Shown: positions 1 through 64,000 of the stretch, in pieces
Layout of the letters: the number at the start of each line of letters is the position of its first letter
Numbering within the stretch: position 1 is the stretch's first letter
Assembly (NCBI GenBank): GCA_012934845.2
Contig: WNNJ02003526.1
Coordinates: 310,001 to 374,000 of the forward strand
DNA from: Pomphorhynchus laevis
Lineage: Eukaryota; Acanthocephala; Palaeacanthocephala; Echinorhynchida; Pomphorhynchidae
Length of the DNA: 64,000 nt
Reading direction: 5' to 3'
Program-made: the position numbers and the translations under genes
Notes under the pieces: generated by a model
What the model saw: only the letters and a program-made list of their open reading frames with translations
What the model was told of the DNA's origin: nothing
Database searches by the model: none

Positions 1-1
1 A

Positions 2-235
2 AAATATAATACATTAAATAATGAAATTTTAAGAATTGCAACAATATGTAATGATATTGGCTTTCTTCAAAATCATTTAAATAATTTAATAGATACATAT
101 TTTAAACTAGGTTACTATAAAAATAACATCAAGCAGAAAATAGTAAAATATATAAATCAACACAATATTATTAATAAATTTAAACTCATAAGCGAAATTT
201 TTTCGAGGAATATTTGCCGAACCCTGATTACATAG
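2..235 (+). pseudogene. Penelope-like element reverse transcriptase, C-terminal fragment
   Basis: The plus-strand frame starting at base 2 is open to a stop at 233-235 and enters from outside the window. It contains the block NDIGFLQNHLNNLID followed by YFKLGYYKN, which recurs almost unchanged at 53,120-53,190 (plus) and 39,330-39,420 (minus), where it follows a reverse-transcriptase core. In this family it is the thumb region after the YIDD motif. There is no GIY-YIG endonuclease after it; the frame stops inside the flanking repeat. The piece is a truncated, non-functional copy. Assignment to PLEs rests on the linked RT motifs seen in the better copies. Confidence 0.7.
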
Positions 236-475
236 CAGTTCCTCCTGATGACCTCTAATCCTTATTCTGATATCTCGTCTGTTATTTATTAGTAAATTCA
301 TGAAAATGACTTTTATTTTAATTTTCTAATTTAAATATTAACTTGATATAAGTTATATAAACTTTTATAACAATTATTTATTATTTAATTATTTATTATT
401 CTATTTTTATTTATCGTTATTTTTTATTAATAAATAATATTATAAAATACATAGACTCAATTAGTTGATCTGATT
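203..475 (+). repeat. PLE-flank repeat, copy 1
   Basis: Shared order of blocks: GAGGAATA, ACATAGCAGTTCCTCCTGAT, CTAATCCTTATTCTGATA, TGTTATTTATTAG, an AT-rich tail, then a terminus resembling GACTCAATTAGTTGATCTGA. The same series occurs at about 700-1040 (plus) and on the minus strand at 6850-7250, 38,862-39,175 and 55,520-56,625. It directly abuts PLE coding sequence here, at 7251 and at 39.2 kb, so it is probably the element's untranslated or pseudo-LTR part. Confidence 0.65.
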
Positions 476-699
476 GATCCACAATGTGAAATAATAAATA
501 AGAATGAATATTTATAAAAAATGTTTAATATATTGAAATTATTAAAATTAAATTTATTTAATGTAATTTTATTTAATAACATTTTATATAATTATTTATC
601 TTTATTTTTAATTTATATATCGTATAAATTAAATTATTCATTTTAAGGTTGAAGATTTAAAGGCTGAATGTAGCATAATCCATATCATATAGAGTACTC

Positions 700-1040
700 G
701 ATATTAGCGTCACTAACATGTATTGGGCCCCGCTGCTATGTCCGGTAGAGGAATAGTGGTCGAACCCTGATTACATAGCAGCTCCTCCTGGTGATCTTTA
801 ATCCTTATTCTGATATCTCGATTGTTATTTATTAGTCAATTCATAAAAATTGATTTTTATTTTAGATTTCAAATTTAAATGTTAACTTGATATAAATTAT
901 AAAAAATCTTATATAAAACTATTAAATTATTTATAATTATTTAATATTAAATATTATAAAATTTATAATATTAAATATAAATATATTAAATTATAAATAA
1001 TTTAATATACGTATACTCAGTTATCAGATCTAGTCGTCAA
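700..1040 (+). repeat. PLE-flank repeat, copy 2
   Basis: This fuller copy begins near GGGCCCCGCTGCTATGT and contains the inverted repeat GCTGCTATGT / ACATAGCAGC (about 725-734 and 773-782). Then come the CTAATCCTTATTCTGATA and TTATTTATTAG blocks, an AT-rich tail, and the end ACTCAGTTATCAGATCT. No coding sequence is attached. Confidence 0.65.
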
Positions 1041-1044
1041 TTTT

Positions 1045-1590
1045 AGATATTTATAATTCTACCACATAAGGAAGTTATCTATATTGATGATTCGAAAGTA
1101 ATAATTCTATATTTTAATAATATTTTTGATTGACTTTAATACAATTATAAAGTATTCAATAATTTTTTATGGGCGATATTTTTGATTTACTTTAATACAT
1201 TTAAAAAATAAAATATTTTTTTTTATTTTTAATTAAATAAAAATTTAAATTTACAATTATTGTTTTTTAACATATTGCCGTATGTTTCAGCATATCTATT
1301 TTGGGAAATACAAATAAATAGAAAATTCTGAGAACATTTCTGATTTAATTAACACAGAATATTTAAAATTGTTCACAGCTTGTAAAAATTGTAACTAAGA
1401 AATTTTCTGATATTTAAATAGCAAATTGCCATCATTTTAAATAAGGAAATTAAAACACAATTATCTTAATATTTATTAGAAAAATATGTATCATCTGTTA
1501 TTTATTAGTCAATTTATTTATTAGTCAATCCCTAGAAGCTTTATGGTTTGCAGACTGATTCCGTTAAACAATAATCCAGGAATTTGTCCG
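1045..1590. other. AT-rich stretch without recognised features
   Basis: Only AT-rich sequence is seen, with a short duplicated TTATTTATTAGTCAAT at about 1499-1530 echoing the PLE-flank repeat. I find no gene, hairpin or element boundary that I can support. Confidence 0.5.
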
Positions 1591-2628
1591 ATTTAAATTA
1601 AAGTGATTCGAAGAACATTGGGTAAAGTCTTCTTGAATTATGTGCGTGATGATCTGACTTCTGTATGTGGATGCTTACAATTATGTGCCAAAAATAAAGT
1701 ACGGAAACTGCTGTACATGACGTTAGAAAGGAGTTTTAAATATCTCCTCGTAATTATACACTACTTCTCGATAGATTAAACGCTTTAAACAGGTTAAATC
1801 GTGATCTTACAATCAAAAATGTGCCTTATATTTGCCATTGCTAAAAGTTGTGTTAAAAAATGTCTAGGGTACTTCGTCTAAGCTTACTGTGTCGGGAAAG
1901 GAGATATTATCAAAGGAAGGTGTAACTCAGGGGATCCCTTCGCGGTGTCAGCTTATGAGGCTTCATCAATGACGCTCATTCAAAAGTTCCGTTTGGTTGC
2001 TTCAAATGTGAAACAATTTTGTTCTCTGTCGAAGAGAGCACCACCTTCGAAGAAAACATCCTATTCATTGTCGAAGAGGTGATATTTGAAGACTTCAGTA
2101 TTCAAGCAAAGATCTTCACACAATGTTAAATAATGCAAGTAAACAGTCGGCATCTACTAGTTGGTTAATAGTTGATGGTACTAACTCTCACTACAACGAA
2201 AATCCATATTGTATTAGCTAAACGGTACTGTTCACTCCAAAGCGATTCATGCCAAATACCCTTGTGAATCAATAAATAACATTACCCACGCTTTATCTTG
2301 CAAACTTGGTAATTTCACTATGATAAGACACAAGATATTATTGGATGAAATAAATGGTCAGCTGGACCAGTTAGGATTGCGAGCTTCAAAAGAACATGTT
2401 TTCACTCCAATACCTAATTCAGTTGGTTTTGAAGTTAAAAATATCAAACGAAAGCGTGATGCAAGAGCAGATATATTATTTGATGGTTTATTTGGGGATG
2501 CCACGAGCATGTTCTTTTTGGACATATGTATTTTAATAATCTGGCTTTTTCATAATCCCAGCGACAAATCACTGATCATTTTGTGTATCACGAAGAGCGA
2601 AAAAGATCAAATACAGCGTACTCATATC
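1590..2628 (+). pseudogene. Non-LTR retrotransposon, RT remnant plus zinc-knuckle C-terminus
   Basis: Around 1900-2010, with frameshifts, the plus strand encodes a block resembling the QGDP-L-A-x-YA RT motif (here GDPFAVSAYEASSMTLIQKF). After a decayed stretch, 2270-2540 encodes HALSCKLGNFTMIRHKILLD, matching the HAL-C-GGF-RHN knuckle, and then RADILFDGLFGDATSMFFLD, matching the R-AD-x-G-FDV segment. The final VYHEERKR motif (2583-2610) fits the C-terminal HE-KRR signature. This C-terminus is typical of a non-LTR family with a knuckle and a restriction-like endonuclease-like tail, so R2/NeSL-like is my best guess. The frame breaks at about 2629 where a CR1-like element begins, so the element was interrupted. 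Confidence 0.55.
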
Positions 2629-3672
2629 TACTTGATCGTTCCTTTTACGTCTGTTCTAATTCATTATCCTCCCCTCCCATTTTTCTGCGGGGTTTCACAA
2701 ATTTCAGTCCCAGGTACCCTGCTTTTCTACTTTTGCTTGCCGATCGCTCTCCGTTTATCAAACCTTTCTCCTTTAACGTCATGCAATACGCCGATGACAT
2801 CCTCATTTATGCACATGCACCCGCACATCGCATACACGATATCGGCATTTCTGCCTCCAAATGTCTTTCTTCTATCTACGAACGTCTCTCCAATCTTCAT
2901 ATCGTTCTAAACCCGACAAGTATAAAATAATGTGGATCCTCCTGTAAACCAAACATATCTCCTCCCACTGTATCTTTTGCCTAATCGATCATCCCCATCG
3001 TACACAATCTCACTTTCTTTGACTTCTATTTCGATGATCACCTTTCCCTTAAACCCTTCGTATGTGACAAGGTCCGCTTGTCTAACTTAATTCTCCGTGA
3101 CATCCTCCGTATCCGCCCCTTATCGACTTCCGTTCTTGTATGTCTCTTCTTTCATCGTTTTTCTAAAATCGATTAGTGCCTCAGCATGTTCGCGAATTCT
3201 CCAAAATGCATCATCCTACCCCTACAACGCATCATCAGCTCAGTGGTTCGATTGCTCCTACGTCTCCGTCGCTTCAAACACACATCCACACATCTTGCCC
3301 AACTCTCCTGGCCTACCATCCACATCTGCATCAAACTCCGCCTTCTCGTCACTTTTCGTCTCATCGCTGTCGGCTCAACATCGTTCATCAGCCTCCTTTT
3401 TTTAAACGACACTCGCCCCACATCTCTATCGCTGCGTTTACGTCGTTCCCTCTTAATCTATGTTCCCAACTACTCCAACAACTACGGTTTCCGATCCTTC
3501 TTCATCGCAGCCCCTTCGCTTGAAATCTGATTCCTCTCTACCTCCGCCGCACTCCCTCCTTTATCAATTCAAATACCACCTCCGTTCCCACCTTCTCGAC
3601 ACATGACTTAGATTTTTTTGTGGTCATGTAAGCGTGCGCCGACACGCATTTGTCACGTAAAAATAAATCCCT
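2629..3672 (+). mobile_element. CR1-like non-LTR element, 5'-truncated 3' part (copy C)
   Basis: Starts abruptly with LLDRSFYVCSNSLSSPPIF, the segment before the GVPQGS motif of this family. It continues with VMQYADDILIYAHAPAHRIH (YADD catalytic motif) and a C-terminal domain rich in R and L. The 3' end has the family tail: a T-run, GTGGTCATGTAAGCGTGCG, a short GC hairpin, then CACGTAAAAATAAATCCC. Frames are broken in several places, so it is not translatable. The 5' truncation is usual for a LINE copy. Confidence 0.8.
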
Positions 3673-3810
3673 TTTAAAGTGATAGAACTAAATTTTTTTA
3701 CCCGATAACATTTTCAGTTGCTGGAGGGATTGGTTCTGTCACAAATCGATTGATTTGCGATATTGCGAGACATATGACATCGCGAAACGTCAAAAAAATA
3801 TTTCTGTAAG

Positions 3811-4110
3811 TTCCGGATTATTCTTGTCAGTTCCAGATTATTCCTGTCAGGTCCAGATTATTCATGCCAGTTCCAGATTATTCATGCCAGTTCTAGATTA
3901 TTCATGCCAGTTCCAGATTATTCCTGTCAGTTCCAGATTACTCCTGTCAGTTCCAGATTATTCCTGTCAGTTCCAGATTATTCCTGTCAGTTTCAGATTA
4001 TTCATGCCAGTTCTAGATTATTCATGCCAGTTCCAGATTATTCATGTCAGTTCCAGATTATTCATGTCAGTTCCAGATTATTCATGTCAGTTCCAGATTA
4101 TTCATGTCAG
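3811..4110. repeat. 20-bp minisatellite, 15 units
   Basis: Exactly fifteen 20-bp units of the type TTCCAGATTATTCCTGTCAG. The second half varies in blocks as TTCCTGTCAG, TTCATGCCAG or TTCATGTCAG, which suggests local expansion of sub-variants. A degenerate unit precedes it at 3801-3810. Because 20 is not a multiple of three, 60 bp give a repeating 20-residue peptide in each plus frame; I treat those frames as by-products. Confidence 0.97.
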
Positions 4111-4111
4111 T

Positions 4112-4394
4112 TCAGCTAGCTACGCTCGTAGAAGAGTGAAGCTTTTGGATTTAAACTTATTACAATTGAGCTTAATCTCTCCATAAAATATCATGATTAG
4201 AAAAGTTCGATATCAGATCCTCTATGTTCCTGATAAAGCATCTTCCACATCGGAATGCATATATAGTTATACCAGTTTGGAAGTTGGATGCAATTGTAAA
4301 AACTGTGACGTATGAACCCGTGTTCGAATTAAAATATCCGACCGCTCGGCGTATCAACGTAAACCGTTTACACCTGGTTTTTGTTTATCAGTAC
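4112..4394. other. Unassigned spacer
   Basis: Between the minisatellite and the CR1-like copy starting near 4395 I see no gene or repeat that I can support. A 61-codon minus-strand frame here has no recognisable motif. Confidence 0.4.
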
Positions 4395-6697
4395 AACTAA
4401 CTTTTACAGATATCCTGCCCCTCCGCTTCTGTCTCACACACGACAACTCGGACCGATACTGTTTTTGACGTTTCCCACGTATCAAAACCTGACTTCGCAT
4501 CATATAATCTAATTCTTGAACCTACTCTCACGCGCACCTCGTTCAACTACGGATCAAACTTACATTCACCTTCATCATCCGAACAATGCTAACGATAAAG
4601 CTTTTCATCTCGTACCTTCTTTTTCTATTCATCTTCAATCTAAATATCTCTCATACTTTTTTCTCTCTTCACTACTCCTTACTCTACCTCCCCTGCATCA
4701 CTTCTCATTAATTTACATCATTCCGTCAAAATCATTTCCAGCAACATCTCCGATCAACCGATTCAACACTCCACATCTGACACATATGCTCAATCTATCT
4801 CAATTATCCAATGAGCACCCCTATAAAATCACACTTCTACTTGATCTTCTGCTTCTACTCCTACCAGCTCGGTCAGTTTTCGCTTTCCTTCACGCGATTG
4901 CTATATTATCATATTTAATTTAAAGCTTTCCGAATATGTTTCTTAACAATCTCGCCTCGATGATGATGTATCTGCCTTCAGGTCTATCCTAGCAACCATT
5001 CTTTCTGATCGATCTCGCTCCAGAACATACTTTTCGTCTTAGTCCTTTCAACACTTGCTCCATTCCTCATAAATCTCATCTGCTCCTTGATATCTTCGAT
5101 CAATTATCTATCGATATTCTTTGCATTGCCGAATCCAGGCACTCTGAATCTGGCAATCTTGCTATTCGTCGTCTATGTTGCTCTGGTTGTTTTCTAGTTA
5201 AATCAACTCGACCAATTGTCTCTTCCAGATCTATTGCTTATGGCGGTATTGTTGTCATTGCTCGTCATCCAACGTTTCTACGTAAAATTAATGCTAGCAT
5301 CCACTTCACTTCGTTCGAATTGCCTATATGCAGATCATCAACTCCTTTCTCAAATACCTCATTCACGTATGTCCTTTAAGAACCTTGCAGATCTTCTTTC
5401 TCATTGTTCATTGTCTCCTACTCTTTCTTTTGTTCTCGGTGACTTTAACATTAGTCTTTATCGAACCGCTGACTTTGACTCTATCACTCTAACTAACCTT
5501 TTTTCTGATTTTAACCATAAATTAATTTCAACAAACTCCACTCATATTCTCGGCGGTGCTCTCGACATCATTGCTGTTCCCAACTGCTTCAATGAATATA
5601 CCTCCTTGTCAATTACTAATCCTGGTTTGTCCGATCATTTCCTTGTAACTGTTACTCTTACTCGTCCTCATCCTTCTTCTCCACTCCAACATTAGCTACC
5701 CCAAGTTGACCCTAGAAACTTCTTGATATCTCTATTCTTTGCACAGCCATACTCTATTCTTCACTCTTTTCATTTCCACTTAACTATCTTTCTTGTGATG
5801 ATCTCTGCATTCTGTTTGATTCTGAACTTACGACTATCTTCAATAACCTTCTGCCTAGTCGACCCTGACGTTTTCAGCGATTGTAAAATGCTCTCTGGTT
5901 CGTATCAAGCTATGATTTTTCTTAGCATTGACTCCGTTACTCTTTTCGTGTGTTTAATCGCTTTCTTAAACGTTCTCCCAACTCACTCTCTTTAAATCTC
6001 CCTGCTTCCTACCTTTCTCTCCGCCGTTCCCATCTCATTCTTGTGCGTACTAAACGTACTTTCTTTTGGCGAAATCAACTTGAGTCATCTTCTAACTCTA
6101 AATCTCATTGGAAAATCTTAAACTAATTTCTTTCACGATGATCTGCCCCTTGTAACATAAATCATGATGAATGGTATTATTATCTACAAACTAAGCTATC
6201 TAATTTACTTTCCCTACTACTCATAGCCCCTTGGACCCTCTCTTCTCTTTGAATACTTCCCTCACAGAGCTATTCCACCTTCTTCCCGTTTCGTCTGATA
6301 CAGTTTATTCGGCTCTGTTGTCATTATCTAATAAAACCTCTCCTCCTGACCTAATTCCCACTCACTTGCTTAAAAATATCTGCTCCTCTATCTCACCATT
6401 CCTAATCTTATTGTTCAACTCGTCCATCCGTAGCCGTACATTTCCTTCCATCTGGAAATGCGCCACTGTTCGTCATATCCTCAAAAAGCAATCTCTCGAC
6501 TCTTCACTACCATCTTCGTACCGTCCTATCTCACTTATCCCAACTCTCTAAACTCCTTGGGCGTCTCGTTCTCAAGCAAGTTAATGCATACTTTACTTAT
6601 CACTTATCTTTATATCTTATATCTTCATATCTTTTCATCTCACTTCTCTTTTACTCCAACTTATTTTTCCTCTCTTCCAAACCGCTTTTCGCTATAC
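4395..6697 (+). mobile_element. CR1-like non-LTR element, 3'-truncated copy (end of ORF1, endonuclease, N-terminal RT)
   Basis: Collinear with the minus-strand copy at 9.4-13.6 kb. 4395-4920 matches the serine/threonine/proline-rich end of ORF1. 5030-5700 encodes an apurinic-type endonuclease with FVLGDFNISL (GDFN motif), ILGGALDIIAV and LSDHFLVTVTLT (SDH motif). 6230-6560 is the RT N-terminus (HLLPVSSD, NKTSPPDLIPTHLLKNICSS). Frames are interrupted repeatedly. It stops within the RT at about 6697, inside the segment corresponding to QAAFRSNHS, and AT-rich sequence follows. Loss of the 3' end is unusual for target-primed insertion and implies a later deletion or insertion. Confidence 0.8.
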
Positions 6698-6699
6698 TG

Positions 6700-7305
6700 A
6701 AATATATATTCAATAATTATAAATAAAAACATAATTATATATTCTATATAATTGATATTTTCATAAAGTTAAAAGTTAAATTAAAAATTTAAAATAAAAT
6801 TTTATAAATTTTTAAATAAAATTTTTATAAATTTAAAATTTATAATAGATCAGATAACTGTCTACGTATTTTAAACTATAAAAATAAAGTTAATAAATAA
6901 TTATATAAGATTTTATTCAATTTATATTTATTTAACGATAAAATTTATTATTAAAATTAAAAATAAAAATCAATTAAAACGAATTATCTAATATATAATT
7001 TAAGATAGATATATTCCAAAAACTAAAAATTATTATACATTCAACAACATACGAGCATTAGCTCAAATAGCTGGCTCACAAGAAATCATATAAGTATATA
7101 TAATTGTACATATATGTATATATAATTTATAAATAATATTTTTTATAATTTATATCAAATTAAAATTTAAAATAAAATTCAATTTTTATGAATTGAATGA
7201 TAAATAACAGACGTTGTATCAGAATAAGGAATAGAGGTCACCAGGAGGAACGCTTCTTTAATATCTACTAAATCTAAATTCGTATAAAGCGTGCTAAAGC
7301 ACATA
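6700..7305 (-). mobile_element. PLE remnant: flank repeat fused to an RT fragment
   Basis: On the minus strand, 7251-7304 encodes the RT motif TLYTNLDLVDIKEA, equivalent to the LYTNVPL motif of Penelope RTs. It is joined directly at about 7250 to the flank repeat (CCTCCTGGTGACCTC, then TTATTCTGATAC). The repeat runs down to the terminus AGACAGTTATCTGATCT near 6850. In other copies the RT core lies between these parts, so this copy has a large internal deletion. Confidence 0.65.
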
Positions 7306-8536
7306 CAATTGAAGTTTATTTAATTTCGATTTCTAGCATGTAAATCTTTTTTGGTTTAATGCATACTTGTATATACTGTAATATTTCCACTTATCCGTTG
7401 CATATGGGCTGATAAATCTTTCTCTTATTAATATTTCAATTAATAATTCAATAATACTCACAAGGTAAGCCAACATCCAATCATATACATTACATCTTAT
7501 AGTTCAAAGTTATATTTATACCATAAAATCCTGGAGCGACCGTTGCATAGTGAAAAACAACTATTAGAACATGCAATCACTGTGAGTATCCTGATTGCAT
7601 AGTTTTGTTCGCCCCACATTTTTAGCTGGTTAATTAATTCTTATTTAACGGCACGCCAACAACGATAAAAGTAATATAACATATCACAATATTTTGCAAT
7701 AATTAATCAGGTGTATTAGTATTGTTTTTTGTCCGAACAGATACTTGATGTTACTGGTAGTATTTCTCATATACTAAAAATGTATATTTTGAAATCCAAA
7801 CTAAGACAGGGATTATCAACTAACTTGAAAATGAATAAATAGATAGAATAATATGAAACATGGAATAAGTTTTACATTTTATACAATCATCGTTACTGTT
7901 TTCTTAAAAGGACATTAGTAAAGGTGTATCTTGGCACAGGTGTATTTCATCAGAAGTGTCAATCGTCGAGTGACAATATTTTATCTGTAGCAATAATGAG
8001 ACTAAATTAATAAATGAAATGAATTTTTTTATCAAGTATTATTTCAAACACCTAGCGGAAAAAACTCTTAAAAGGCTATATTTTTATTCATGAAATAGGT
8101 CGGGAAAAAAGAAAAATTTGAAATTTGTCCGCCATTCATGATGCGTTCATTTGACTCGTCCAGTATTGCTTTTTAAATTCTTATGAGGATTTGGTCATCA
8201 CTGTCTGCCATCGTAGCGACTTAACCATGTGGGTGAATCTTATCGTCTTCTATTGCATTACTCGTTGAAGAATAAATATCATATCATGACCTCGTAGATA
8301 GGTGGGTGAGCGGCATTTAATGAGGTCAAAGATATCGTGATTTGGATCATATTTTTATCTTAATATCAAAGACATATCTTGGAAATTAGAGCTGCAAATG
8401 CGAGCTTACAAGCCCATGTATAAAACAAATCAGAATGAAAAAATATTAAAAACGAATAAGCTTAAGAAAGTGAAGGAAATAGATCGAATATCAAAGATGT
8501 GAGTGGATATGTGAGGAAACGTTGAAGGCACAAGAG
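7306..8536. other. Unassigned AT-rich sequence
   Basis: No supported gene. Frames are short and closed, and I found no terminal repeats or RNA genes. Base composition is slightly less AT-rich from 7900 onward, but no motif explains it. Confidence 0.4.
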
Positions 8537-8880
8537 GACGCAGAATGCAAAGTTGAATGATTCGTTGAAGAGGTATAAAAGGAAATTATGAGTTTATTTT
8601 AAATAGTTGATACTGACGCAGACTGCAAAGTTTAATGATTCGTTGAAGAGGTATAAAAGGAAATTATGAGTTTATTTTAAATAGTTGATACTGACGCAGA
8701 CTGCAAAGTTTAATGATTCGTTGAAGTATAAAAGGAAATTATGAGTTTATTTTAAATAGTTGATACTGATCCATTGTTGATAAATATTTATTGAGGCTGG
8801 ATCAAATAAAATAGAAAATTATTTTTAATATTTCGTTAACTTCTCTTAGCATCTTCAGAAAATTACCTTTTTATGAGTTT
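8537..8880. repeat. 78-bp tandem triplication attached to one arm of a foldback element
   Basis: Three units with a 78-bp period start at 8537, 8615 and 8693 (GACGCAGA, GATTCGTTGAAGAGG, ATAAAAGGAAATTATGAG, TTGATACTGA). The third lacks four bases. The sequence then continues as TTGATACTGATCCATTGTTG to about 8880, homologous to the left arm of the foldback at 41,322-41,495. Confidence 0.9.
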
Positions 8881-8889
8881 GAGAAAATG

Positions 8890-9389
8890 TTGAGGCAAAA
8901 CGTTTAATATTTATCGTGAAAAAGGAGCCATTGTGAAGTAAAGTAGACGTCGTATGAAGAGTGAAAACGACGTGGAAGAACGGACATCAGTTTGCAAAGA
9001 ACTCCAGTCGAGTGAAGCGGTGAAGATAAAAAACGGATGCCATAATTAGTTAAGTGCGTAGGGACGTAAAAATATATATTTGATTGCAGCGTCGAGGAGA
9101 CAGAACGTGAGTCATCAATATAATCAAGGTGTAGGTAGGATGGATAGTTACTATAAACGATAAATTGTAACGAAAAGCAAACAAGATTCGACAATATGGT
9201 TAATTGTGGATTAAGATTGAAAGGAAAAATGATTGGATATATTATTGAAGTGGCAAATACACAGAAAGACACTAACAGCAAAGTCAATGATAAGTTGGAG
9301 AGGTAAAATGGCATATTTGAAAAAGTTGGTAAAGAGGCTTAGGCAATAATCGATTCTCGGAAACAGGAGAAGCGAAATACTATGCGAGA
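8890..9389 (-). mobile_element. CR1-like element, second partial 3' end
   Basis: The minus strand encodes LFPRIDYCLSLFTNFFK and ILPLQLIIDFAVSV. These repeat, in diverged form, a segment already present in the adjoining copy as FSRLDYCLSLFSNSPKSTL and LLPLQRIINAAVRV. It also has the NYGIRFLSSPL C-terminal segment. It is therefore a separate, more decayed copy joined head-to-tail to the element at 9390-13,600. Confidence 0.7.
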
Positions 9390-12249
9390 TTAAAGAAGAG
9401 AGATAAGGACAGATAACGTGCGATATATGATAAGATAACGTCTGATATCGTACAATTGTCGAGAAAATGAAGGTTGAGAAGTAAAGGTATGAAAAGTTAC
9501 AAGGCGGAAAGCAACGATAAGACGACGAATTTGAACATGACAATAAATGGTAGGCCAATCAAGAGAAACAAGATAGTGGGATGTATGATCAAAACGACGA
9601 AGACGGAGGAGAACTCGGACGGCAGCGTTGATGATGCGTTGTAAAGGAAGAAGAGTGGATTTAGGTGAGTTGGAAAATAGACTAAGACAGTAATCAAGTC
9701 TTGAGAAAAGAAGAGAAGATATGAGAGTCATACAAGAAGGGAAATCGATCAATCTACGAACTTGACAGAGATTGCGGAGTATCAAGGTAGATGAGCGTAC
9801 TTTATCACTAACGAAAGGTTTAAGTGAAAGTCGGCTGTCGAAATGAAAGCCTAGGAAAACGAGATTATCAACGATAGTTAGAATTGTAGAATTTAATGAT
9901 ACGGAAGGAGGTTCTACGCCGAAGCTTCGAGGTAGGATCCACATAATTTTAGATTTATCCGGATTCAGAGAAAGGCGAAGGGAAGAACGATGATTGGAAA
10001 TTGAGACAAGACAGCTGGAAACAGAAACACTAAGATCATGAATACGATAAGCAGGTGCGTGAGCATAGATGAAAATGTCATCGGCATATTGCATAACATG
10101 GAAGTTAAATTTATGAGAAATCGAAGACAAGTCACCGAGAATAAGAGAGAAAAGCATAGGGCCTAATACGGAGCCTTGTGGAACACCGGTCGGGATAGAC
10201 GAAGGATGGGAGAGAGAAGATTTAGAATAGACGCGAAATGTACGGTTTGATAGCGAACACGATTCAGCATAATTCTCGCGCGTTCTATTTCCTGCTGCAT
10301 GCGGGCTCCACGATCACGAATCGGTGAATTTACTCGGCCCAGATATGAAGAAAACCATGATACAGTGGGTAAAGAGAAGCCATAATCATGACGAAGGCGA
10401 TGTAGAAGAATCGAGTGATCGACGATGTCAAAAGCAGACGATAGATCAAAAGAAACTATGACACTACATAATTTATGATCGCGCGAGATGAGTAAGTCAT
10501 TATAAACTTTAAGACAGGCAATTTCAGTAGAGTGATTAGAGCGAAAAGCGGCTTGGAAGGGAGGAAACATGTTAGAGGAAAATAGATATGTATTAACTTG
10601 CTTGAGAACGAGACGCTCAAGGAGTTTAGAGAGGGTTGGGAGAAGTAAGATTGGACGGTACGAAGTTGGTAGTGAGGAGTCGAGAGATTGCTTTTTGATG
10701 AGAGGACGAACAGTGGCGCATTTTCAGATTGGAAGGAAATGTACGGCTACGGATGGACGAGTTGAACAATGTGGTTAGGAAGGGTGATATAGAGGAGCAG
10801 ATATTTTTAAGCAAGTGAGTGGGAATTGGGTCAGAAGAAGAGGTTTTATTGGGTAATGACAGCAGAACCGAAGAAACTTCATCAGACGAAACGGGAAGAA
10901 GTTGGAATAGTTCTGGGAGGGAAGTGTTTAAAGAGAAGAATGGGTACAAGGGGGCTACGGGTAGTAGGGAAAGTAAATTAGATAGCTAAGTTTGTAGGTA
11001 AGAAGAAAATTCATCAGGATTTATATTACAAGAAGTAGATGATCGTGAAAGAATTGAGTTTAAGATTTTCCAATGAGATTTAGAGTTGGAAGATGACTCG
11101 AGTTGATTTCGCCAAAAGATAGTACGTTTAGTACGTATAAGAATAAGATGTGAACGGCGTAGAGAAAAGTAGGAATCACGGAGATTTGGAGTGAGTGAGT
11201 TGGGAGAACGTTTAAGAAAGCGATTATATACACGAAAAGAGTGACGGAGTCGACGCTTAGAAAGACTACAGTCAGAATCGAACAAGAGAGCATGGCGCAA
11301 GCGCTGAGAGCGTCGGAGTCGACTAGGCAGAAGTTTATTGATGATAGACATAAGTTCAGAATCAAACAGAATGCATAGATCATCGGGAGAGAGATAGTTA
11401 AGAGGAAGTGAAAAGAGTGAAGAATTGAGTAAGGCTGTGCAGAGAATAGGGATATCGAGAAGTTTCCAGGGTCGACTTGGTGTGGATATTGGTGGAGGCG
11501 GAGAAGGAGGATGGGGACGAGTAAGAGTAAGAGTGACAAGGAAATGATCGGACAAACCGGGATCAGTAATTGACAAGGAAGTATAGTCATTGAAGCAGAT
11601 AGGGACAGCAATGATGTCAAGAGCACCGCCGAGAATATGAGTTGGGATTGTTGAAAGTAATTTATAGTTAAAATCATTAAAAAGATTAGTTAAAGTGATA
11701 GAGTCAGAGTTAGCCGGGCGATCAAGACGAATGTTAAAGTCGTCGAGAACAAAAGAAGTAGTATAAGACAATGAACAGTGAGACATAAGATCTGCAAGGT
11801 CGTTAAAGAAGATACGTGAGGGGGCAACTGAACCTGGACGGTATACAATCACAAGTTCCAGAGGGAAAGGAGTTGATAATCTGCATATGAGTAATTCGAA
11901 CGAGGTGTAACGAATGTTAACGTTAATTTTACGTAAAGGACATTGGGTGACGAGCAATGGCAACCATACCGTCATGGTTAAAAGCAGTAGATGTATGAGA
12001 GGCAATTGGACGAGCTGATTCAACTAAAGAACAACCAGAGCGGCATAGACGACGAATAGCAAGATCGTCGGAGTCACAATGCCAGGATTCGGTAACGCAG
12101 AGAATGTCGATAGATAATTGATCGAAGATATCAAGGAGCATATCAGCTTTATGAAGAATAGAGCGAGTGTTGAATAGACTTAGACGAAAAGTATGCTTAG
12201 GAGCGAGATCGACTAGCGAAGAAGACAAGGGGGAGAGATGGGACGCCAT
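9390..12249 (-). pseudogene. CR1-like ORF2: endonuclease and reverse transcriptase (copy A)
   Basis: Reading the minus strand from 12,249: an endonuclease domain with LSLFNTRSI, ILCVTESWH, SFVLDDFNIRL (the catalytic GDFN has become DDFN), ILGGALDIIAV and LSDHFLVTLTLT; then a basic linker to about 10,990. The RT begins with LLPVSSDEV and DPIPTHLLKNICSS. It continues with the VSFDLSSAFDIVDHS motif, GVPQGSVLGP across a frame break, VMQYADDIFIYAHAP (YADD) and the thumb (KPFVSDKVRSSTLILRNLC). An 87-nt insertion at 10,254-10,340 and other frameshifts make it inactive. It would cut target DNA and prime reverse transcription. The clade call (CR1/L2 group) rests on domain order and motifs only. Confidence 0.85.
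10254..10340. other. 87-nt insertion inside the RT domain of copy A
   Basis: Copy B (near 15,115) has GGATAGATATGAGG where copy A reads TTTGATAG, then 87 foreign bases, then AGATATGAAG. The insert is more GC-rich than its surroundings, is flanked by a repeated AG, and is not seen elsewhere in the window. Confidence 0.8.
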
Positions 12250-13593
12250 CGAATTTTTGGCCTTGTGTGTACAACGTGAAAATTTCCATTGATTTGACGT
12301 ATAGATAAGGATGACAAGCCGTTTGTTTCACGTTGATGTTTCTCAATGCGAGCTAAATTGAGCTGGCCAATATCAGAAGGGGAACGGTCAGGAAAGATAC
12401 GACAAGTAGACGAAGTGGTAAGAAGTTTAAAACGTTGGGATAGTACCAAGGATGCATGTGAAATATGTCGTTAAACGATTTTTAGGAGTGGATGACTGAG
12501 ATGATTGGATTTAGTGGATTTGTTTAAACGGATCAAAGATACAGAAGCGATATTATTGAAGAGGGATGGATTATTATCAGGAAGAATGGTTGCTAGGATA
12601 GACCTGAAAGCAGATACATCATCATCGAGGCGGCATTGAGGAGAAGCAGATTCGGAAACCTTTAAATTAGATATGATAATGCATCCATCGCGCGAAGGAA
12701 AACGATTACGTAGTGGTGGACGGACAGACCTGGTAGTAGTAGAGGCAGAAGAGCAGATAAACGTGGGAATGACAGGGGTGCTAAGTGAAGATTTAAGATA
12801 GTTTGGAGAATGTGTGACAGGAGTGGAGTGTTGAATCGGTTGATCGGAGATGTTACTGGAGATGATTTTGACGGAAGGATATAAATTATTGATAGGTGAT
12901 ACGGTTGGAGGATGTGTGACAGAAGTGGATTGTTGAATAGGTTGAACGGAGATGTTACTGGAGATAATTTTGACAGAAGGATGTAAATTATTGAGAAGTG
13001 TTACGGTAGAGGTAGAGTAAGGAGTACGTGAAGAGAAGAAAGAAGTATGAGATGTATTTAGATGTGGGAATGAATAGGAAAAATGAGGTACGAGATGAAG
13101 GCCTTTACTGTTTGCATTGTTAGGAAGATGAAGATTAAGGGAAGTTTTATCCGTAGTTAAAGGATGAGTGTGTGTGAGAGAGAAGTTTCAAGAACGGGTT
13201 TTATAGATGACGAAGGAGTTAGTAAGCGAACGGATGACGACGATAGATTGGAAGATATGTTGTCGTTTGTTAATGTTCCATGTATAACAGCGGTCTGAGT
13301 TGACTGGAGATATCATCAAGTTTATTTATTGACCACAAATATGTTTTGTTAGCGTTCAGAACGTCTCTACCGTTTGAGTGGTTATACTTCATTAGCTTAC
13401 CTACGAGGGCAGCACAACAGAAGCCGCAGAGGAAATTCCGATTTGAAACGTTGTCCTCGTCAGTGAAAGGAATGGCAACGTGAGTCCAAACATTGCAGTT
13501 CTTGTTGTCGCATCCAATTTGCTTTTCGATGTAAGATTCCTTGACGGACTTGAGTTGCTGGCCGACATTTTTAGTTAGCTTTCTCTTTGCCAT
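12250..13593 (-). pseudogene. CR1-like ORF1 with PHD-like zinc finger (copy A)
   Basis: Starts with an ATG at 13,591-13,593 giving MAKRKLTKNVGQQLK. A Cys/His cluster follows (CDNKNCNVWTHVAI, then FLCGFCCAALVGK), spaced like a PHD-type zinc finger, which CR1-group ORF1 proteins often carry. The first 107 codons are intact. Downstream the frame is broken, but the sequence keeps a serine/threonine/proline-rich bias down to the endonuclease start. It probably encoded the RNA-binding chaperone of the element. The same finger is recognisable at 23,200-23,300 in copy D. Confidence 0.75.
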
Positions 13594-13647
13594 GATAAAA
13601 TGTTAATTAGTTAGTTATACTCAAGAATGTTTAAACTCCTTTAGTCT

Positions 13648-13813
13648 GCAAGTCGTTAGTTGTAAGTAGTTCGCGTTAGTTGTAAGTAGTCGTTAGTTGT
13701 AAGTAGCGAGCGGATGTCGTCGATGGTTGTCGATGGTTGTCGATAATTGTCAAGCGGATGGTTGTCGTTAGTTGTCGTCGAAGGTTGTCGTTGGTTGTCG
13801 TCGAAGATTGTAG
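13648..13813. repeat. GTTGTCG-type short tandem repeats in the putative 5' UTR of copy A
   Basis: Two adjoining sets: TTAGTTGTAAGTAGT repeats (about 13,648-13,710), then imperfect GTTGTCGATG / GTTGTCG repeats (about 13,720-13,813). They lie just upstream, in minus-strand terms, of the ORF1 ATG at 13,593, where LINEs may carry promoter-like tandem repeats. Confidence 0.75.
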
Positions 13814-14055
13814 TTTGATTGTTTTACAATCTTGGTGGACAAGATTTTCCGCGAGCGAAGCGAGCAGAATGTAAGATGTTTGTTATCAAGAAAATTTTTA
13901 CTTAACGTAATTAATAGTTTTAAAGCTCGTGCAACGTATGCATATCGAGATATATCAGTGTCTTATCGTAAATCATTATTCTTGTATTGGAACAAGCTTT
14001 GTTGCACAACGTAGTACCCGCCCCAATTAGTTGTTTTCGTATTTCGTTCCTTAAA

Positions 14056-16247
14056 AAATTATTTTAACGTGGCAAATGCGTGCCAGCGCACGCTTAAATA
14101 ACCACAACAAAACAAAAATGTAAATCATGTATCGAAAAGGTGTGAACGGAGGAGGTGTTTGAATGTGATCAAGGAGGGAGCGCGGCGGACTTCGAGAGGG
14201 AGTTGGTTCCAGGCGAGTGAGGCGGCAACGAGAAAGGATCGGAGACCGTAGTTGTTGGAGTAATTAGGAACGTGGAGTAAGAGGGTATGACGGGAACGCA
14301 GCGATATCGAGGTGCGGCGAGTGTCGTCTAAGAAAGGAAGGTTGATGACCGTGGGGAGCCGACAGCGATGAGACGAAAAGTAACGAGAAGTAGGCGGAGT
14401 TTGATGCGGATGTGGATGGTGGGCCAGGAAAGTTGGGAAAATATGTGGATGTGTGGTCGAAGCGACGGAGACGAAAGAGCACTCGAACGGCGGTGTTGAT
14501 TATTCGTTGTAGGGGTAGGATGATGGATTTTGGAGAATTGGCGAAAAGGCTAAGGCAGTAATCGATTTTAGGGAAAAGAAGCGATGAAAGAAGAGATATA
14601 CAAGAACGGGAGTCGATAAGGGGGTGGATACGGAGGATGTCACGAAGAATTAAGTTAGACGAGCGGACCTTGTCACAAACGAAGGGTTTAAGGGAAAGTT
14701 GATCATCGAAATGGAAGCCAAAGAAAGTGAGATTGTGTACGATGGGGATGATCGATTAGGCAAAAGATACAGTGTGAAGAGATATGTTTGGTATACAGGA
14801 GGATCTACATTATTTTAGACTTGTCGGGGTTTAGAACGAGATATAGTTTAGAAAGACGTTCGTAGATTGAAGAAAGACAGTTGGAGGCAGAAATGCCGAT
14901 ATCGTGTATGCGATGTGCGGGTGCATGTGCATAGATGAGGATGTCATCGGCATATTGCATGACGTTAAAGGAGTAAGGTTTGATAAACGGAGAGAGATCG
15001 CCAAGCAGAAGAGAGAAAAGCAGCGGGACCTAGGACTGAACCTTGTGGGACCCCGCAAAATATAGGGATGGGAGGGGAGGATAATGAATTAGAACAGACG
15101 CGAAAGGAACGGTCGGATAGATATGAGGCAAACCATGCTACGGAGGAAGAAGAAAAGCCGTAATCATAACGAAGGCGAGAAAGGAGGGCGGAGTGGTCGG
15201 CAATGTCGAAGGCGGAGGAGAGGTCAAGGGAGATGATAACACTATATTGAGCCTTGTCTCGATAAATGAGTAAGGCGTTGTAAACTTTCGTGCAGGCGAC
15301 TTCTGTGGAGTGATTAGATGGGAAAGCGGGTTGAAAAAGAGGGTACATATTGGATGAAGAGAGATAAGCGTTGATCTGTATTAAGATGAGGCGTTCTAAG
15401 AGTTTTGAAAGGGTAGGGAGTAGTGAAATGGGGCCATAGCTAGAACGAAGGGTGGGTTCGAGCGATTGTTTCTTTAGTAGGAGACGAACGATTGCGGATT
15501 TCCAGTGTGAAGGGAAGATACGACTGCGGATGGACGAGTTGAACAAGGTTGTGAGAAAAAGGGATATCGATGAGCATATGGATATTAGTATGTGGGTAGG
15601 TAGGGGATCGGCAGGTGAGGTTTTGCTAGGCAAAGACATGAGAACATATGAGACTTCGGAAGGTGAGACAGGGAGAAGATGAAAGAGTTTCGGAAGGATG
15701 ATGCTAGGCTGGGCAGATTTATATAGGATGAATACCGGGATTTGAGAGAGCAACGTGGATACATTGATATGGAGAAATGACGAATAATCATGGGCATTGA
15801 TGTTGCACGGCGAAGAGGAACGAGCAAGGATTGAGTTAAAAGTATGCTAGAGAGTCTTAAAGTTGAATGAAGTGATGATTTTATGCTGCCAGAAGGAATT
15901 ACATTAGGTACGTAATAGGTGGATATGAGACCGGCGATGAGCAAGATAGGTATCACGGAAAGACGGAGTGATCTAGCGGAAATCACGTCTGAGAGAGCGG
16001 TGATAGACTCGAAAAGCATGACGGTGTCGATGCTTTGAGTGTAATCATTGGATGTCAAACCATGGGTCACTGTGCAAGCGATGGTGTGGGTTAGGCTTGA
16101 AGGGCAAGAGAAGATCGAGAATGGATGTGAGTTCAGAGTCGAAATGAAAGGCGAGACGTGAGGAGATGAATATGTTATTATGGGATAGGATAGAGGCGAT
16201 TTGAGTAACGCAGAGCGAAGTGAGAGGTCATACAAGCGTACATACAT
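14056..16247 (-). mobile_element. CR1-like non-LTR element, 5'-truncated copy B
   Basis: Minus-strand RT from 15,753 to about 14,260: FHLLPVSPSEV, ISLDLSSAFDIADHS, FCGVPQGSVLGP, then after a frameshift VMQYADDILIYAHAPAHRIH. The C-terminal domain includes LRRFDHTSTYFPNFPGPP. Remains of the endonuclease-to-RT linker extend to about 16,247. The 3' end at 14,056-14,110 carries the family tail TTTGTTGTGGTTATTTAAGC, the hairpin GCGTGCGCTGGCACGC and CATTTGCCACGT. The longest open piece is 262 codons, but the RT is split by a frameshift near 15,050. Confidence 0.85.
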
Positions 16248-16487
16248 AAAGTAAATGACTCAATATGTAAGCATTTGCCACAGCCCTGATAATAACTTCA
16301 TCCAAATACGAAAACATTCTACCTATCAAACATACTATATGTGTAGGTTTACTACTTAACCGTGGATAAATGACTATCAAACAAGACACTCAAATCCTAA
16401 ATATGCGAAACAGTTTTTATCTGATATTTTCCAATGCGATCTGGCTCATGAAGACAAAATATTTTTCTACATTAGGACATAGCATTT

Positions 16488-16880
16488 ATGAGCGACTATT
16501 TAATCATGGCCCCTGTCACTTGTAAAAACCCTGTACCAACTTTGTTACTAATATATTTCAGAATTTTCAAATCGTTCGCATTCAAATTGGAATTCAAACT
16601 TACCAAAATTGGTAAATCGTTTACGTACATACAAAATAGTTGTGGACCGACAATCTTTCGGCACTTCAATTTGGACTGTATACACATTCAGATAAACATA
16701 ATCAATTTTAATTCGAAATGACATTCTATTAATAAAATTAGCAATCCAAACCAAAATTATCGAGCCAATACCAAAATTATAATTTTTTTTACAAAAATAT
16801 CATGATTAACTTCGTCAAATGTCTTCAAACAGTAAAAATATGATATCTACATTAGCACTATTATCAATCAAACAGCATAA
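16488..16880 (-). pseudogene. Second non-LTR reverse transcriptase fragment
   Basis: Minus strand, with frameshifts: VNHDIFVKKI, FGIGSIILVWIANFINRMSF, then VGPQLFCMYVNDLPILV and NLNANDLKIL. These align in order with the DFxKAFDxVxH, WIxSYLxNR, GPLLFxLYVNDLP and ADDxKI motifs of Jockey/R1-type RTs. The catalytic YADD-type site reads NAND, so it is dead. This is clearly a different family from the CR1-like copies. Confidence 0.65.
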
Positions 16881-17149
16881 ATTACCAGGTCATTAGAATA
16901 TAGTTACTTAAATCTCCACTAGAAGGGTCCACCATTCATTGGTCACTTAAATCTACCAGTAGTAGGGGCAAACAATCATGAGCAACTAGAAAGTGTCACA
17001 ATCGAATTGCACCAAATATAAATCAAGAGACTTGTGTTGTATTCCTGAAGTAAATATATTTATGTTCAATTATAAATATGCAAATAACCTCCAGAGTGTA
17101 GTCGTCTCTTGATAGCTCGTTAATTTAACTTAATAGTTTGGATGAAAAT

Positions 17150-17440
17150 TCCCAACGCTAATCCTAACTTCGCGTTAGATTCTCGTTCTTGCAAAGTTAT
17201 GATCTCTTTGCAATAGTTATCTCAATTGGCTACCGTATATCGACTAACTTTTGCATAATATCCGTATCGACTTGCTACAGCGGATTCGTCATAACTTAAG
17301 GTGTGATCAAACACGTGCGTTAAAATCATTACTGTACACGGAGTAAGTCTAAAGTTTTCGAACCATGTTCCAGAAACAAAATGTCCTTTTTGAAACCCGA
17401 CAACGTCTTTACATGCCATATTTATAAAATCTCATCTTAC
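17150..17440 (-). pseudogene. Merlin-like (IS1016-type) transposase fragment
   Basis: The minus-strand frame ending at 17,222 contains HFVSGTWFENFRLTPCTVMI, followed by TVAN and, past a stop, DNYCKEI. The pattern GTWFE-x-L-x-x-I-L and then TVxNWxxxCREV is characteristic of the N-terminal part of IS1016/Merlin transposases. No DDE residues or terminal inverted repeats were found. Assignment is by motif memory only. Confidence 0.45.
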
Positions 17441-17766
17441 ACCTATGGTGTCCACAAAACATTTTTGGTGACAACAGTCCTTTATGAATGATATTTATAA
17501 TATTTGATTAATAGAATCACACTACATTGTTCTTTTATTTACTCGATGGCGGTATTGTCATTTAACAAACGACTGGAAAACAGTTATTCATCTGAAAAAT
17601 TAGATAATTATAAGCGGTTGTTAAATAGCCCCCTTCCCTCTTTCTATGTCCCCTTTCCTCTTCCCCTTTTATCTTTTCCTCCTCTCCACATATCCTATTA
17701 TTTCACCAATGAATATTCTTGCTTTAAAATATATACGTGACAACAATTGACAACAAATAAACGATT
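17441..17766. other. Unassigned left flank of the satellite
   Basis: A pyrimidine-rich patch (about 17,630-17,700) lies just outside the array. No gene is supported. Confidence 0.4.
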
Positions 17767-20700
17767 CATCATTTGGTCGGCTTCATAAATTATCCTCGTG
17801 TGAAGACTTTAATCCTAGATGCAGCACTGTACACTACAATCAGCGTAGGTGGACCTCATCAGCAGTGAGCCTACGCCTACCTTTCGTGTTTCGGTCCTTT
17901 AATGATCTGCTGAAATTTTCCTCTGCTGCCTTACTGTAAAAACAAACGATACAGTTTGTAAGGAACACATTTCCACTTGTGCAAACTGTACGTTGTTTCC
18001 GTCTTTTGTAACAAAAAGACGGAGATAGCACTACAGTTGCCGGAAACAACCGACAATCTGTCTTTTGAATCTTCTTGACAGGAAACCGGAATCTGCCAGG
18101 TTAATAGAATGAATAATTGCATACACGAGCGAGTATCATCATTTGGTCGGCTTCATAAATTATCCTCGTGTGAAGTCTTTAATCCTAGATGCAGCACTGT
18201 ACACTACAATCAGCGTAGGTGGACCTCATCAGCAGTGAGCCTACGCCTACCTTTCGTGTTTCGGTCCTTTAATGATCTGCTGAAATTTTCCTCTGCTGCC
18301 TTTCTGTAAAAACAAACGATACAGTTTGTAAGGAACACATTTCCACTTGTGCAAACTGTACGTTGTTTCCGTCTTTTGTAACAAAAAGACGGAGATAGCA
18401 CTACAGTTGCCGGAAACAACCGACAATCTGTCTTTTGAATCTTCTTGACAGGAAACCGGAATCTGCCAGGTTAATAGAATGAATAATTGCATACACGAGC
18501 GAGTATCATCATTTGGTCGGCTTCATAAATTATCCTCGTGTGAAGTCTTTAATCCTAGATGCAGCACTGTACACTACAATCAGCGTAGGTGGACCTCATC
18601 AGCAGTGAGCCTACGCCTACCTTTCGTGTTTCGGTCCTTTAATGATCTGCTGAAATTTTCCTCTGCTGCCTTACTGTAAAAACAAACGATACAGTTTGTA
18701 AGGAACACATTTCCACTTGTGCAAACTGTACGTTGTTTCCGTCTTTTGTAACAAAAAGACGGAGATAGCACTACAGTTGCCGGAAACAACCGACAATCTG
18801 TCTTTTGAATCTTCTTGACAGGAAACCGGAATCTGCCAGGTTAATAGAATGAATAATTGCATACACGAGCGAGTATCATCATTTGGTCGGCTTCATAAAT
18901 TATCCTCGTGTGAAGTCTTTAATCCTAGATGCAGCACTGTACACTACAATCAGCGTAGGTGGACCTCATCAGCAGTGAGCCTACGCCTACCTTTCGTGTT
19001 TCGGTCCTTTAATGATCTGCTGAAATTTTCCTCTGCTGCCTTACTGTAAAAACAAACGATACAGTTTGTAAGGAACACATTTCCACTTGTGCAAACTGTA
19101 CGTTGTTTCCGTCTTTTGTAACAAAAAGACGGAGATAGCACTACAGTTGCCGGAAACAACCGACAATCTGTCTTTTGAATCTTCTTGACAGGAAACCGGA
19201 ATCTGCCAGGTTAATAGAATGAATAATTGCATACACGAGCGAGTATCATCATTTGGTCGGCTTCATAAATTATCCTCGTGTGAAGTCTTTAATCCTAGAT
19301 GCAGCACTGTACACTACAATCAGCGTAGGTGGACCTCATCAGCAGTGAGCCTACGCCTACCTTTCGTGTTTCGGTCCTTTAATGATCTGCTGAAATTTTC
19401 CTCTGCTGCCTTTCTGTAAAAACAAACGATACAGTTTGTAAGGAACACATTTCCACTTGTGCAAACTGTACGTTGTTTCCGTCTTTTGTAACAAAAAGAC
19501 GGAGATAGCACTACAGTTGCCGGAAACAACCGACAATCTGTCTTTTGAATCTTCTTGACAGGAAACCGGAATCTGCCAGGTTAATAGAATGAATAATTGC
19601 ATACACGAGCGAGTATCATCATTTGGTCGGCTTCATAAATTATCCTCGTGTGAAGTCTTTAATCCTAGATGCAGCACTGTACACTACAATCAGCGTAGGT
19701 GGACCTCATCAGCAGTGAGCCTACGCCTACCTTTCGTGTTTCGGTCCTTTAATGATCTGCTGAAATTTTCCTCTGCTGCCTTACTGTAAAAACAAACGAT
19801 ACAGTTTGTAAGGAACACATTTCCACTTGTGCAAACTGTACGTTGTTTCCGTCTTTTGTAACAAAAAGACGGAGATAGCACTACAGTTGCCGGAAACAAC
19901 CGACAATCTGTCTTTTGAATCTTCTTGACAGGAAACCGGAATCTGCCAGGTTAATAGAATGAATAATTGCATACACGAGCGAGTATCATCATTTGGTCGG
20001 CTTCATAAATTATCCTCGTGTGAAGTCTTTAATCCTAGATGCAGCACTGTACACTACAATCAGCGTAGGTGGACCTCATCAGCAGTGAGCCTACGCCTAC
20101 CTTTCGTGTTTCGGTCCTTTAATGATCTGCTGAAATTTTCCTCTGCTGCCTTACTGTAAAAACAAACGATACAGTTTGTAAGGAACACATTTCCACTTGT
20201 GCAAACTGTACGTTGTTTCCGTCTTTTGTAACAAAAAGACGGAGATAGCACTACAGTTGCCGGAAACAACCGACAATCTGTCTTTTGAATCTTCTTGACA
20301 GGAAACCGGAATCTGCCAGGTTAATAGAATGAATAATTGCATACACGAGCGAGTATCATCATTTGGTCGGCTTCATAAATTATCCTCGTGTGAAGTCTTT
20401 AATCCTAGATGCAGCACTGTACACTACAATCAGCGTAGGTGGACCTCATCAGCAGTGAGCCTACGCCTACCTTTCGTGTTTCGGTCCTTTAATGATCTGC
20501 TGAAATTTTCCTCTGCTGCCTTACTGTAAAAACAAACGATACAGTTTGTAAGGAACACATTTCCACTTGTGCAAACTGTACGTTGTTTCCGTCTTTTGTA
20601 ACAAAAAGACGGAGATAGCACTACAGTTGCCGGAAACAACCGACAATCTGTCTTTTGAATCTTCTTGACAGGAAACCGGAATCTGCCAGGTTAATAGAAT

Positions 20701-22706
20701 GAATAATTGCATACACGAGCGAGTATCATCATTTGGTCGGCTTCATAAATTATCCTCGTGTGAAGTCTTTAATCCTAGATGCAGCACTGTACACTACAAT
20801 CAGCGTAGGTGGACCTCATCAGCAGTGAGCCTACGCCTACCTTTCGTGTTTCGGTCCTTTAATGATCTGCTGAAATTTTCCTCTGCTGCCTTACTGTAAA
20901 AACAAACGATACAGTTTGTAAGGAACACATTTCCACTTGTGCAAACTGTACGTTGTTTCCGTCTTTTGTAACAAAAAGACGGAGATAGCACTACAGTTGC
21001 CGGAAACAACCGACAATCTGTCTTTTGAATCTTCTTGACAGGAAACCGGAATCTGCCAGGTTAATAGAATGAATAATTGCATACACGAGCGAGTATCATC
21101 ATTTGGTCGGCTTCATAAATTATCCTCGTGTGAAGTCTTTAATCCTAGATGCAGCACTGTACACTACAATCAGCGTAGGTGGACCTCATCAGCAGTGAGC
21201 CTACGCCTACCTTTCGTGTTTCGGTCCTTTAATGATCTGCTGAAATTTTCCTCTGCTGCCTTACTGTAAAAACAAACGATACAGTTTGTAAGGAACACAT
21301 TTCCACTTGTGCAAACTGTACGTTGTTTCCGTCTTTTGTAACAAAAAGACGGAGATAGCACTACAGTTGCCGGAAACAACCGACAATCTGTCTTTTGAAT
21401 CTTCTTGACAGGAAACCGGAATCTGCCAGGTTAATAGAATGAATAATTGCATACACGAGCGAGTATCATCATTTGGTCGGCTTCATAAATTATCCTCGTG
21501 TGAAGTCTTTAATCCTAGATGCAGCACTGTACACTACAATCAGCGTAGGTGGACCTCATCAGCAGTGAGCCTACGCCTACCTTTCGTGTTTCGGTCCTTT
21601 AATGATCTGCTGAAATTTTCCTCTGCTGCCTTACTGTAAAAACAAACGATACAGTTTGTAAGGAACACATTTCCACTTGTGCAAACTGTACGTTGTTTCC
21701 GTCTTTTGTAACAAAAAGACGGAGATAGCACTACAGTTGCCGGAAACAACCGACAATCTGTCTTTTGAATCTTCTTGACAGGAAACCGGAATCTGCCAGG
21801 TTAATAGAATGAATAATTGCATACACGAGCGAGTATCATCATTTGGTCGGCTTCATAAATTATCCTCGTGTGAAGTCTTTAATCCTAGATGCAGCACTGT
21901 ACACTACAATCAGCGTAGGTGGACCTCATCAGCAGTGAGCCTACGCCTACCTTTCGTGTTTCGGTCCTTTAATGATCTGCTGAAATTTTCCTCTGCTGCC
22001 TTACTGTAAAAACAAACGATACAGTTTGTAAGGAACACATTTCCACTTGTGCAAACTGTACGTTGTTTCCGTCTTTTGTAACAAAAAGACGGAGATAGCA
22101 CTACAGTTGCCGGAAACAACCGACAATCTGTCTTTTGAATCTTCTTGACAGGAAACCGGAATCTGCCAGGTTAATAGAATGAATAATTGCATACACGAGC
22201 GAGTATCATCATTTGGTCGGCTTCATAAATTATCCTCGTGTGAAGTCTTTAATCCTAGATGCAGCACTGTACACTACAATCAGCGTAGGTGGACCTCATC
22301 AGCAGTGAGCCTACGCCTACCTTTCGTGTTTCGGTCCTTTAATGATCTGCTGAAATTTTCCTCTGCTGCCTTACTGTAAAAACAAACGATACAGTTTGTA
22401 AGGAACACATTTCCACTTGTGCAAACTGTACGTTGTTTCCGTCTTTTGTAACAAAAAGACGGAGATAGCACTACAGTTGCCGGAAACAACCGACAATCTG
22501 TCTTTTGAATCTTCTTGACAGGAAACCGGAATCTGCCAGGTTAATAGAATGAATAATTGCATACACGAGCGAGTATCATCATTTGGTCGGCTTCATAAAT
22601 TATCCTCGTGTGAAGTCTTTAATCCTAGATGCAGCACTGTACACTACAATCAGCGTAGGTGGACCTCATCAGCAGTGAGCCTACGCCTACCTTTCGTGTT
22701 TCGGTC
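17767..22706. repeat. 370-bp satellite array, 13.35 copies
   Basis: Units begin CATCATTTGGTCGG at 17,767, 18,137, 18,507 and every 370 bp to 22,577. The last is cut at 22,706 and followed by a duplicated AGCAAACATCAACGATC. Copies are almost identical: the first differs by GAAGAC for GAAGTC, and units 2 and 5 carry TTTCTG for TTACTG. Each unit holds three inverted repeats, in unit 1 at 17,842-17,876 (GCGTAGG / CCTACGC), 17,951-17,989 (ACAGTTTG / CAAACTGT) and 17,999-18,022 (CCGTCTTTT / AAAAGACGG). Short frames of 63-69 codons recur on both strands but lack coding features, so I do not call them genes. Confidence 0.99.
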
Positions 22707-22954
22707 AGCAAACATCAACGATCAGCAAACATCAACGATATTAAGTCCCTGAAAATAATAAGCTGATTACAATAAGAATGACTATAAGCAAGAAGATAAT
22801 TAAAAGCAGGAAAATGAAAGGCAGTCAGAAAACTGCAAATTAATAAATAAATAAATGATTTTCTTATGTACACGAAACAAAAAAGACAGATAAATAGATG
22901 AATGAAAAGTCCAAAAAACGTTGATGACTAGTAACAATAGAAATCGACCGAAAT

Positions 22955-23075
22955 CTACCGGCATTCCAGCTCCTCTTCCTGTTTCAAGGCCACAAATCCA
23001 CGGGGATCTGAGCCCCCAACCGATCCAACACGCCGCTTTCCGACTGAACCACCCGGGGTCTTTCTTCCCCGAATA
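22955..23075 (-). mobile_element. tRNA-derived SINE-like sequence
   Basis: On the minus strand TGGTTCAGTCGG (23,040-23,051) fits a pol III A box. About 26 nt downstream, GGCTCAGATCC (23,004-23,014) resembles a B box within a T-arm-like GGGG-loop-CCCC. The block is much more GC-rich than its surroundings. No complete cloverleaf, terminators or target duplications were verified. Confidence 0.4.
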
Positions 23076-24210
23076 ATCCAATCGGCGCGGACTATGCTGG
23101 GTAAACGAGAGACGAAGAGCTTAATGAAAACTGCAAATGAATCCAGTTGATCGATTTCGAGCAATGATATATTTGAACGTCACGAAGTGACATACAATTA
23201 GAGCAAATGCGGTGTTTGAACGGTTGTTGTGGTACCATTTGCAGCTGCAAAGGATATTATGACGAGGAAGTTTATATGCGGTTTTTGTGTAGCATCGTTA
23301 TCCACTGTTTCCACATCAATTCGGGTGGCATTGGTTCAAACTGATTCATCTATACACTTGACCGTGATGATGGGGACACTTTACTTACCATACAGTAAAC
23401 GACTCTGGTATAATAGAATAGCAAGATATAAATGTGAAGAACAATGGATCACTGAAATCTCTCGACGTGATTAAATCTTCCTCTAGAATCAAGATTTCTT
23501 TAAACAAAGCGATGGTTAGCACCGATAATCAACTTACAATAGATTCACCCAACAATGTAATAAGTTCTATTATGGTATCGATTCTATCGTAGCATCATAA
23601 ATACCTCATCGTACCTCTTTTGATCCATGATCCTACAAATTCCGTTGCTCTATTAACATCAAGTTATCCAAACCAAATTCCCAGAAATTAACTATTTCAT
23701 CTCTCATTTCCTACTTTTTCTTACCACTCCTCGAATCATCATTCAATCTTTTCCTAGCCTCCTCAATTTTCCCCAAAAGCTTTGTATTATTATCTTTTAT
23801 CTTAAACTATAGAATGTTTCCTGATCACTTCCAATCTGGCATTGCCAACCTCACATCTGTGCGTAATGAAAATCTTACTATTGAATATAACGGTGAAATA
23901 CTCTATGAATCAAACATAATAATAGAAATGTTCGTGTCGTCCGTCTCCTACCCAAAATTCAATGGAGACTTATTTAACGGCGTTGTCGACTACCTATTCA
24001 TTTCATCTCTGCCTCCTAAACATCTGCTTCATCGCGAATAAAGTCGACACAGTACTTGACATCTTATTCAAAAATCTTTGGATCTGCTTTGCCTCACTAA
24101 ATATTGGCATCTTGATAGTAGTGACATCTTGGTTTGACGCATACGTTCTTTCGATTATTCTGTCATCAATAAGTATTGATCTCAATTATTTGATAGTGTC
24201 TCATCCAGTA

Positions 24211-24257
24211 ATCATAGTAGCCTCACCGCTTTATCGAAGCGGTGAGACCACTATGAT
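24211..24257. repeat. 47-bp foldback inside copy D
   Basis: ATCATAGT-G-CTCACCGCTT is followed, after a five-base loop, by its near-perfect complement AAGCGGTGAG-C-ACTATGAT (arms about 21 bp). It is absent from the matching segment of copy A. Confidence 0.85.
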
Positions 24258-25636
24258 TAGGTCACCACTTTCCTCATAGCTCTCGTCTTTCTCTGCCGCT
24301 TAATCGTTTAAGTATTCCGCTTGTTCCTCAAACCTTTCTAACTTCTTACTTTCAATATTTTGTTAGGCTTATCTCGTTTAATATGCATCTTATGTATCGT
24401 AATGACTCTAGTTTTTCGTATAATACTTTCTTTGCTGAACTATCAGATCTGCTCTCACATATTTTCGCTCTCCTCTACTGTTGCTCTTGTACCGGGCGAT
24501 ATCAGCATTCGTTTGGACTGCCCTTGTCTTCTTGGTACCCAGAAACTGATCACCGCTTTCCATAATTGTTACTATTCTATCATGTATTCGCTACCGGCCC
24601 ATACCACTACTCACATTCTTTGTGGTATTGATTTAATCACTGTTTCTAGTAGCATATCTTCCTTCGCCTTAATCTCTACTTTGGATCCCGACATATCCAA
24701 CCATTTTCTTGTCATCCTCTCTTCCTATTATTCGCAAATATTTCTTTGAATCTCTTATTATCTGTCGACAGTGGAAACGTATCGATCTTCATATGTTTCG
24801 TTCTCTACTAATTGTCTTTTCTCATGAATCGTCATTTACTCTCGAACTTCAGTAATATATGTCTAATCTCTTTAATTCTGAATTTTCTATACTTGACAAT
24901 ATTCTTCCATGTCAACCATTTACTGTTTATCGAACGTACTATGCACCATGGTTTGACTTTGACTATATGAATTAGAAGTGTCTGATACGTAGTTCGTCTA
25001 AAACGTGCATTTCTTTCCTCAAGCGTTCTCCAACTTATATCCCCATTGATATTCGCAGCAACTATTTAGCTTTTCGTATAGTTCACAGTTCCCTCCTGCG
25101 TAGTAAGTCTTTGCTCTTTTGGAAAAACAATATTATATCTTCCTCTAATTCAAGATATAAATGGAATACTCTCAACACCATACTGTCGCATTCTAACTAT
25201 GTTAACACTCGATCCATATAAATTTGCTTATTATATACAATCAAAGCTTGATTCGACTATTCTTGGCATTTATTTTTCTCATATATCGTCTTCTTTACTG
25301 AATCTTCGTCTTCCAGAACTCTTTCATTCCATTTCAATATCTGTTGACGAAGTTACTCGTTTGCTTTTATCTTTATCAAGCAAAACATTCCTTGTTCATC
25401 ATAAATAAAAACCAAAAGATCTTAAAAGGTTGTAGCCTATAACCGAGAAACGAAAAATGAAAAGAAATAAAGAAAACAAGCAAATAAGCAGATCAGTTAA
25501 GGCATGTCGTCACACGAATCCATTAAAGTATGTCTTGAGCTACCTCTAATTCAGTTCTTTAATTCCGTTTGAATTGTTTCCAGACAATATTGGGAATTGA
25601 GAATAGTATATTTCTCGCATCATTTTCGAATGTTTT

Positions 25637-25906
25637 TCATGTGGATTTTATTGCTCTACCACGAGGACGTTTCCAATGCAAGGCATTGCTTAAAATATAC
25701 ACCATTTTTGGAATACGTGCATTTTCCATACGCAGAACATGTCTAAGAAGACGAAATCTGTTTTTTGGTTTAATTTGAATAACTGAATTCACAATACCAC
25801 TTCTTTTACGCACGGTGTCATTTAATATATATTCGAGTGGATTTATTCTTGCAATCTTTCTAAGCCATTTATTTTCTGCAGCCATTACTTTTCCATTTAT
25901 GCTCAT
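25637..25906 (-). mobile_element. C-terminal fragment of another non-LTR element
   Basis: An open minus-strand frame contains ENKWLRKIARINPLEYILND, RFRLLRHVLRMENARIPKMV and KRPRGR. The run WLRRIA, then RLRWxGHVLRM, then RIPK, then GKRPRGR is the conserved tail of many RTE-like endonuclease-RT proteins. It interrupts copy D, which resumes near 26,140. Confidence 0.7.
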
Positions 25907-26605
25907 TTGTTAGACCAGCATTCCGATCATCTAGAACTTTTAACTACTACTCCTCCTATGTTCTTGAAGACAGATATCTAGCAATCGTTAACTACTTATA
26001 ATTTCTTGATGTTTTCTTCGACAATAAAAACTTTCTAAACCTCAGATCCAATAATACCGGCATCCTTGATATTCCATGACACCTTACCAACTTCGGATAT
26101 CGTTCAAACAATGCTAGTGATCTACAAGCCAAGAATTCTATCTGGTAAGCATTCTGTTTGCTCACTCTCTTCGTACCTTTAAGAAACTATTTCATTCCCA
26201 TCTCATCTCAATTGATCGCCGATTATCCTCTACGTTATCATTCCTTACGTATATATTATCTATCCTTCTTTGTATTTTCTCTCATCACTTTTCGGATACC
26301 CATCGCTCATCAACCTCCTTTTCTTAAAAGACACTAGCCTACCTCTCTATCGATGCGTTCCCGTCATTCCCTCTTACTTCACGTTTACAATTACTCCAAC
26401 AACTCCTGTCTCCGATCCTTCCTCGTTGCCGCCCTACTCTCCTTGAATCAGCTCCCTCTAGATGTCCAGCGCACTTTATCCTTTATCACATTCAAATACC
26501 GACTCCGTTCCCACCTTATCGACACATTATTTAGATTTTTTTGTGGTCATGTAAGCGTGCGCTGGCCGCATTCGCCACGTATAAATAAATCATTTTTTAT
26601 TCTAC

Positions 26606-28077
26606 TGTTTAAATAAATTACAGCATTAGAATAAATGTTAGTTGTCAAGCATTTGAGTATACATCCTGAATTTATATATAATTAGGATGATCAAACATTC
26701 GAGAATTAACTTTTTTTACATCCTAACGTTCTTGTTCGTACTAACGTGTTTTGCATTGCTTTCCATAAAACATGATGTAACAGATTATGATTGCTTGAAC
26801 TTTTCCTTCCTTATCTTAAGACTCAAACTTTCCTTGTCCTAAGACTCAAACTCAAACTCTTAGTATAATGATATCCTTTATAATACTGCAATTTATCGCA
26901 ACAAAATCTAAATACGTTAAACTTGATTAAATTCTCCCAGAAATTCAACCAAATTTGTATAATCAAAATATGTACAGTTAGAGAGAGTGTTACTCATCTA
27001 AATCCCGATTCTGTGGATTGATTTTAAACATTTTAACTTAAAAACCCGCTGAAATAAAGTATCAAAGCACGTTGAAATAAAGTAAATACATTAAAATAAA
27101 ATACAATTTAATATAATATTAAATAATTAATACATTTTAATTAAATATACGTTAATTTAAAATAATTATAATTGCAAATATTTGAATTGTATTAAATATT
27201 TTAATATAATTCAAATAAAATATTTTTCTGGCGAACTATTCATAATTATTTTAGTAAATTCAAAATCACATTTTACGGATACTCATAGTGACTACCGTTT
27301 CCATTCTATTCCGTTTATCAGTTAAGTGTATTTCTTATTGTTGATTGTAAAGAGAAGCTCATCAACGTAAATAAGGTATCAAAACTAAGATTCACATGCC
27401 TGGATTAATCTACAATTTTGTCGCTCAGCATTGAAATATCATATTGTTCGTTGTTTGCTGATAACTACTCATCATTTGTAATAATTATTTAAAATAACAT
27501 TTTCTAACCGAAATTTTTGTCATTTATTTTGAAAGATACTAAATAAACGTGAAACAAATATTCTAGAGTAACACTTAGCGCTCTTTGGATACGAAACGTA
27601 CTGTTTAGTTCCCTTTGGAACCATACGAAACGTACTGTTAAGCTTATGCTCAATCAAACTTTTTCCTAGTGAGCAAACGTTTTTAGTAATATAAGAACTA
27701 GTCGACTCCCGGTGGCCATTTTATTACGATCGCCTAATTCGTGGAGGTTACTCGACCAGTGATATACTTTTTCCGACGCATAATCAATATAATGGTACAT
27801 TTGTTAAGTAGTTTAATAATTATTTAATTATTAATCATTAATCATTAATTAATTATTACATTTAATCTTTAAATGCTGCAATTGTCGTTCATCTGAAAGA
27901 TAGCTTTATTGCAAATAGCTTCATTACATTAAAAATAGCTTCATTACATTAATTATAAAATTATATTTATATTTGATCTTTTCTAGGTTTTTCTGTATTG
28001 TTTTTCGCATAATTAATCAATTCTTGTTTTTTATAAAGAACAAGTTGACCGGAATTGGAAAATAATTGCCTACATAT
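26606..28077. other. Intergenic AT-rich sequence upstream of the long gene
   Basis: No coding sequence is supported. A tandem echo ACGAAACGTACTGTT occurs at about 27,591 and 27,637. The stretch would hold the promoter and 5' UTR of the gene at 28,078, but I see no convincing core promoter motif. Confidence 0.45.
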
Positions 28078-31000
28078 ATGGATTCTTTTGAATATTATTA
28101 CTTCTGTTTAATCCATGCAGAATCAAGCGTTGTCTACGAATGCATTCAAAGTCTAATTGATTTATCTTTCGGCAAATCGATTACCATATCAGATTGCTTA
28201 AATAATGATGTACTGGTCAGTAATTTTCAACGTTATATCAGTAAATTTAAAACGGATGAAGCATTCAAATCATTTATATTTAGAGAACGACTATACTACT
28301 TAAAGATCACATGTTACTCTGTTGCTAAGTTGCTAGCAAGCACAAGTTGCCCATCCTATATAGTAAACTTCATAACGAAGTTCAGCAACCAAAACAATTC
28401 ACTCATCATCAACACACTAACTGGATTTGTCGTCAGCTCAGATTTTTCAATACTAGAAAAATGTGAATGTCTACAATGTTTGGTGATTTTACTGACTGGC
28501 AATAGAGACGATTTAGCTTCATCGAAAAATTTCGAGTTTAGTTCATCTGATTATTTCTTATTAAATCGGTATTTCAAACAAATAAGACGACTGTTGAGTG
28601 AAAATGTTGAACATTTTTGTTGTAAAGAACTACATGTATCGTTGCTGGATTTACTCCTTTCCTTATTGAGAATGAATAATACCCATATTATAACACCCAT
28701 AACCAGCTCATCTTACGGAGGTATCTTTTGTCGTTTTGTAAATCAGCAATTTATCGAAAATACTTCGCTGTCTGACTTTATCAAAGATATAGGGAAAAGA
28801 GCTGTACATATCGCAGATCTTTGTGTTTATCAAGTGTCATTCATAGCCTGCCAGCTTGCTCTTACGCTCGTGAGTGACTATAGTAATTTCGATGATGCTG
28901 ATTTTCAAGATTGCTATGTTGAAATCATTGAACTTGTAAATCGTCTTATAGTTTACCATCCCGTTGAACTGGGAACACTTATAGTTGAGATGAAGCCTGA
29001 CAAGTCAAATGTAGCCCGGGCAATTGCAATCGCTGCTAGTAGCAATAATTGGCATTTACTAAACGTCATTTTACATTTACCTGCTAATCCTCTGTCAAAT
29101 GCCTTACTCAATACGGCAACTACTAGATTGACAAACACATATCCTTTATTAAACTATAGTACTATGAATGGTTTACATGTAATGCAATATGATTGGTCAT
29201 TAGGCTATTACCTTGGTCTATATAAATGGAAACTTTTATTTGAACATTTAACTAAATCGGGTCTTGAAACAGGCGATTGTATACAGCTTATAGCTCATGC
29301 AAGTTCTTCCGAAAGCGGGTGGCGTTTAGAACTGTTTAGTCCAATCGTTCTGAATTACTATAGCAATATAATGTGCATATTAATACGTTCATTGTGCCAA
29401 AATATGCATCGTTCATCTATTGATTTGCATTGGTTAGCTTATAGTCTACAGAAATTGATATTAAAATGTCACGTATGCTTACCAGTTGCAGTGATCGAGT
29501 GCTCATTAAAAATTATAAGCGACGTTCCTGGAGACCGACAAATTTCACATATAATTGCATCCGTGATTGTTGAAGATAAGCTAATTTTTGATTATTACTT
29601 AAAGGCGATTTCACTTAATCTTTTATTAAATGTTATTTCAGTTGAAGAGTCCTTATCGTCTAGTGACGAAAATTTACTGAAATCGGCTGAACAGTGTGCA
29701 ATCAACGTTATTCATCAAACTAGGGATGCAAACGTATTACTCCCTACTATGAAATGGTTGCTTGCAAAACACGATTGTATAGGTCCCGATGTTTATATGA
29801 CGCTTGTGAATTTTTTGGACTACTATGGCACTGAAGATGGTTGCGACCATAATCAGGATAATCTTAATATTTATGACTATTATGGCAATCGTCAAAATGG
29901 TTCTGACAAAGACATCAACCTTGTGATCTGTATTGTAAGTATACTTGCAAATTGCAATGAAAATTACCAGCAGAAATCCGAAAATCAACGGCCCACTGAA
30001 AATTCGACAATTTTAAATAAAGTCTTGAAAATATTTCGTAAATATATAAGCAATTCAGTGAATACTAAAGGTGACGACCTGGCTAATGATTTGATTATGT
30101 TATTTAGCAGTTTGAGACAGTATATTTATAAGCACCAGGATTCCGAATCAATTACAATTCTAGGACAGCTTGCTGCTCTTGCTGGTACTTCCTATCCAAG
30201 GCTATTATCTGAATGCCTGGATTTTCGAATGTATCTATTGCTGAACAAAGATTTTCTGAAAAAAGATGAAACTCGCGATAAAGGTGTCGGAAACGAACAA
30301 ATATTAGATGTAATGATTCCAGAATACTTAGACTGTATAGAGTCTGCTCTTATTGCTATCCGCTTCAAGTGCACAAACGGCTTAAGATTTCAATTTCCTT
30401 CTAAATTATATTCAACTACTCCACTAGCATTCCTAATTATTGATTATCAATCAGAAATCCTCCTTGACAATCTACTTTCAACCTGTTCTGATGATCACTA
30501 CAAGTGCATTCTACCTAAGCTAATAGACGGATGCCTATCTTTATCATTCACTGACTCCAGCATACTTTTGAAATTCAGATACATTTTACCCTTAATTCAA
30601 CAACTTCTATTAACATTAGACGATAAGCAATATTTGAATTATAAGTGTATTCTTGCAAATGTTTTGCTACAGTCAGCGGGAACGTTTGTCCTTCCAATTA
30701 TAAACGTGTTTTTGTCAACTATACTCCCTAAGCTTAGGACATTCAGCGAATGCTTGTGCCCTCTAATGTGTACGATTTTAAAATTACTACCTTTCAATAG
30801 ACTTTCTCGCGAGCATCTCCAATTATTGAAAATGCTTGTCTGTAAATTCAACGACGAGTTACTGGCCGAGCAGCAGGACAAGTTTGAAAACCTTGATATA
30901 CTTATTGAACCACTAATTATGCTAAGTCCTACACTGTGTAGAATATGTAGCGATGCGGCCTTGTGTTTAGATGAATATCCATTGCTGTTGAAGTTTCGCG

Positions 31001-31320
31001 ATGACGAACAATCTGAATTTAATGTGATAAGTTTTGAAAGATGTACAGGTTTATGTCTTATTGCGTTTCGAAAATATGGTCATCTTAACAACAGTTTACT
31101 CGAGAAAATGCTTAGTTTTATCATATGCCACGGTATTATGTGTTTACGTCGGCAACCTAAAGTATACGGTTTTAAGCATTTCATCCGTGCAGAGCTGGAC
31201 CGCGTTTTTACCGTTCTTTCAACTTACATTAAACGCAAACATTTAGATGAGAATGTTGATTCTGTTAAATATTTTGAATCATTATCAATATTGTACAAAT
31301 TTTCATTCCAACGCGCATGA
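28078..31320 (+). CDS. Large intronless protein, predicted all-helical, function not recognised
   Basis: The frame extends a little upstream at a TTG codon, but the first ATG is at 28,078 (MDSFEYYYFCLIHAESS), giving 1080 residues. Composition is leucine-, isoleucine- and serine-rich, with repeated amphipathic helical stretches throughout (for example SLLDLLLSLLRMNN; LAYSLQKLILKCHVCLPVAV; LIQQLLLTLDDK). This suggests an ARM/HEAT-like solenoid. Residues about 590-640 form an acidic Asn/Asp/Tyr-rich insertion (NIYDYYGNRQNGSDK) that is probably an exposed loop. There is no signal peptide, membrane span or catalytic motif that I can see. A single 3.2-kb exon is unusual beside the short-exon genes at 33-38 and 57-64 kb, so it may be a retrogene. 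I cannot name it. A likely poly(A) signal follows at 31,456. Confidence 0.85.
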   Translation: MDSFEYYYFCLIHAESSVVYECIQSLIDLSFGKSITISDCLNNDVLVSNFQRYISKFKTDEAFKSFIFRERLYYLKITCYSVAKLLASTSCPSYIVNFITKFSNQNNSLIINTLTGFVVSSDFSILEKCECLQCLVILLTGNRDDLASSKNFEFSSSDYFLLNRYFKQIRRLLSENVEHFCCKELHVSLLDLLLSLLRMNNTHIITPITSSSYGGIFCRFVNQQFIENTSLSDFIKDIGKRAVHIADLCVYQVSFIACQLALTLVSDYSNFDDADFQDCYVEIIELVNRLIVYHPVELGTLIVEMKPDKSNVARAIAIAASSNNWHLLNVILHLPANPLSNALLNTATTRLTNTYPLLNYSTMNGLHVMQYDWSLGYYLGLYKWKLLFEHLTKSGLETGDCIQLIAHASSSESGWRLELFSPIVLNYYSNIMCILIRSLCQNMHRSSIDLHWLAYSLQKLILKCHVCLPVAVIECSLKIISDVPGDRQISHIIASVIVEDKLIFDYYLKAISLNLLLNVISVEESLSSSDENLLKSAEQCAINVIHQTRDANVLLPTMKWLLAKHDCIGPDVYMTLVNFLDYYGTEDGCDHNQDNLNIYDYYGNRQNGSDKDINLVICIVSILANCNENYQQKSENQRPTENSTILNKVLKIFRKYISNSVNTKGDDLANDLIMLFSSLRQYIYKHQDSESITILGQLAALAGTSYPRLLSECLDFRMYLLLNKDFLKKDETRDKGVGNEQILDVMIPEYLDCIESALIAIRFKCTNGLRFQFPSKLYSTTPLAFLIIDYQSEILLDNLLSTCSDDHYKCILPKLIDGCLSLSFTDSSILLKFRYILPLIQQLLLTLDDKQYLNYKCILANVLLQSAGTFVLPIINVFLSTILPKLRTFSECLCPLMCTILKLLPFNRLSREHLQLLKMLVCKFNDELLAEQQDKFENLDILIEPLIMLSPTLCRICSDAALCLDEYPLLLKFRDDEQSEFNVISFERCTGLCLIAFRKYGHLNNSLLEKMLSFIICHGIMCLRRQPKVYGFKHFIRAELDRVFTVLSTYIKRKHLDENVDSVKYFESLSILYKFSFQRA

Positions 31321-31455
31321 CGACAACCATTTCGATTGAATGATTTGAATAATTTCTCTGTACAAATATAATGTAAATGTGTTTTGTCTAGTGCTTTTGA
31401 TATTTAGAATAATGATAATCCTGCTAATTTAAAATACGGGCAATTATGCAATGTC

Positions 31456-31461
31456 AATAAA
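31456..31461 (+). terminator. Poly(A) signal AATAAA
   Basis: AATAAA lies 136 bases after the stop codon of the 1080-residue gene, with a variant CAATAAAT at about 31,492 downstream. Position and orientation fit its 3' end. Confidence 0.5.
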
Positions 31462-31499
31462 AAGTTTGTAACTAAATTATATTCGATGAAACAATAAAT

Positions 31500-32359
31500 A
31501 ATTTTATACAAAATAAATGCAGATCGCACATCAGAACACGTCATGTAATCAACTCATCATGTGAAAGCTGATTAGTGTTCATCATTTAAGCAAATTTAGA
31601 TTATAAATCATTTGATGCTGATAGTTTTTATATTTATCAGATGACGCTGAAAATGTTTGTGAAATATTCTAAAATTGTCTTCTTTGGCTTCTAAAATCAA
31701 AATATAAATTCGATAAACTTTTATTTCTTTTATATTCGACTATATTTATTTTCCAGGTAAAATAATGGGAATTCTTAATAATTTATATAATTATAAATTA
31801 TATAATTTATATAATTTATATTATTTTTATATTAATTGTAAAGAGAATAAAATAGGATTTGGTTTTCTTTTCTCTTTTGCTGACGAAATTTTTCTTGATC
31901 GCGGAATTTGCTGTGAATTTACTTTTTTTACATTTCTTCGTATTTATGTTTAAAATTTTATTATTTTGAAACGAATAAGTTCTACAAATAAACGATTTAA
32001 AATAAATGATAAATAAATGATAAATATATTATTCTACAAATAAATCAAATGAAAATAGATAATTAGATATATAATTAAATTAAATAAATAATTAGGTATA
32101 AAAACAATAAAACTTTACGATCAAGATTATCGTTTAGATGCATCATTTTATTTTTCAAAATAAAATGTTGCTTTATAAAACTAATTTTTGTAAAATTCTA
32201 AAATTTGGTCTCTTTCGCTAACTCTGCGAATTATTTATGTAATCATATCTTATTTCGCTTTATAAAAACTAATTGACTGAACAAAATATTTGAGCTTAGC
32301 GTAAAATATTTTACGCTAACGAAATATTTGAATATATAAATGCACATTGTAATCGTATC
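31500..32359. other. AT-rich spacer with a repeated segment
   Basis: No gene is supported. The sequence near 32,128-32,190 (ATCGTTTAGATGCATCATTT) is related to the ends of the repeats at 33,296-33,530 and 34,322-34,556. A short AT-only frame at 31,765 is low complexity. Confidence 0.4.
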
Positions 32360-33241
32360 AATGCTTATAAGTCAAATGTTGAAATCATTGACTTGTAAAT
32401 CGTCTTATAGTTTACCACCCGTTGAACTGGGAACACTTATAGTTGAGATGAAGCCTGACAAGTCAAATGTAGCCCGGGCAATTGCAATCGCTGCTAGTAG
32501 CAATTTTTTATTTGAAAATTTAACTAAATCGGGTCTTGAAACAGGCGATTGTATACAGCTTATAGCTCATGCAAGTTCTTCCGAAAGCGGGTGGCGTTTA
32601 GAACTGTTTAGTCCAATCGTTCTGAATTACTATAGCAATATAATGTGCATATTAATACGTTCATTGTGCCAAAATATGCATCGTTAATCTATTGATTTGC
32701 ATTGGTTAGCTTATAGTCTACAGAAATTGATATTAAAATGTCACGTATGCTTACCAGTTGCGGTGATCGAGTGCTCATTAAAAATTATAAGCGACGTTCC
32801 TGGAGACCGACAAATTTCACATATAATTGCATCCGTGATTGTTGAAGATAAGCTAATTTTTGATTATTACTTAAAGGCGATTTCACTTAATCTTTTATTA
32901 AATGTTATTTCAGTTGAAGAGTCCTTATCGTCTAGTGACGAAAATTTACTGAAATCGGCTGAACAGTGTGCAATCATCGTTATTCATCAAACTAGGGATG
33001 CAAACGTATTACTCCCTACTATGAAATGGTTGCTTGCAAAACACGATTGTATAGGTCCCGATGTTTATATGACGCTTGTGAATTTTTTGGACTACTATAG
33101 CACTGAAGATGGTTGAGATGAAACCTGACAAGTCAAATGTAGCCCGGGTCAATTGTAATCGCTGCTAGTAGCAACAATTGGCATTTACTAAACGTCATTT
33201 TACATTTACCTGCTAATCCTCTGTCAAATGCCTTACTCAAA
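32360..33241 (+). pseudogene. Rearranged partial copy of the 1080-residue gene
   Basis: 32,370-33,112 matches parent bases 28,919-29,840 almost exactly, but lacks about 190 bp (parent 29,045-29,234). It has a one-base deletion at TACCACCCG (parent TACCATCCCG) and a TCA-to-TAA stop (TCGTTAATC for TCGTTCATC, at about 32,685). At 33,110 the copy jumps back: 33,112-33,241 matches parent 28,980-29,113 and contains part of the segment deleted in the first piece. It is therefore a recent duplication with internal rearrangement, not a processed retrocopy. It can make no full product. Confidence 0.95.
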
Positions 33242-33295
33242 TAACGTATCATAGAATTGCATTAAATTATTAATTCTACATTAAAATATTATTTA

Positions 33296-33530
33296 CAAAA
33301 TATGTTACTGTTTCTTTAATTCAAAATCGAATAATTTAATTTACTTTAAAAGACAAGCTTCAGATCAAAATTAAGGCTTTCTTAGTTTTATCTAACCGGC
33401 GATATTTATTCTGAACGTCAGTCTGCGGCAAACTTTAAGATAAAAATAAGTCAAAAATTATAAATTAAACTTTAAAAATAAGTCAAACTTTAATATAAAC
33501 TTATCGTTTAAATGCATCATTTTATTAAAC
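33296..33530 (+). repeat. 235-bp direct repeat, copy 1
   Basis: Nearly identical to 34,322-34,556, 1,026 bp downstream (shared GTTACTGTTTCTTTAATTC-type start, CTAACCGGCGATATTTATTC, CAGTCTGCGGCAAACTTTAA, ATCGTTTAAATGCATCAT). Its middle resembles the exon at 35,121-35,156, so it may be a duplicated gene part. Confidence 0.9.
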
Positions 33531-33538
33531 ATCATTAG

Positions 33539-33598
33539 TTCATCATCTGGAGAAATATATCTGAAATGTTAGGGGATTCGTACCAATTTGCTTCCAAG
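33539..33598 (+). CDS. Exon-like segment
   Basis: Twenty codons (WRNISEMLGDSYQFASK at its end) lie between an AG at 33,537-33,538 and a GTATAT donor at 33,599. Codon use looks coding against the AT-rich background. It could be an upstream exon of the plus-strand gene that follows, or part of another decayed copy. Confidence 0.35.
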
Positions 33599-33705
33599 GT
33601 ATATGCTGGTACATCTTTATCCTTAGCAAGTATCGATGAATTTTCTGAGAATCTGTGATGCAAATTGGTTACTCTTTTGATTGTAAATTTATTGGTTATA
33701 AATTA

Positions 33706-33770
33706 TAGTGGACTTGTAAGCGTGCAGCTGGCACGCATTTGCCAAGTTCAATAAATTATTATAAATCTCA
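33706..33770 (+). repeat. Isolated 3' tail of the CR1-like family
   Basis: TTGTAAGCGTGCAGCTGGC, ACGCATTTGCCAAGTTC and AATAAATT match the 3' ends of copies B, C and D, including the hairpin. No RT or C-terminal domain precedes it. It is either an extremely 5'-truncated LINE or the tail of a SINE that borrows it. Confidence 0.75.
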
Positions 33771-33848
33771 CCGAGAACTATAATATTCTTAAAATATAAT
33801 CCGTTCTTTTCTGTTGTTAAATTGAAAATCTACTTACTGTTTGTGCAA

Positions 33849-34149
33849 ATGTTTGACAACAACATGCGGAAAGAAGAAGATATACCATCAAGTCTTTTGT
33901 TGCTAACGGAGTCAAACGATTTTCAAGTTCAAACGAAACTGCGCCAATACATGTTCTTTAAGTAAAATAGTGTAAAGGTTGAATCAGCTGAGTTAAGCAT
34001 ACAATATTATTTTAAGAGCGCTAGCGCAGGCGTTCAAATCAAATGATCTTGAATGCTCTCGATCGAATATAAAAAAGTCAAACATTTGATGTTGTCTATG
34101 CAATTTGTTTGCAGTTTGAGCTTCTAGTAGCCGAATTACAATATCTTAA
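33849..34149 (+). CDS. Multi-exon plus-strand gene, first exons (ATG at 33,849)
   Basis: I read three exons. 33,849-33,961 starts with ATG (MFDNNMRKEEDIPSSLLLL) and ends at donor GTAAAA in phase 2. 34,017-34,076 follows acceptor TTTAAG, enters in phase 2 (ALAQAFKSNDLECSRSNIKK) and leaves at a weaker GTCAAA. 34,115-34,149 follows the good acceptor TTTGTTTGCAG (FELLVAELQYL) with donor GTAAAC. The first two join in frame; the third is open only in phase 0, so that junction is uncertain. Residues are charged and helical. I do not recognise the family. The exons at 34.8-38.1 kb on the same strand may belong to the same gene. Confidence 0.5.
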
Positions 34150-34321
34150 GTAAACAAAAGTGACATGTATTTAAAATGCTATAAAATGTTTGCGCTTATT
34201 AAGTTTCCGACAAATTTTTCAAAAAAGTTTCCCGTTGTACTCCTAAAGTTGACAAGCCGATAAATAACAGGATGCTATAGGTAGGAATGCTTAAGGCGAA
34301 TAATATATCTCCATTTAGTTA

Positions 34322-34556
34322 AAATATTTTACTGTTTCTTTAATTCAAAATCGAATAATTTAATTTACTTAAATAGACAAGCTTCAGATCAAAATTAAGG
34401 CTTTCTTAGTTTAATCTAACCGGCGATATTTATTCTGAACGTCAGTCTGCGGCAAACTTTAAGATATAAATAAGTCAAAAATTATAAATTAAACTTTAAA
34501 AATAAGTCAAACTTTAATATAAACTTATCGTTTAAATGCATCATTTTTTTTTCAAA
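34322..34556 (+). repeat. 235-bp direct repeat, copy 2
   Basis: Second copy of the repeat at 33,296-33,530, with a handful of substitutions (for example TTTAATCTAACC for TTTTATCTAACC). It lies in an apparent intron of the plus-strand gene. Confidence 0.9.
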
Positions 34557-34759
34557 ATATGTCGCTTTAAAAAGTAAATTGTAGAAATTTACATTTATTA
34601 GGTCAAGTCGACCTAATCTTATCAATTGTTAATTAATATTCAAATAGTTAATAAATCTACGATTTAGTAAATTTAATCAAAACTAAATTAACAAATTGCC
34701 ACAATGCTTCAGCCTTCTTTTTCATTCGCCAGCTGCTTATCTATTTTAAATAGATCGAA

Positions 34760-35156
34760 ATGCCGAACAAATTACATGAAAGTAAGAATTTTATTGATGA
34801 TCAGTCAACTGTTGACATTAATATTATCTAACTAAGATTGCATTTATAATAATACAAAATAATTTATAATTTACATAATTTATCTATTATACTAATAAAT
34901 ATTTATTAAATTATATATATTACTTAATTATAAATCAACTTTAAATGTAATATAAATCTAATATAATACAAAATAATAGTATTATAATATTGCACATTTA
35001 TTGTACTTCTATTGTACCATCTGAATTCAAATGCCGACGAATTAGTAAAATTAATTGAATGTACGACAAATTACTTGGAATTAATTTAATATGACATAAT
35101 TCTTAATTTGGATATCATAGAATCAGGACTTTCTGATTTGAATCTGACCTGCGATG
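34760..35156 (+). CDS. Plus-strand gene, two more exons
   Basis: 34,760-34,781 (MPNKLHE, donor GTAAGA, phase 1) joins in phase to 35,121-35,156 (acceptor ATATCATAG; SGLSDLNLTCDG; donor GTATCT, phase 1). Both donors are good and the phases agree, so a spliced product is plausible. The ATG could be an alternative start. The second exon resembles sequence inside the 235-bp repeats. Confidence 0.4.
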
Positions 35157-35543
35157 GTATCTTACCACATTCCTATAAGTAGGAATGCTGGTATTTGAAG
35201 TTGTAATATGTTGAATTCAATAAATTAATGGCTTAGTCAAAACTTTGACAAAAAATCTACATTTGAAGTTGTTTATTCAACGTTCAATAGCATAATTAAA
35301 TTTTTTAAATTGGTTTTGTATGTTTGTGTCAATAACTATAAAAGATGCCGACTTAATATATCGGAATTTATAAAATGGAGAATTTATAAAATCCTAAATT
35401 CTTTCAATAAAATTGCATAATTTGAAAATACACTAGTTCTAAAATGAGTTCTAAAGGTTTCAACCTTTCCTTGTTAAACGCTTAGTAAAGCAAACGAATA
35501 TGTGAAGAGTTAATTCAGTATATTTATTTTGAGTTATTTTGAG

Positions 35544-35609
35544 TTACGCGAGAGGCGAAAGCCGATACCAACTAACTTTCAAAGTCAATTTCCAATAACC
35601 TCACGCAAG
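35544..35609 (+). CDS. Exon-like segment, 22 codons
   Basis: Open in phase 0 from an AG at 35,542-35,543 to donor GTACAA at 35,610 (LRERRKPIPTNFQSQFPITS). The basic, proline-containing peptide has higher GC than its surroundings. Phase does not match the exon at 35,121-35,156, so one exon may be missing between them. Confidence 0.35.
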
Positions 35610-36151
35610 GTACAAGACGATAAACTAACTTAAATAGAAAATTTAAATTGAAAGAAAAAATAACGATAAATTAGTACAACGAAATTTGCAGAACATTAAT
35701 AAACAAAGCGAAATGCCATTCCACGTGATTCATACAACGATTAGGCAAATTCTTGCTTGTAGCAGGCAAATAATATTTTTATGCTTTTCGTTAACATATT
35801 TTACTAAAAAAGCTAATCTGACGGCGATTATACATTAGACCTCGCAAACGGAGGATATTTGTTACCAAACCAAAACAGCAATTAAAAAATATCTAAGATA
35901 TCTATTTTTATATCAAATAAAAATATTATTAACATGAAAATGGAAAAAATCATTTTAATGTTAATTTTATGAAAATGCTGGTAGTTACTAGCGAAATATC
36001 AAAATTATTTGTCTTGTAGTTCAACCATACCTGATCGTTCCTGGAAATTAAAAAATTTAAATACAAATCAGGATGGATATATTTCTAAAAATATTTTGTT
36101 TAAAATATATTTAAACAAAAATTGAATTTTTCATAATATTGACTAATTTGA

Positions 36152-36660
36152 AAGCCATCTCTTTTCGACACGTCCTTTGATCAACTATCAAGACAATACA
36201 GCCTGATGTATCTTCACAAAAGTATGAATGAAGTGCTACTCTTATTTAAGAAGGATGAGTATACATATTTATGCTACGACGATATTTGTCTTCAAAATCT
36301 GGGATTTAATACTAAACTTGTAAAAAAGGCTTCAGGTATCTTAACTATTTATTTTAAATAAATTTATTACGATATAATTGCTTTGAACAAAGTCGTATTC
36401 GGTTCGTATTTTGACGAAAACATAATTTTTTACAATGAGATATTCGGAAGGCCTACTGATGAAGAAATAATCACTATGAAGAAGTTGAAGAGGTAATCTG
36501 ACGATTAAGAATATATTTTTATGTTTAGCATAGCCTGATGAATTAAGAATGCTTTTCGTTTGAAATCACTTTCAATGAAGCTATATTTAGTCAACATTTT
36601 ATTACATTAGTGTTTCTTCGGTAGCTGTTACACTTAAGGCTACTTCGCTTAAATATAACG
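36152..36660 (+). CDS. Plus-strand gene, three consecutive exons
   Basis: Exon 36,152-36,335 (MYLHKSMNEVLLLFKKDEYT; ends in phase 1 at donor GTATCT) is followed by a 57-bp intron. Exon 36,393-36,492 (FDENIIFYNEIFGRPTDEEI) ends in phase 2 at donor GTAATC. After a 118-bp intron, exon 36,611-36,660 (VSSVAVTLKATSLKYN) follows acceptor ACATTAG. All three junctions keep the frame. The left edge is the last in-frame stop (36,149-36,151), so the true acceptor of the first exon lies inside it. Charged and aromatic-rich; no domain recognised. Confidence 0.55.
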
Positions 36661-37349
36661 GTTAAAAATATCTGATGTTATTTTAGTTGTTGAATTCTTC
36701 CGTGGATGTATTGCATTAATATTGAAGTTGCCATTTTAATACATGAGCTTATTAAGTTGAATTACAATGTTTACAAGTCGGAAAAATAAGGCATTCATCA
36801 TAAAAATGTGAATTTATTTTCTTCAAATTTTATTAAATATAAATATAAATATCTTATATATTTTATATAAATATCAAATTTTATTAAGCAAAATGATTAA
36901 TTTAGTTGTTACTAAATGTTGTAAATCTTTGAATTTATAGTTATTATATTTTCAAATGCCCTTTTTGGTAGACAAAACGTCCCAGGTGAATCTGTGTCAA
37001 ATTCAACTGTCTAACTCTATTTACTGCATTGATTAATGAGTTCATAATGTATAACTAAAATTATCAAGTTAAGCGAAAAGTTTCAACTTCGAAAGATATT
37101 TCTGTTCATTTCGGTTTCGTAAATCCAATTTAAAATGTAAGCAGCATTACATTTAAATAAAAGATGACAATTTAAGTCAATAAATCGAAAATGACTTATG
37201 TTTTAACTAAATGTTTTTGTAGACACACATAGCTTAATGTGGAGTCCTTTCGGTGAAGTTCCTGGTTAGCCGTACTAATATGTACATGAACTTTTTTCCG
37301 TAATCTTTCAGCGATATAGCAATGCAGCCATATTATTTATCTTCTTTAG

Positions 37350-37430
37350 ACGACAGCGTATTAAAAGGATAAAACAAAGTTTGCAATTATACAAGCTAAA
37401 CACAAATAAGAGGCGTGATCAATCAATCTG
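37350..37430 (+). CDS. Plus-strand gene, basic exon of 81 bp
   Basis: Acceptor CTTCTTTAG and donor GTAATT bound an 81-bp exon that enters and leaves in phase 2 (RQRIKRIKQSLQLYKLNTNK). The peptide is strongly basic and helical. It does not join in phase to the exon ending at 36,660, so an exon is missing between or one of the calls is wrong. Confidence 0.5.
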
Positions 37431-37752
37431 GTAATTTTAAATTATCATTAAATAAAGAAATAAAAAATTCTTTAATAATTAGAAAAAGTTAAAGTTAATA
37501 TACGATTTGAATTTAAATGTTTATACAAAGCGGCGATGCGTATTATGAAAATACTATAATAATAAATATAATAATAGATTAGAATAATTTATAGCATATT
37601 CAATTTTATTAAATTTTCTAATAAAATTCAAACATTACAGAAATTTACATAGAAATTAAACTACATTATTGCAATGTCAATATATTCTATATTGACTTGA
37701 AAGTAAATACCAAAGACCTGTGGTATTTTGATAAATAAACTTAAATTGACAG

Positions 37753-38127
37753 GCGTCATGAGCTCAGTAGAGTATGTCTCACATATTCGGAGAGGAACAA
37801 AAGTTTATGTTGGTTGCTAAAAATTAATAAAATTATATTTAGATTTTTTAAAATAATTATTGTTTAATTAAAATCAGATCATATTAAAATATAAATTGTC
37901 TTTTATATGATTGTACAATATGCCAAAATTCAAAATATATAATTGTCTATTAAAAACGCATATGTACATAAATTTTTCTATGATATTTTAGCATTTTTTA
38001 CAAGCTTTTACGTGGTAAATATAATTATGCACATTTGGATGATTGCGTGGATAAAAATCGTGTGTTTGAACACTCGATTGTAATGTTAGGGATGTATAAA
38101 ATTGTAATTATCCCTCAAACTGACTAA
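37753..38127 (+). CDS. Plus-strand gene, penultimate and terminal exons
   Basis: 37,753-37,812 follows acceptor TTGACAG (VMSSVEYVSHIRRGTKVYV) and leaves in phase 1 at a weak GTTGCT. The terminal piece is open from the acceptor TTTTAG at 37,990-37,991 to TAA at 38,125-38,127 (YNYAHLDDCVDKNRVFEHSI near its middle). The phases of these two do not match with the sites I chose (1 against 2). I infer that the gene ends here but do not recognise the product. Confidence 0.45.
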
Positions 38128-38861
38128 GCAAACCCTTTTATATCTATTGTTCATTGTTATCTTGCTTGGCTAAATTTATTGAATCAATGATATAAAGTTT
38201 TATTCACTTTGGCAAAAGTTCGCCAAAGTTTGTAAAATATAAGTTGTTGAGCACCAACAATTTATTAAAATTCATGTTTTGAAAATATCTAAGGAATGAG
38301 AAGTTTGTTATCACTTATATAACAAAAACCAAAATCGGGTAATCCAATGTAATTTAACCTATACTCAAATCAATTATCAATCTTGCAATCTTATAGATTT
38401 CGTATTTTATTCAAATTCATAATACGTTACCTATTAAAATTCGAAAAGCGTTATTAAAATTACTAAATACGTTATGTTGAAATCTAAAGAAAGCATTAAA
38501 TTTCGAATGGTCGAAGTCTAGGACTCAGTCTAAATGAGTTGTTGAATAGACAAAAAAATTATCGAAATTTAAAATACAAAATATAGAAATACAATACAAA
38601 AATATAGTTACATAGATCTGAGAACGGTTATCCCGGAAGAAAAACAAATATTATACAGTAATTATAAAAATCAATAATAAATACTGAGACTTATTAGGAT
38701 TAAATAATATGTCCATGTCGATAATAACGGATTGCTTGTTGTGAGTGAATGTTTATAGAATTTGTTACTCATTTGGGTGTATTAGATTTAATTAAATGTT
38801 TCGTTTCTTAAATATGTATTTACCTTTACTCATAAAAGTAAATACTTAAAATACAAATCAA

Positions 38862-39175
38862 ATCAGCTAACTGAGTCTACGTATTAAATATAATTATAAT
38901 ATAAACAAAACATAATAATGCTAAATCAAAATTTAATAATTAAATAATAAAATTAATAATTGTTTTTAGATTTTCTATAATTTAAATCAAGTTAAAATAA
39001 AAAAATGAAATTTAAAATAAAAGTCATTTTTATGAATTGACTAATAAATAACAGACGATGCATAGGAATAAGGATTATATATCATCAGAAGAAACAGCTA
39101 TGCTATAATGTTTCGGCCCTTAATTTATCGACTCAACATAGTAGCGGGGCCAAATACGTGTTAAGGACGTATTTC
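38862..39175 (-). repeat. PLE-flank repeat, copy 3
   Basis: Minus-strand copy with terminus ACGTAGACTCAGTTAGCTGA, the TTATTTATTAG and CCTTATTC blocks, CTTCTGATGATA and GGCCCCGCTACTATGTTGAG. It sits just beyond the 3' end of the PLE remnant at 39,240-40,400 and in the same orientation. Confidence 0.65.
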
Positions 39176-39239
39176 CTCTGATGAAATTTGACTATATAGT
39201 ATCTTATTCTAATCCTAAGTATATTATTTATTATTCATC

Positions 39240-40400
39240 CATAAAAATTTTCCGCTAATGATTTTAAATATATTTTTAATATTATTGTTTTGATTTATAT
39301 ATTTTACTATTTTCTGTTAGATGATATTTCTATAATAACCTAGTTTAAAATATGCATCTATTAAATTATTTAAATGATTTTGAAGAAAGCCAATATCATT
39401 ACATATTGTTGCAATTCTTAAAATTTCATTATTTAATGTATTATATTTTATATTATGTGGTATGCATGAATGCACTTGTAAAAATATGTTTCTTGAAAAT
39501 TTAAATATGCAATCTTTACGATATAAATCAAAAGTAGTTGTAGTTGATGTTAATTTAATGCTCATATCAAGATATATACTTTCTTTATCATTAATATATG
39601 TTTGATCAAGAAAAAAAGCTACCTGAATAAATTTGTTCGCTTATTGAATAAAAATTGCCTGAGTTAAATACACATATATCCTCAATGTATCGAAACATAT
39701 ATTTCATATCTTTATATAATTTAGATTTATTTTATAAACAGTTACAAACAAATTCATATTATATAAAGCTTAAAAATAAGTCAGCAATAATTGGGCTGAT
39801 ATTACCTCCCATTGGAACACATTTTATTTGTCTAAATATAGATGTCCCTACCCTTAAAAAAATTGATTTTTTTAAATATTTCAGGATTCTAATAATTCAA
39901 TTTTATCCATATATTTATATTAATTTGATGGTTTAACTTTTGTTAGATAGGCGTTATAATTATTATAACATATATATGTATATCTTTTTCCGAATATAAG
40001 ATAAATTAATTTCACTAACGCTTCTTTAATATCTACTAAATCTAGATTTATATAAAGCGTACTAAAATCGTACGTATTTATATTCTGAAAATTATTTCTT
40101 TTGTTTGTTCTAAAAATTATTTTGTAGAATTAATACTGAAATAGTATTTTATACCAGCATTAATTTCGATTATCCTACAATATTTTTTAAAGTGTGCTTT
40201 AATTACTTTAAGTATTTTATTCATATAAACCGAAAGAGGTTTTAATGTACTGCTTAAAAGCACTACATATGAACCTTTTTTGAAAAAATTTTTCTGCTAC
40301 ATTTAAAAGATCTAAAATTAAAATCATTAGTACTTAAGTATTTTTCCAATCTAATTGTGTACATGTAAATTTTGTTAGTCATAATTTTTAACGTTGATTT
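39240..40400 (-). pseudogene. Penelope-like element RT, decayed but nearly complete core
   Basis: Minus strand, in order and with stops and shifts: KRFICSAFKQYIKTSFGLYE (pre-core), YDFSTLYINLDLVDIKEALV (LYTN-like motif), FRQIKCVPMGGNISPIIADL (GVPMGGNSSP motif, with G changed to C), FRYIEDICVFNS (catalytic YIDD has become YIED), and NIFLQVHSCIPHNIKYN leading into the thumb. The layout is that of PLE reverse transcriptases, which copy RNA without LTRs and are related to telomerase. No GIY-YIG domain follows; the frame ends near 39,240. Confidence 0.7.
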
Positions 40401-41295
40401 TTCGATGTCGCCACCTAGTTTAGTTGACTCCGACTAAACTTACAACGGGACATCAGCAGCATTCGGCAGGGGCTGCCCTGCTTAAGGCGATAAATATTTT
40501 TATAAGTAAATATTTACTTAAAGTCAATATAAGCATCAATACTTACATTTTAGCTTAAACATAATATTAAATTCGTTTCTCAAAAAGATTAAATTTTTAG
40601 CAATTCTCGTTTACCGAGAATTCAACGGACAACAGAATCATTACAAAATCAAACTTTGGATCCTTTAGATATAAATTGTAGAAAACTGACAAAAATTGGA
40701 TTTTGTAAACCACATACGACTTCGTTAGACAATATTGATTCCGATCGTAATAACAATATCTCAGGGTAAGTTTAATATGATTAGAAACAGCTAATAAGCT
40801 GTTTTCATCATAATTAAAATAATCTATGGCATCGATGTATGCAATACCTTTACATGCTATGACTGGTGATTATTCATTGCTTCCTATATATAATTAGTTA
40901 TAATAATATATTGTTAATTAATAATTATTTGCTATAAAACAATGTTTGTGTCTTTATTCCACTCGTTGCTGCGTACATTGCAACTAAATATGTTTATAAT
41001 ACCCAACATTTTTAATTGTAGAATACTCTCCGAAGAGTATATAAACGCCTCTATAATGTTTTAAGTATTAAGCGATTTTGAAAAAAAATTCGAAACCAAT
41101 TACGGAATTATTTTGTCTTAAATAAATGAAATAAATAGATAAATAAAGAAAATAATATAAATTTAGGTGTTCTGCTAGAATTAGAGTGGAAATAAAGTTA
41201 AAATAGTCAGTTCTGAATAGCTTAATCAATAATCTCACAGTTTTAAATTTATTAATCATATTTTAAAATAATTTTTTATAAATATTTCTAATAGT
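40401..41295. other. Unassigned sequence
   Basis: No supported gene. A small GC-rich hairpin, GCAGGG / CCCTGC, lies at about 40,472-40,489 in otherwise AT-rich DNA. Confidence 0.4.
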
Positions 41296-41321
41296 TTTTA
41301 AATAGTTGATACTGATCCATT

Positions 41322-41495
41322 ATTGATAAATAATTATTGAAGCTGGATTAAAGAAAAGAAAAAATTGTTTTTAATATTTCACTAACTTCTGTTAGCATCT
41401 TTAGAAAATTATTCTGAAGTCACTAACAAAAGTTAGCGAAATATCAAAAATAATTTCTTCTTTCTTTTGCTCCAATAATTATTTATTTCTAATAG
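41322..41495. repeat. Foldback (MITE-like) element
   Basis: Two arms of about 70-75 bp are inverted copies of each other around a short centre at about 41,396-41,422. The best-matching part is AATATTTCACTAACTTCTGT against ACAAAAGTTAGCGAAATATC. One arm is also present at 8750-8880. A relative with the same core (AAATATAGTGTATA, CTATTGAAATATAG) sits at 58,091-58,197. No transposase is encoded. Confidence 0.85.
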
Positions 41496-42389
41496 TTTTT
41501 GAAATTGACGACACTTGGACAAAACCCATTCCACAATTTTGATATTACATTATTTTTATCTAATTTTCATTTTATTGCATCGATTAATAATTACATGAAA
41601 GTGAAATGGATTTATATAGATTGCTTACTGCACTGCATGATATAATCATTATATGGTCAATCATTATATAATCATCACGAGATACTTCGAGAGGAGCATC
41701 CTTATTTAGAATTAGTGTACATATATTTTATTGCATCATATTATCATGAATAATATAATTTGTTAAATTTCGTTTAATATATCTGATCAAAATTTTAATA
41801 ACTTTATAAATCTAGATGTGTATTCAGTTATCATAAGTTAATTTTTTCAAATAAATAATTTACTTTGGGATTAAATTTGAAATTTATGTTATAGTGAGAC
41901 AAACGAATATAATAATATTTTGCTTAAAATTCGTTTTAATCTACTAATTTTTCCACAAGCATTGTTTATATAATATAATGTACTTTAATTTTAAAGTTTA
42001 TAAGATCTTAAATATCTCTAGCATAATTCGATTTGATAATTGTAATTTGAAATCTCACTGACATCCCATGTTTTATTTTCAAGCTCATTCGAAGATCTAT
42101 TTCTCAATACCATAACGGAAGAGTTGAAGCTTAATGGAATGAAACAACTGTCAACCTCTAGGTATCCACATCTATAAGATTAAAATTATTTTAATTACAT
42201 AAAATTTACATTAAATATTTCTATATTAGATTTTTAACGACTTTTAATATTAAAAATGGATATATAGATTGGTTTTAGTGCTACAATAAGCTTTATCCGA
42301 AGACTACTTACATGAAGGACCGCGTGAAGGTTTGAAGCTTCCTCCCTAGAAGCACAGTAGTACAGTAGTGTTCTATTGTATCCAGTAGT
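41496..42389. other. Unassigned AT-rich sequence
   Basis: No gene, repeat or structure that I can support in this interval. Confidence 0.4.
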
Positions 42390-43360
42390 ACACTGTCTGC
42401 AAACATGACTGCGATATCGGCATACTTAAGAAAGTGGCACCTACGGCTGAACGTGGACAAAACAGTAGCGTCTCTTTTCCATCTTGGTAATCATCAGGCT
42501 AACGCTACAATAAACGTGTTTATTAATGGGGTCAAGTTGCCTAACTAGAAGTTTCTCAAGTACCTCGGAGTAACACTGGATCGCACGCTCTCGCACAGCA
42601 AAAGTACGAGATCGATGCAACCTCGTGCGCCGAGTTGTCGAAATTAATTTGGGATTAAACTTTCACACTCTACGTACGTCCGTTTTGGCTCTGTGTCACT
42701 CAGCCGCTGAGTATGCGAGCCTAGTGTGGAGTGAAAGCTGTCATGTCAAGAAAGTATATGCTAGCCTTAATAATGTTATGAGAATCGTAAGTGGTACCAT
42801 ACGTCCAACACCTACCGAGTTGAATCCCATCAGCGAACATAAGGCAGGACGCAGCTTGCCTATAGCATACTCGCATATCAACACTCTTCCAATCATGCTG
42901 ATAAATCGAGGCTTAAGTCGAGACATCCATTCAGCAAACACGTACGATCAATGAACAGCAATCAGAACGTGCAGAATGCGAACAAATGGATGCTTAGAAA
43001 TTGGCAGAAAAGATGACATAAATCTAGCTCGCAAATATATACATTCATTTCTCGTGTTTATCTAAACCCGGTTGGCAATGACTTGAACGCTCACATTGGG
43101 TTCAATTGACCAGGTTACGGTCTGGTTTCCATCGATTTAGAGGATTTTTGTTCAAGATCGGTATAGTGCCATCTCCGAACTGTGACTGCGACATTCCACA
43201 AAACTGTTGAGCACGTCTTGGTTCGCTCTCTTAGCGATATCCCGGGATCTGTTGAGGACGTTGACGAACATCAACGTCCTCAATATTTTGACCCTTGTAT
43301 TTGCTCGTTGTGTTTCTGTCTGACTGCTTTTGATGGTGTTATACAACATATTATAGACCG
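42390..43360 (+). pseudogene. Jockey-like non-LTR RT, 3' part
   Basis: Plus strand, with frame breaks: YLRKWHLRLNVDKTVASLFH, FLKYLGVTLDRTLSHSKS, LRTSVLALCHSAAEYASLVW, and VSGTIRPTPTELNP. These match, in order, the region after the YADD motif of a widespread arthropod/metazoan Jockey-type family (LRKW-LRLN-KT, YLGVTLDRTLS, ALCYSAAEYAAPVW, RxISGTIRPTP). The catalytic core itself is missing. The segment is more GC-rich than its flanks. Confidence 0.75.
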
Positions 43361-45306
43361 CTAATATTTTAAATGATGGTTTTAAAGTTTTAAGTTTTAT
43401 GCTTCAAAAAGTTTTAGAATATGCATTGAAAAGTACTTGTAGACAAGCAAACATGACAGTATTTCATTCTTAAATACATTAGTAGTTGATTTTGTAAATG
43501 AGACATTAAATATAGCAATTTATATAAAAAATTACTCTTAATTATATAATTATATAATAATTTTATTATTAATAAATTATAAATAAATTTATATATAATT
43601 TTTAAAATTTATGAACACTAATTTATTGATTACTTTTTATACGGTTATAAAATTTTAATAGTTTTTTAGAATTTATTATTTATTTTGTGTCAAATGTATG
43701 CAGACCACTTGCTGGTCCATCAATAAGAAGCAAAAACAAATTCATTGATATACATTAGATTTATAAGCTTCGAAAGAAAAGTTAATCTCTGTTTAGTGAC
43801 TGTGTAGGCGGCGTAATATCTAAGCAAGAAGTGGATAAATAGCGGAATGCAGAGCGGAGGTGTATAGAAGTGTTGGGTGGTGGATGTCTGGAGAAGGAGG
43901 TAGAGTTGACTTGAAATAAGAGGTAAGGTCAAAGTTAGCGATACAGATGTAAGGTAAGGGTGATGTGAAAAGTGGATTTGTGTAGTTAACGAGTGGAGAT
44001 GTTTGGTGGGATTAGAGAGTTGAGGTGTTATAAAGGTGAAAAGTTGGTGGAAAATGTGCGTGGAGAGAGTAGGGAGATTGTACAGTGAGTGAAAGTAGGA
44101 AGTGACTGTGGAGAATTGTGGGGATTAACTTGAGGTTAAGTTATAAGAAAAGTGTAAACGATATAATATGTAAGGTTTATCGTTAGCATTGCCGTTATTA
44201 TTACGCAAATACTTATAAGTAATCATTTGTTCGCACCCTGATCATATTTGTTTGTTAGCATATTTGTTAGCACGCTATATCGTTTTAAACGCTATATTGT
44301 TTTACTACAAGGATTTTATATTTATAATTTCAACATTTTAATTGCTATTTTTAATTATCGTTTAATAGGTTATGATTAAAATATCAATTTTAATGCAATT
44401 TCAAAATACATTTATACATCAGGCTATTATATATTATGATATCCTAATATTAAATAAAAATAAGTAAATTATTAAAAATACAAATTGTATTCGATTAATA
44501 TTGTTTAATATAAAGCAATTTAATTTTTAATTATTTAATTTTAATTTTTAATTATTAAAAATTAAAAGTTTATACATCAAAACAAAAGGCTGTTATGCAT
44601 TTTAAACGTCTAAGAAAAGTGTAATATGCAATTATATAATTTACATAATTTTTACAATTGATAAGTTATAATTTGATTAAATTTATTTTAAACTTCAAAT
44701 CGTATATTTTAGAATTGTAAAGAAAACATCGAATGTCATCGTTAGTCATTTTTCACATAGGTTAGTAAATCCTTGAGATTTTTTGCCGGCAACTAAGATA
44801 GGCAACAATACGAGCAGTTGCATACGTTTGTATCGTTTTGTGATTTGGTGTAAAAATCGTATGTCTCTTTCATATATTTTTCAAGTCAGTCAACTTAAAC
44901 GGTATGGGATTAATGCAAATCGCGTCTAGAATGTTATCAAAAAATAGACGTATACAAATTCCAATAGCTTGTTAAGTCGATGTATCCTTTTTAACTTGTA
45001 AATACTCGCGATTGCAATTGCACTAGACATTGCAATATTTAATCACACGCTAAATGCGTTGATATGTTCGATAAATATTTAGCTGTGCATTATGAGTGTT
45101 GCAGGTTAATTTCATTTGATAATTATAAATTTAAATTATTTTAATTTTAAAATTCTAGAGATAAAAATTAAATTGATTTTATTAAATAGATAAAATTGAA
45201 TTAACTAGTGAATTTGTAAATTTACATTATAACCTTACATCGTCGGTAGAATTAGTAGTGAAAAGTAAAAAAATATACTTGTTAATATATTCATACAAAT
45301 ATACAG
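43361..45306. other. Mostly AT-rich; purine-rich tract at 43,720-44,160
   Basis: The 43,720-44,160 stretch is G- and A-rich on the plus strand, like the ORF1 region of the minus-strand CR1-like copies, and may be a decayed piece of one. At about 44,791-44,854 a plus-strand exon-like run (TKIGNNTSSCIRLYRFVIW) precedes a possible donor. Nothing else is supported. Confidence 0.35.
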
Positions 45307-45558
45307 TCTTCGTCAATAGTTAGGAGTCGTGAAACAGTCCTTGGTGTGGTCAACTTCTTCCCCTCAGCTTCTAGACCAGGTTACATGTGGCTAATACCGG
45401 AGAACCGCCATGATATGTTACGAGCAAATAGCAGCGGATCGCTAGCTGAGAATTTGACTCAAATTGCAGGACTCGCACTTTCTGAAGAGTCACCTCACAT
45501 CGCCGGCGCGAACTTGACCGCACAGCCAAAAAAGACAGGGTATAAAACCAATTATTGA
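45307..45558 (+). CDS. Terminal exon-like ORF, function unknown
   Basis: Open for 84 codons from acceptor ATACAG (45,301-45,306) to TGA at 45,556-45,558. It has distinctly higher GC than the surrounding DNA (SRPGYMWLIPENRHDMLRAN in the middle; PKKTGYKTNY at the end). No domain recognised. It could be a genuine last exon, perhaps with the run at 44,791-44,854, or a remnant of an inserted element. Confidence 0.4.
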   Translation, partial: SSSIVRSRETVLGVVNFFPSASRPGYMWLIPENRHDMLRANSSGSLAENLTQIAGLALSEESPHIAGANLTAQPKKTGYKTNY

Positions 45559-46124
45559 ATTATGCTTTAAATATAATCAATACGTAAACATTGTATAATT
45601 CATATGAGATCAATGACTTATATTCGTAGTTAAATGCACACATGACTATGAATGAACTAAAATTTCACTCAATTCTAGTAACAGATCGTTCTAATTATGT
45701 GATTTTATTGTAATTGAATCGATTTTACAAAGAGGATTTGTAGAAATGATGGGACAAGAGAATGCATGCAGATAGTGAACATTGTAGGTGACAAAATTTG
45801 CAGCGATAACGTATTGAACGTTCGTGACAAGGAATATGGATAGTGCATAGCTTGTCGTGGTAACCGTGAAGGTAGGTTTGAACGATGATAGATCTTGTGA
45901 TGGATTGAGTTTGCTGTCAAAAAGGTTGCAGGCAAGTGGCTACTGTGGTGATTTCAGTATCGACGGTATTGATCTTTATATACTTTTGAAAGTAATGCTG
46001 GAAGGCCGGTGATTCGGATAAGCAAATACGTTGCTTATAAAATCACAATAACAACAAAAAAAAATTTGACAAGAAAAAAACAGATAATGATATAAGATTT
46101 TTCCTGTCAACCACTGGTCCGGGT

Positions 46125-46610
46125 GTCTGGTCATGGAGGCATTGCACGGACCAAACTACTTCGGACATCGCGATCCTGGGCGACATACCAGAGTTCTCTA
46201 TCAGATACCCAAGGCGGTCTTCTACCCAAGGCGGCCGTTTTGGAGATTTGATCTCTCAACCGGTACCGAGGTCTACTTCGAGGTCTCTTTCCAGAGAGTC
46301 CGGCCTGGAAAACCCTCCGAGGAAGGCGATCCCTAGACATCCTCAGGACGTATCCTAACCACCTCAACTGACTTTTATCGATGTGGAGAAGTGGCGGCTT
46401 TATTCCGAGTTCATCCCGGATAACCGAATTCCTAACCTTATCTCTAACGCTAAGACCGGCCATACCGCGAAAAAACTTCATTTCGGTCGCCTAAAGCTCA
46501 TGACCATAGGTTAAGATAGGAACGAAGATTGCGTGTTAAGCCGAAAGCTTCGCCCGAAGACTGAACTCTCGCTTCACCACAACCATTTGCTATTTTATAA
46601 TCACAATAAT
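46125..46610 (-). pseudogene. GC-rich C-terminal fragment of a non-LTR element
   Basis: The minus strand encodes MAGLSVRDKVRNSVIRDELG, LRWLGYVLRMSRDRLPRRVF and GKRPRSRPRYRLRDQI. The order AGLSLRDRVRSSxIREELG, then LRWxGHLxRMPPGRLP, then GRRPRGRPRTRWRDY is a C-terminal signature I know from elements abundant in fishes and scattered in other animals. The adjoining bases on the gene's 5' side (CTCATGACCATAGGTTAAG in plus orientation) are also typical. Two small breaks remain. GC content is far above the local average. Confidence 0.7.
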
Positions 46611-46770
46611 AATTGTTTAAGAATTACTGGTAATGTTTATGTAATAATTAAAAGCAGATGTAATTAATGTTTAAGTAATGTTATTAATTAGAATTAATAA
46701 TAAATCAAATTAGAATCAAATTAATTAATTTTTATTATTTGAACATTGTGGAATTTTAATTCTTCAATGA

Positions 46771-46865
46771 ATCCTTTCTGAACAAGAAAGGATACTTCCA
46801 GCACCCTTATTTCATATATTATCCAAGTACCTCTTCTGACCTATTCTAAATAATAGGTCAGAAGA
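46771..46865. repeat. Two adjacent perfect hairpins
   Basis: ATCCTTTCT (46,771-46,779) pairs with AGAAAGGAT (46,785-46,793). TCTTCTGACCTATT (46,832-46,845) pairs with AATAGGTCAGAAGA (46,852-46,865). Stems are 9 and 14 bp with loops of 5 and 6 nt. The second overlaps the end of the minus-strand frame that stops at 46,858. Confidence 0.9.
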
Positions 46866-47340
46866 TGTACATATGAATAGATGCCACTTTAATTCGATTA
46901 GTCAGCTCCCAAGATACGATTAATTTATTTCGTGAAGTAAGTGCAGCGAGTTTGGCGTCATTTGATAGTTTTATGGCAAACGAGTTTATTACTACCTTAG
47001 AAAGAAAATAAACATCTATGATTCTTAATTTCACGAATTTGTCCGTCAAATGCTCATCAAGAAATATTGAAGTTATCCTTATAGACTTCATCTGAGCTAG
47101 AATATAGCGATCATTGCTAGTTCTAATCCATTTAGTTGCATTATAAAAAGAAAAGATCATTGCTGTTGACTATTTCAAGATGTGAGCATTAGCCTATTCA
47201 CCGAGTATTTTTAATACTAACGAACAAAAGCTATTAATGCCTTTTCAAATGTTGCAATTTGCATTACTTTTCTAACTATTCGTTCGTTCAATCTTTTTAG
47301 ATTTTTAATTGGATCAAGAAGAATGCTTTATTCTTGTTCC
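46858..47340 (-). pseudogene. Unrecognised coding remnant
   Basis: Minus strand: about 47,220-47,330 encodes LLDPIKNLKRLNERIVRKVM and then FEKALIAFV. After a shift, 46,858-47,160 is a 100-codon frame with IIDVYFLSKVVINSFAIKL and RNKLIVSWELTNRIKV. The regular helical character over about 480 bp suggests real, broken coding sequence. I cannot name the family. Confidence 0.35.
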
Positions 47341-50300
47341 TATAATACGCCAAATTTCAACAGTATTTTTCTATAAAACACGAATAAATCCATTAATCAT
47401 TTTAGAATCAAACTGTTTACTGATCCAAAACTATATACAACTCAAGTACCTGATCACATTGCTCGGTCATTTTCGCTATTTCTAGCGTAAATATCTGTCA
47501 ACAGGTAAATATGCAAGTACTTGTGTGATTAGTTAAGCATTATTATATTTTATTGTATTTTTTAGTAAATGTAGGTTAATCAATATAGTATAATGTAGTA
47601 TAAAAGAAATGTTCTGATAAAAAGTTTATAGTTTTTTACGGAATGTAAAATGAAAGCAAATAAAAAATGTGATTTAAATTTGATAAAATAAAATCATTTA
47701 TTAAGATTTATTTTCAGATAACAAATTGTCGCTATTTTCTTCTCGTTAAATTAAGAAATTTAGCACATTAGCCTTAAAATGCTAAGGTTATTTGTTTTCT
47801 GAAAATAAATGACTTTACATAATATAACTTGCGCATTGTAAAAATGCTATCGTCAATTTTTTGCGATAATTAATGACGTCATTAATGCTATTATTTATTT
47901 TAATAAAATTTATGTAAAAAAATAATAAATGAAATAATAAATTTATAAAAAAACTAGGTAATAAATCAATAAATTAATATAAAATAAAATAATAAGTACA
48001 AAATAAATCATTATATAAAAATAATTACGCATTGAATTAATTTTATTATCATAAATTAATAATGAAATTAATTTAAATGTTATTACATGTGCTAGAAATC
48101 TCTAATGAAATTATCTATGCGTTAAGATCTTATGTATTTAGATGCATTTATCTAAATATATAAGTTGTATTCATCTTATGATTTATATATCTATATCTTC
48201 CTGTCTAAATAAAGTTCTAATTACTTAATATTGAGTCCTGGAAGCAGTCTAATCTATTAGACTACGGATTCATATTCTAATACGAAAGGCTCTATTCAAA
48301 GTCTATTCCGTATATAGACTCTATATACTAGAAGCTCATTAATGAAACTAATTTTTATCTTTAGGAAATATTAATAAGTTATTAAATATTCACTTATTAA
48401 ATATTAAAAAATATTTAATAAGCAAATATTAAATATTACTGTTAATTTAATATTAACTTAGTAAATTTATTAACTCAGTTTTTCATTCGAGCGAAAGTGA
48501 CATTTTAAAAATTAGTGAATGAAATTTTCAATTCGTCCTCATTATTGTTATCCGTTAAAAGCCACAAATGATTTGTTTGTTTTCATTTGTTCCTGAATCA
48601 AAATGAAATATAAAGTTCACATAAATACAAGGAACCAAATTTCTGGTTTATAGAATGATACCGAAAAATCATTATCGAAAAATCCAGGAGCAATTAATTT
48701 CACTGTTTGATAAGAGTTTTAATTACGGCATTTCTTCTGTGTTATGAACCAAATTATATTTATCTGTAATAAAGTAATTCAATTTTTAATTTTATTAAAT
48801 TTCATTAAACATTTCATTTGTTTTAATGATACTGGTGTGCATCAAAAACAAATTTGAGCGGGATAAATAAACATAGTTGAAATATAAGTTTATAGAATGA
48901 ATTTCACGTGATTTATATAACCGTATACTAAAACAAAACTATTGTTATAATATTTATTCCATTTTATTATTTACCTCAATTCGATCAGTTCATAATAAAA
49001 TGTACTTAACTGTTTTCGACGTTTGGCTATTAGATACAATTTACTAGTTTATGATCTCATTAGTGCTTCATATAAGAATATTTATATTAATAATTAGCTA
49101 TTATTAAATAAATAATTTAATATTATTCTCTAATAAATTATTTAATATTATTAAATCACAAAAAGTAAGTTAATTTTAGAAATAGCGACGCCATATGTAC
49201 AAAGCATATAATTGAAAATTATTAATAAATAATTTTAATTACAAATTAATTAAAAGAAAATATAAAATTATTTTATCAGATTTTGAATATGATAAATATT
49301 TTATTATATTTTAAATATAATAAATAATATAGCATATAATAAATGATAACATATAAGTTAAAACAAAGTTGAATGATTATACCACTCAATGGTCATTTGT
49401 TCGTAAATTTCCCATTCTTTAACTTTAAATATCAGCTACTCATTGCGGTCTTATAACGTTGAGCCTTTTTATGTTACTAATGGTCTTTTCTGTGGAGGAG
49501 TACCGCTTATCATTCTTTGGAACATAATGATTCAACTTTTACTTTGTATACGAAACGGCAAAACGAGTTTCTCAGTTTGTTAGTAATCAAATCAAGCTAG
49601 TAATTCGTTCTTACTTCGTACATTCGTATTTTGACTACAACTTTGAAGAATTCTTTCAAAAAGGATGAATTAACAAGACATTTGCTGCCCGTAAATGTAT
49701 CCAAAACAATTACTATGACATAAAATTGATTCTTTCAAACAAGATTCACAGCAATACGCTTATATTTACTTATTTTTTTTATATAACTGGTGTGAAATAT
49801 CACCAACAGGCCGCGAACATTTTATTTGCATATTTAGTGAAGTAAAAGTTTAGCGGAAAAAGTGTAATTAAAACTTGCCTCTTTTCCGTGAGAATGTGTG
49901 GTACAACTTTAATCGCCGCTAGTGATATACGTTCAAGTTATATGATACTTAAAGTTTATACAATAAAGTTTATGCTGTCGCTATTTAAACCGTAAATTAT
50001 GAGATTTTTAAATTATACTATTAGTCGAATGCAATTATGTTTGTAAGCACTGCTGCAGAAATAGACCGACGTAGATTCATTGTTTTTCAGAAACTCGTTG
50101 AGCAAAGCGTTTTATCTTGATAGTCTACGTACGGAACCGCAAAAGTGTTTTACATGCGTGTTTATACATTTAAGTAGGCAGATCCTCTAGATCCAAATAA
50201 CTCAATGTTTAAAATATGAAATATCCCTGCTTGTGTATGCAAGGTGATAACTTAGTTGTTCGTTAACTTGACTTATGTTTCTTGAATAACTTAATTGAGC

Positions 50301-51741
50301 ATGTGTACTGTCTCCCTAGATCGAATATTATTAACTAAAGACATATGCTAATATATTTAAGCTAATATACCTGACATATTCGTGTACATACCCGAATACG
50401 TAAGGAGTGAACGGATGGTATCACTCAATTTTATTAGAGTGTAGATTTTCTTATTTTTTACAATTTAATGAATTTTTTAATTTAAGCCAAATTTGTTAAA
50501 ATTGGATTTGAATGCGCTATATTCATCATCAAACTTTCTATTTTGTACTATTTCAACGAAATTTTAAAATTATTTAAGTGAATGATTCATTGCCGCTAAA
50601 ATAACTCTATTTATTGTATTTATTAGATTTTAAAATATCTACTGCTTTTTTAAACTAACGATTTTATCCAATTATGCCTTATTATTCTTATATCTAGTTA
50701 TCATTTCATTTAGACGATACTTTTTGATAGTAGTCGTTAAACTATAACAAATGTGCTCGATCGAATTTTAACCATTAATATCAAAACATTGACTTATAAT
50801 GTGTTTGACTTAATATAATTGACTTTATAATTGACTTAATATGTTTACTTTAAAGCAAATGTTCAAGAAATGTATAAATTATTATATATAAATTATTTTA
50901 TAATTTAATTATATAATAATTTAATTATTTATGTAATTTTCCTCGCCATAATCGATAGTATTAGAACCTTTCCAAATTCTACATTTTCAATAAATTTGTC
51001 AACTTGAAATTTTGGGCCTTAGATGTCGACATATTTGATTTTAAGTGTTACTCAATCCACGCTTTCAAATAATTAATTAATATTGTTAATTATTAATAAT
51101 AATCACGTTTTTAAAAAATTAAAAATTAATAATTTATTAATAATAAATATTAATTTCGATAAACGCTAGCAGCAATTATCGATCACTCAAAATACAGCAA
51201 AATGACACCCTCACTAATTCTTACTAATGGTCACTTGGCTTCAAGCTAATCAGTAATTGGGCCAACAACTACTGATCTCACTTGAACAATTTATATATCA
51301 TTTTTAAATTTATAAAAATTAATTAATCATTTTGTTGATAAAGATATAATCAAAAATAATCCACAACGAGGATGTTTACACATCCACGTTATATGTGCTA
51401 TATTTAAGAATGATTCTTGTAGCGATTAAGCTTGTAGAGATGTCGCTTTAACGAGTTTATCATGAATAAAATTTGTGCCATCATTGCATATACTGAATGC
51501 CACAGTTCGTTGTGCATGTATTGATCTGTACAAATATATAAATCATGAATATTGTAGACTTGAATTAATGTCTTTCTTCATATTAGTTAATGATAGTTTT
51601 ATAGACATGATATGAAAAACGTTTTCTTTATTATTGCAAGCTTTCAACACAAAGTCTCCTGTTTAAGCAAACAGTAAAAACAAAAAATACTACTATTTAT
51701 ATCAGCGACTACGAAATAAATATAATATGTCATATTATCAT
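47341..51741. other. 4.4 kb of AT-rich DNA without supported genes
   Basis: No gene found on either strand. 47,707-47,811 is an imperfect foldback (arms about 20 bp, ATTTTCAGATAACAAAT / ATTTGTTTTCTGAAAAT). Near 48,250 there is a small AGTCTAAT / ATTAGACT hairpin. The rest looks like unconstrained intergenic sequence. Confidence 0.5.
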
Positions 51742-52485
51742 GTGACGTCGGTGCTTATTACAAGGAACAAAATTATATGTAATATGTCCAGTTATTGGAA
51801 GTTTTAGCTGCTAGCTCCACTTATTTCCACGCATTGAATTAGATTGATTAACGATGCATATTTCTTCTTTAATAAGTATTCATGATACGTCGTTTTCATA
51901 AATACTTACCACGTTGTCCTAATTAATATGGTGATCAGTATCCATATAGCTGAACTCGTGTCTCCTCTTCTTAGACGATATTAATGCTGTTTTATACGTA
52001 TACAAAGTTTTTGAGACGTCTGGCCTACGTATGACTGTTCGCAAACGTTATAATTAGTCCTGTAAACGGTATAATTATCCTAAACGGGCTTTCGTTTAAA
52101 CAAACCAGCTAAATTAGCATGTCTTTTGTAAAATATGCGCACATCAACTAGAGCTGTAGATGCAGCGAGACCACGGTGAAGACGGTTCCAAACGGTATCA
52201 GTAGTGTAAGTAATGCGGGCAAATGGAGTCGAACCTTTTTGTTGAACTGCGACACCAGTTTGCTTCCGCTTCCTATCAAACGTGAGATTCGAAGGAATCT
52301 TCTAATAGTCCATTCTGGATAGCCAATTGAAACAAGTACATTAATGACCCTTTGTTGTTCGGAAATTACATTAGCGTGTGAAGAACAAATTAGCGTAGGT
52401 CAATACAATAGTAGTATAGCGTAGTCAATAACTGACGATATTGCATAAAAATTTGTTCCTTGAAATAAGCTTTGACGTCACAGGA
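51742..52485 (-). mobile_element. PLE C-terminal part (linker and GIY-YIG endonuclease) between inverted repeats
   Basis: Minus strand: SEQQRVINVLVSIGYPEWTI, then after a frameshift TPFARITYTTDTVWNRLHRG and IFYKRHANLAGL (the connector before the nuclease). Next comes NYTVYRTNYNVCEQSYVGQT followed by IRIKQH. This fits the GIY-YIG fold of PLE endonucleases (Y-x-I-x-C-x-x-C-x-x-x-YVGQT-x-x-x-L-x-x-R-x-x-x-H), with the first motif decayed. The segment is bounded by inverted copies of about 29 bp: GTGACGTCGGTGCTTATTAC at 51,742 and TTGTTCCTTGAAATAAGC up to GACGTCACA at about 52,485. It lies back-to-back with the plus-strand RT that follows. Confidence 0.65.
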
Positions 52486-52514
52486 TATTTAAATGCAAGC
52501 GCAAAAGATAAAAA

Positions 52515-53215
52515 AGTATACATATACCTTACATATATAGTATATATACAAAATATTATAATAACTATAACAGCTATCTAACAAAAATTAAACCATCAAG
52601 TAAATATAAATATATGAATAAAATTGAATTAATAGAATCCTTAAATATTTTGATAAATCAAAATTATTTAAAGGTAGAGACATCTATATTTAGACAAGTA
52701 AAAGGTGTTCCAATGGGTGGTAATAGTAGCCCGTTTTTAGCTGACTTGTTTTTAAGCTTTATAGAATATGAATTTGTTCATAACTGTGTAAAAACTAAAT
52801 CTAAACAATATAAATATATGAAATATATGTTTCGATACATTGATGATATATGTGTATTTAATTCTAATGATTTTTATTCAATTAGTGAGCACATTTATCC
52901 AGAAAGCCTTATTCTTAACAAAACCAATATTAATGATAAAGAAGGTGTATATCTAGATATGAACATTAAATTAACATTAACTAAAACTACTATTAATTTA
53001 TATCGTAAAGATGACATATTTAAATTTACAAGAAACATATTTTTGCATGAGCATTCATGCATACCATATAATATAAAATATAATATATTAAATAATGAAA
53101 TTTTAAGAATTTCAACAATTTGTAATGATATTGGCTTTCTTCAAAATCATTTAAATAATTTAATAGATACATATTTTAAACTAGGTTAATATAAAAATAA
53201 CAAAACAGAAAATAG
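52515..53215 (+). pseudogene. Penelope-like RT, best-preserved copy
   Basis: Open from ATG at 52,614 for 191 codons: KIELIESLNILINQNY, FRQVKGVPMGGNSSPFLADL (conserved PLE core motif), YMFRYIDDICVFNSNDFY with catalytic YIDD intact, EGVYLDMNIKLTL, then NIFLHEHSCIPYNIKYN and the thumb. Decayed upstream RT sequence extends to about 52,515. The N-terminal fingers and any endonuclease are absent, so it is not autonomous as it stands. Unlike the other copies, its catalytic aspartates are present. Confidence 0.8.
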
Positions 53216-53274
53216 TAATATATATAATATTGAAAATATATTATATATATTTAATATATATATATAATTTGTTG

Positions 53275-53790
53275 TTACATCTGCCCTGGGACACACAATG
53301 GTGTTCTCGTAAATAAATCACTGTTTTCCTCATGAAGAGGCATAAACACCAGGCAGCATTCTATATATCCTCATCAGATCAAGAAATATAACCGAATTAT
53401 TCTCGCAATATTCAAAGTCGCTACGTATGCCCAGTCATCCTATGTGTGACGACAAACTTCAACAACGGTATACGCGTTTCGCTCTAACGGAGCTCATCAG
53501 TACCGTGACTTTAATAATTATCCACAGGCACCTGAACACACGCTTAAACAATGTCTAAAACTTGAAAAACAAAACCCCTTAATATATATACTTCCCTTTA
53601 TATATATCATCAGCCATCGTCAGTTCATCTTACTGAGGATGGATGTTGCCTATCACATGATCGTCTAGGAGTGACGAAAGTTTGCAGGCTAAAGAATATG
53701 CTCGATTCAAACACGTACACTAACATATGTAAAGAATTGCTAATCGCAATTTTGAGCAATACTGATTCAAACAAAACTTTTATTATATAT
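53275..53790 (-). mobile_element. Hammerhead-bearing PLE or retrozyme fragment
   Basis: A 515-bp block of clearly higher GC, wedged between two PLE RT pieces. It holds the complete hammerhead at 53,465-53,506 (minus). On the same strand are two further CTGATGA-containing segments (near 53,382 and 53,614) without a matching GAAA partner. No open frame. Its limits are set by the change in base composition only. Confidence 0.55.
53465..53506 (-). ncRNA. Type I hammerhead ribozyme with palindromic stem III
   Basis: Minus-strand order: stem I strand ACGGTA (53,506-53,501); CTGATGA (53,500-53,494); stem II GCTC-loop-GAGC (53,493-53,481); GAAA (53,480-53,477); then the palindrome ACGCGT (53,477-53,472), GUA with its A at 53,471, and the stem I partner TACCGT (53,470-53,465). 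Every invariant core base is present and stem I is 6 bp. Stem III is only the self-complementary ACGCGT, as in hammerheads that act mainly as dimers. The predicted cut is between 53,471 and 53,470. Confidence 0.88.
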
Positions 53791-53799
53791 ATGTTATAA

Positions 53800-53945
53800 T
53801 AACTATAGCGCTATTAATTTTGATAAATCAAACCTATTTAAAAATAGGGACATCTGTGTTTAGACATATAAAAGATGTTCTAATTGAAGGTAATAGTAGC
53901 CCAATGATAGCTGGCTTATTTTTAAGCTTTATGGAATACTTGATC
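53800..53945 (+). pseudogene. PLE RT fragment
   Basis: Plus strand: GTSVFRHIKDVLIEGNSSPM then LFLSFMEY, a decayed version of the GVPMGGNSSPFLADLFLSF motif at 52,680-52,760. It is the same orientation as that copy and separated from it by the hammerhead block. Confidence 0.65.
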
Positions 53946-54483
53946 GATAAATATGTTAAATAAAATAAACAAAATATCATTAAACTAAATTTAAACTATT
54001 AAGTGAAAAATTCTTAGGGGTGAATAATAAATAATATACTTTGTATTTGGATAAGATACAAGATATTCATTTTTCATCTGAGGATCTACGTCATTAGCGT
54101 ATTTTGATATGCCATAATCGATTTTCAATACGCTATTAGCGTATTAGCTTATAGTTAATACTATACTGTACTATACTATACGCCATTAGCATCCTGTTTT
54201 TATCGTACAACATATTAAAAACTGTCCCCGTTTTCAATGCGATTCACTTTAAACACTCCAAACTAATATTAAAAGTACACAATCAATAAAATTCTAAAAT
54301 GTTTAACAACAAATACATTTTACATTACATTAGAATAATATTTTTTATAAAATTTCATTATCAAAAATATAAAAGACAAATCAATGAAAGTTAATATCAA
54401 ACATTTGTGTGAGATTTATGGATATCAAAATAAATTAAATTAATATTTATAATTATTCGAATATAAAATAAAATGTTACAAAT

Positions 54484-54870
54484 TTGTCTATTTACGGATT
54501 GATAAATAGTAAATTTAACATAACAAACGTAAAACGCGTTGTTATTGCATTTAATGATCTACACCCTCATCTGGGCTCAGGATACGGGCTTCAAGGTTAT
54601 AAATTTGAACTAATAGTAAAGGGAGCAAACCCATCACAACTGTCGCCCCAATACCTTATGACGCTCAATATATACGCTGAATCAATAATGAGCCTGCTTA
54701 ATCTATAAGTTGATACAATCACCGTACGCTGTAGCCTGGACGAATTCGATGTCGGTTTCAAAATTAGTGGAAGAGACATCAACAATCAAAGATATACTGA
54801 CTATACAACGTTGCTCGTAGGATGTGAAGAGGTTATTGAACACATGATTGTCGAGAGTTAGAGAAAGAAA
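54484..54870 (+). pseudogene. RTE-like reverse transcriptase fragment
   Basis: Plus strand: LSPQYLMTLNIYAESIMSLL, then past a stop VDTITVRCSLDEFDVGFKI, SGRDINNQRYTDYTTLL and GCEEVIEHMI. The order LSPxLFNxYAESIM, then GxxIGGRxINNLRYADDTTLLA, then EDLxxM marks an RTE-type RT. The catalytic YADD reads YTDY, so it is inactive. Confidence 0.65.
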
Positions 54871-55289
54871 TCGAATACTATAATTAACACGCTGACTAAA
54901 AATTGCCTTCGATTTAATTGTTTATTAAATATAATTATAGTTCTTTAAATATAACTATTTTAGGTATTGGCTTGCTTTTATCAAACTAAGAGAGAAAAAG
55001 AACTTATAAACTGTTTTTAGTTACCTAGAACATAAGTAAATTCATCATTTGTGCATAGTTTAAAGCATACATTAACTTTTTTTTTATTGAAAAGTAGTAT
55101 AATTTACTGGATAAACGATTTGTTTTATTTCAAAAATATAATATCACAGTTTTATGAAAATAAGACGTACATAATGACACACTAATACTGTCCTTGGTTA
55201 GACATGCAATGACAATGTCAATATAGAATATTTCGAATATGAACAATCAATTAACCATTTGATTTCATAGCATTGGTCGTCGTTTTGCC
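54871..55289. other. Unassigned AT-rich sequence
   Basis: No supported gene or repeat. Confidence 0.4.
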
Positions 55290-55346
55290 GGAGACCCGCT
55301 TATTTATCGAGGGTCTCCAGTATTACTGTTACACGAGAACAGTAAT
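55290..55346. repeat. Twin perfect hairpins
   Basis: GGAGACCC (55,290-55,297) pairs with GGGTCTCC (55,311-55,318). Three bases later ATTACTGTT (55,322-55,330) pairs with AACAGTAAT (55,338-55,346). Both stems are perfect, and the first is GC-rich in an AT-rich setting. Confidence 0.9.
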
Positions 55347-55519
55347 GAGTTATTTGACGTTTAGGTAAATCTAAGTGATCCTTTTTCCTTGAAACGATAT
55401 CTAAGATTTGACCTCTCGTGTGAGTAAAATGCCTTTTAAAACTAGCATATTGAATTATTATAAATAAGTTATCGCTATCACGATATTACGCTCTTTAATA
55501 ATATGATCATTTTGACAAA

Positions 55520-56625
55520 TGATCATATCAACTAAGTGAGTCTACGTATTTTATCCTATATATAAATAAAAGATAAAGATTTATAATTTTAAAAATTATA
55601 AATAGTTTGCAAGGTGCCAAAACAGATACCTTCCGATTCGACTGATCAACATATTACTTCGATATGACCAGTTAAATTGGGTAACTGAGTATACCTAGTT
55701 TATACTATATATTAATAAAAAAGATAAATAATTATATAAGATTTTATAGAATTTATATTTATATCCAGTTAGAGGTTATCAGAAAGAACTTTTGTGTAAT
55801 CTTGATTTTTTGTAACTTGACTAATAAATAACAAACAATGTATAAGAATAAGGATTAGAGATCATCAGGAGGAACTGCTATGTTATTATGTTTCAACTTC
55901 TATTCCTCAATTCAATTGTTATGAATTTACTAATAAATAACATATGATGTATCATATGATGTATAATTAATAATTTAATATAAGATTTTATATAATTTAT
56001 ATTTATATCAAGTTAAAATTTAAAATTAAAATTTAAAATAAAATTCAATATGAATTGACTAATAAATAACATACGATGTATCATAATAAGGTTTAGAGAT
56101 CATCAGGAGGAACTGTTATGTTATCAGGTTTCGGAATCTATTCCTCGACCCCACATAGCAGCAGGGCCAGATACATGCTAATGACGTATTTACTTATCCA
56201 TCCATAACATTATTTCGCTTTATAGTTTAAATAAATTTTTAATAATATCTTGTCGATTTGTTTATTGTAAATTTAGTATTTTAATATTTTAAAAATATAT
56301 AATATCATAGGTTATATTACCAGAAAAACAACGTCCGAATGTTAATAATAACTTGCTAGTAGAACAAATCAGATCAGATAACTGGGCCTAATATAATTAA
56401 TATATTATAATATTATTATAATATCATATAATATTTTATTTAATTATTATTTTATGATTAATTTTATTATTTTATTATTTATTAAATATTATAAAAATAT
56501 CAAGTTAAAAATTAAAATAGAAATAAAATAAAAGTCAATTTTTATAAATTGACTAATAAACAATATACGATGTAAGAAGATAGGGAATATTGGTCACCAT
56601 AGAATAAACTGCTATGTAATCAGTT
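55520..56625 (-). repeat. Cluster of PLE-flank repeats
   Basis: At least three minus-strand copies in tandem or nested: termini near 55,530, 55,685 and 56,365 (GAGTCTACG, GTAACTGAGTATACC, GATAACTGGGCC), and TTATTTATTAG / TCCTCCTGATGATCTCTAAT blocks near 55,830-55,890, 56,055-56,120 and 56,545-56,600. The copy ending at 56,180 is the fullest: GGAATAGATTCC hairpin, GAAAC, and CTGCTATGTGG / AACATAGCAG. Confidence 0.7.
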
Positions 56626-57357
56626 TAAATTAAAATTAACAAACGTCGACTGTGGCGTTTACACCCTCATCAAAGTGGATCGTAATTTCCAAGTAAATTC
56701 TTGTGGTGTCTGCTAAACCTGAGTAGAAAAATACACAAATTGTTTATGAATTTTAATATACATTTGAGAATAGAACGACAAAACGTAGTGTTAACTAATT
56801 TATAATATTAATATGTTAATATTAATGTTTGCTGGGTAGATTTAATATTTAGATAAATCAAAATTAAAATTAATTAGAAAAGTAATTAACAAAACGGGTA
56901 TAAATAAATTTTACTTTAATTGAGTAAACATTCAATTGTCTTGTAATTTATCCTTCAACAAAGGGTTTAACGTTATGTTGAAGTTATTCAACTTAACCGT
57001 TTTATAAATTGAATATTTATTTCATATGGTGAATGTTTAAGGCTATAATTATTTAAGTTAGCTTAATCTACAATTAGTTTACTCTATTAAATTTATTTTT
57101 ACATTTATTTTTAGATTCTTTTTATAATTTCAGCTTGATTTGTTAGATGTATTCTCACTTTAGATTCACGATTCTCATTTTAGATTCGTGATTATTTTAT
57201 AATCTTATCATTATTTTGATAAATATTTTTTTAAATAATAAATAATTATATTTAATTAATAAATATTTATATAAGATTTGAAAAATTAATTGAAATTTTC
57301 TTATTTATAATTATTTCAAAATTCAATTCAAAGTTTAATAGTTCAATTTTTCGATTT
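56626..57357. other. Unassigned AT-rich sequence
   Basis: No gene found. It forms the 3' side of the minus-strand gene ending at 57,358; no canonical AATAAA was found close to its stop codon. Confidence 0.4.
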
Positions 57358-57890
57358 TTAATCTTCAGTTTTATAATTTGTCGGAACTAGCGAATTCGTT
57401 GACGACATTGTATCTACTTGCTGATCATCGCTCGAACTGATCATATTCTCATGATCTTCTTCATTACTGATTGTCGACAATTCATCTATTTGATCCTGAA
57501 TGTCAATTACGATTTTTTCCACCGCCTCCCTGGTTTCTTTGTTAATTGTATCAAGAGTTGTCATATATATCTGATCTTTCGCTGTAAGCCTTCGCATAAT
57601 ATCCATTCTTGACATGTACTTTGCTCTTCTTTGAATTCGAAACTTTGTTTTATCTAAATCTGCTCGCTTAGTCAGGTAATCATTCTGAACACTATCCTAA
57701 ATGTCGTAATATTTTTATTTTTAATTTAACTCTTTTAAAGATTAAATTAAATAAGAATCCATAATACCTTAAATGTCGTCACATAAGCTAAATCACGATG
57801 TGCTTGCTTTAATCTTCGTTTACATTTGATAATTATTTCATTTTCACGAGAGTCATCCATTATCGTTTCTTCTTTTTCACTCAGCGTGTC
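57358..57890 (-). CDS. Coiled-coil protein, last two exons
   Basis: Exon 57,768-57,890 (41 codons, DTLSEKEETIMDDSRENEII) follows acceptor TATTAAG. It is joined by a 71-bp intron (GTATTA ... CATTTAG) to exon 57,358-57,696 (112 codons and stop). The second exon contains RADLDKTKFRIQRRAKYMSR and IQDQIDELSTISNEEDHEN and ends in a serine/aspartate-rich tail. Both exons are in phase 0, and heptad-like charged residues indicate a coiled coil. The 5' exons were not found before 59.7 kb. The gene could be separate or an alternative 3' end of the WD-repeat gene upstream on the same strand, since its acceptor phase is compatible. Confidence 0.65.
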
Positions 57891-58850
57891 CTTAATATAT
57901 AAGCTAAGACCAGTAAGCATTACAGTTTATAGCCAGTATTCATTTTTTAAAACATTAGTTTTCTTAAAAATTATTGCAATAAATAATGACAGTCAAATGC
58001 TTATAATTTACATTATTAAATTGTACACATTCATTAAATCTTCTTATCGCTAAGTAGTTAATAATTTTAAAAGAACCGGGAATAAAATTGGTTTTTATAT
58101 ACACTATATTTCGATGGTTTCTGAAATCATCGTTGGGTTCTACAAGTTTTTTGAAGATGCTGGAAGTAGCTATTGAAATATAGTGTATATTAAAAACAAA
58201 TCGTCTTGCATATTATTAATTTGTGTATAAACACAAGAATGTTTACAATATAAAAATATATAAAATGCAACAGAATTTTCAAAAATATAATTTTTTATTA
58301 TTGCTTTCTTGTAAATCGAAGTTTTGTTTATAATTTATTCAAACAAATTTTTAAATAATTATTAATTATAATAATTTTATTTTTATAATTTTATTGTAAT
58401 AAAAATAAAATTAATTAATAAGTTTATTTTAATAATTAGTAATTTTAATAAAACACTGATTCCAAGCTATCTCAACTTATACAGTTAAGTAGTCAAGACA
58501 ACATATACTATAATTATATCTATTTATTTTTGAAGTAAATAATTAATTTAAATGAATTTCATGTTTTTATAATATTTATAACAAAATTTGTAAAACCTGA
58601 CGATGATGAGAGTAACGATCAAAGTATAAACGTTATGGAAAATAAATTTTCTTCTTGATTCCTTTAAAAATACTAATTATTAAAATAAAAATATTAATTA
58701 ATTTAATTTAATAAAATAAAAAATTATTAAAAAAAGTTATTAATAATAAATTATTTGAAAACTTGTTTGAATTAATTATAAACAAATCTTCGACTCTACA
58801 AGAATATAATAATTAAATATAAATACATTTTTTTAATTTTGTAACATTAA
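57891..58850. other. AT-rich interval with a foldback and a hammerhead-like scar
   Basis: Apart from the foldback at 58,091-58,197 and the sequence CCTGACGATGATGAGAG with AAACGTTATGG at about 58,598-58,640, no feature is supported. Confidence 0.4.
58091..58197. repeat. 107-bp foldback element
   Basis: Arms GTTTTTATATACACTATATT and its complement (58,173-58,197) pair almost perfectly over about 24 bp; the centre contains AAGATGCTGGAAGTAGCTAT. The core resembles the foldback at 41,322-41,495 and sequence at 35,965-36,010 (ATGCTGGTAGTTACTAGCGA), so it is probably the same MITE-like family. Confidence 0.8.
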
Positions 58851-59000
58851 AATGATAACTTTAAAAAGATCAAATATATTTTTTAAAAATTTAAATATAT
58901 TCACATATCTTATTCAATATATAATTACAAATTGTAATTATCTTGTAATCATTTATGCCTCTTATATCAACTTATACAATCCTAATTGTTATTTGCTCTT

Positions 59001-59106
59001 ATATAGCGTAGACTATATAAGTCTACGCTATATAATTGAACACGAAAGAAAGTTGATTTCTTTCGTGTTCAATTATATATACAAATAATTGAACACGAAA
59101 GAAATC
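59001..59106. repeat. Consecutive perfect palindromes with a third arm copy
   Basis: ATATAGCGTAGAC (59,001-59,013) pairs with GTCTACGCTATAT (59,021-59,033). Immediately after, AATTGAACACGAAAGAAA (59,034-59,051) pairs with 59,057-59,074 across the loop GTTGA. A third copy of that arm, AATTGAACACGAAAGAAATC, starts at 59,087. All stems are perfect. Confidence 0.95.
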
Positions 59107-59759
59107 AACGCCGACGCTGCTTTTATATCACTAATGGTATTGTAGCGTTTTATTAATGTATCGTAACCTGCATCCATTAAGAAATAGAAATAAAGTTATT
59201 TCACACGATAGTGCTCTTCAAGTGTAAAAATACACTAAAAGGAAGACTATAGCAATATTAAAAATTAGTAAAATTAAACTAATATAGCATATATTAGTTT
59301 AAAACAATCTCTTATATAGCATAGTTTTATATATCGTAGACTCAGTTACCTGATCTAATTTGCTTATATATTAATTATACTTTATTTTTTATATTTAGTG
59401 GCTTTTTTAACGGACGTTTTATATAATGTTGAAAAATATCCATTTATAAGTTTTCACAGCTTTTGTCATTGCTTAAAATATCAATGGTTCTTAATTATAC
59501 AATGGCTTATTACAATAAACTAAATATTATACCAGAAAGTATCAAAAATTCCAGAAATATGCAATTATTAAAATATTTTTAATATACAAATAATTTAAAT
59601 GTAAGATGTGTAATTTTATTAAATGTATTTAAATTAAACATTAAAAATGCTGTAAATTAAGTATATTGTATATACAGTTTAACCCATATGGTCAATTTAA
59701 ACATCAAATCGATTAGATTAAAATTTATTTTAGAAATAAAACCTTAAATAATTAAAAGG

Positions 59760-62700
59760 TCAAACGTAAAGATTAGCATTGTGCCGACGAAAATATTTTT
59801 TTATCCTAAATAAATGATTTCTAAAAATTCTACGCACTTTAGATGTATCGTCATCATCATGGACACTGGACGCATCTGTTGATTCAATAGGGATGACTTC
59901 CTTACCGCTATCTTTAGTATCTGGACTGGATAGTGTGATATCTTTCTTGGTTATCTGTGGTTGTTGCTTAAGACATTCAATTTGAACTTGCATCTTTGAC
60001 TGAAATTTAGACGTATCTGATTTAATAGTTTGCGCTGCATTACTATAGTCATGAGCATTCACATTTGTAATAGCATAGTCGAACACGTCCTTTTTTCTCA
60101 GATACAAAAGCTCTTTATCAAGAATCTTAATGTAACATTAATTTTTTTTACTAAAATAGATTTAAAAATAAAAATTATTTAATGATAAATTAAATAAATA
60201 CACATTTAACAAATTACTTGTGTAAACTACTTGTCGACTTTTCATAATTCGCTTATTAATTTTGTACTTATATTTTTCAATAATTTTAATTTCTATTTAA
60301 TTATGAAAACGAAAATATGCCTGGATAATTTTAAAATTTTACTACGCGATTGCAATTTTAATAGCAACCAAAGTTATCGTTGTATTTTGTTGACTCTCGA
60401 GCTTGTAATAACGCTTTGCGCTTTAACATTAAAATAATGATAGTGATGATATTTATTATTTGCTATTTACTATTTTTCGGATCTTTTGTAATTTTTAAAT
60501 CGATTACACAGTATAATTCCTATATATAAAACCATTTATTGGCATTTTTTAAATTTTACTATTTATTGTGCATTTTAGATAAATAAAGTTTTTAGAAAAA
60601 ATATAGTAAATGCAATTTACATCTAGTTTCCAAGTCAATAAGTAATTTAATCCGATATTTCTGTTCTAATTGGATGATCAATTAAAACAAAACTATTAAT
60701 TTCAATATTGCTGACGAAAATTGTCAAGTAATAAAAAATAATAAAGAAAATCTTCAACAACTATATTTATAAATAAATAATTATATTACAATACTTTATA
60801 TTTTACTAAACGTTTTTAGATTTTTAATAGGTATAGTAACATCTGGCACTGATGAGTCTCATTGTGACGACAAAACGGCATTCGTCATTCTTTCGCGTCT
60901 GGCTTACATGTTTTACAAGAAATTCACGCGGAATGGTCTCACTCTCCTTAAATAAAAGTTAGCCGATATTAAAGAGACCTGCGCTGGCATTTGCCAGTGC
61001 TTTTGCTAATGATCCTTTTTGGTGAAGCTGTAGTACTGATTTAGTACTCGATGATGTTACTAGAAAATTATCTTGTACATCATTCACATTGATTCAGTCA
61101 TTGATTACCGTTTGCCAGTCCTCCTCCGTATCCAGTAGTGGAAGGGATCTGGCACTGATGAGTCATTGTGATGAAGAAACGGCATTCTTCATTCTTTCTC
61201 ATCTGGCTTACATGTTTTACAAGAAATTCACGCGGAATGGTCTCACTCTCCTTAAATTCATGATAAAAGTTAGCCGATATTAAAGAGACCTGCGCTGACA
61301 TTTGCCAGTGTTTTTGCTAATAATCCTTTTTTTGGTAAAGCTGTAGTACTGATTTAGTACTCGATGATGTTACTAGAAAATTATCTTGTACATCATTCAC
61401 ATTGATTCATTCATTGATTACCGTATGCCAGTCCTCCTCTGTATCCAGTAGTGGAAGGGATCTGGCACTGATGAGTCATTGTGATGACGAAACGGCATTC
61501 GTCATTCTTTCGCGTCTGGCTTACATGTTTTACATGTATAGTAACTGTCATACGACTATTTTTTAATAGAACCTTCCTTTATTTTTTGCAAATTTTAAAT
61601 TACGTAAAAAAATATATCCAAACAATTTTGCGTTTTTGTTAATGGGGACACATCATTCTTTACTAGAAATAATTGCTTTCAAATGTTATCCGTTATTAAG
61701 TGCTTTTGAAATTGTAATAAATCGTTTAATTGGAAATATAATTTTATGAATCAAATTTGTATAATAAACAACACATTTTTAATGTTTTAAAAATATAAAG
61801 TTTTTATATTGAAAACGGTTACATTTGTCAAGCTAGTTTTTAAAATTTAAATAAATGAGCTATACGATATACAAATTTTATATAAATGCGCAAAGCCTTA
61901 AATAAAAAATTTGATTAAATTGGTTTTATGCTTTTGTAGAATTTAATATTACATAATAGTTTATTACATCTTAAATATTCGTTATATTCATTTTAGAAAA
62001 TAACTTGACTACCATATAATTAAAGAATACGTTAACTATAATATATTGGCGTAAACCACATAAGAGCAATCGCTGATTCGACCAGCATATTTATACGGTT
62101 CATGGCTAGATTATAAACCTGATATATACAAATAGATCAAGTTTATTTTAACTTATCCGGTACTCTAAACTAAAAACAGGATGATAATATGTCCCCAAAG
62201 TGTCCAAGTTAGTGTAAACCTTGCATTGTAAAAGTTTTGTAATTTTGATAACCAACGCTTAATAAATGCATTTTAAATTAATATAAATTCTAAATATAAT
62301 TTTTATGCATATTTGAATGTTTATATGCCTTTAAAAATAAAATATTTATTAAGTTAACTAACTATAATGAAACTTTGTTAGCATATATAGTTGCACTTAC
62401 AGAACTAAGAGATTGGCTACTCTTATTTGATGACCTAGCAAAATCTTCTCTAAGTTGCACAACTGACACAGTGCCAGAACCTTTTCCGACAGCAATCATT
62501 TGACCATTCTTTACGTTTATGCTCATACAATAAATGTTTCTTGTTCCGACCTAAAAATAAATTTCATCGTTAAAATTGTAATCAATGTTGTTAATTCTAT
62601 TTTTTGAATGTTATGTTTCTTGTTCCGACCTAAAAATAAATTTCATCGTTAAAATTGTAATCAATGTTGTTAATTCTATTTTTTGAATGTTATGCAGAAA

Positions 62701-63716
62701 TTAATGTCTGACATTTTAAGAACGATCCAAAAATATTTTTGTTGAAATTTAAACACTTTTGAACTTGAACACTTTTAATATATCTAGCAATAGTGTATAT
62801 GATTATTTGTGATTTTTACTGTATTTACGTATTTAAATGGGTAACGATATAAATATTCAAAGAAATTATCTAAATATTAAAATTAATAATAATTAATTAA
62901 TAATTAATACTTAATTAATTAATTAATTAAGTATTTAATAATTAATTATCAATATTAAACATTCTACCACGATTATTCCTAAATACAAAACAATGTCTTA
63001 CATTTACTGAAGAGACTGGTGTATTTCTTGAAATGGCCAAATCCCAAATATGGAATTTATTAAAAGCATTGATTGTAATAAAACTTGTTGGGTTAGTAGG
63101 AGACCATTTGGCAAGCAAAACATCATTTTGACAGCTAAAGATAACTTGTATTACGAAGACATTATTAAGGTCAAGACATAATTGCAAAATAATTTGCAAA
63201 ATAAGGAAATGAAAATATCATTCCAATTTTTTTAAAATGTTTAATTTAGAATGGCTTTTTTCTAAAATATAAAATCCCATAATTGCTTGAAAGAATTAAT
63301 TCGGTATTTTTGCTGTATCTATTAAATGATCATACATATTAATTTATTTCGGGTGAAAATCAATTTTATTATAAATATTTAATGTTATCACAAAAATATC
63401 ATTTTTGCAACATTTTCTACATACAAATCAGAAATATCCTCAGAACGTGTTTTATTTTTAGCCGGAGACATACATATATTTAATAGTAATACCTTAATTA
63501 TATCTACTAAGATAAGAGAAAGAATTAAATTAAAAATTAATTTTAAATTGAATTTATTTACTAATTTTATTAAAATTAATAAAAAATAAGAGACTCAAAT
63601 AAAAACACTATGAAAATGTTGGTTACATATCGTGTTTGATTAATTACCGAAATTTTCGAGGCATATAAGTCGCATTCTTTTACATAATTTATTATGCCAT
63701 CAGGAAGAGATGACAT
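59760..63716 (-). CDS. WD-repeat protein, axonemal dynein intermediate chain-like (five-exon model)
   Basis: Minus-strand exons: 63,648-63,716 (LPDGIINYVKECDLYASKIS), 63,425-63,492 (MSPAKNKTRSEDISD), 63,008-63,134 (KWSPTNPTSFITINAFNKFH then IWDLAISRNTPV), 62,401-62,550 (NIYCMSINVKNGQMIAVGKG then SGTVSVVQL) and 59,760-60,125 (LDKELLYLRKKDVFDY, ends RRHNANLYV). Lengths 69, 68, 127, 150 and 366 bp sum to 260 codons, and every junction keeps phase with GT-AG sites. The pattern WSPxxPTxF, IWDL, then a second blade with AVGxGxGTVxxxQL is that of dynein intermediate chains, which tether heavy chains in cilia or sperm tails. Known members are 600 residues or more, so this is a C-terminal part: the N-terminus lies beyond the window or is lost. 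The link to the last exon across 2.3 kb is the least certain. Confidence 0.6.
60126..60830. other. Putative intron sequence
   Basis: AT-rich, inside the proposed 2.3-kb intron of the dynein-like gene. A minus-strand run near 60,370-60,430 (LKRKALLQARESTKYNDN) could be an unlisted exon, but it lacks a clear acceptor. Confidence 0.3.
60831..60840 (+). repeat. Target site duplication, left
   Basis: GTATAGTAAC occurs at 60,831-60,840 and again at 61,536-61,545, exactly bracketing the ribozyme repeat array. Confidence 0.85.
61108..61182 (+). ncRNA. Hammerhead ribozyme, copy 1 (slightly degraded)
   Basis: CCGT and T (61,108-61,112), then stem I strand TGCCAG (61,113-61,118) pairing with CTGGCA before CTGATGA (61,155-61,161). 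Stem II is GTCAT-TGTG-ATGAA, in which the closing G-C has become G-A. Then GAAA (61,176-61,179) and CGG, which completes the 4-bp stem III with CCGT. The changed stem II base pair probably weakens it. Confidence 0.75.
61421..61495 (+). ncRNA. Hammerhead ribozyme, copy 2 (all core bases present)
   Basis: Stem III: CCGT (61,421-61,424) with ACGG (61,492-61,495). The cleavage triplet is GUA, cut after 61,425. Stem I: TGCCAG (61,426-61,431) with CTGGCA (61,462-61,467), closed by a 30-nt extension. Then CTGATGA (61,468-61,474), stem II GTCAT-TGTG-ATGAC (61,475-61,488) and GAAA (61,489-61,492). Stem III is the open helix, so it is type III in form, with an unusually short 4-bp stem III. Confidence 0.9.
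61546..62400. other. Putative intron sequence
   Basis: AT-rich, no features; inside the 2.3-kb intron of the proposed minus-strand gene, ending at donor GTAAGT (62,395-62,400 on the minus strand). Confidence 0.4.
62534..62691. repeat. 79-bp tandem duplication across a splice acceptor
   Basis: 62,534-62,612 is repeated at 62,613-62,691 with no visible differences. The unit includes the first 17 bases of the exon at 62,401-62,550 and its acceptor TTTTAG, so two acceptors exist (minus strand, before 62,550 and before 62,629). Confidence 0.95.
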
Positions 63717-64000
63717 AACATTTTATTAAAAAAGTGTGTTTTATTCCGAAAATTTAATCTTTTTTAGATTGCCAAAGAGGAAATTTGAATTTTATGTTTT
63801 ATAAAATATATTGTTTACAATTTCGGTAAGTTTTTAACTGAAAGTGTTTTAATTTCTTCGTAAGAAAAGTGCTTTTATGGTTAATCTATAGTTCTGAATT
63901 TTTAAAATTAAAAATTTTGAAATTTTTAAAATTTGGCTGAAACAAAAATGCTATTGGTAATTTGAAATTTATAAAGAAATTTAGAAGACACTAATTAATA
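63717..64000. other. Window end, no supported feature
   Basis: AT-rich. On the minus strand, in-frame stops lie just upstream of the ATG at 63,716 and no acceptor is visible there, so the 5' part of the dynein-like gene was not found. Confidence 0.4.

Follow-up and report, generated by a model that had tools for sequence, protein, structure and literature searches.

The stretch at 60841–61535 of the DNA analysed here belongs, as a decayed copy, to a large family of small, non-coding, ribozyme-bearing mobile elements. We consider it likely that this family is a non-autonomous retrozyme, built of units of about 304 nt that carry a type III hammerhead and spread by a Penelope-like reverse transcriptase/endonuclease. 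The window, i.e. the whole 64,000-nt stretch under analysis, corresponds to C2383:310001-374000, and the genome that was searched comprised 249 Mb in 3,242 contigs.

An earlier note on this DNA had described a tandem ribozyme insert bracketed by a 10-bp repeat, with cleavage sites exactly 313 nt apart, and these claims were all confirmed. The insert holds about 2.25 units with three CTGATGA cores (60849, 61155 and 61468), the cleavage triplets of its two complete hammerhead copies end at 61112 and 61425 and are thereby spaced by 313 nt, and the repeat GTATAGTAAC directly adjoins both ends of the array (Table 1). The motif CTGATGARTC occurred three times in the window against 0.28 expected, a count that was reached by none of 100 shuffles. 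Since the insert begins at unit position 35, hammerhead copy 1 is without the 5' strand of stem I, and it has AAAA in place of GAAA, while copy 2 has a GUU triplet and an A opposite G10.1. Copy 3, which had been credited with all invariant bases, a GUA cleavage site and three helices, does carry the invariant core bases and the GUA, but the three helices are not its fold by free energy, and a hammerhead fold was by that measure found in neither of the two complete window copies (copies 2 and 3). A search for an empty allele of the window insert returned only its own two flanks.

Table 1. Features of the ribozyme-bearing insert and of its surroundings in the window (positions are those of the window).
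Feature	Position	Strand	Remark
Whole insert	60841..61535	+	Starts at unit position 35 and ends at ~109 (site A); some 2.25 units in all
Left target-site duplication GTATAGTAAC	60831..60840	.	Adjoins the left end of the insert
Right target-site duplication GTATAGTAAC	61536..61545	.	Adjoins the right end of the insert
Hammerhead copy 1, 3' part only	60841..60880	+	Core CTGATGA at 60849; G12 changed to A
Hammerhead copy 2	61108..61182	+	Predicted cleavage after 61112 (GUU); core 61155-61161; GAAA 61176-61179; mismatch 10.1-11.1
Complete unit, 313 nt, from predicted cut to next predicted cut	61113..61425	+	
Hammerhead copy 3	61421..61495	+	Predicted cleavage 61425/61426 (GUA); core 61468-61474; GAAA 61489-61492
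Site A (unit position ~110), first unit	60911..60918	+	One of two preferred insertion 3' ends
Site B (unit position ~144), first unit	60944..60952	+	Other preferred insertion 3' end
Site A, second unit	61215..61222	+	
Site B, second unit	61248..61256	+	
Penelope-like reverse transcriptase fragment, outside the insert	52512..53189	+	Very abundant element; possible, unproven enzyme source

With the insert as genome query, 39 of 1,667 candidates were scored and yielded 118 matches; for an internal 105-nt probe 40 of 1,716 were scored, with 41 matches, and for a ribozyme probe 40 of 1,927, with 47 matches. These 1,667–1,927 are first-look candidates unverified as copies. The search for other genomic copies that had been suggested in the earlier note was thus answered with many, and 57 places including the window were fetched. 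They comprised 36 of the 37 other arrays from the insert search (first sample; C685, at a contig end, was omitted) and 20 of the 22 new places from the internal-probe search (second sample). The probe of the first sample was 695 nt long and favours inserts of at least about 2.2 units, so that this sample may be skewed, while the probe of the second sample does not touch the predicted cut. The natural medoid unit was 304 nt with a GC content of 0.42, and no LTRs were seen in the mapped inserts. The family presents several of the traits expected of a metazoan non-LTR retrozyme, with tandem, hammerhead-bearing units within about 150–450 bp, GC below 50%, many dispersed copies and, where duplications are present, a length of more than 4 bp. 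An ordinary satellite, with arrays made by unequal crossing-over, hammerhead-like sequence retained by descent and immobile units, would sit well with one very long array (L029, with 22 full units of mixed types), but is barely credible for inserts that are mostly short (median 485 bp at the 17 second-sample places), that are spread over many contigs, that have fixed ends and duplications, and of which one (L019) is nested in a mobile element with a known uninterrupted form.

A second family was found adjoining a Penelope-like fragment. Its search gave 88 matches from 40 scored of 373 candidates, mostly at less than 92% identity, and on that ground it is probably older than the first. The four pieces fetched had a unit period of roughly 320–375 nt. 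This family is 77% alike to the first over unit positions 73–141, and its ribozyme has the identical, type III, order with a core that is mostly CUGAAGA.

For analysis of the ribozyme, 170 copies were compared (L021, L026, L034, L051 and L061 were omitted), of which 123 were distinct and 32 had the commonest sequence. The core was intact in 136 copies, and 131 had it together with a NUH triplet (CUGANGA, GAAA and NUH), as does window copy 3; the cleavage triplet was GUC in 155. For the commonest copy the minimum-energy fold was a three-helix hammerhead (-37.2 kcal/mol, z -2.76, with 2 of 200 shuffles as good), in which stem I is predicted to be closed as a long capped hairpin, stem II to have 5 bp with a 4-nt loop, and stem III to be open, with 6 bp, a mismatch and two further pairs. 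As judged by this predicted fold, the ribozyme of the family is a type III hammerhead, with stems I and II closed and stem III open. The type III order proposed in the earlier note therefore stands, in both families, while the 4-bp stem III and the GUA that it reported are decay in the window copy and no trait of the family.

The Rfam search that had been recommended as a check came out negative, with no curated covariance model matching the window at its gathering score. At a loose threshold RF00008 (Hammerhead_3) appeared at 61436-61498 (21.1 bits, E 0.12, cut-off 48.5), in an alignment that puts the 5' strand elsewhere than the layout proposed here, and among six further loci it appeared in L049 only (23.5 bits, cut-off 48.5). 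The long stem I is probably what lies behind the failure of Rfam to recognise this ribozyme. Within the family, none of 29 pairs had two-sided compensatory changes, 163 of 195 broken pair cells were at G-C pairs, and the change rates of the core and of other unpaired positions were the same (0.029 each), with a higher rate at paired positions (0.045), a pattern as expected from neutral decay after insertion. In the second family five of eight ribozyme copies could be aligned, the other three having been missed by the pattern. Pairing at 20-55 and at 32-40 was there kept via a one-sided change in four of the five copies each, and the pairs 10-88 and 8-90 of outer stem III were broken in all five, with outer stem III, by eye, able to re-pair around a bulged A. 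When two second-family copies were folded, one gave the hammerhead and the other a three-way fold with stem I shifted. An exact match to one 26-nt ribozyme pattern was absent from viral contigs.

Insertion ends were counted at 50 places, 33 from the first sample and 17 from the second, leaving out probable duplicates (L021, L026, L034 and L051), the contig-end locus L055, the old composite L061, the very long array L029, pieces below 84% in identity, and, of the two arrays in L019, the second. With regard to the 5' ends of the cDNAs, 24 of 78 lay within 3 nt of unit position 1, i.e. of the predicted cut, where 1.8 were expected, with both samples contributing (17 of 50 against 1.2 expected in the first, 7 of 28 against 0.6 in the second). 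Because L036 alone supplies four of these cut-site ends, places were counted as well as ends, and 18 of the 50 places then had a 5' end at the cut against about 1.8 expected (12 of 33 against 1.1, and 6 of 17 against 0.6, for the two samples respectively). The densest 7-nt windows of 5' ends were those centred on positions 1–4, with 24–26 ends, and the best window away from this peak, at position 71, held 6; a weak cluster at positions ~59–74 coincides with a hairpin of the predicted fold. In the ribozyme-probe search, too, the junctions of several head-to-head neighbours lay at most a few bases from position 1, as at C1172:119756/119757. The position of these 5' ends suggests that hammerhead-cut RNA was the template for roughly a third of the cDNAs.

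The outer ends fell mainly at two other unit positions, with 34 of 76 at site A, 31 at site B, at a distance of about 34 nt from A, and 11 elsewhere. An inverted 5' piece, giving a two-ended insert, was present at 26 of the 50 places. Seventeen of these had A at one end and B at the other, in either order, none had A/A and none B/B, while the remaining nine had one end elsewhere, which counts against the explanation that we favour. Only 19 of 100,000 shuffles of the right ends reached 17 such pairings, which were found in 11 of 15 two-ended inserts of the first sample and in 6 of 11 of the second. The inserts thus have the 30–40 nt tail at one end and the head-to-head inverted piece of Penelope elements; in their A/B ends, their tendency to one of each per side and their inverted pieces they agree with the 'tail' signature published for Penelope. 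The earlier reading as a retrozyme is supported, but the term alone omits the Penelope-type anatomy of insertion. For the strict A/B pairing wherever both ends could be typed, the simplest explanation is a dimer that holds one RNA.

It could instead be argued that the inverted 5' pieces result from self-priming of one cDNA, with no priming on both target strands, as was proposed for the head-to-head palindromic joints of rotifer Penelope elements and is favoured for them by the authors of that study (PMC3846280). Such an origin would suit the 6 of 26 joints in which both 5' positions lie within 10 nt of each other, but we regard it as improbable, since the other 20 joints have no such proximity and since self-priming makes no prediction that the outer end of the inverted piece should lie at A or B, nor that it should use the opposite site as seen in 17 of 26. 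Somewhat less probable still is that the RNA is copied by a LINE, whose target-primed reverse transcription would involve twin priming. Truncation at the 5' end, inverted 5' pieces and duplications of 12–15 bp also occur among LINEs, and the RVT_1 frames in the window look LINE-like to us. In twin priming, however, the inverted piece is internal to the element, whereas its outer end was here mostly A or B, at the opposite site in the same 17 of 26 inserts, and the 3' junctions had no constant poly(A) or simple-repeat tail, with AT-rich flanks that varied between inserts. On the side of a LINE it may be added that the 15-bp duplications of Nematostella repeats have been likened to those of LINEs (PMC4918200).

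The flanking duplications, which the earlier note had proposed to look for at other copies, were found at about half of the places. Direct repeats of at least 11 bp with at most one mismatch were present at 24 of 50, whereas over 40 rounds of mismatched flanks they averaged 1.62 places and never exceeded 6. Such duplications accompanied 19 of the 26 two-ended inserts (absent in 7) and 5 of the 24 one-ended inserts (absent in 19), the absences counting against the favoured explanation. Among the 26 repeats of at least 9 bp, 20 were 12 or 13 bp long, and their pooled A+T content was 89%. The L019 insert, having B at its left end and position 68 at its right, sits inside a Penelope-like copy. The 13 bp duplicated there are found a single time, at 949-961, in the uninterrupted form of that element (L069) and flank the insert on either side; about 440 bp further down in L019 they occur a third time.

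This abundant Penelope-like element, L069, may be the supplier of the enzyme. A 908-codon open frame was present in 8 of 150 scored copies from 23,376 candidates. When scanned with Pfam, the L069 protein showed no domain and L068 matched reverse transcriptase weakly; of the relatives found by sequence, P0002 has an N-terminal GIY-YIG domain together with a reverse transcriptase match and P0005 an N-terminal GIY-YIG domain, an order that we take to be that of the Naiad/Chlamys group. As direct parent of the family L069 was rejected, with DNA that had no match to the unit (best E 0.7; 0.19 for L068) and with commonest 3' ends that coincide with its unit end and not with an internal tail. A Penelope family with a matching 5' region was not found in the searches, which weighs against the favoured explanation, and the 75 GIY-YIG matches were abandoned as a route to other Penelope families, the best of them, C1660, looking bacterial by eye.

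The inserts themselves contained no open reading frame for a reverse transcriptase with GIY-YIG, since the mapped inserts consist of 304-nt units that are too short for one. A rather unlikely alternative is that the units are tandem or solo pseudo-LTRs (pLTRs) of a Penelope family and are copied within the cycle of that element, in which case the ribozyme would be a bystander and there would be no independent retrozyme cycle. The features of the ends equal those of Penelope pLTRs and tails, published Penelope hammerheads are described as lying near the start of the ORF, with pLTRs that include the first codons (PMC11167929, PMC3846280), and a 33-codon frame was seen by eye to open at the ATG of the hammerhead core and to cross both A and B. 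As a conserved Penelope N-terminus this short frame was rejected, being lost in the second family, which has AAG in place of the ATG and an altered spacing. It also weighs against such remnants that the mapped segments were units only, the scan of the flanks for ORFs having been a tblastn with six relatives of the L069 protein, and that the hammerheads of Penelope elements are described as minimal type I, whereas the one found here is a full type III. We retain the reading of a retrozyme that is moved by a Penelope-like enzyme.

As for the template, the predicted circle was strongly self-paired (-98.2 kcal/mol, z -5.7 from 60 shuffles), with z scores of -2.3 for the window unit and -1.1 for a second-family unit. 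The predicted circular fold conceals the hammerhead in another hairpin, and this, like the lack of an Rfam match at cut-off and of covariation in the family, speaks against the favoured explanation. Units diverged by a mean of 6.4% within arrays and 5.7% between arrays, the nearest neighbour of 55 of 117 units was in their own array against 7.0 expected, and a lag-2 similarity within arrays was only suggestive. With divergence within arrays about equal to that between them, one monomeric circle cannot be the sole template. Rolling-circle copying of one monomer was likewise rejected as the sole source of arrays, because the units of one array are several per cent apart and do not share the same indels; the mixed composition of arrays implies that templates of two or more units, or switching between templates, must also play a part.

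In the mechanism that we propose for the retrozyme, tandem copies would be transcribed and the hammerheads would cut the RNA after GUC, thereby producing 5' ends at unit position 1. A Penelope-type enzyme, probably a dimer, would bind the RNA around A and B and cut an AT-rich target in both strands, at positions staggered by about 12–13 nt, whereupon one of the cut strands would prime reverse transcription at A and the other would do so at B. Synthesis of the two cDNAs would proceed backwards, on a circular or a multimeric template, and stop at a cut 5' end or at a block; the two would be joined head to head, and the stagger would be filled in to give the duplication. The Penelope enzyme, the circular or multimeric template and the self-cleavage are the parts of this scheme that we infer as the best explanation of the ends and repeats described above. 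A more specific version, to which we give nearly as much credence as doubt, is that ribozyme cleavage makes the template for the Penelope-type enzyme, that a dimer of the latter holds one circular or dimeric RNA at A and B with both cDNAs being copied from it, and that the family represents a lineage of type III retrozymes.

The insertion ends hence bear the two-site signature of Penelope, and a large share of the cDNA ends lie on the predicted ribozyme cut. With very many copies available, the questions of mover and of cleavage become addressable at near single-nucleotide resolution, and such a system should let the role of the two start sites be tested separately from that of cleavage. A search of the genome for the arthropod cuticle family PF00379 gave no match, but its control gave none either. 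If the host is an animal, type III hammerheads among retrozymes extend beyond those of the plant LTR elements; if it is not, the type III claim becomes less surprising, with the Penelope signature unaffected.

Among known Penelope-like elements, a close counterpart is that of Anolis, for which Frangieh et al. (2024) described that the purified Penelope protein cleaves the two target strands and extends each of them, with a preference for AT-rich targets, and that reverse transcription starts at two adjacent internal RNA sites bounding a 30–40 bp 'tail' (PMC11167929). As reported there, the start sites were equal between strands, the hammerhead was dispensable in vitro and no reads ended at its cut, which counts against the explanation favoured here; the importance of the ribozyme for Penelope transposition was left unclear. 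Rotifer Penelope inserts were described as having a pLTR inverted head to head, a 31-bp tail that may be present on one of the inverted pLTRs, and duplications of 8–10 bp in some copies and none in others (PMC3846280, 2013). The present family shares with these elements two internal start sites 30–40 nt apart, a tail at one end, a head-to-head inverted end, the use of both target strands, AT-rich targets and short duplications, but it has no enzyme ORF, where Penelope-like elements have one, and type III instead of minimal type I hammerheads (PMC11167929, PMC3846280). Its cDNA 5' ends at the cut also set it apart from the Anolis element, and relative to the published Penelope pattern it is these ends on the predicted ribozyme cut, together with the strict A/B pairing where both ends are typed, that are new.

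Among retrozymes, the published descriptions taken together (PMC7229834, PMC6155905, PMC7936874, PMC7761336, PMC4918200) assign type I hammerheads to animals and type III to plants, in agreement with what the earlier note says of animal retrozymes. With the metazoan non-LTR retrozymes, as described in PMC7229834, the family has in common the tandem hammerhead units of 150–450 bp, GC below 50%, many copies, duplications of more than 4 bp and a predicted self-paired RNA; it differs from them by its type III hammerhead with a long capped stem I and by a ribozyme that is hidden in the predicted circle, which is the case in plant retrozymes and viroids but not in most metazoan retrozymes. The mover of the latter was left open between LINE and PLE, with PLE a strong candidate (Cervera and de la Pena 2020, PMC7229834), whereas the ends of this family point to a PLE. 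The plant LTR retrozymes are similar in having type III hammerheads that are blocked in the predicted circle, but are described with LTRs, PBS, PPT, units of 600–1000 bp and 4-bp duplications (PMC4918200, PMC7229834, PMC7761336), and neither the 4-bp duplications nor the large units were found here, where 20 of 26 repeats were 12–13 bp and units were 304 nt.

Type III motifs in animals have been described in HDV-like RNAs and as isolated motifs in termites and dipterans (PMC7936874), and an animal retrozyme of type III was not named in the open-access titles and abstract openings searched, a set with most subscription journals and preprints outside it. The extended type III hammerheads of toad and termite HDV-like RNAs resemble ours in a long helix I made of a short stem, an internal loop and a capping hairpin, the first stem having 5 bp there and 6 bp here, while the GCCR/YGGC loop pairing of that class was not seen here by eye (PMC7936874). 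As judged from these published descriptions, in which animal retrozymes carry type I, the new trait of the present family, if its host is an animal, is a type III hammerhead in an animal retrozyme: the extended type III motifs are isolated or belong to HDV-like RNAs (PMC7936874), whereas the one described here lies within a mobile repeat family.

A Penelope-like element with a 908-codon frame, found in the fetched genome piece L069 (C2046:1-7600), was very abundant, with nearly identical copies and 23,376 candidates in a first-look count from the genome search, and was at one place arranged in tandem with a period of 3,520 bp. Fragments of this element were also seen directly adjoining retrozyme arrays in two other pieces (L009, 4173-4755; L018, 3360-4941), an adjacency that may be due to chance because the element is so abundant.

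Features located in the window, with coordinates as positions in the window
Feature	Position
Penelope-like element (L069 type)	52512-53189
Penelope-like element (L069 type)	38853-40489
1,084-codon frame region	28066-31320 and 32688-33116

The 1,084-codon frame, which is uninterrupted and recurs in part 1.4 kb downstream, had no relatives in Pfam or PDB, and its sole database match among 8,000 scored candidates was itself. Elsewhere in the window, RVT_1 reverse transcriptase fragments that look LINE-like were observed in several overlapping frames (8904-16259). As judged by eye, one genome piece (L074, C1660:7500-11500) carried UvrC-like and glutathione-synthesis-like frames and its contig looks bacterial; if so, its presence in the assembly looks like that of a contaminant or an associate of the host.

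A second repeat family that carries a type III hammerhead (L066, 3072-3252; L070-L073) is probably older; its ends, too, include inverted pieces joined head to head. In the retrozyme family itself, one array (L029, C516:25600-35200) ran to 22 full units, which were of mixed types, and greatly exceeded the typical insert in length. In the predicted circular fold of one unit (L010, unit 2), a hairpin of the GATGACGAA/TTCGTCATT type sequestered the ribozyme core, and the cDNA 5' ends showed a weak cluster, at positions 59-74 counted from the predicted cut, that coincided with this predicted hairpin. Finally, long inverted repeats formed by head-to-head retrozyme copies (L049, 815-972) matched Rfam microRNA precursor models, with MIR4387 at 68 bits, short of the cut-off of 84; such copies could lead to sequences being wrongly called as microRNAs.
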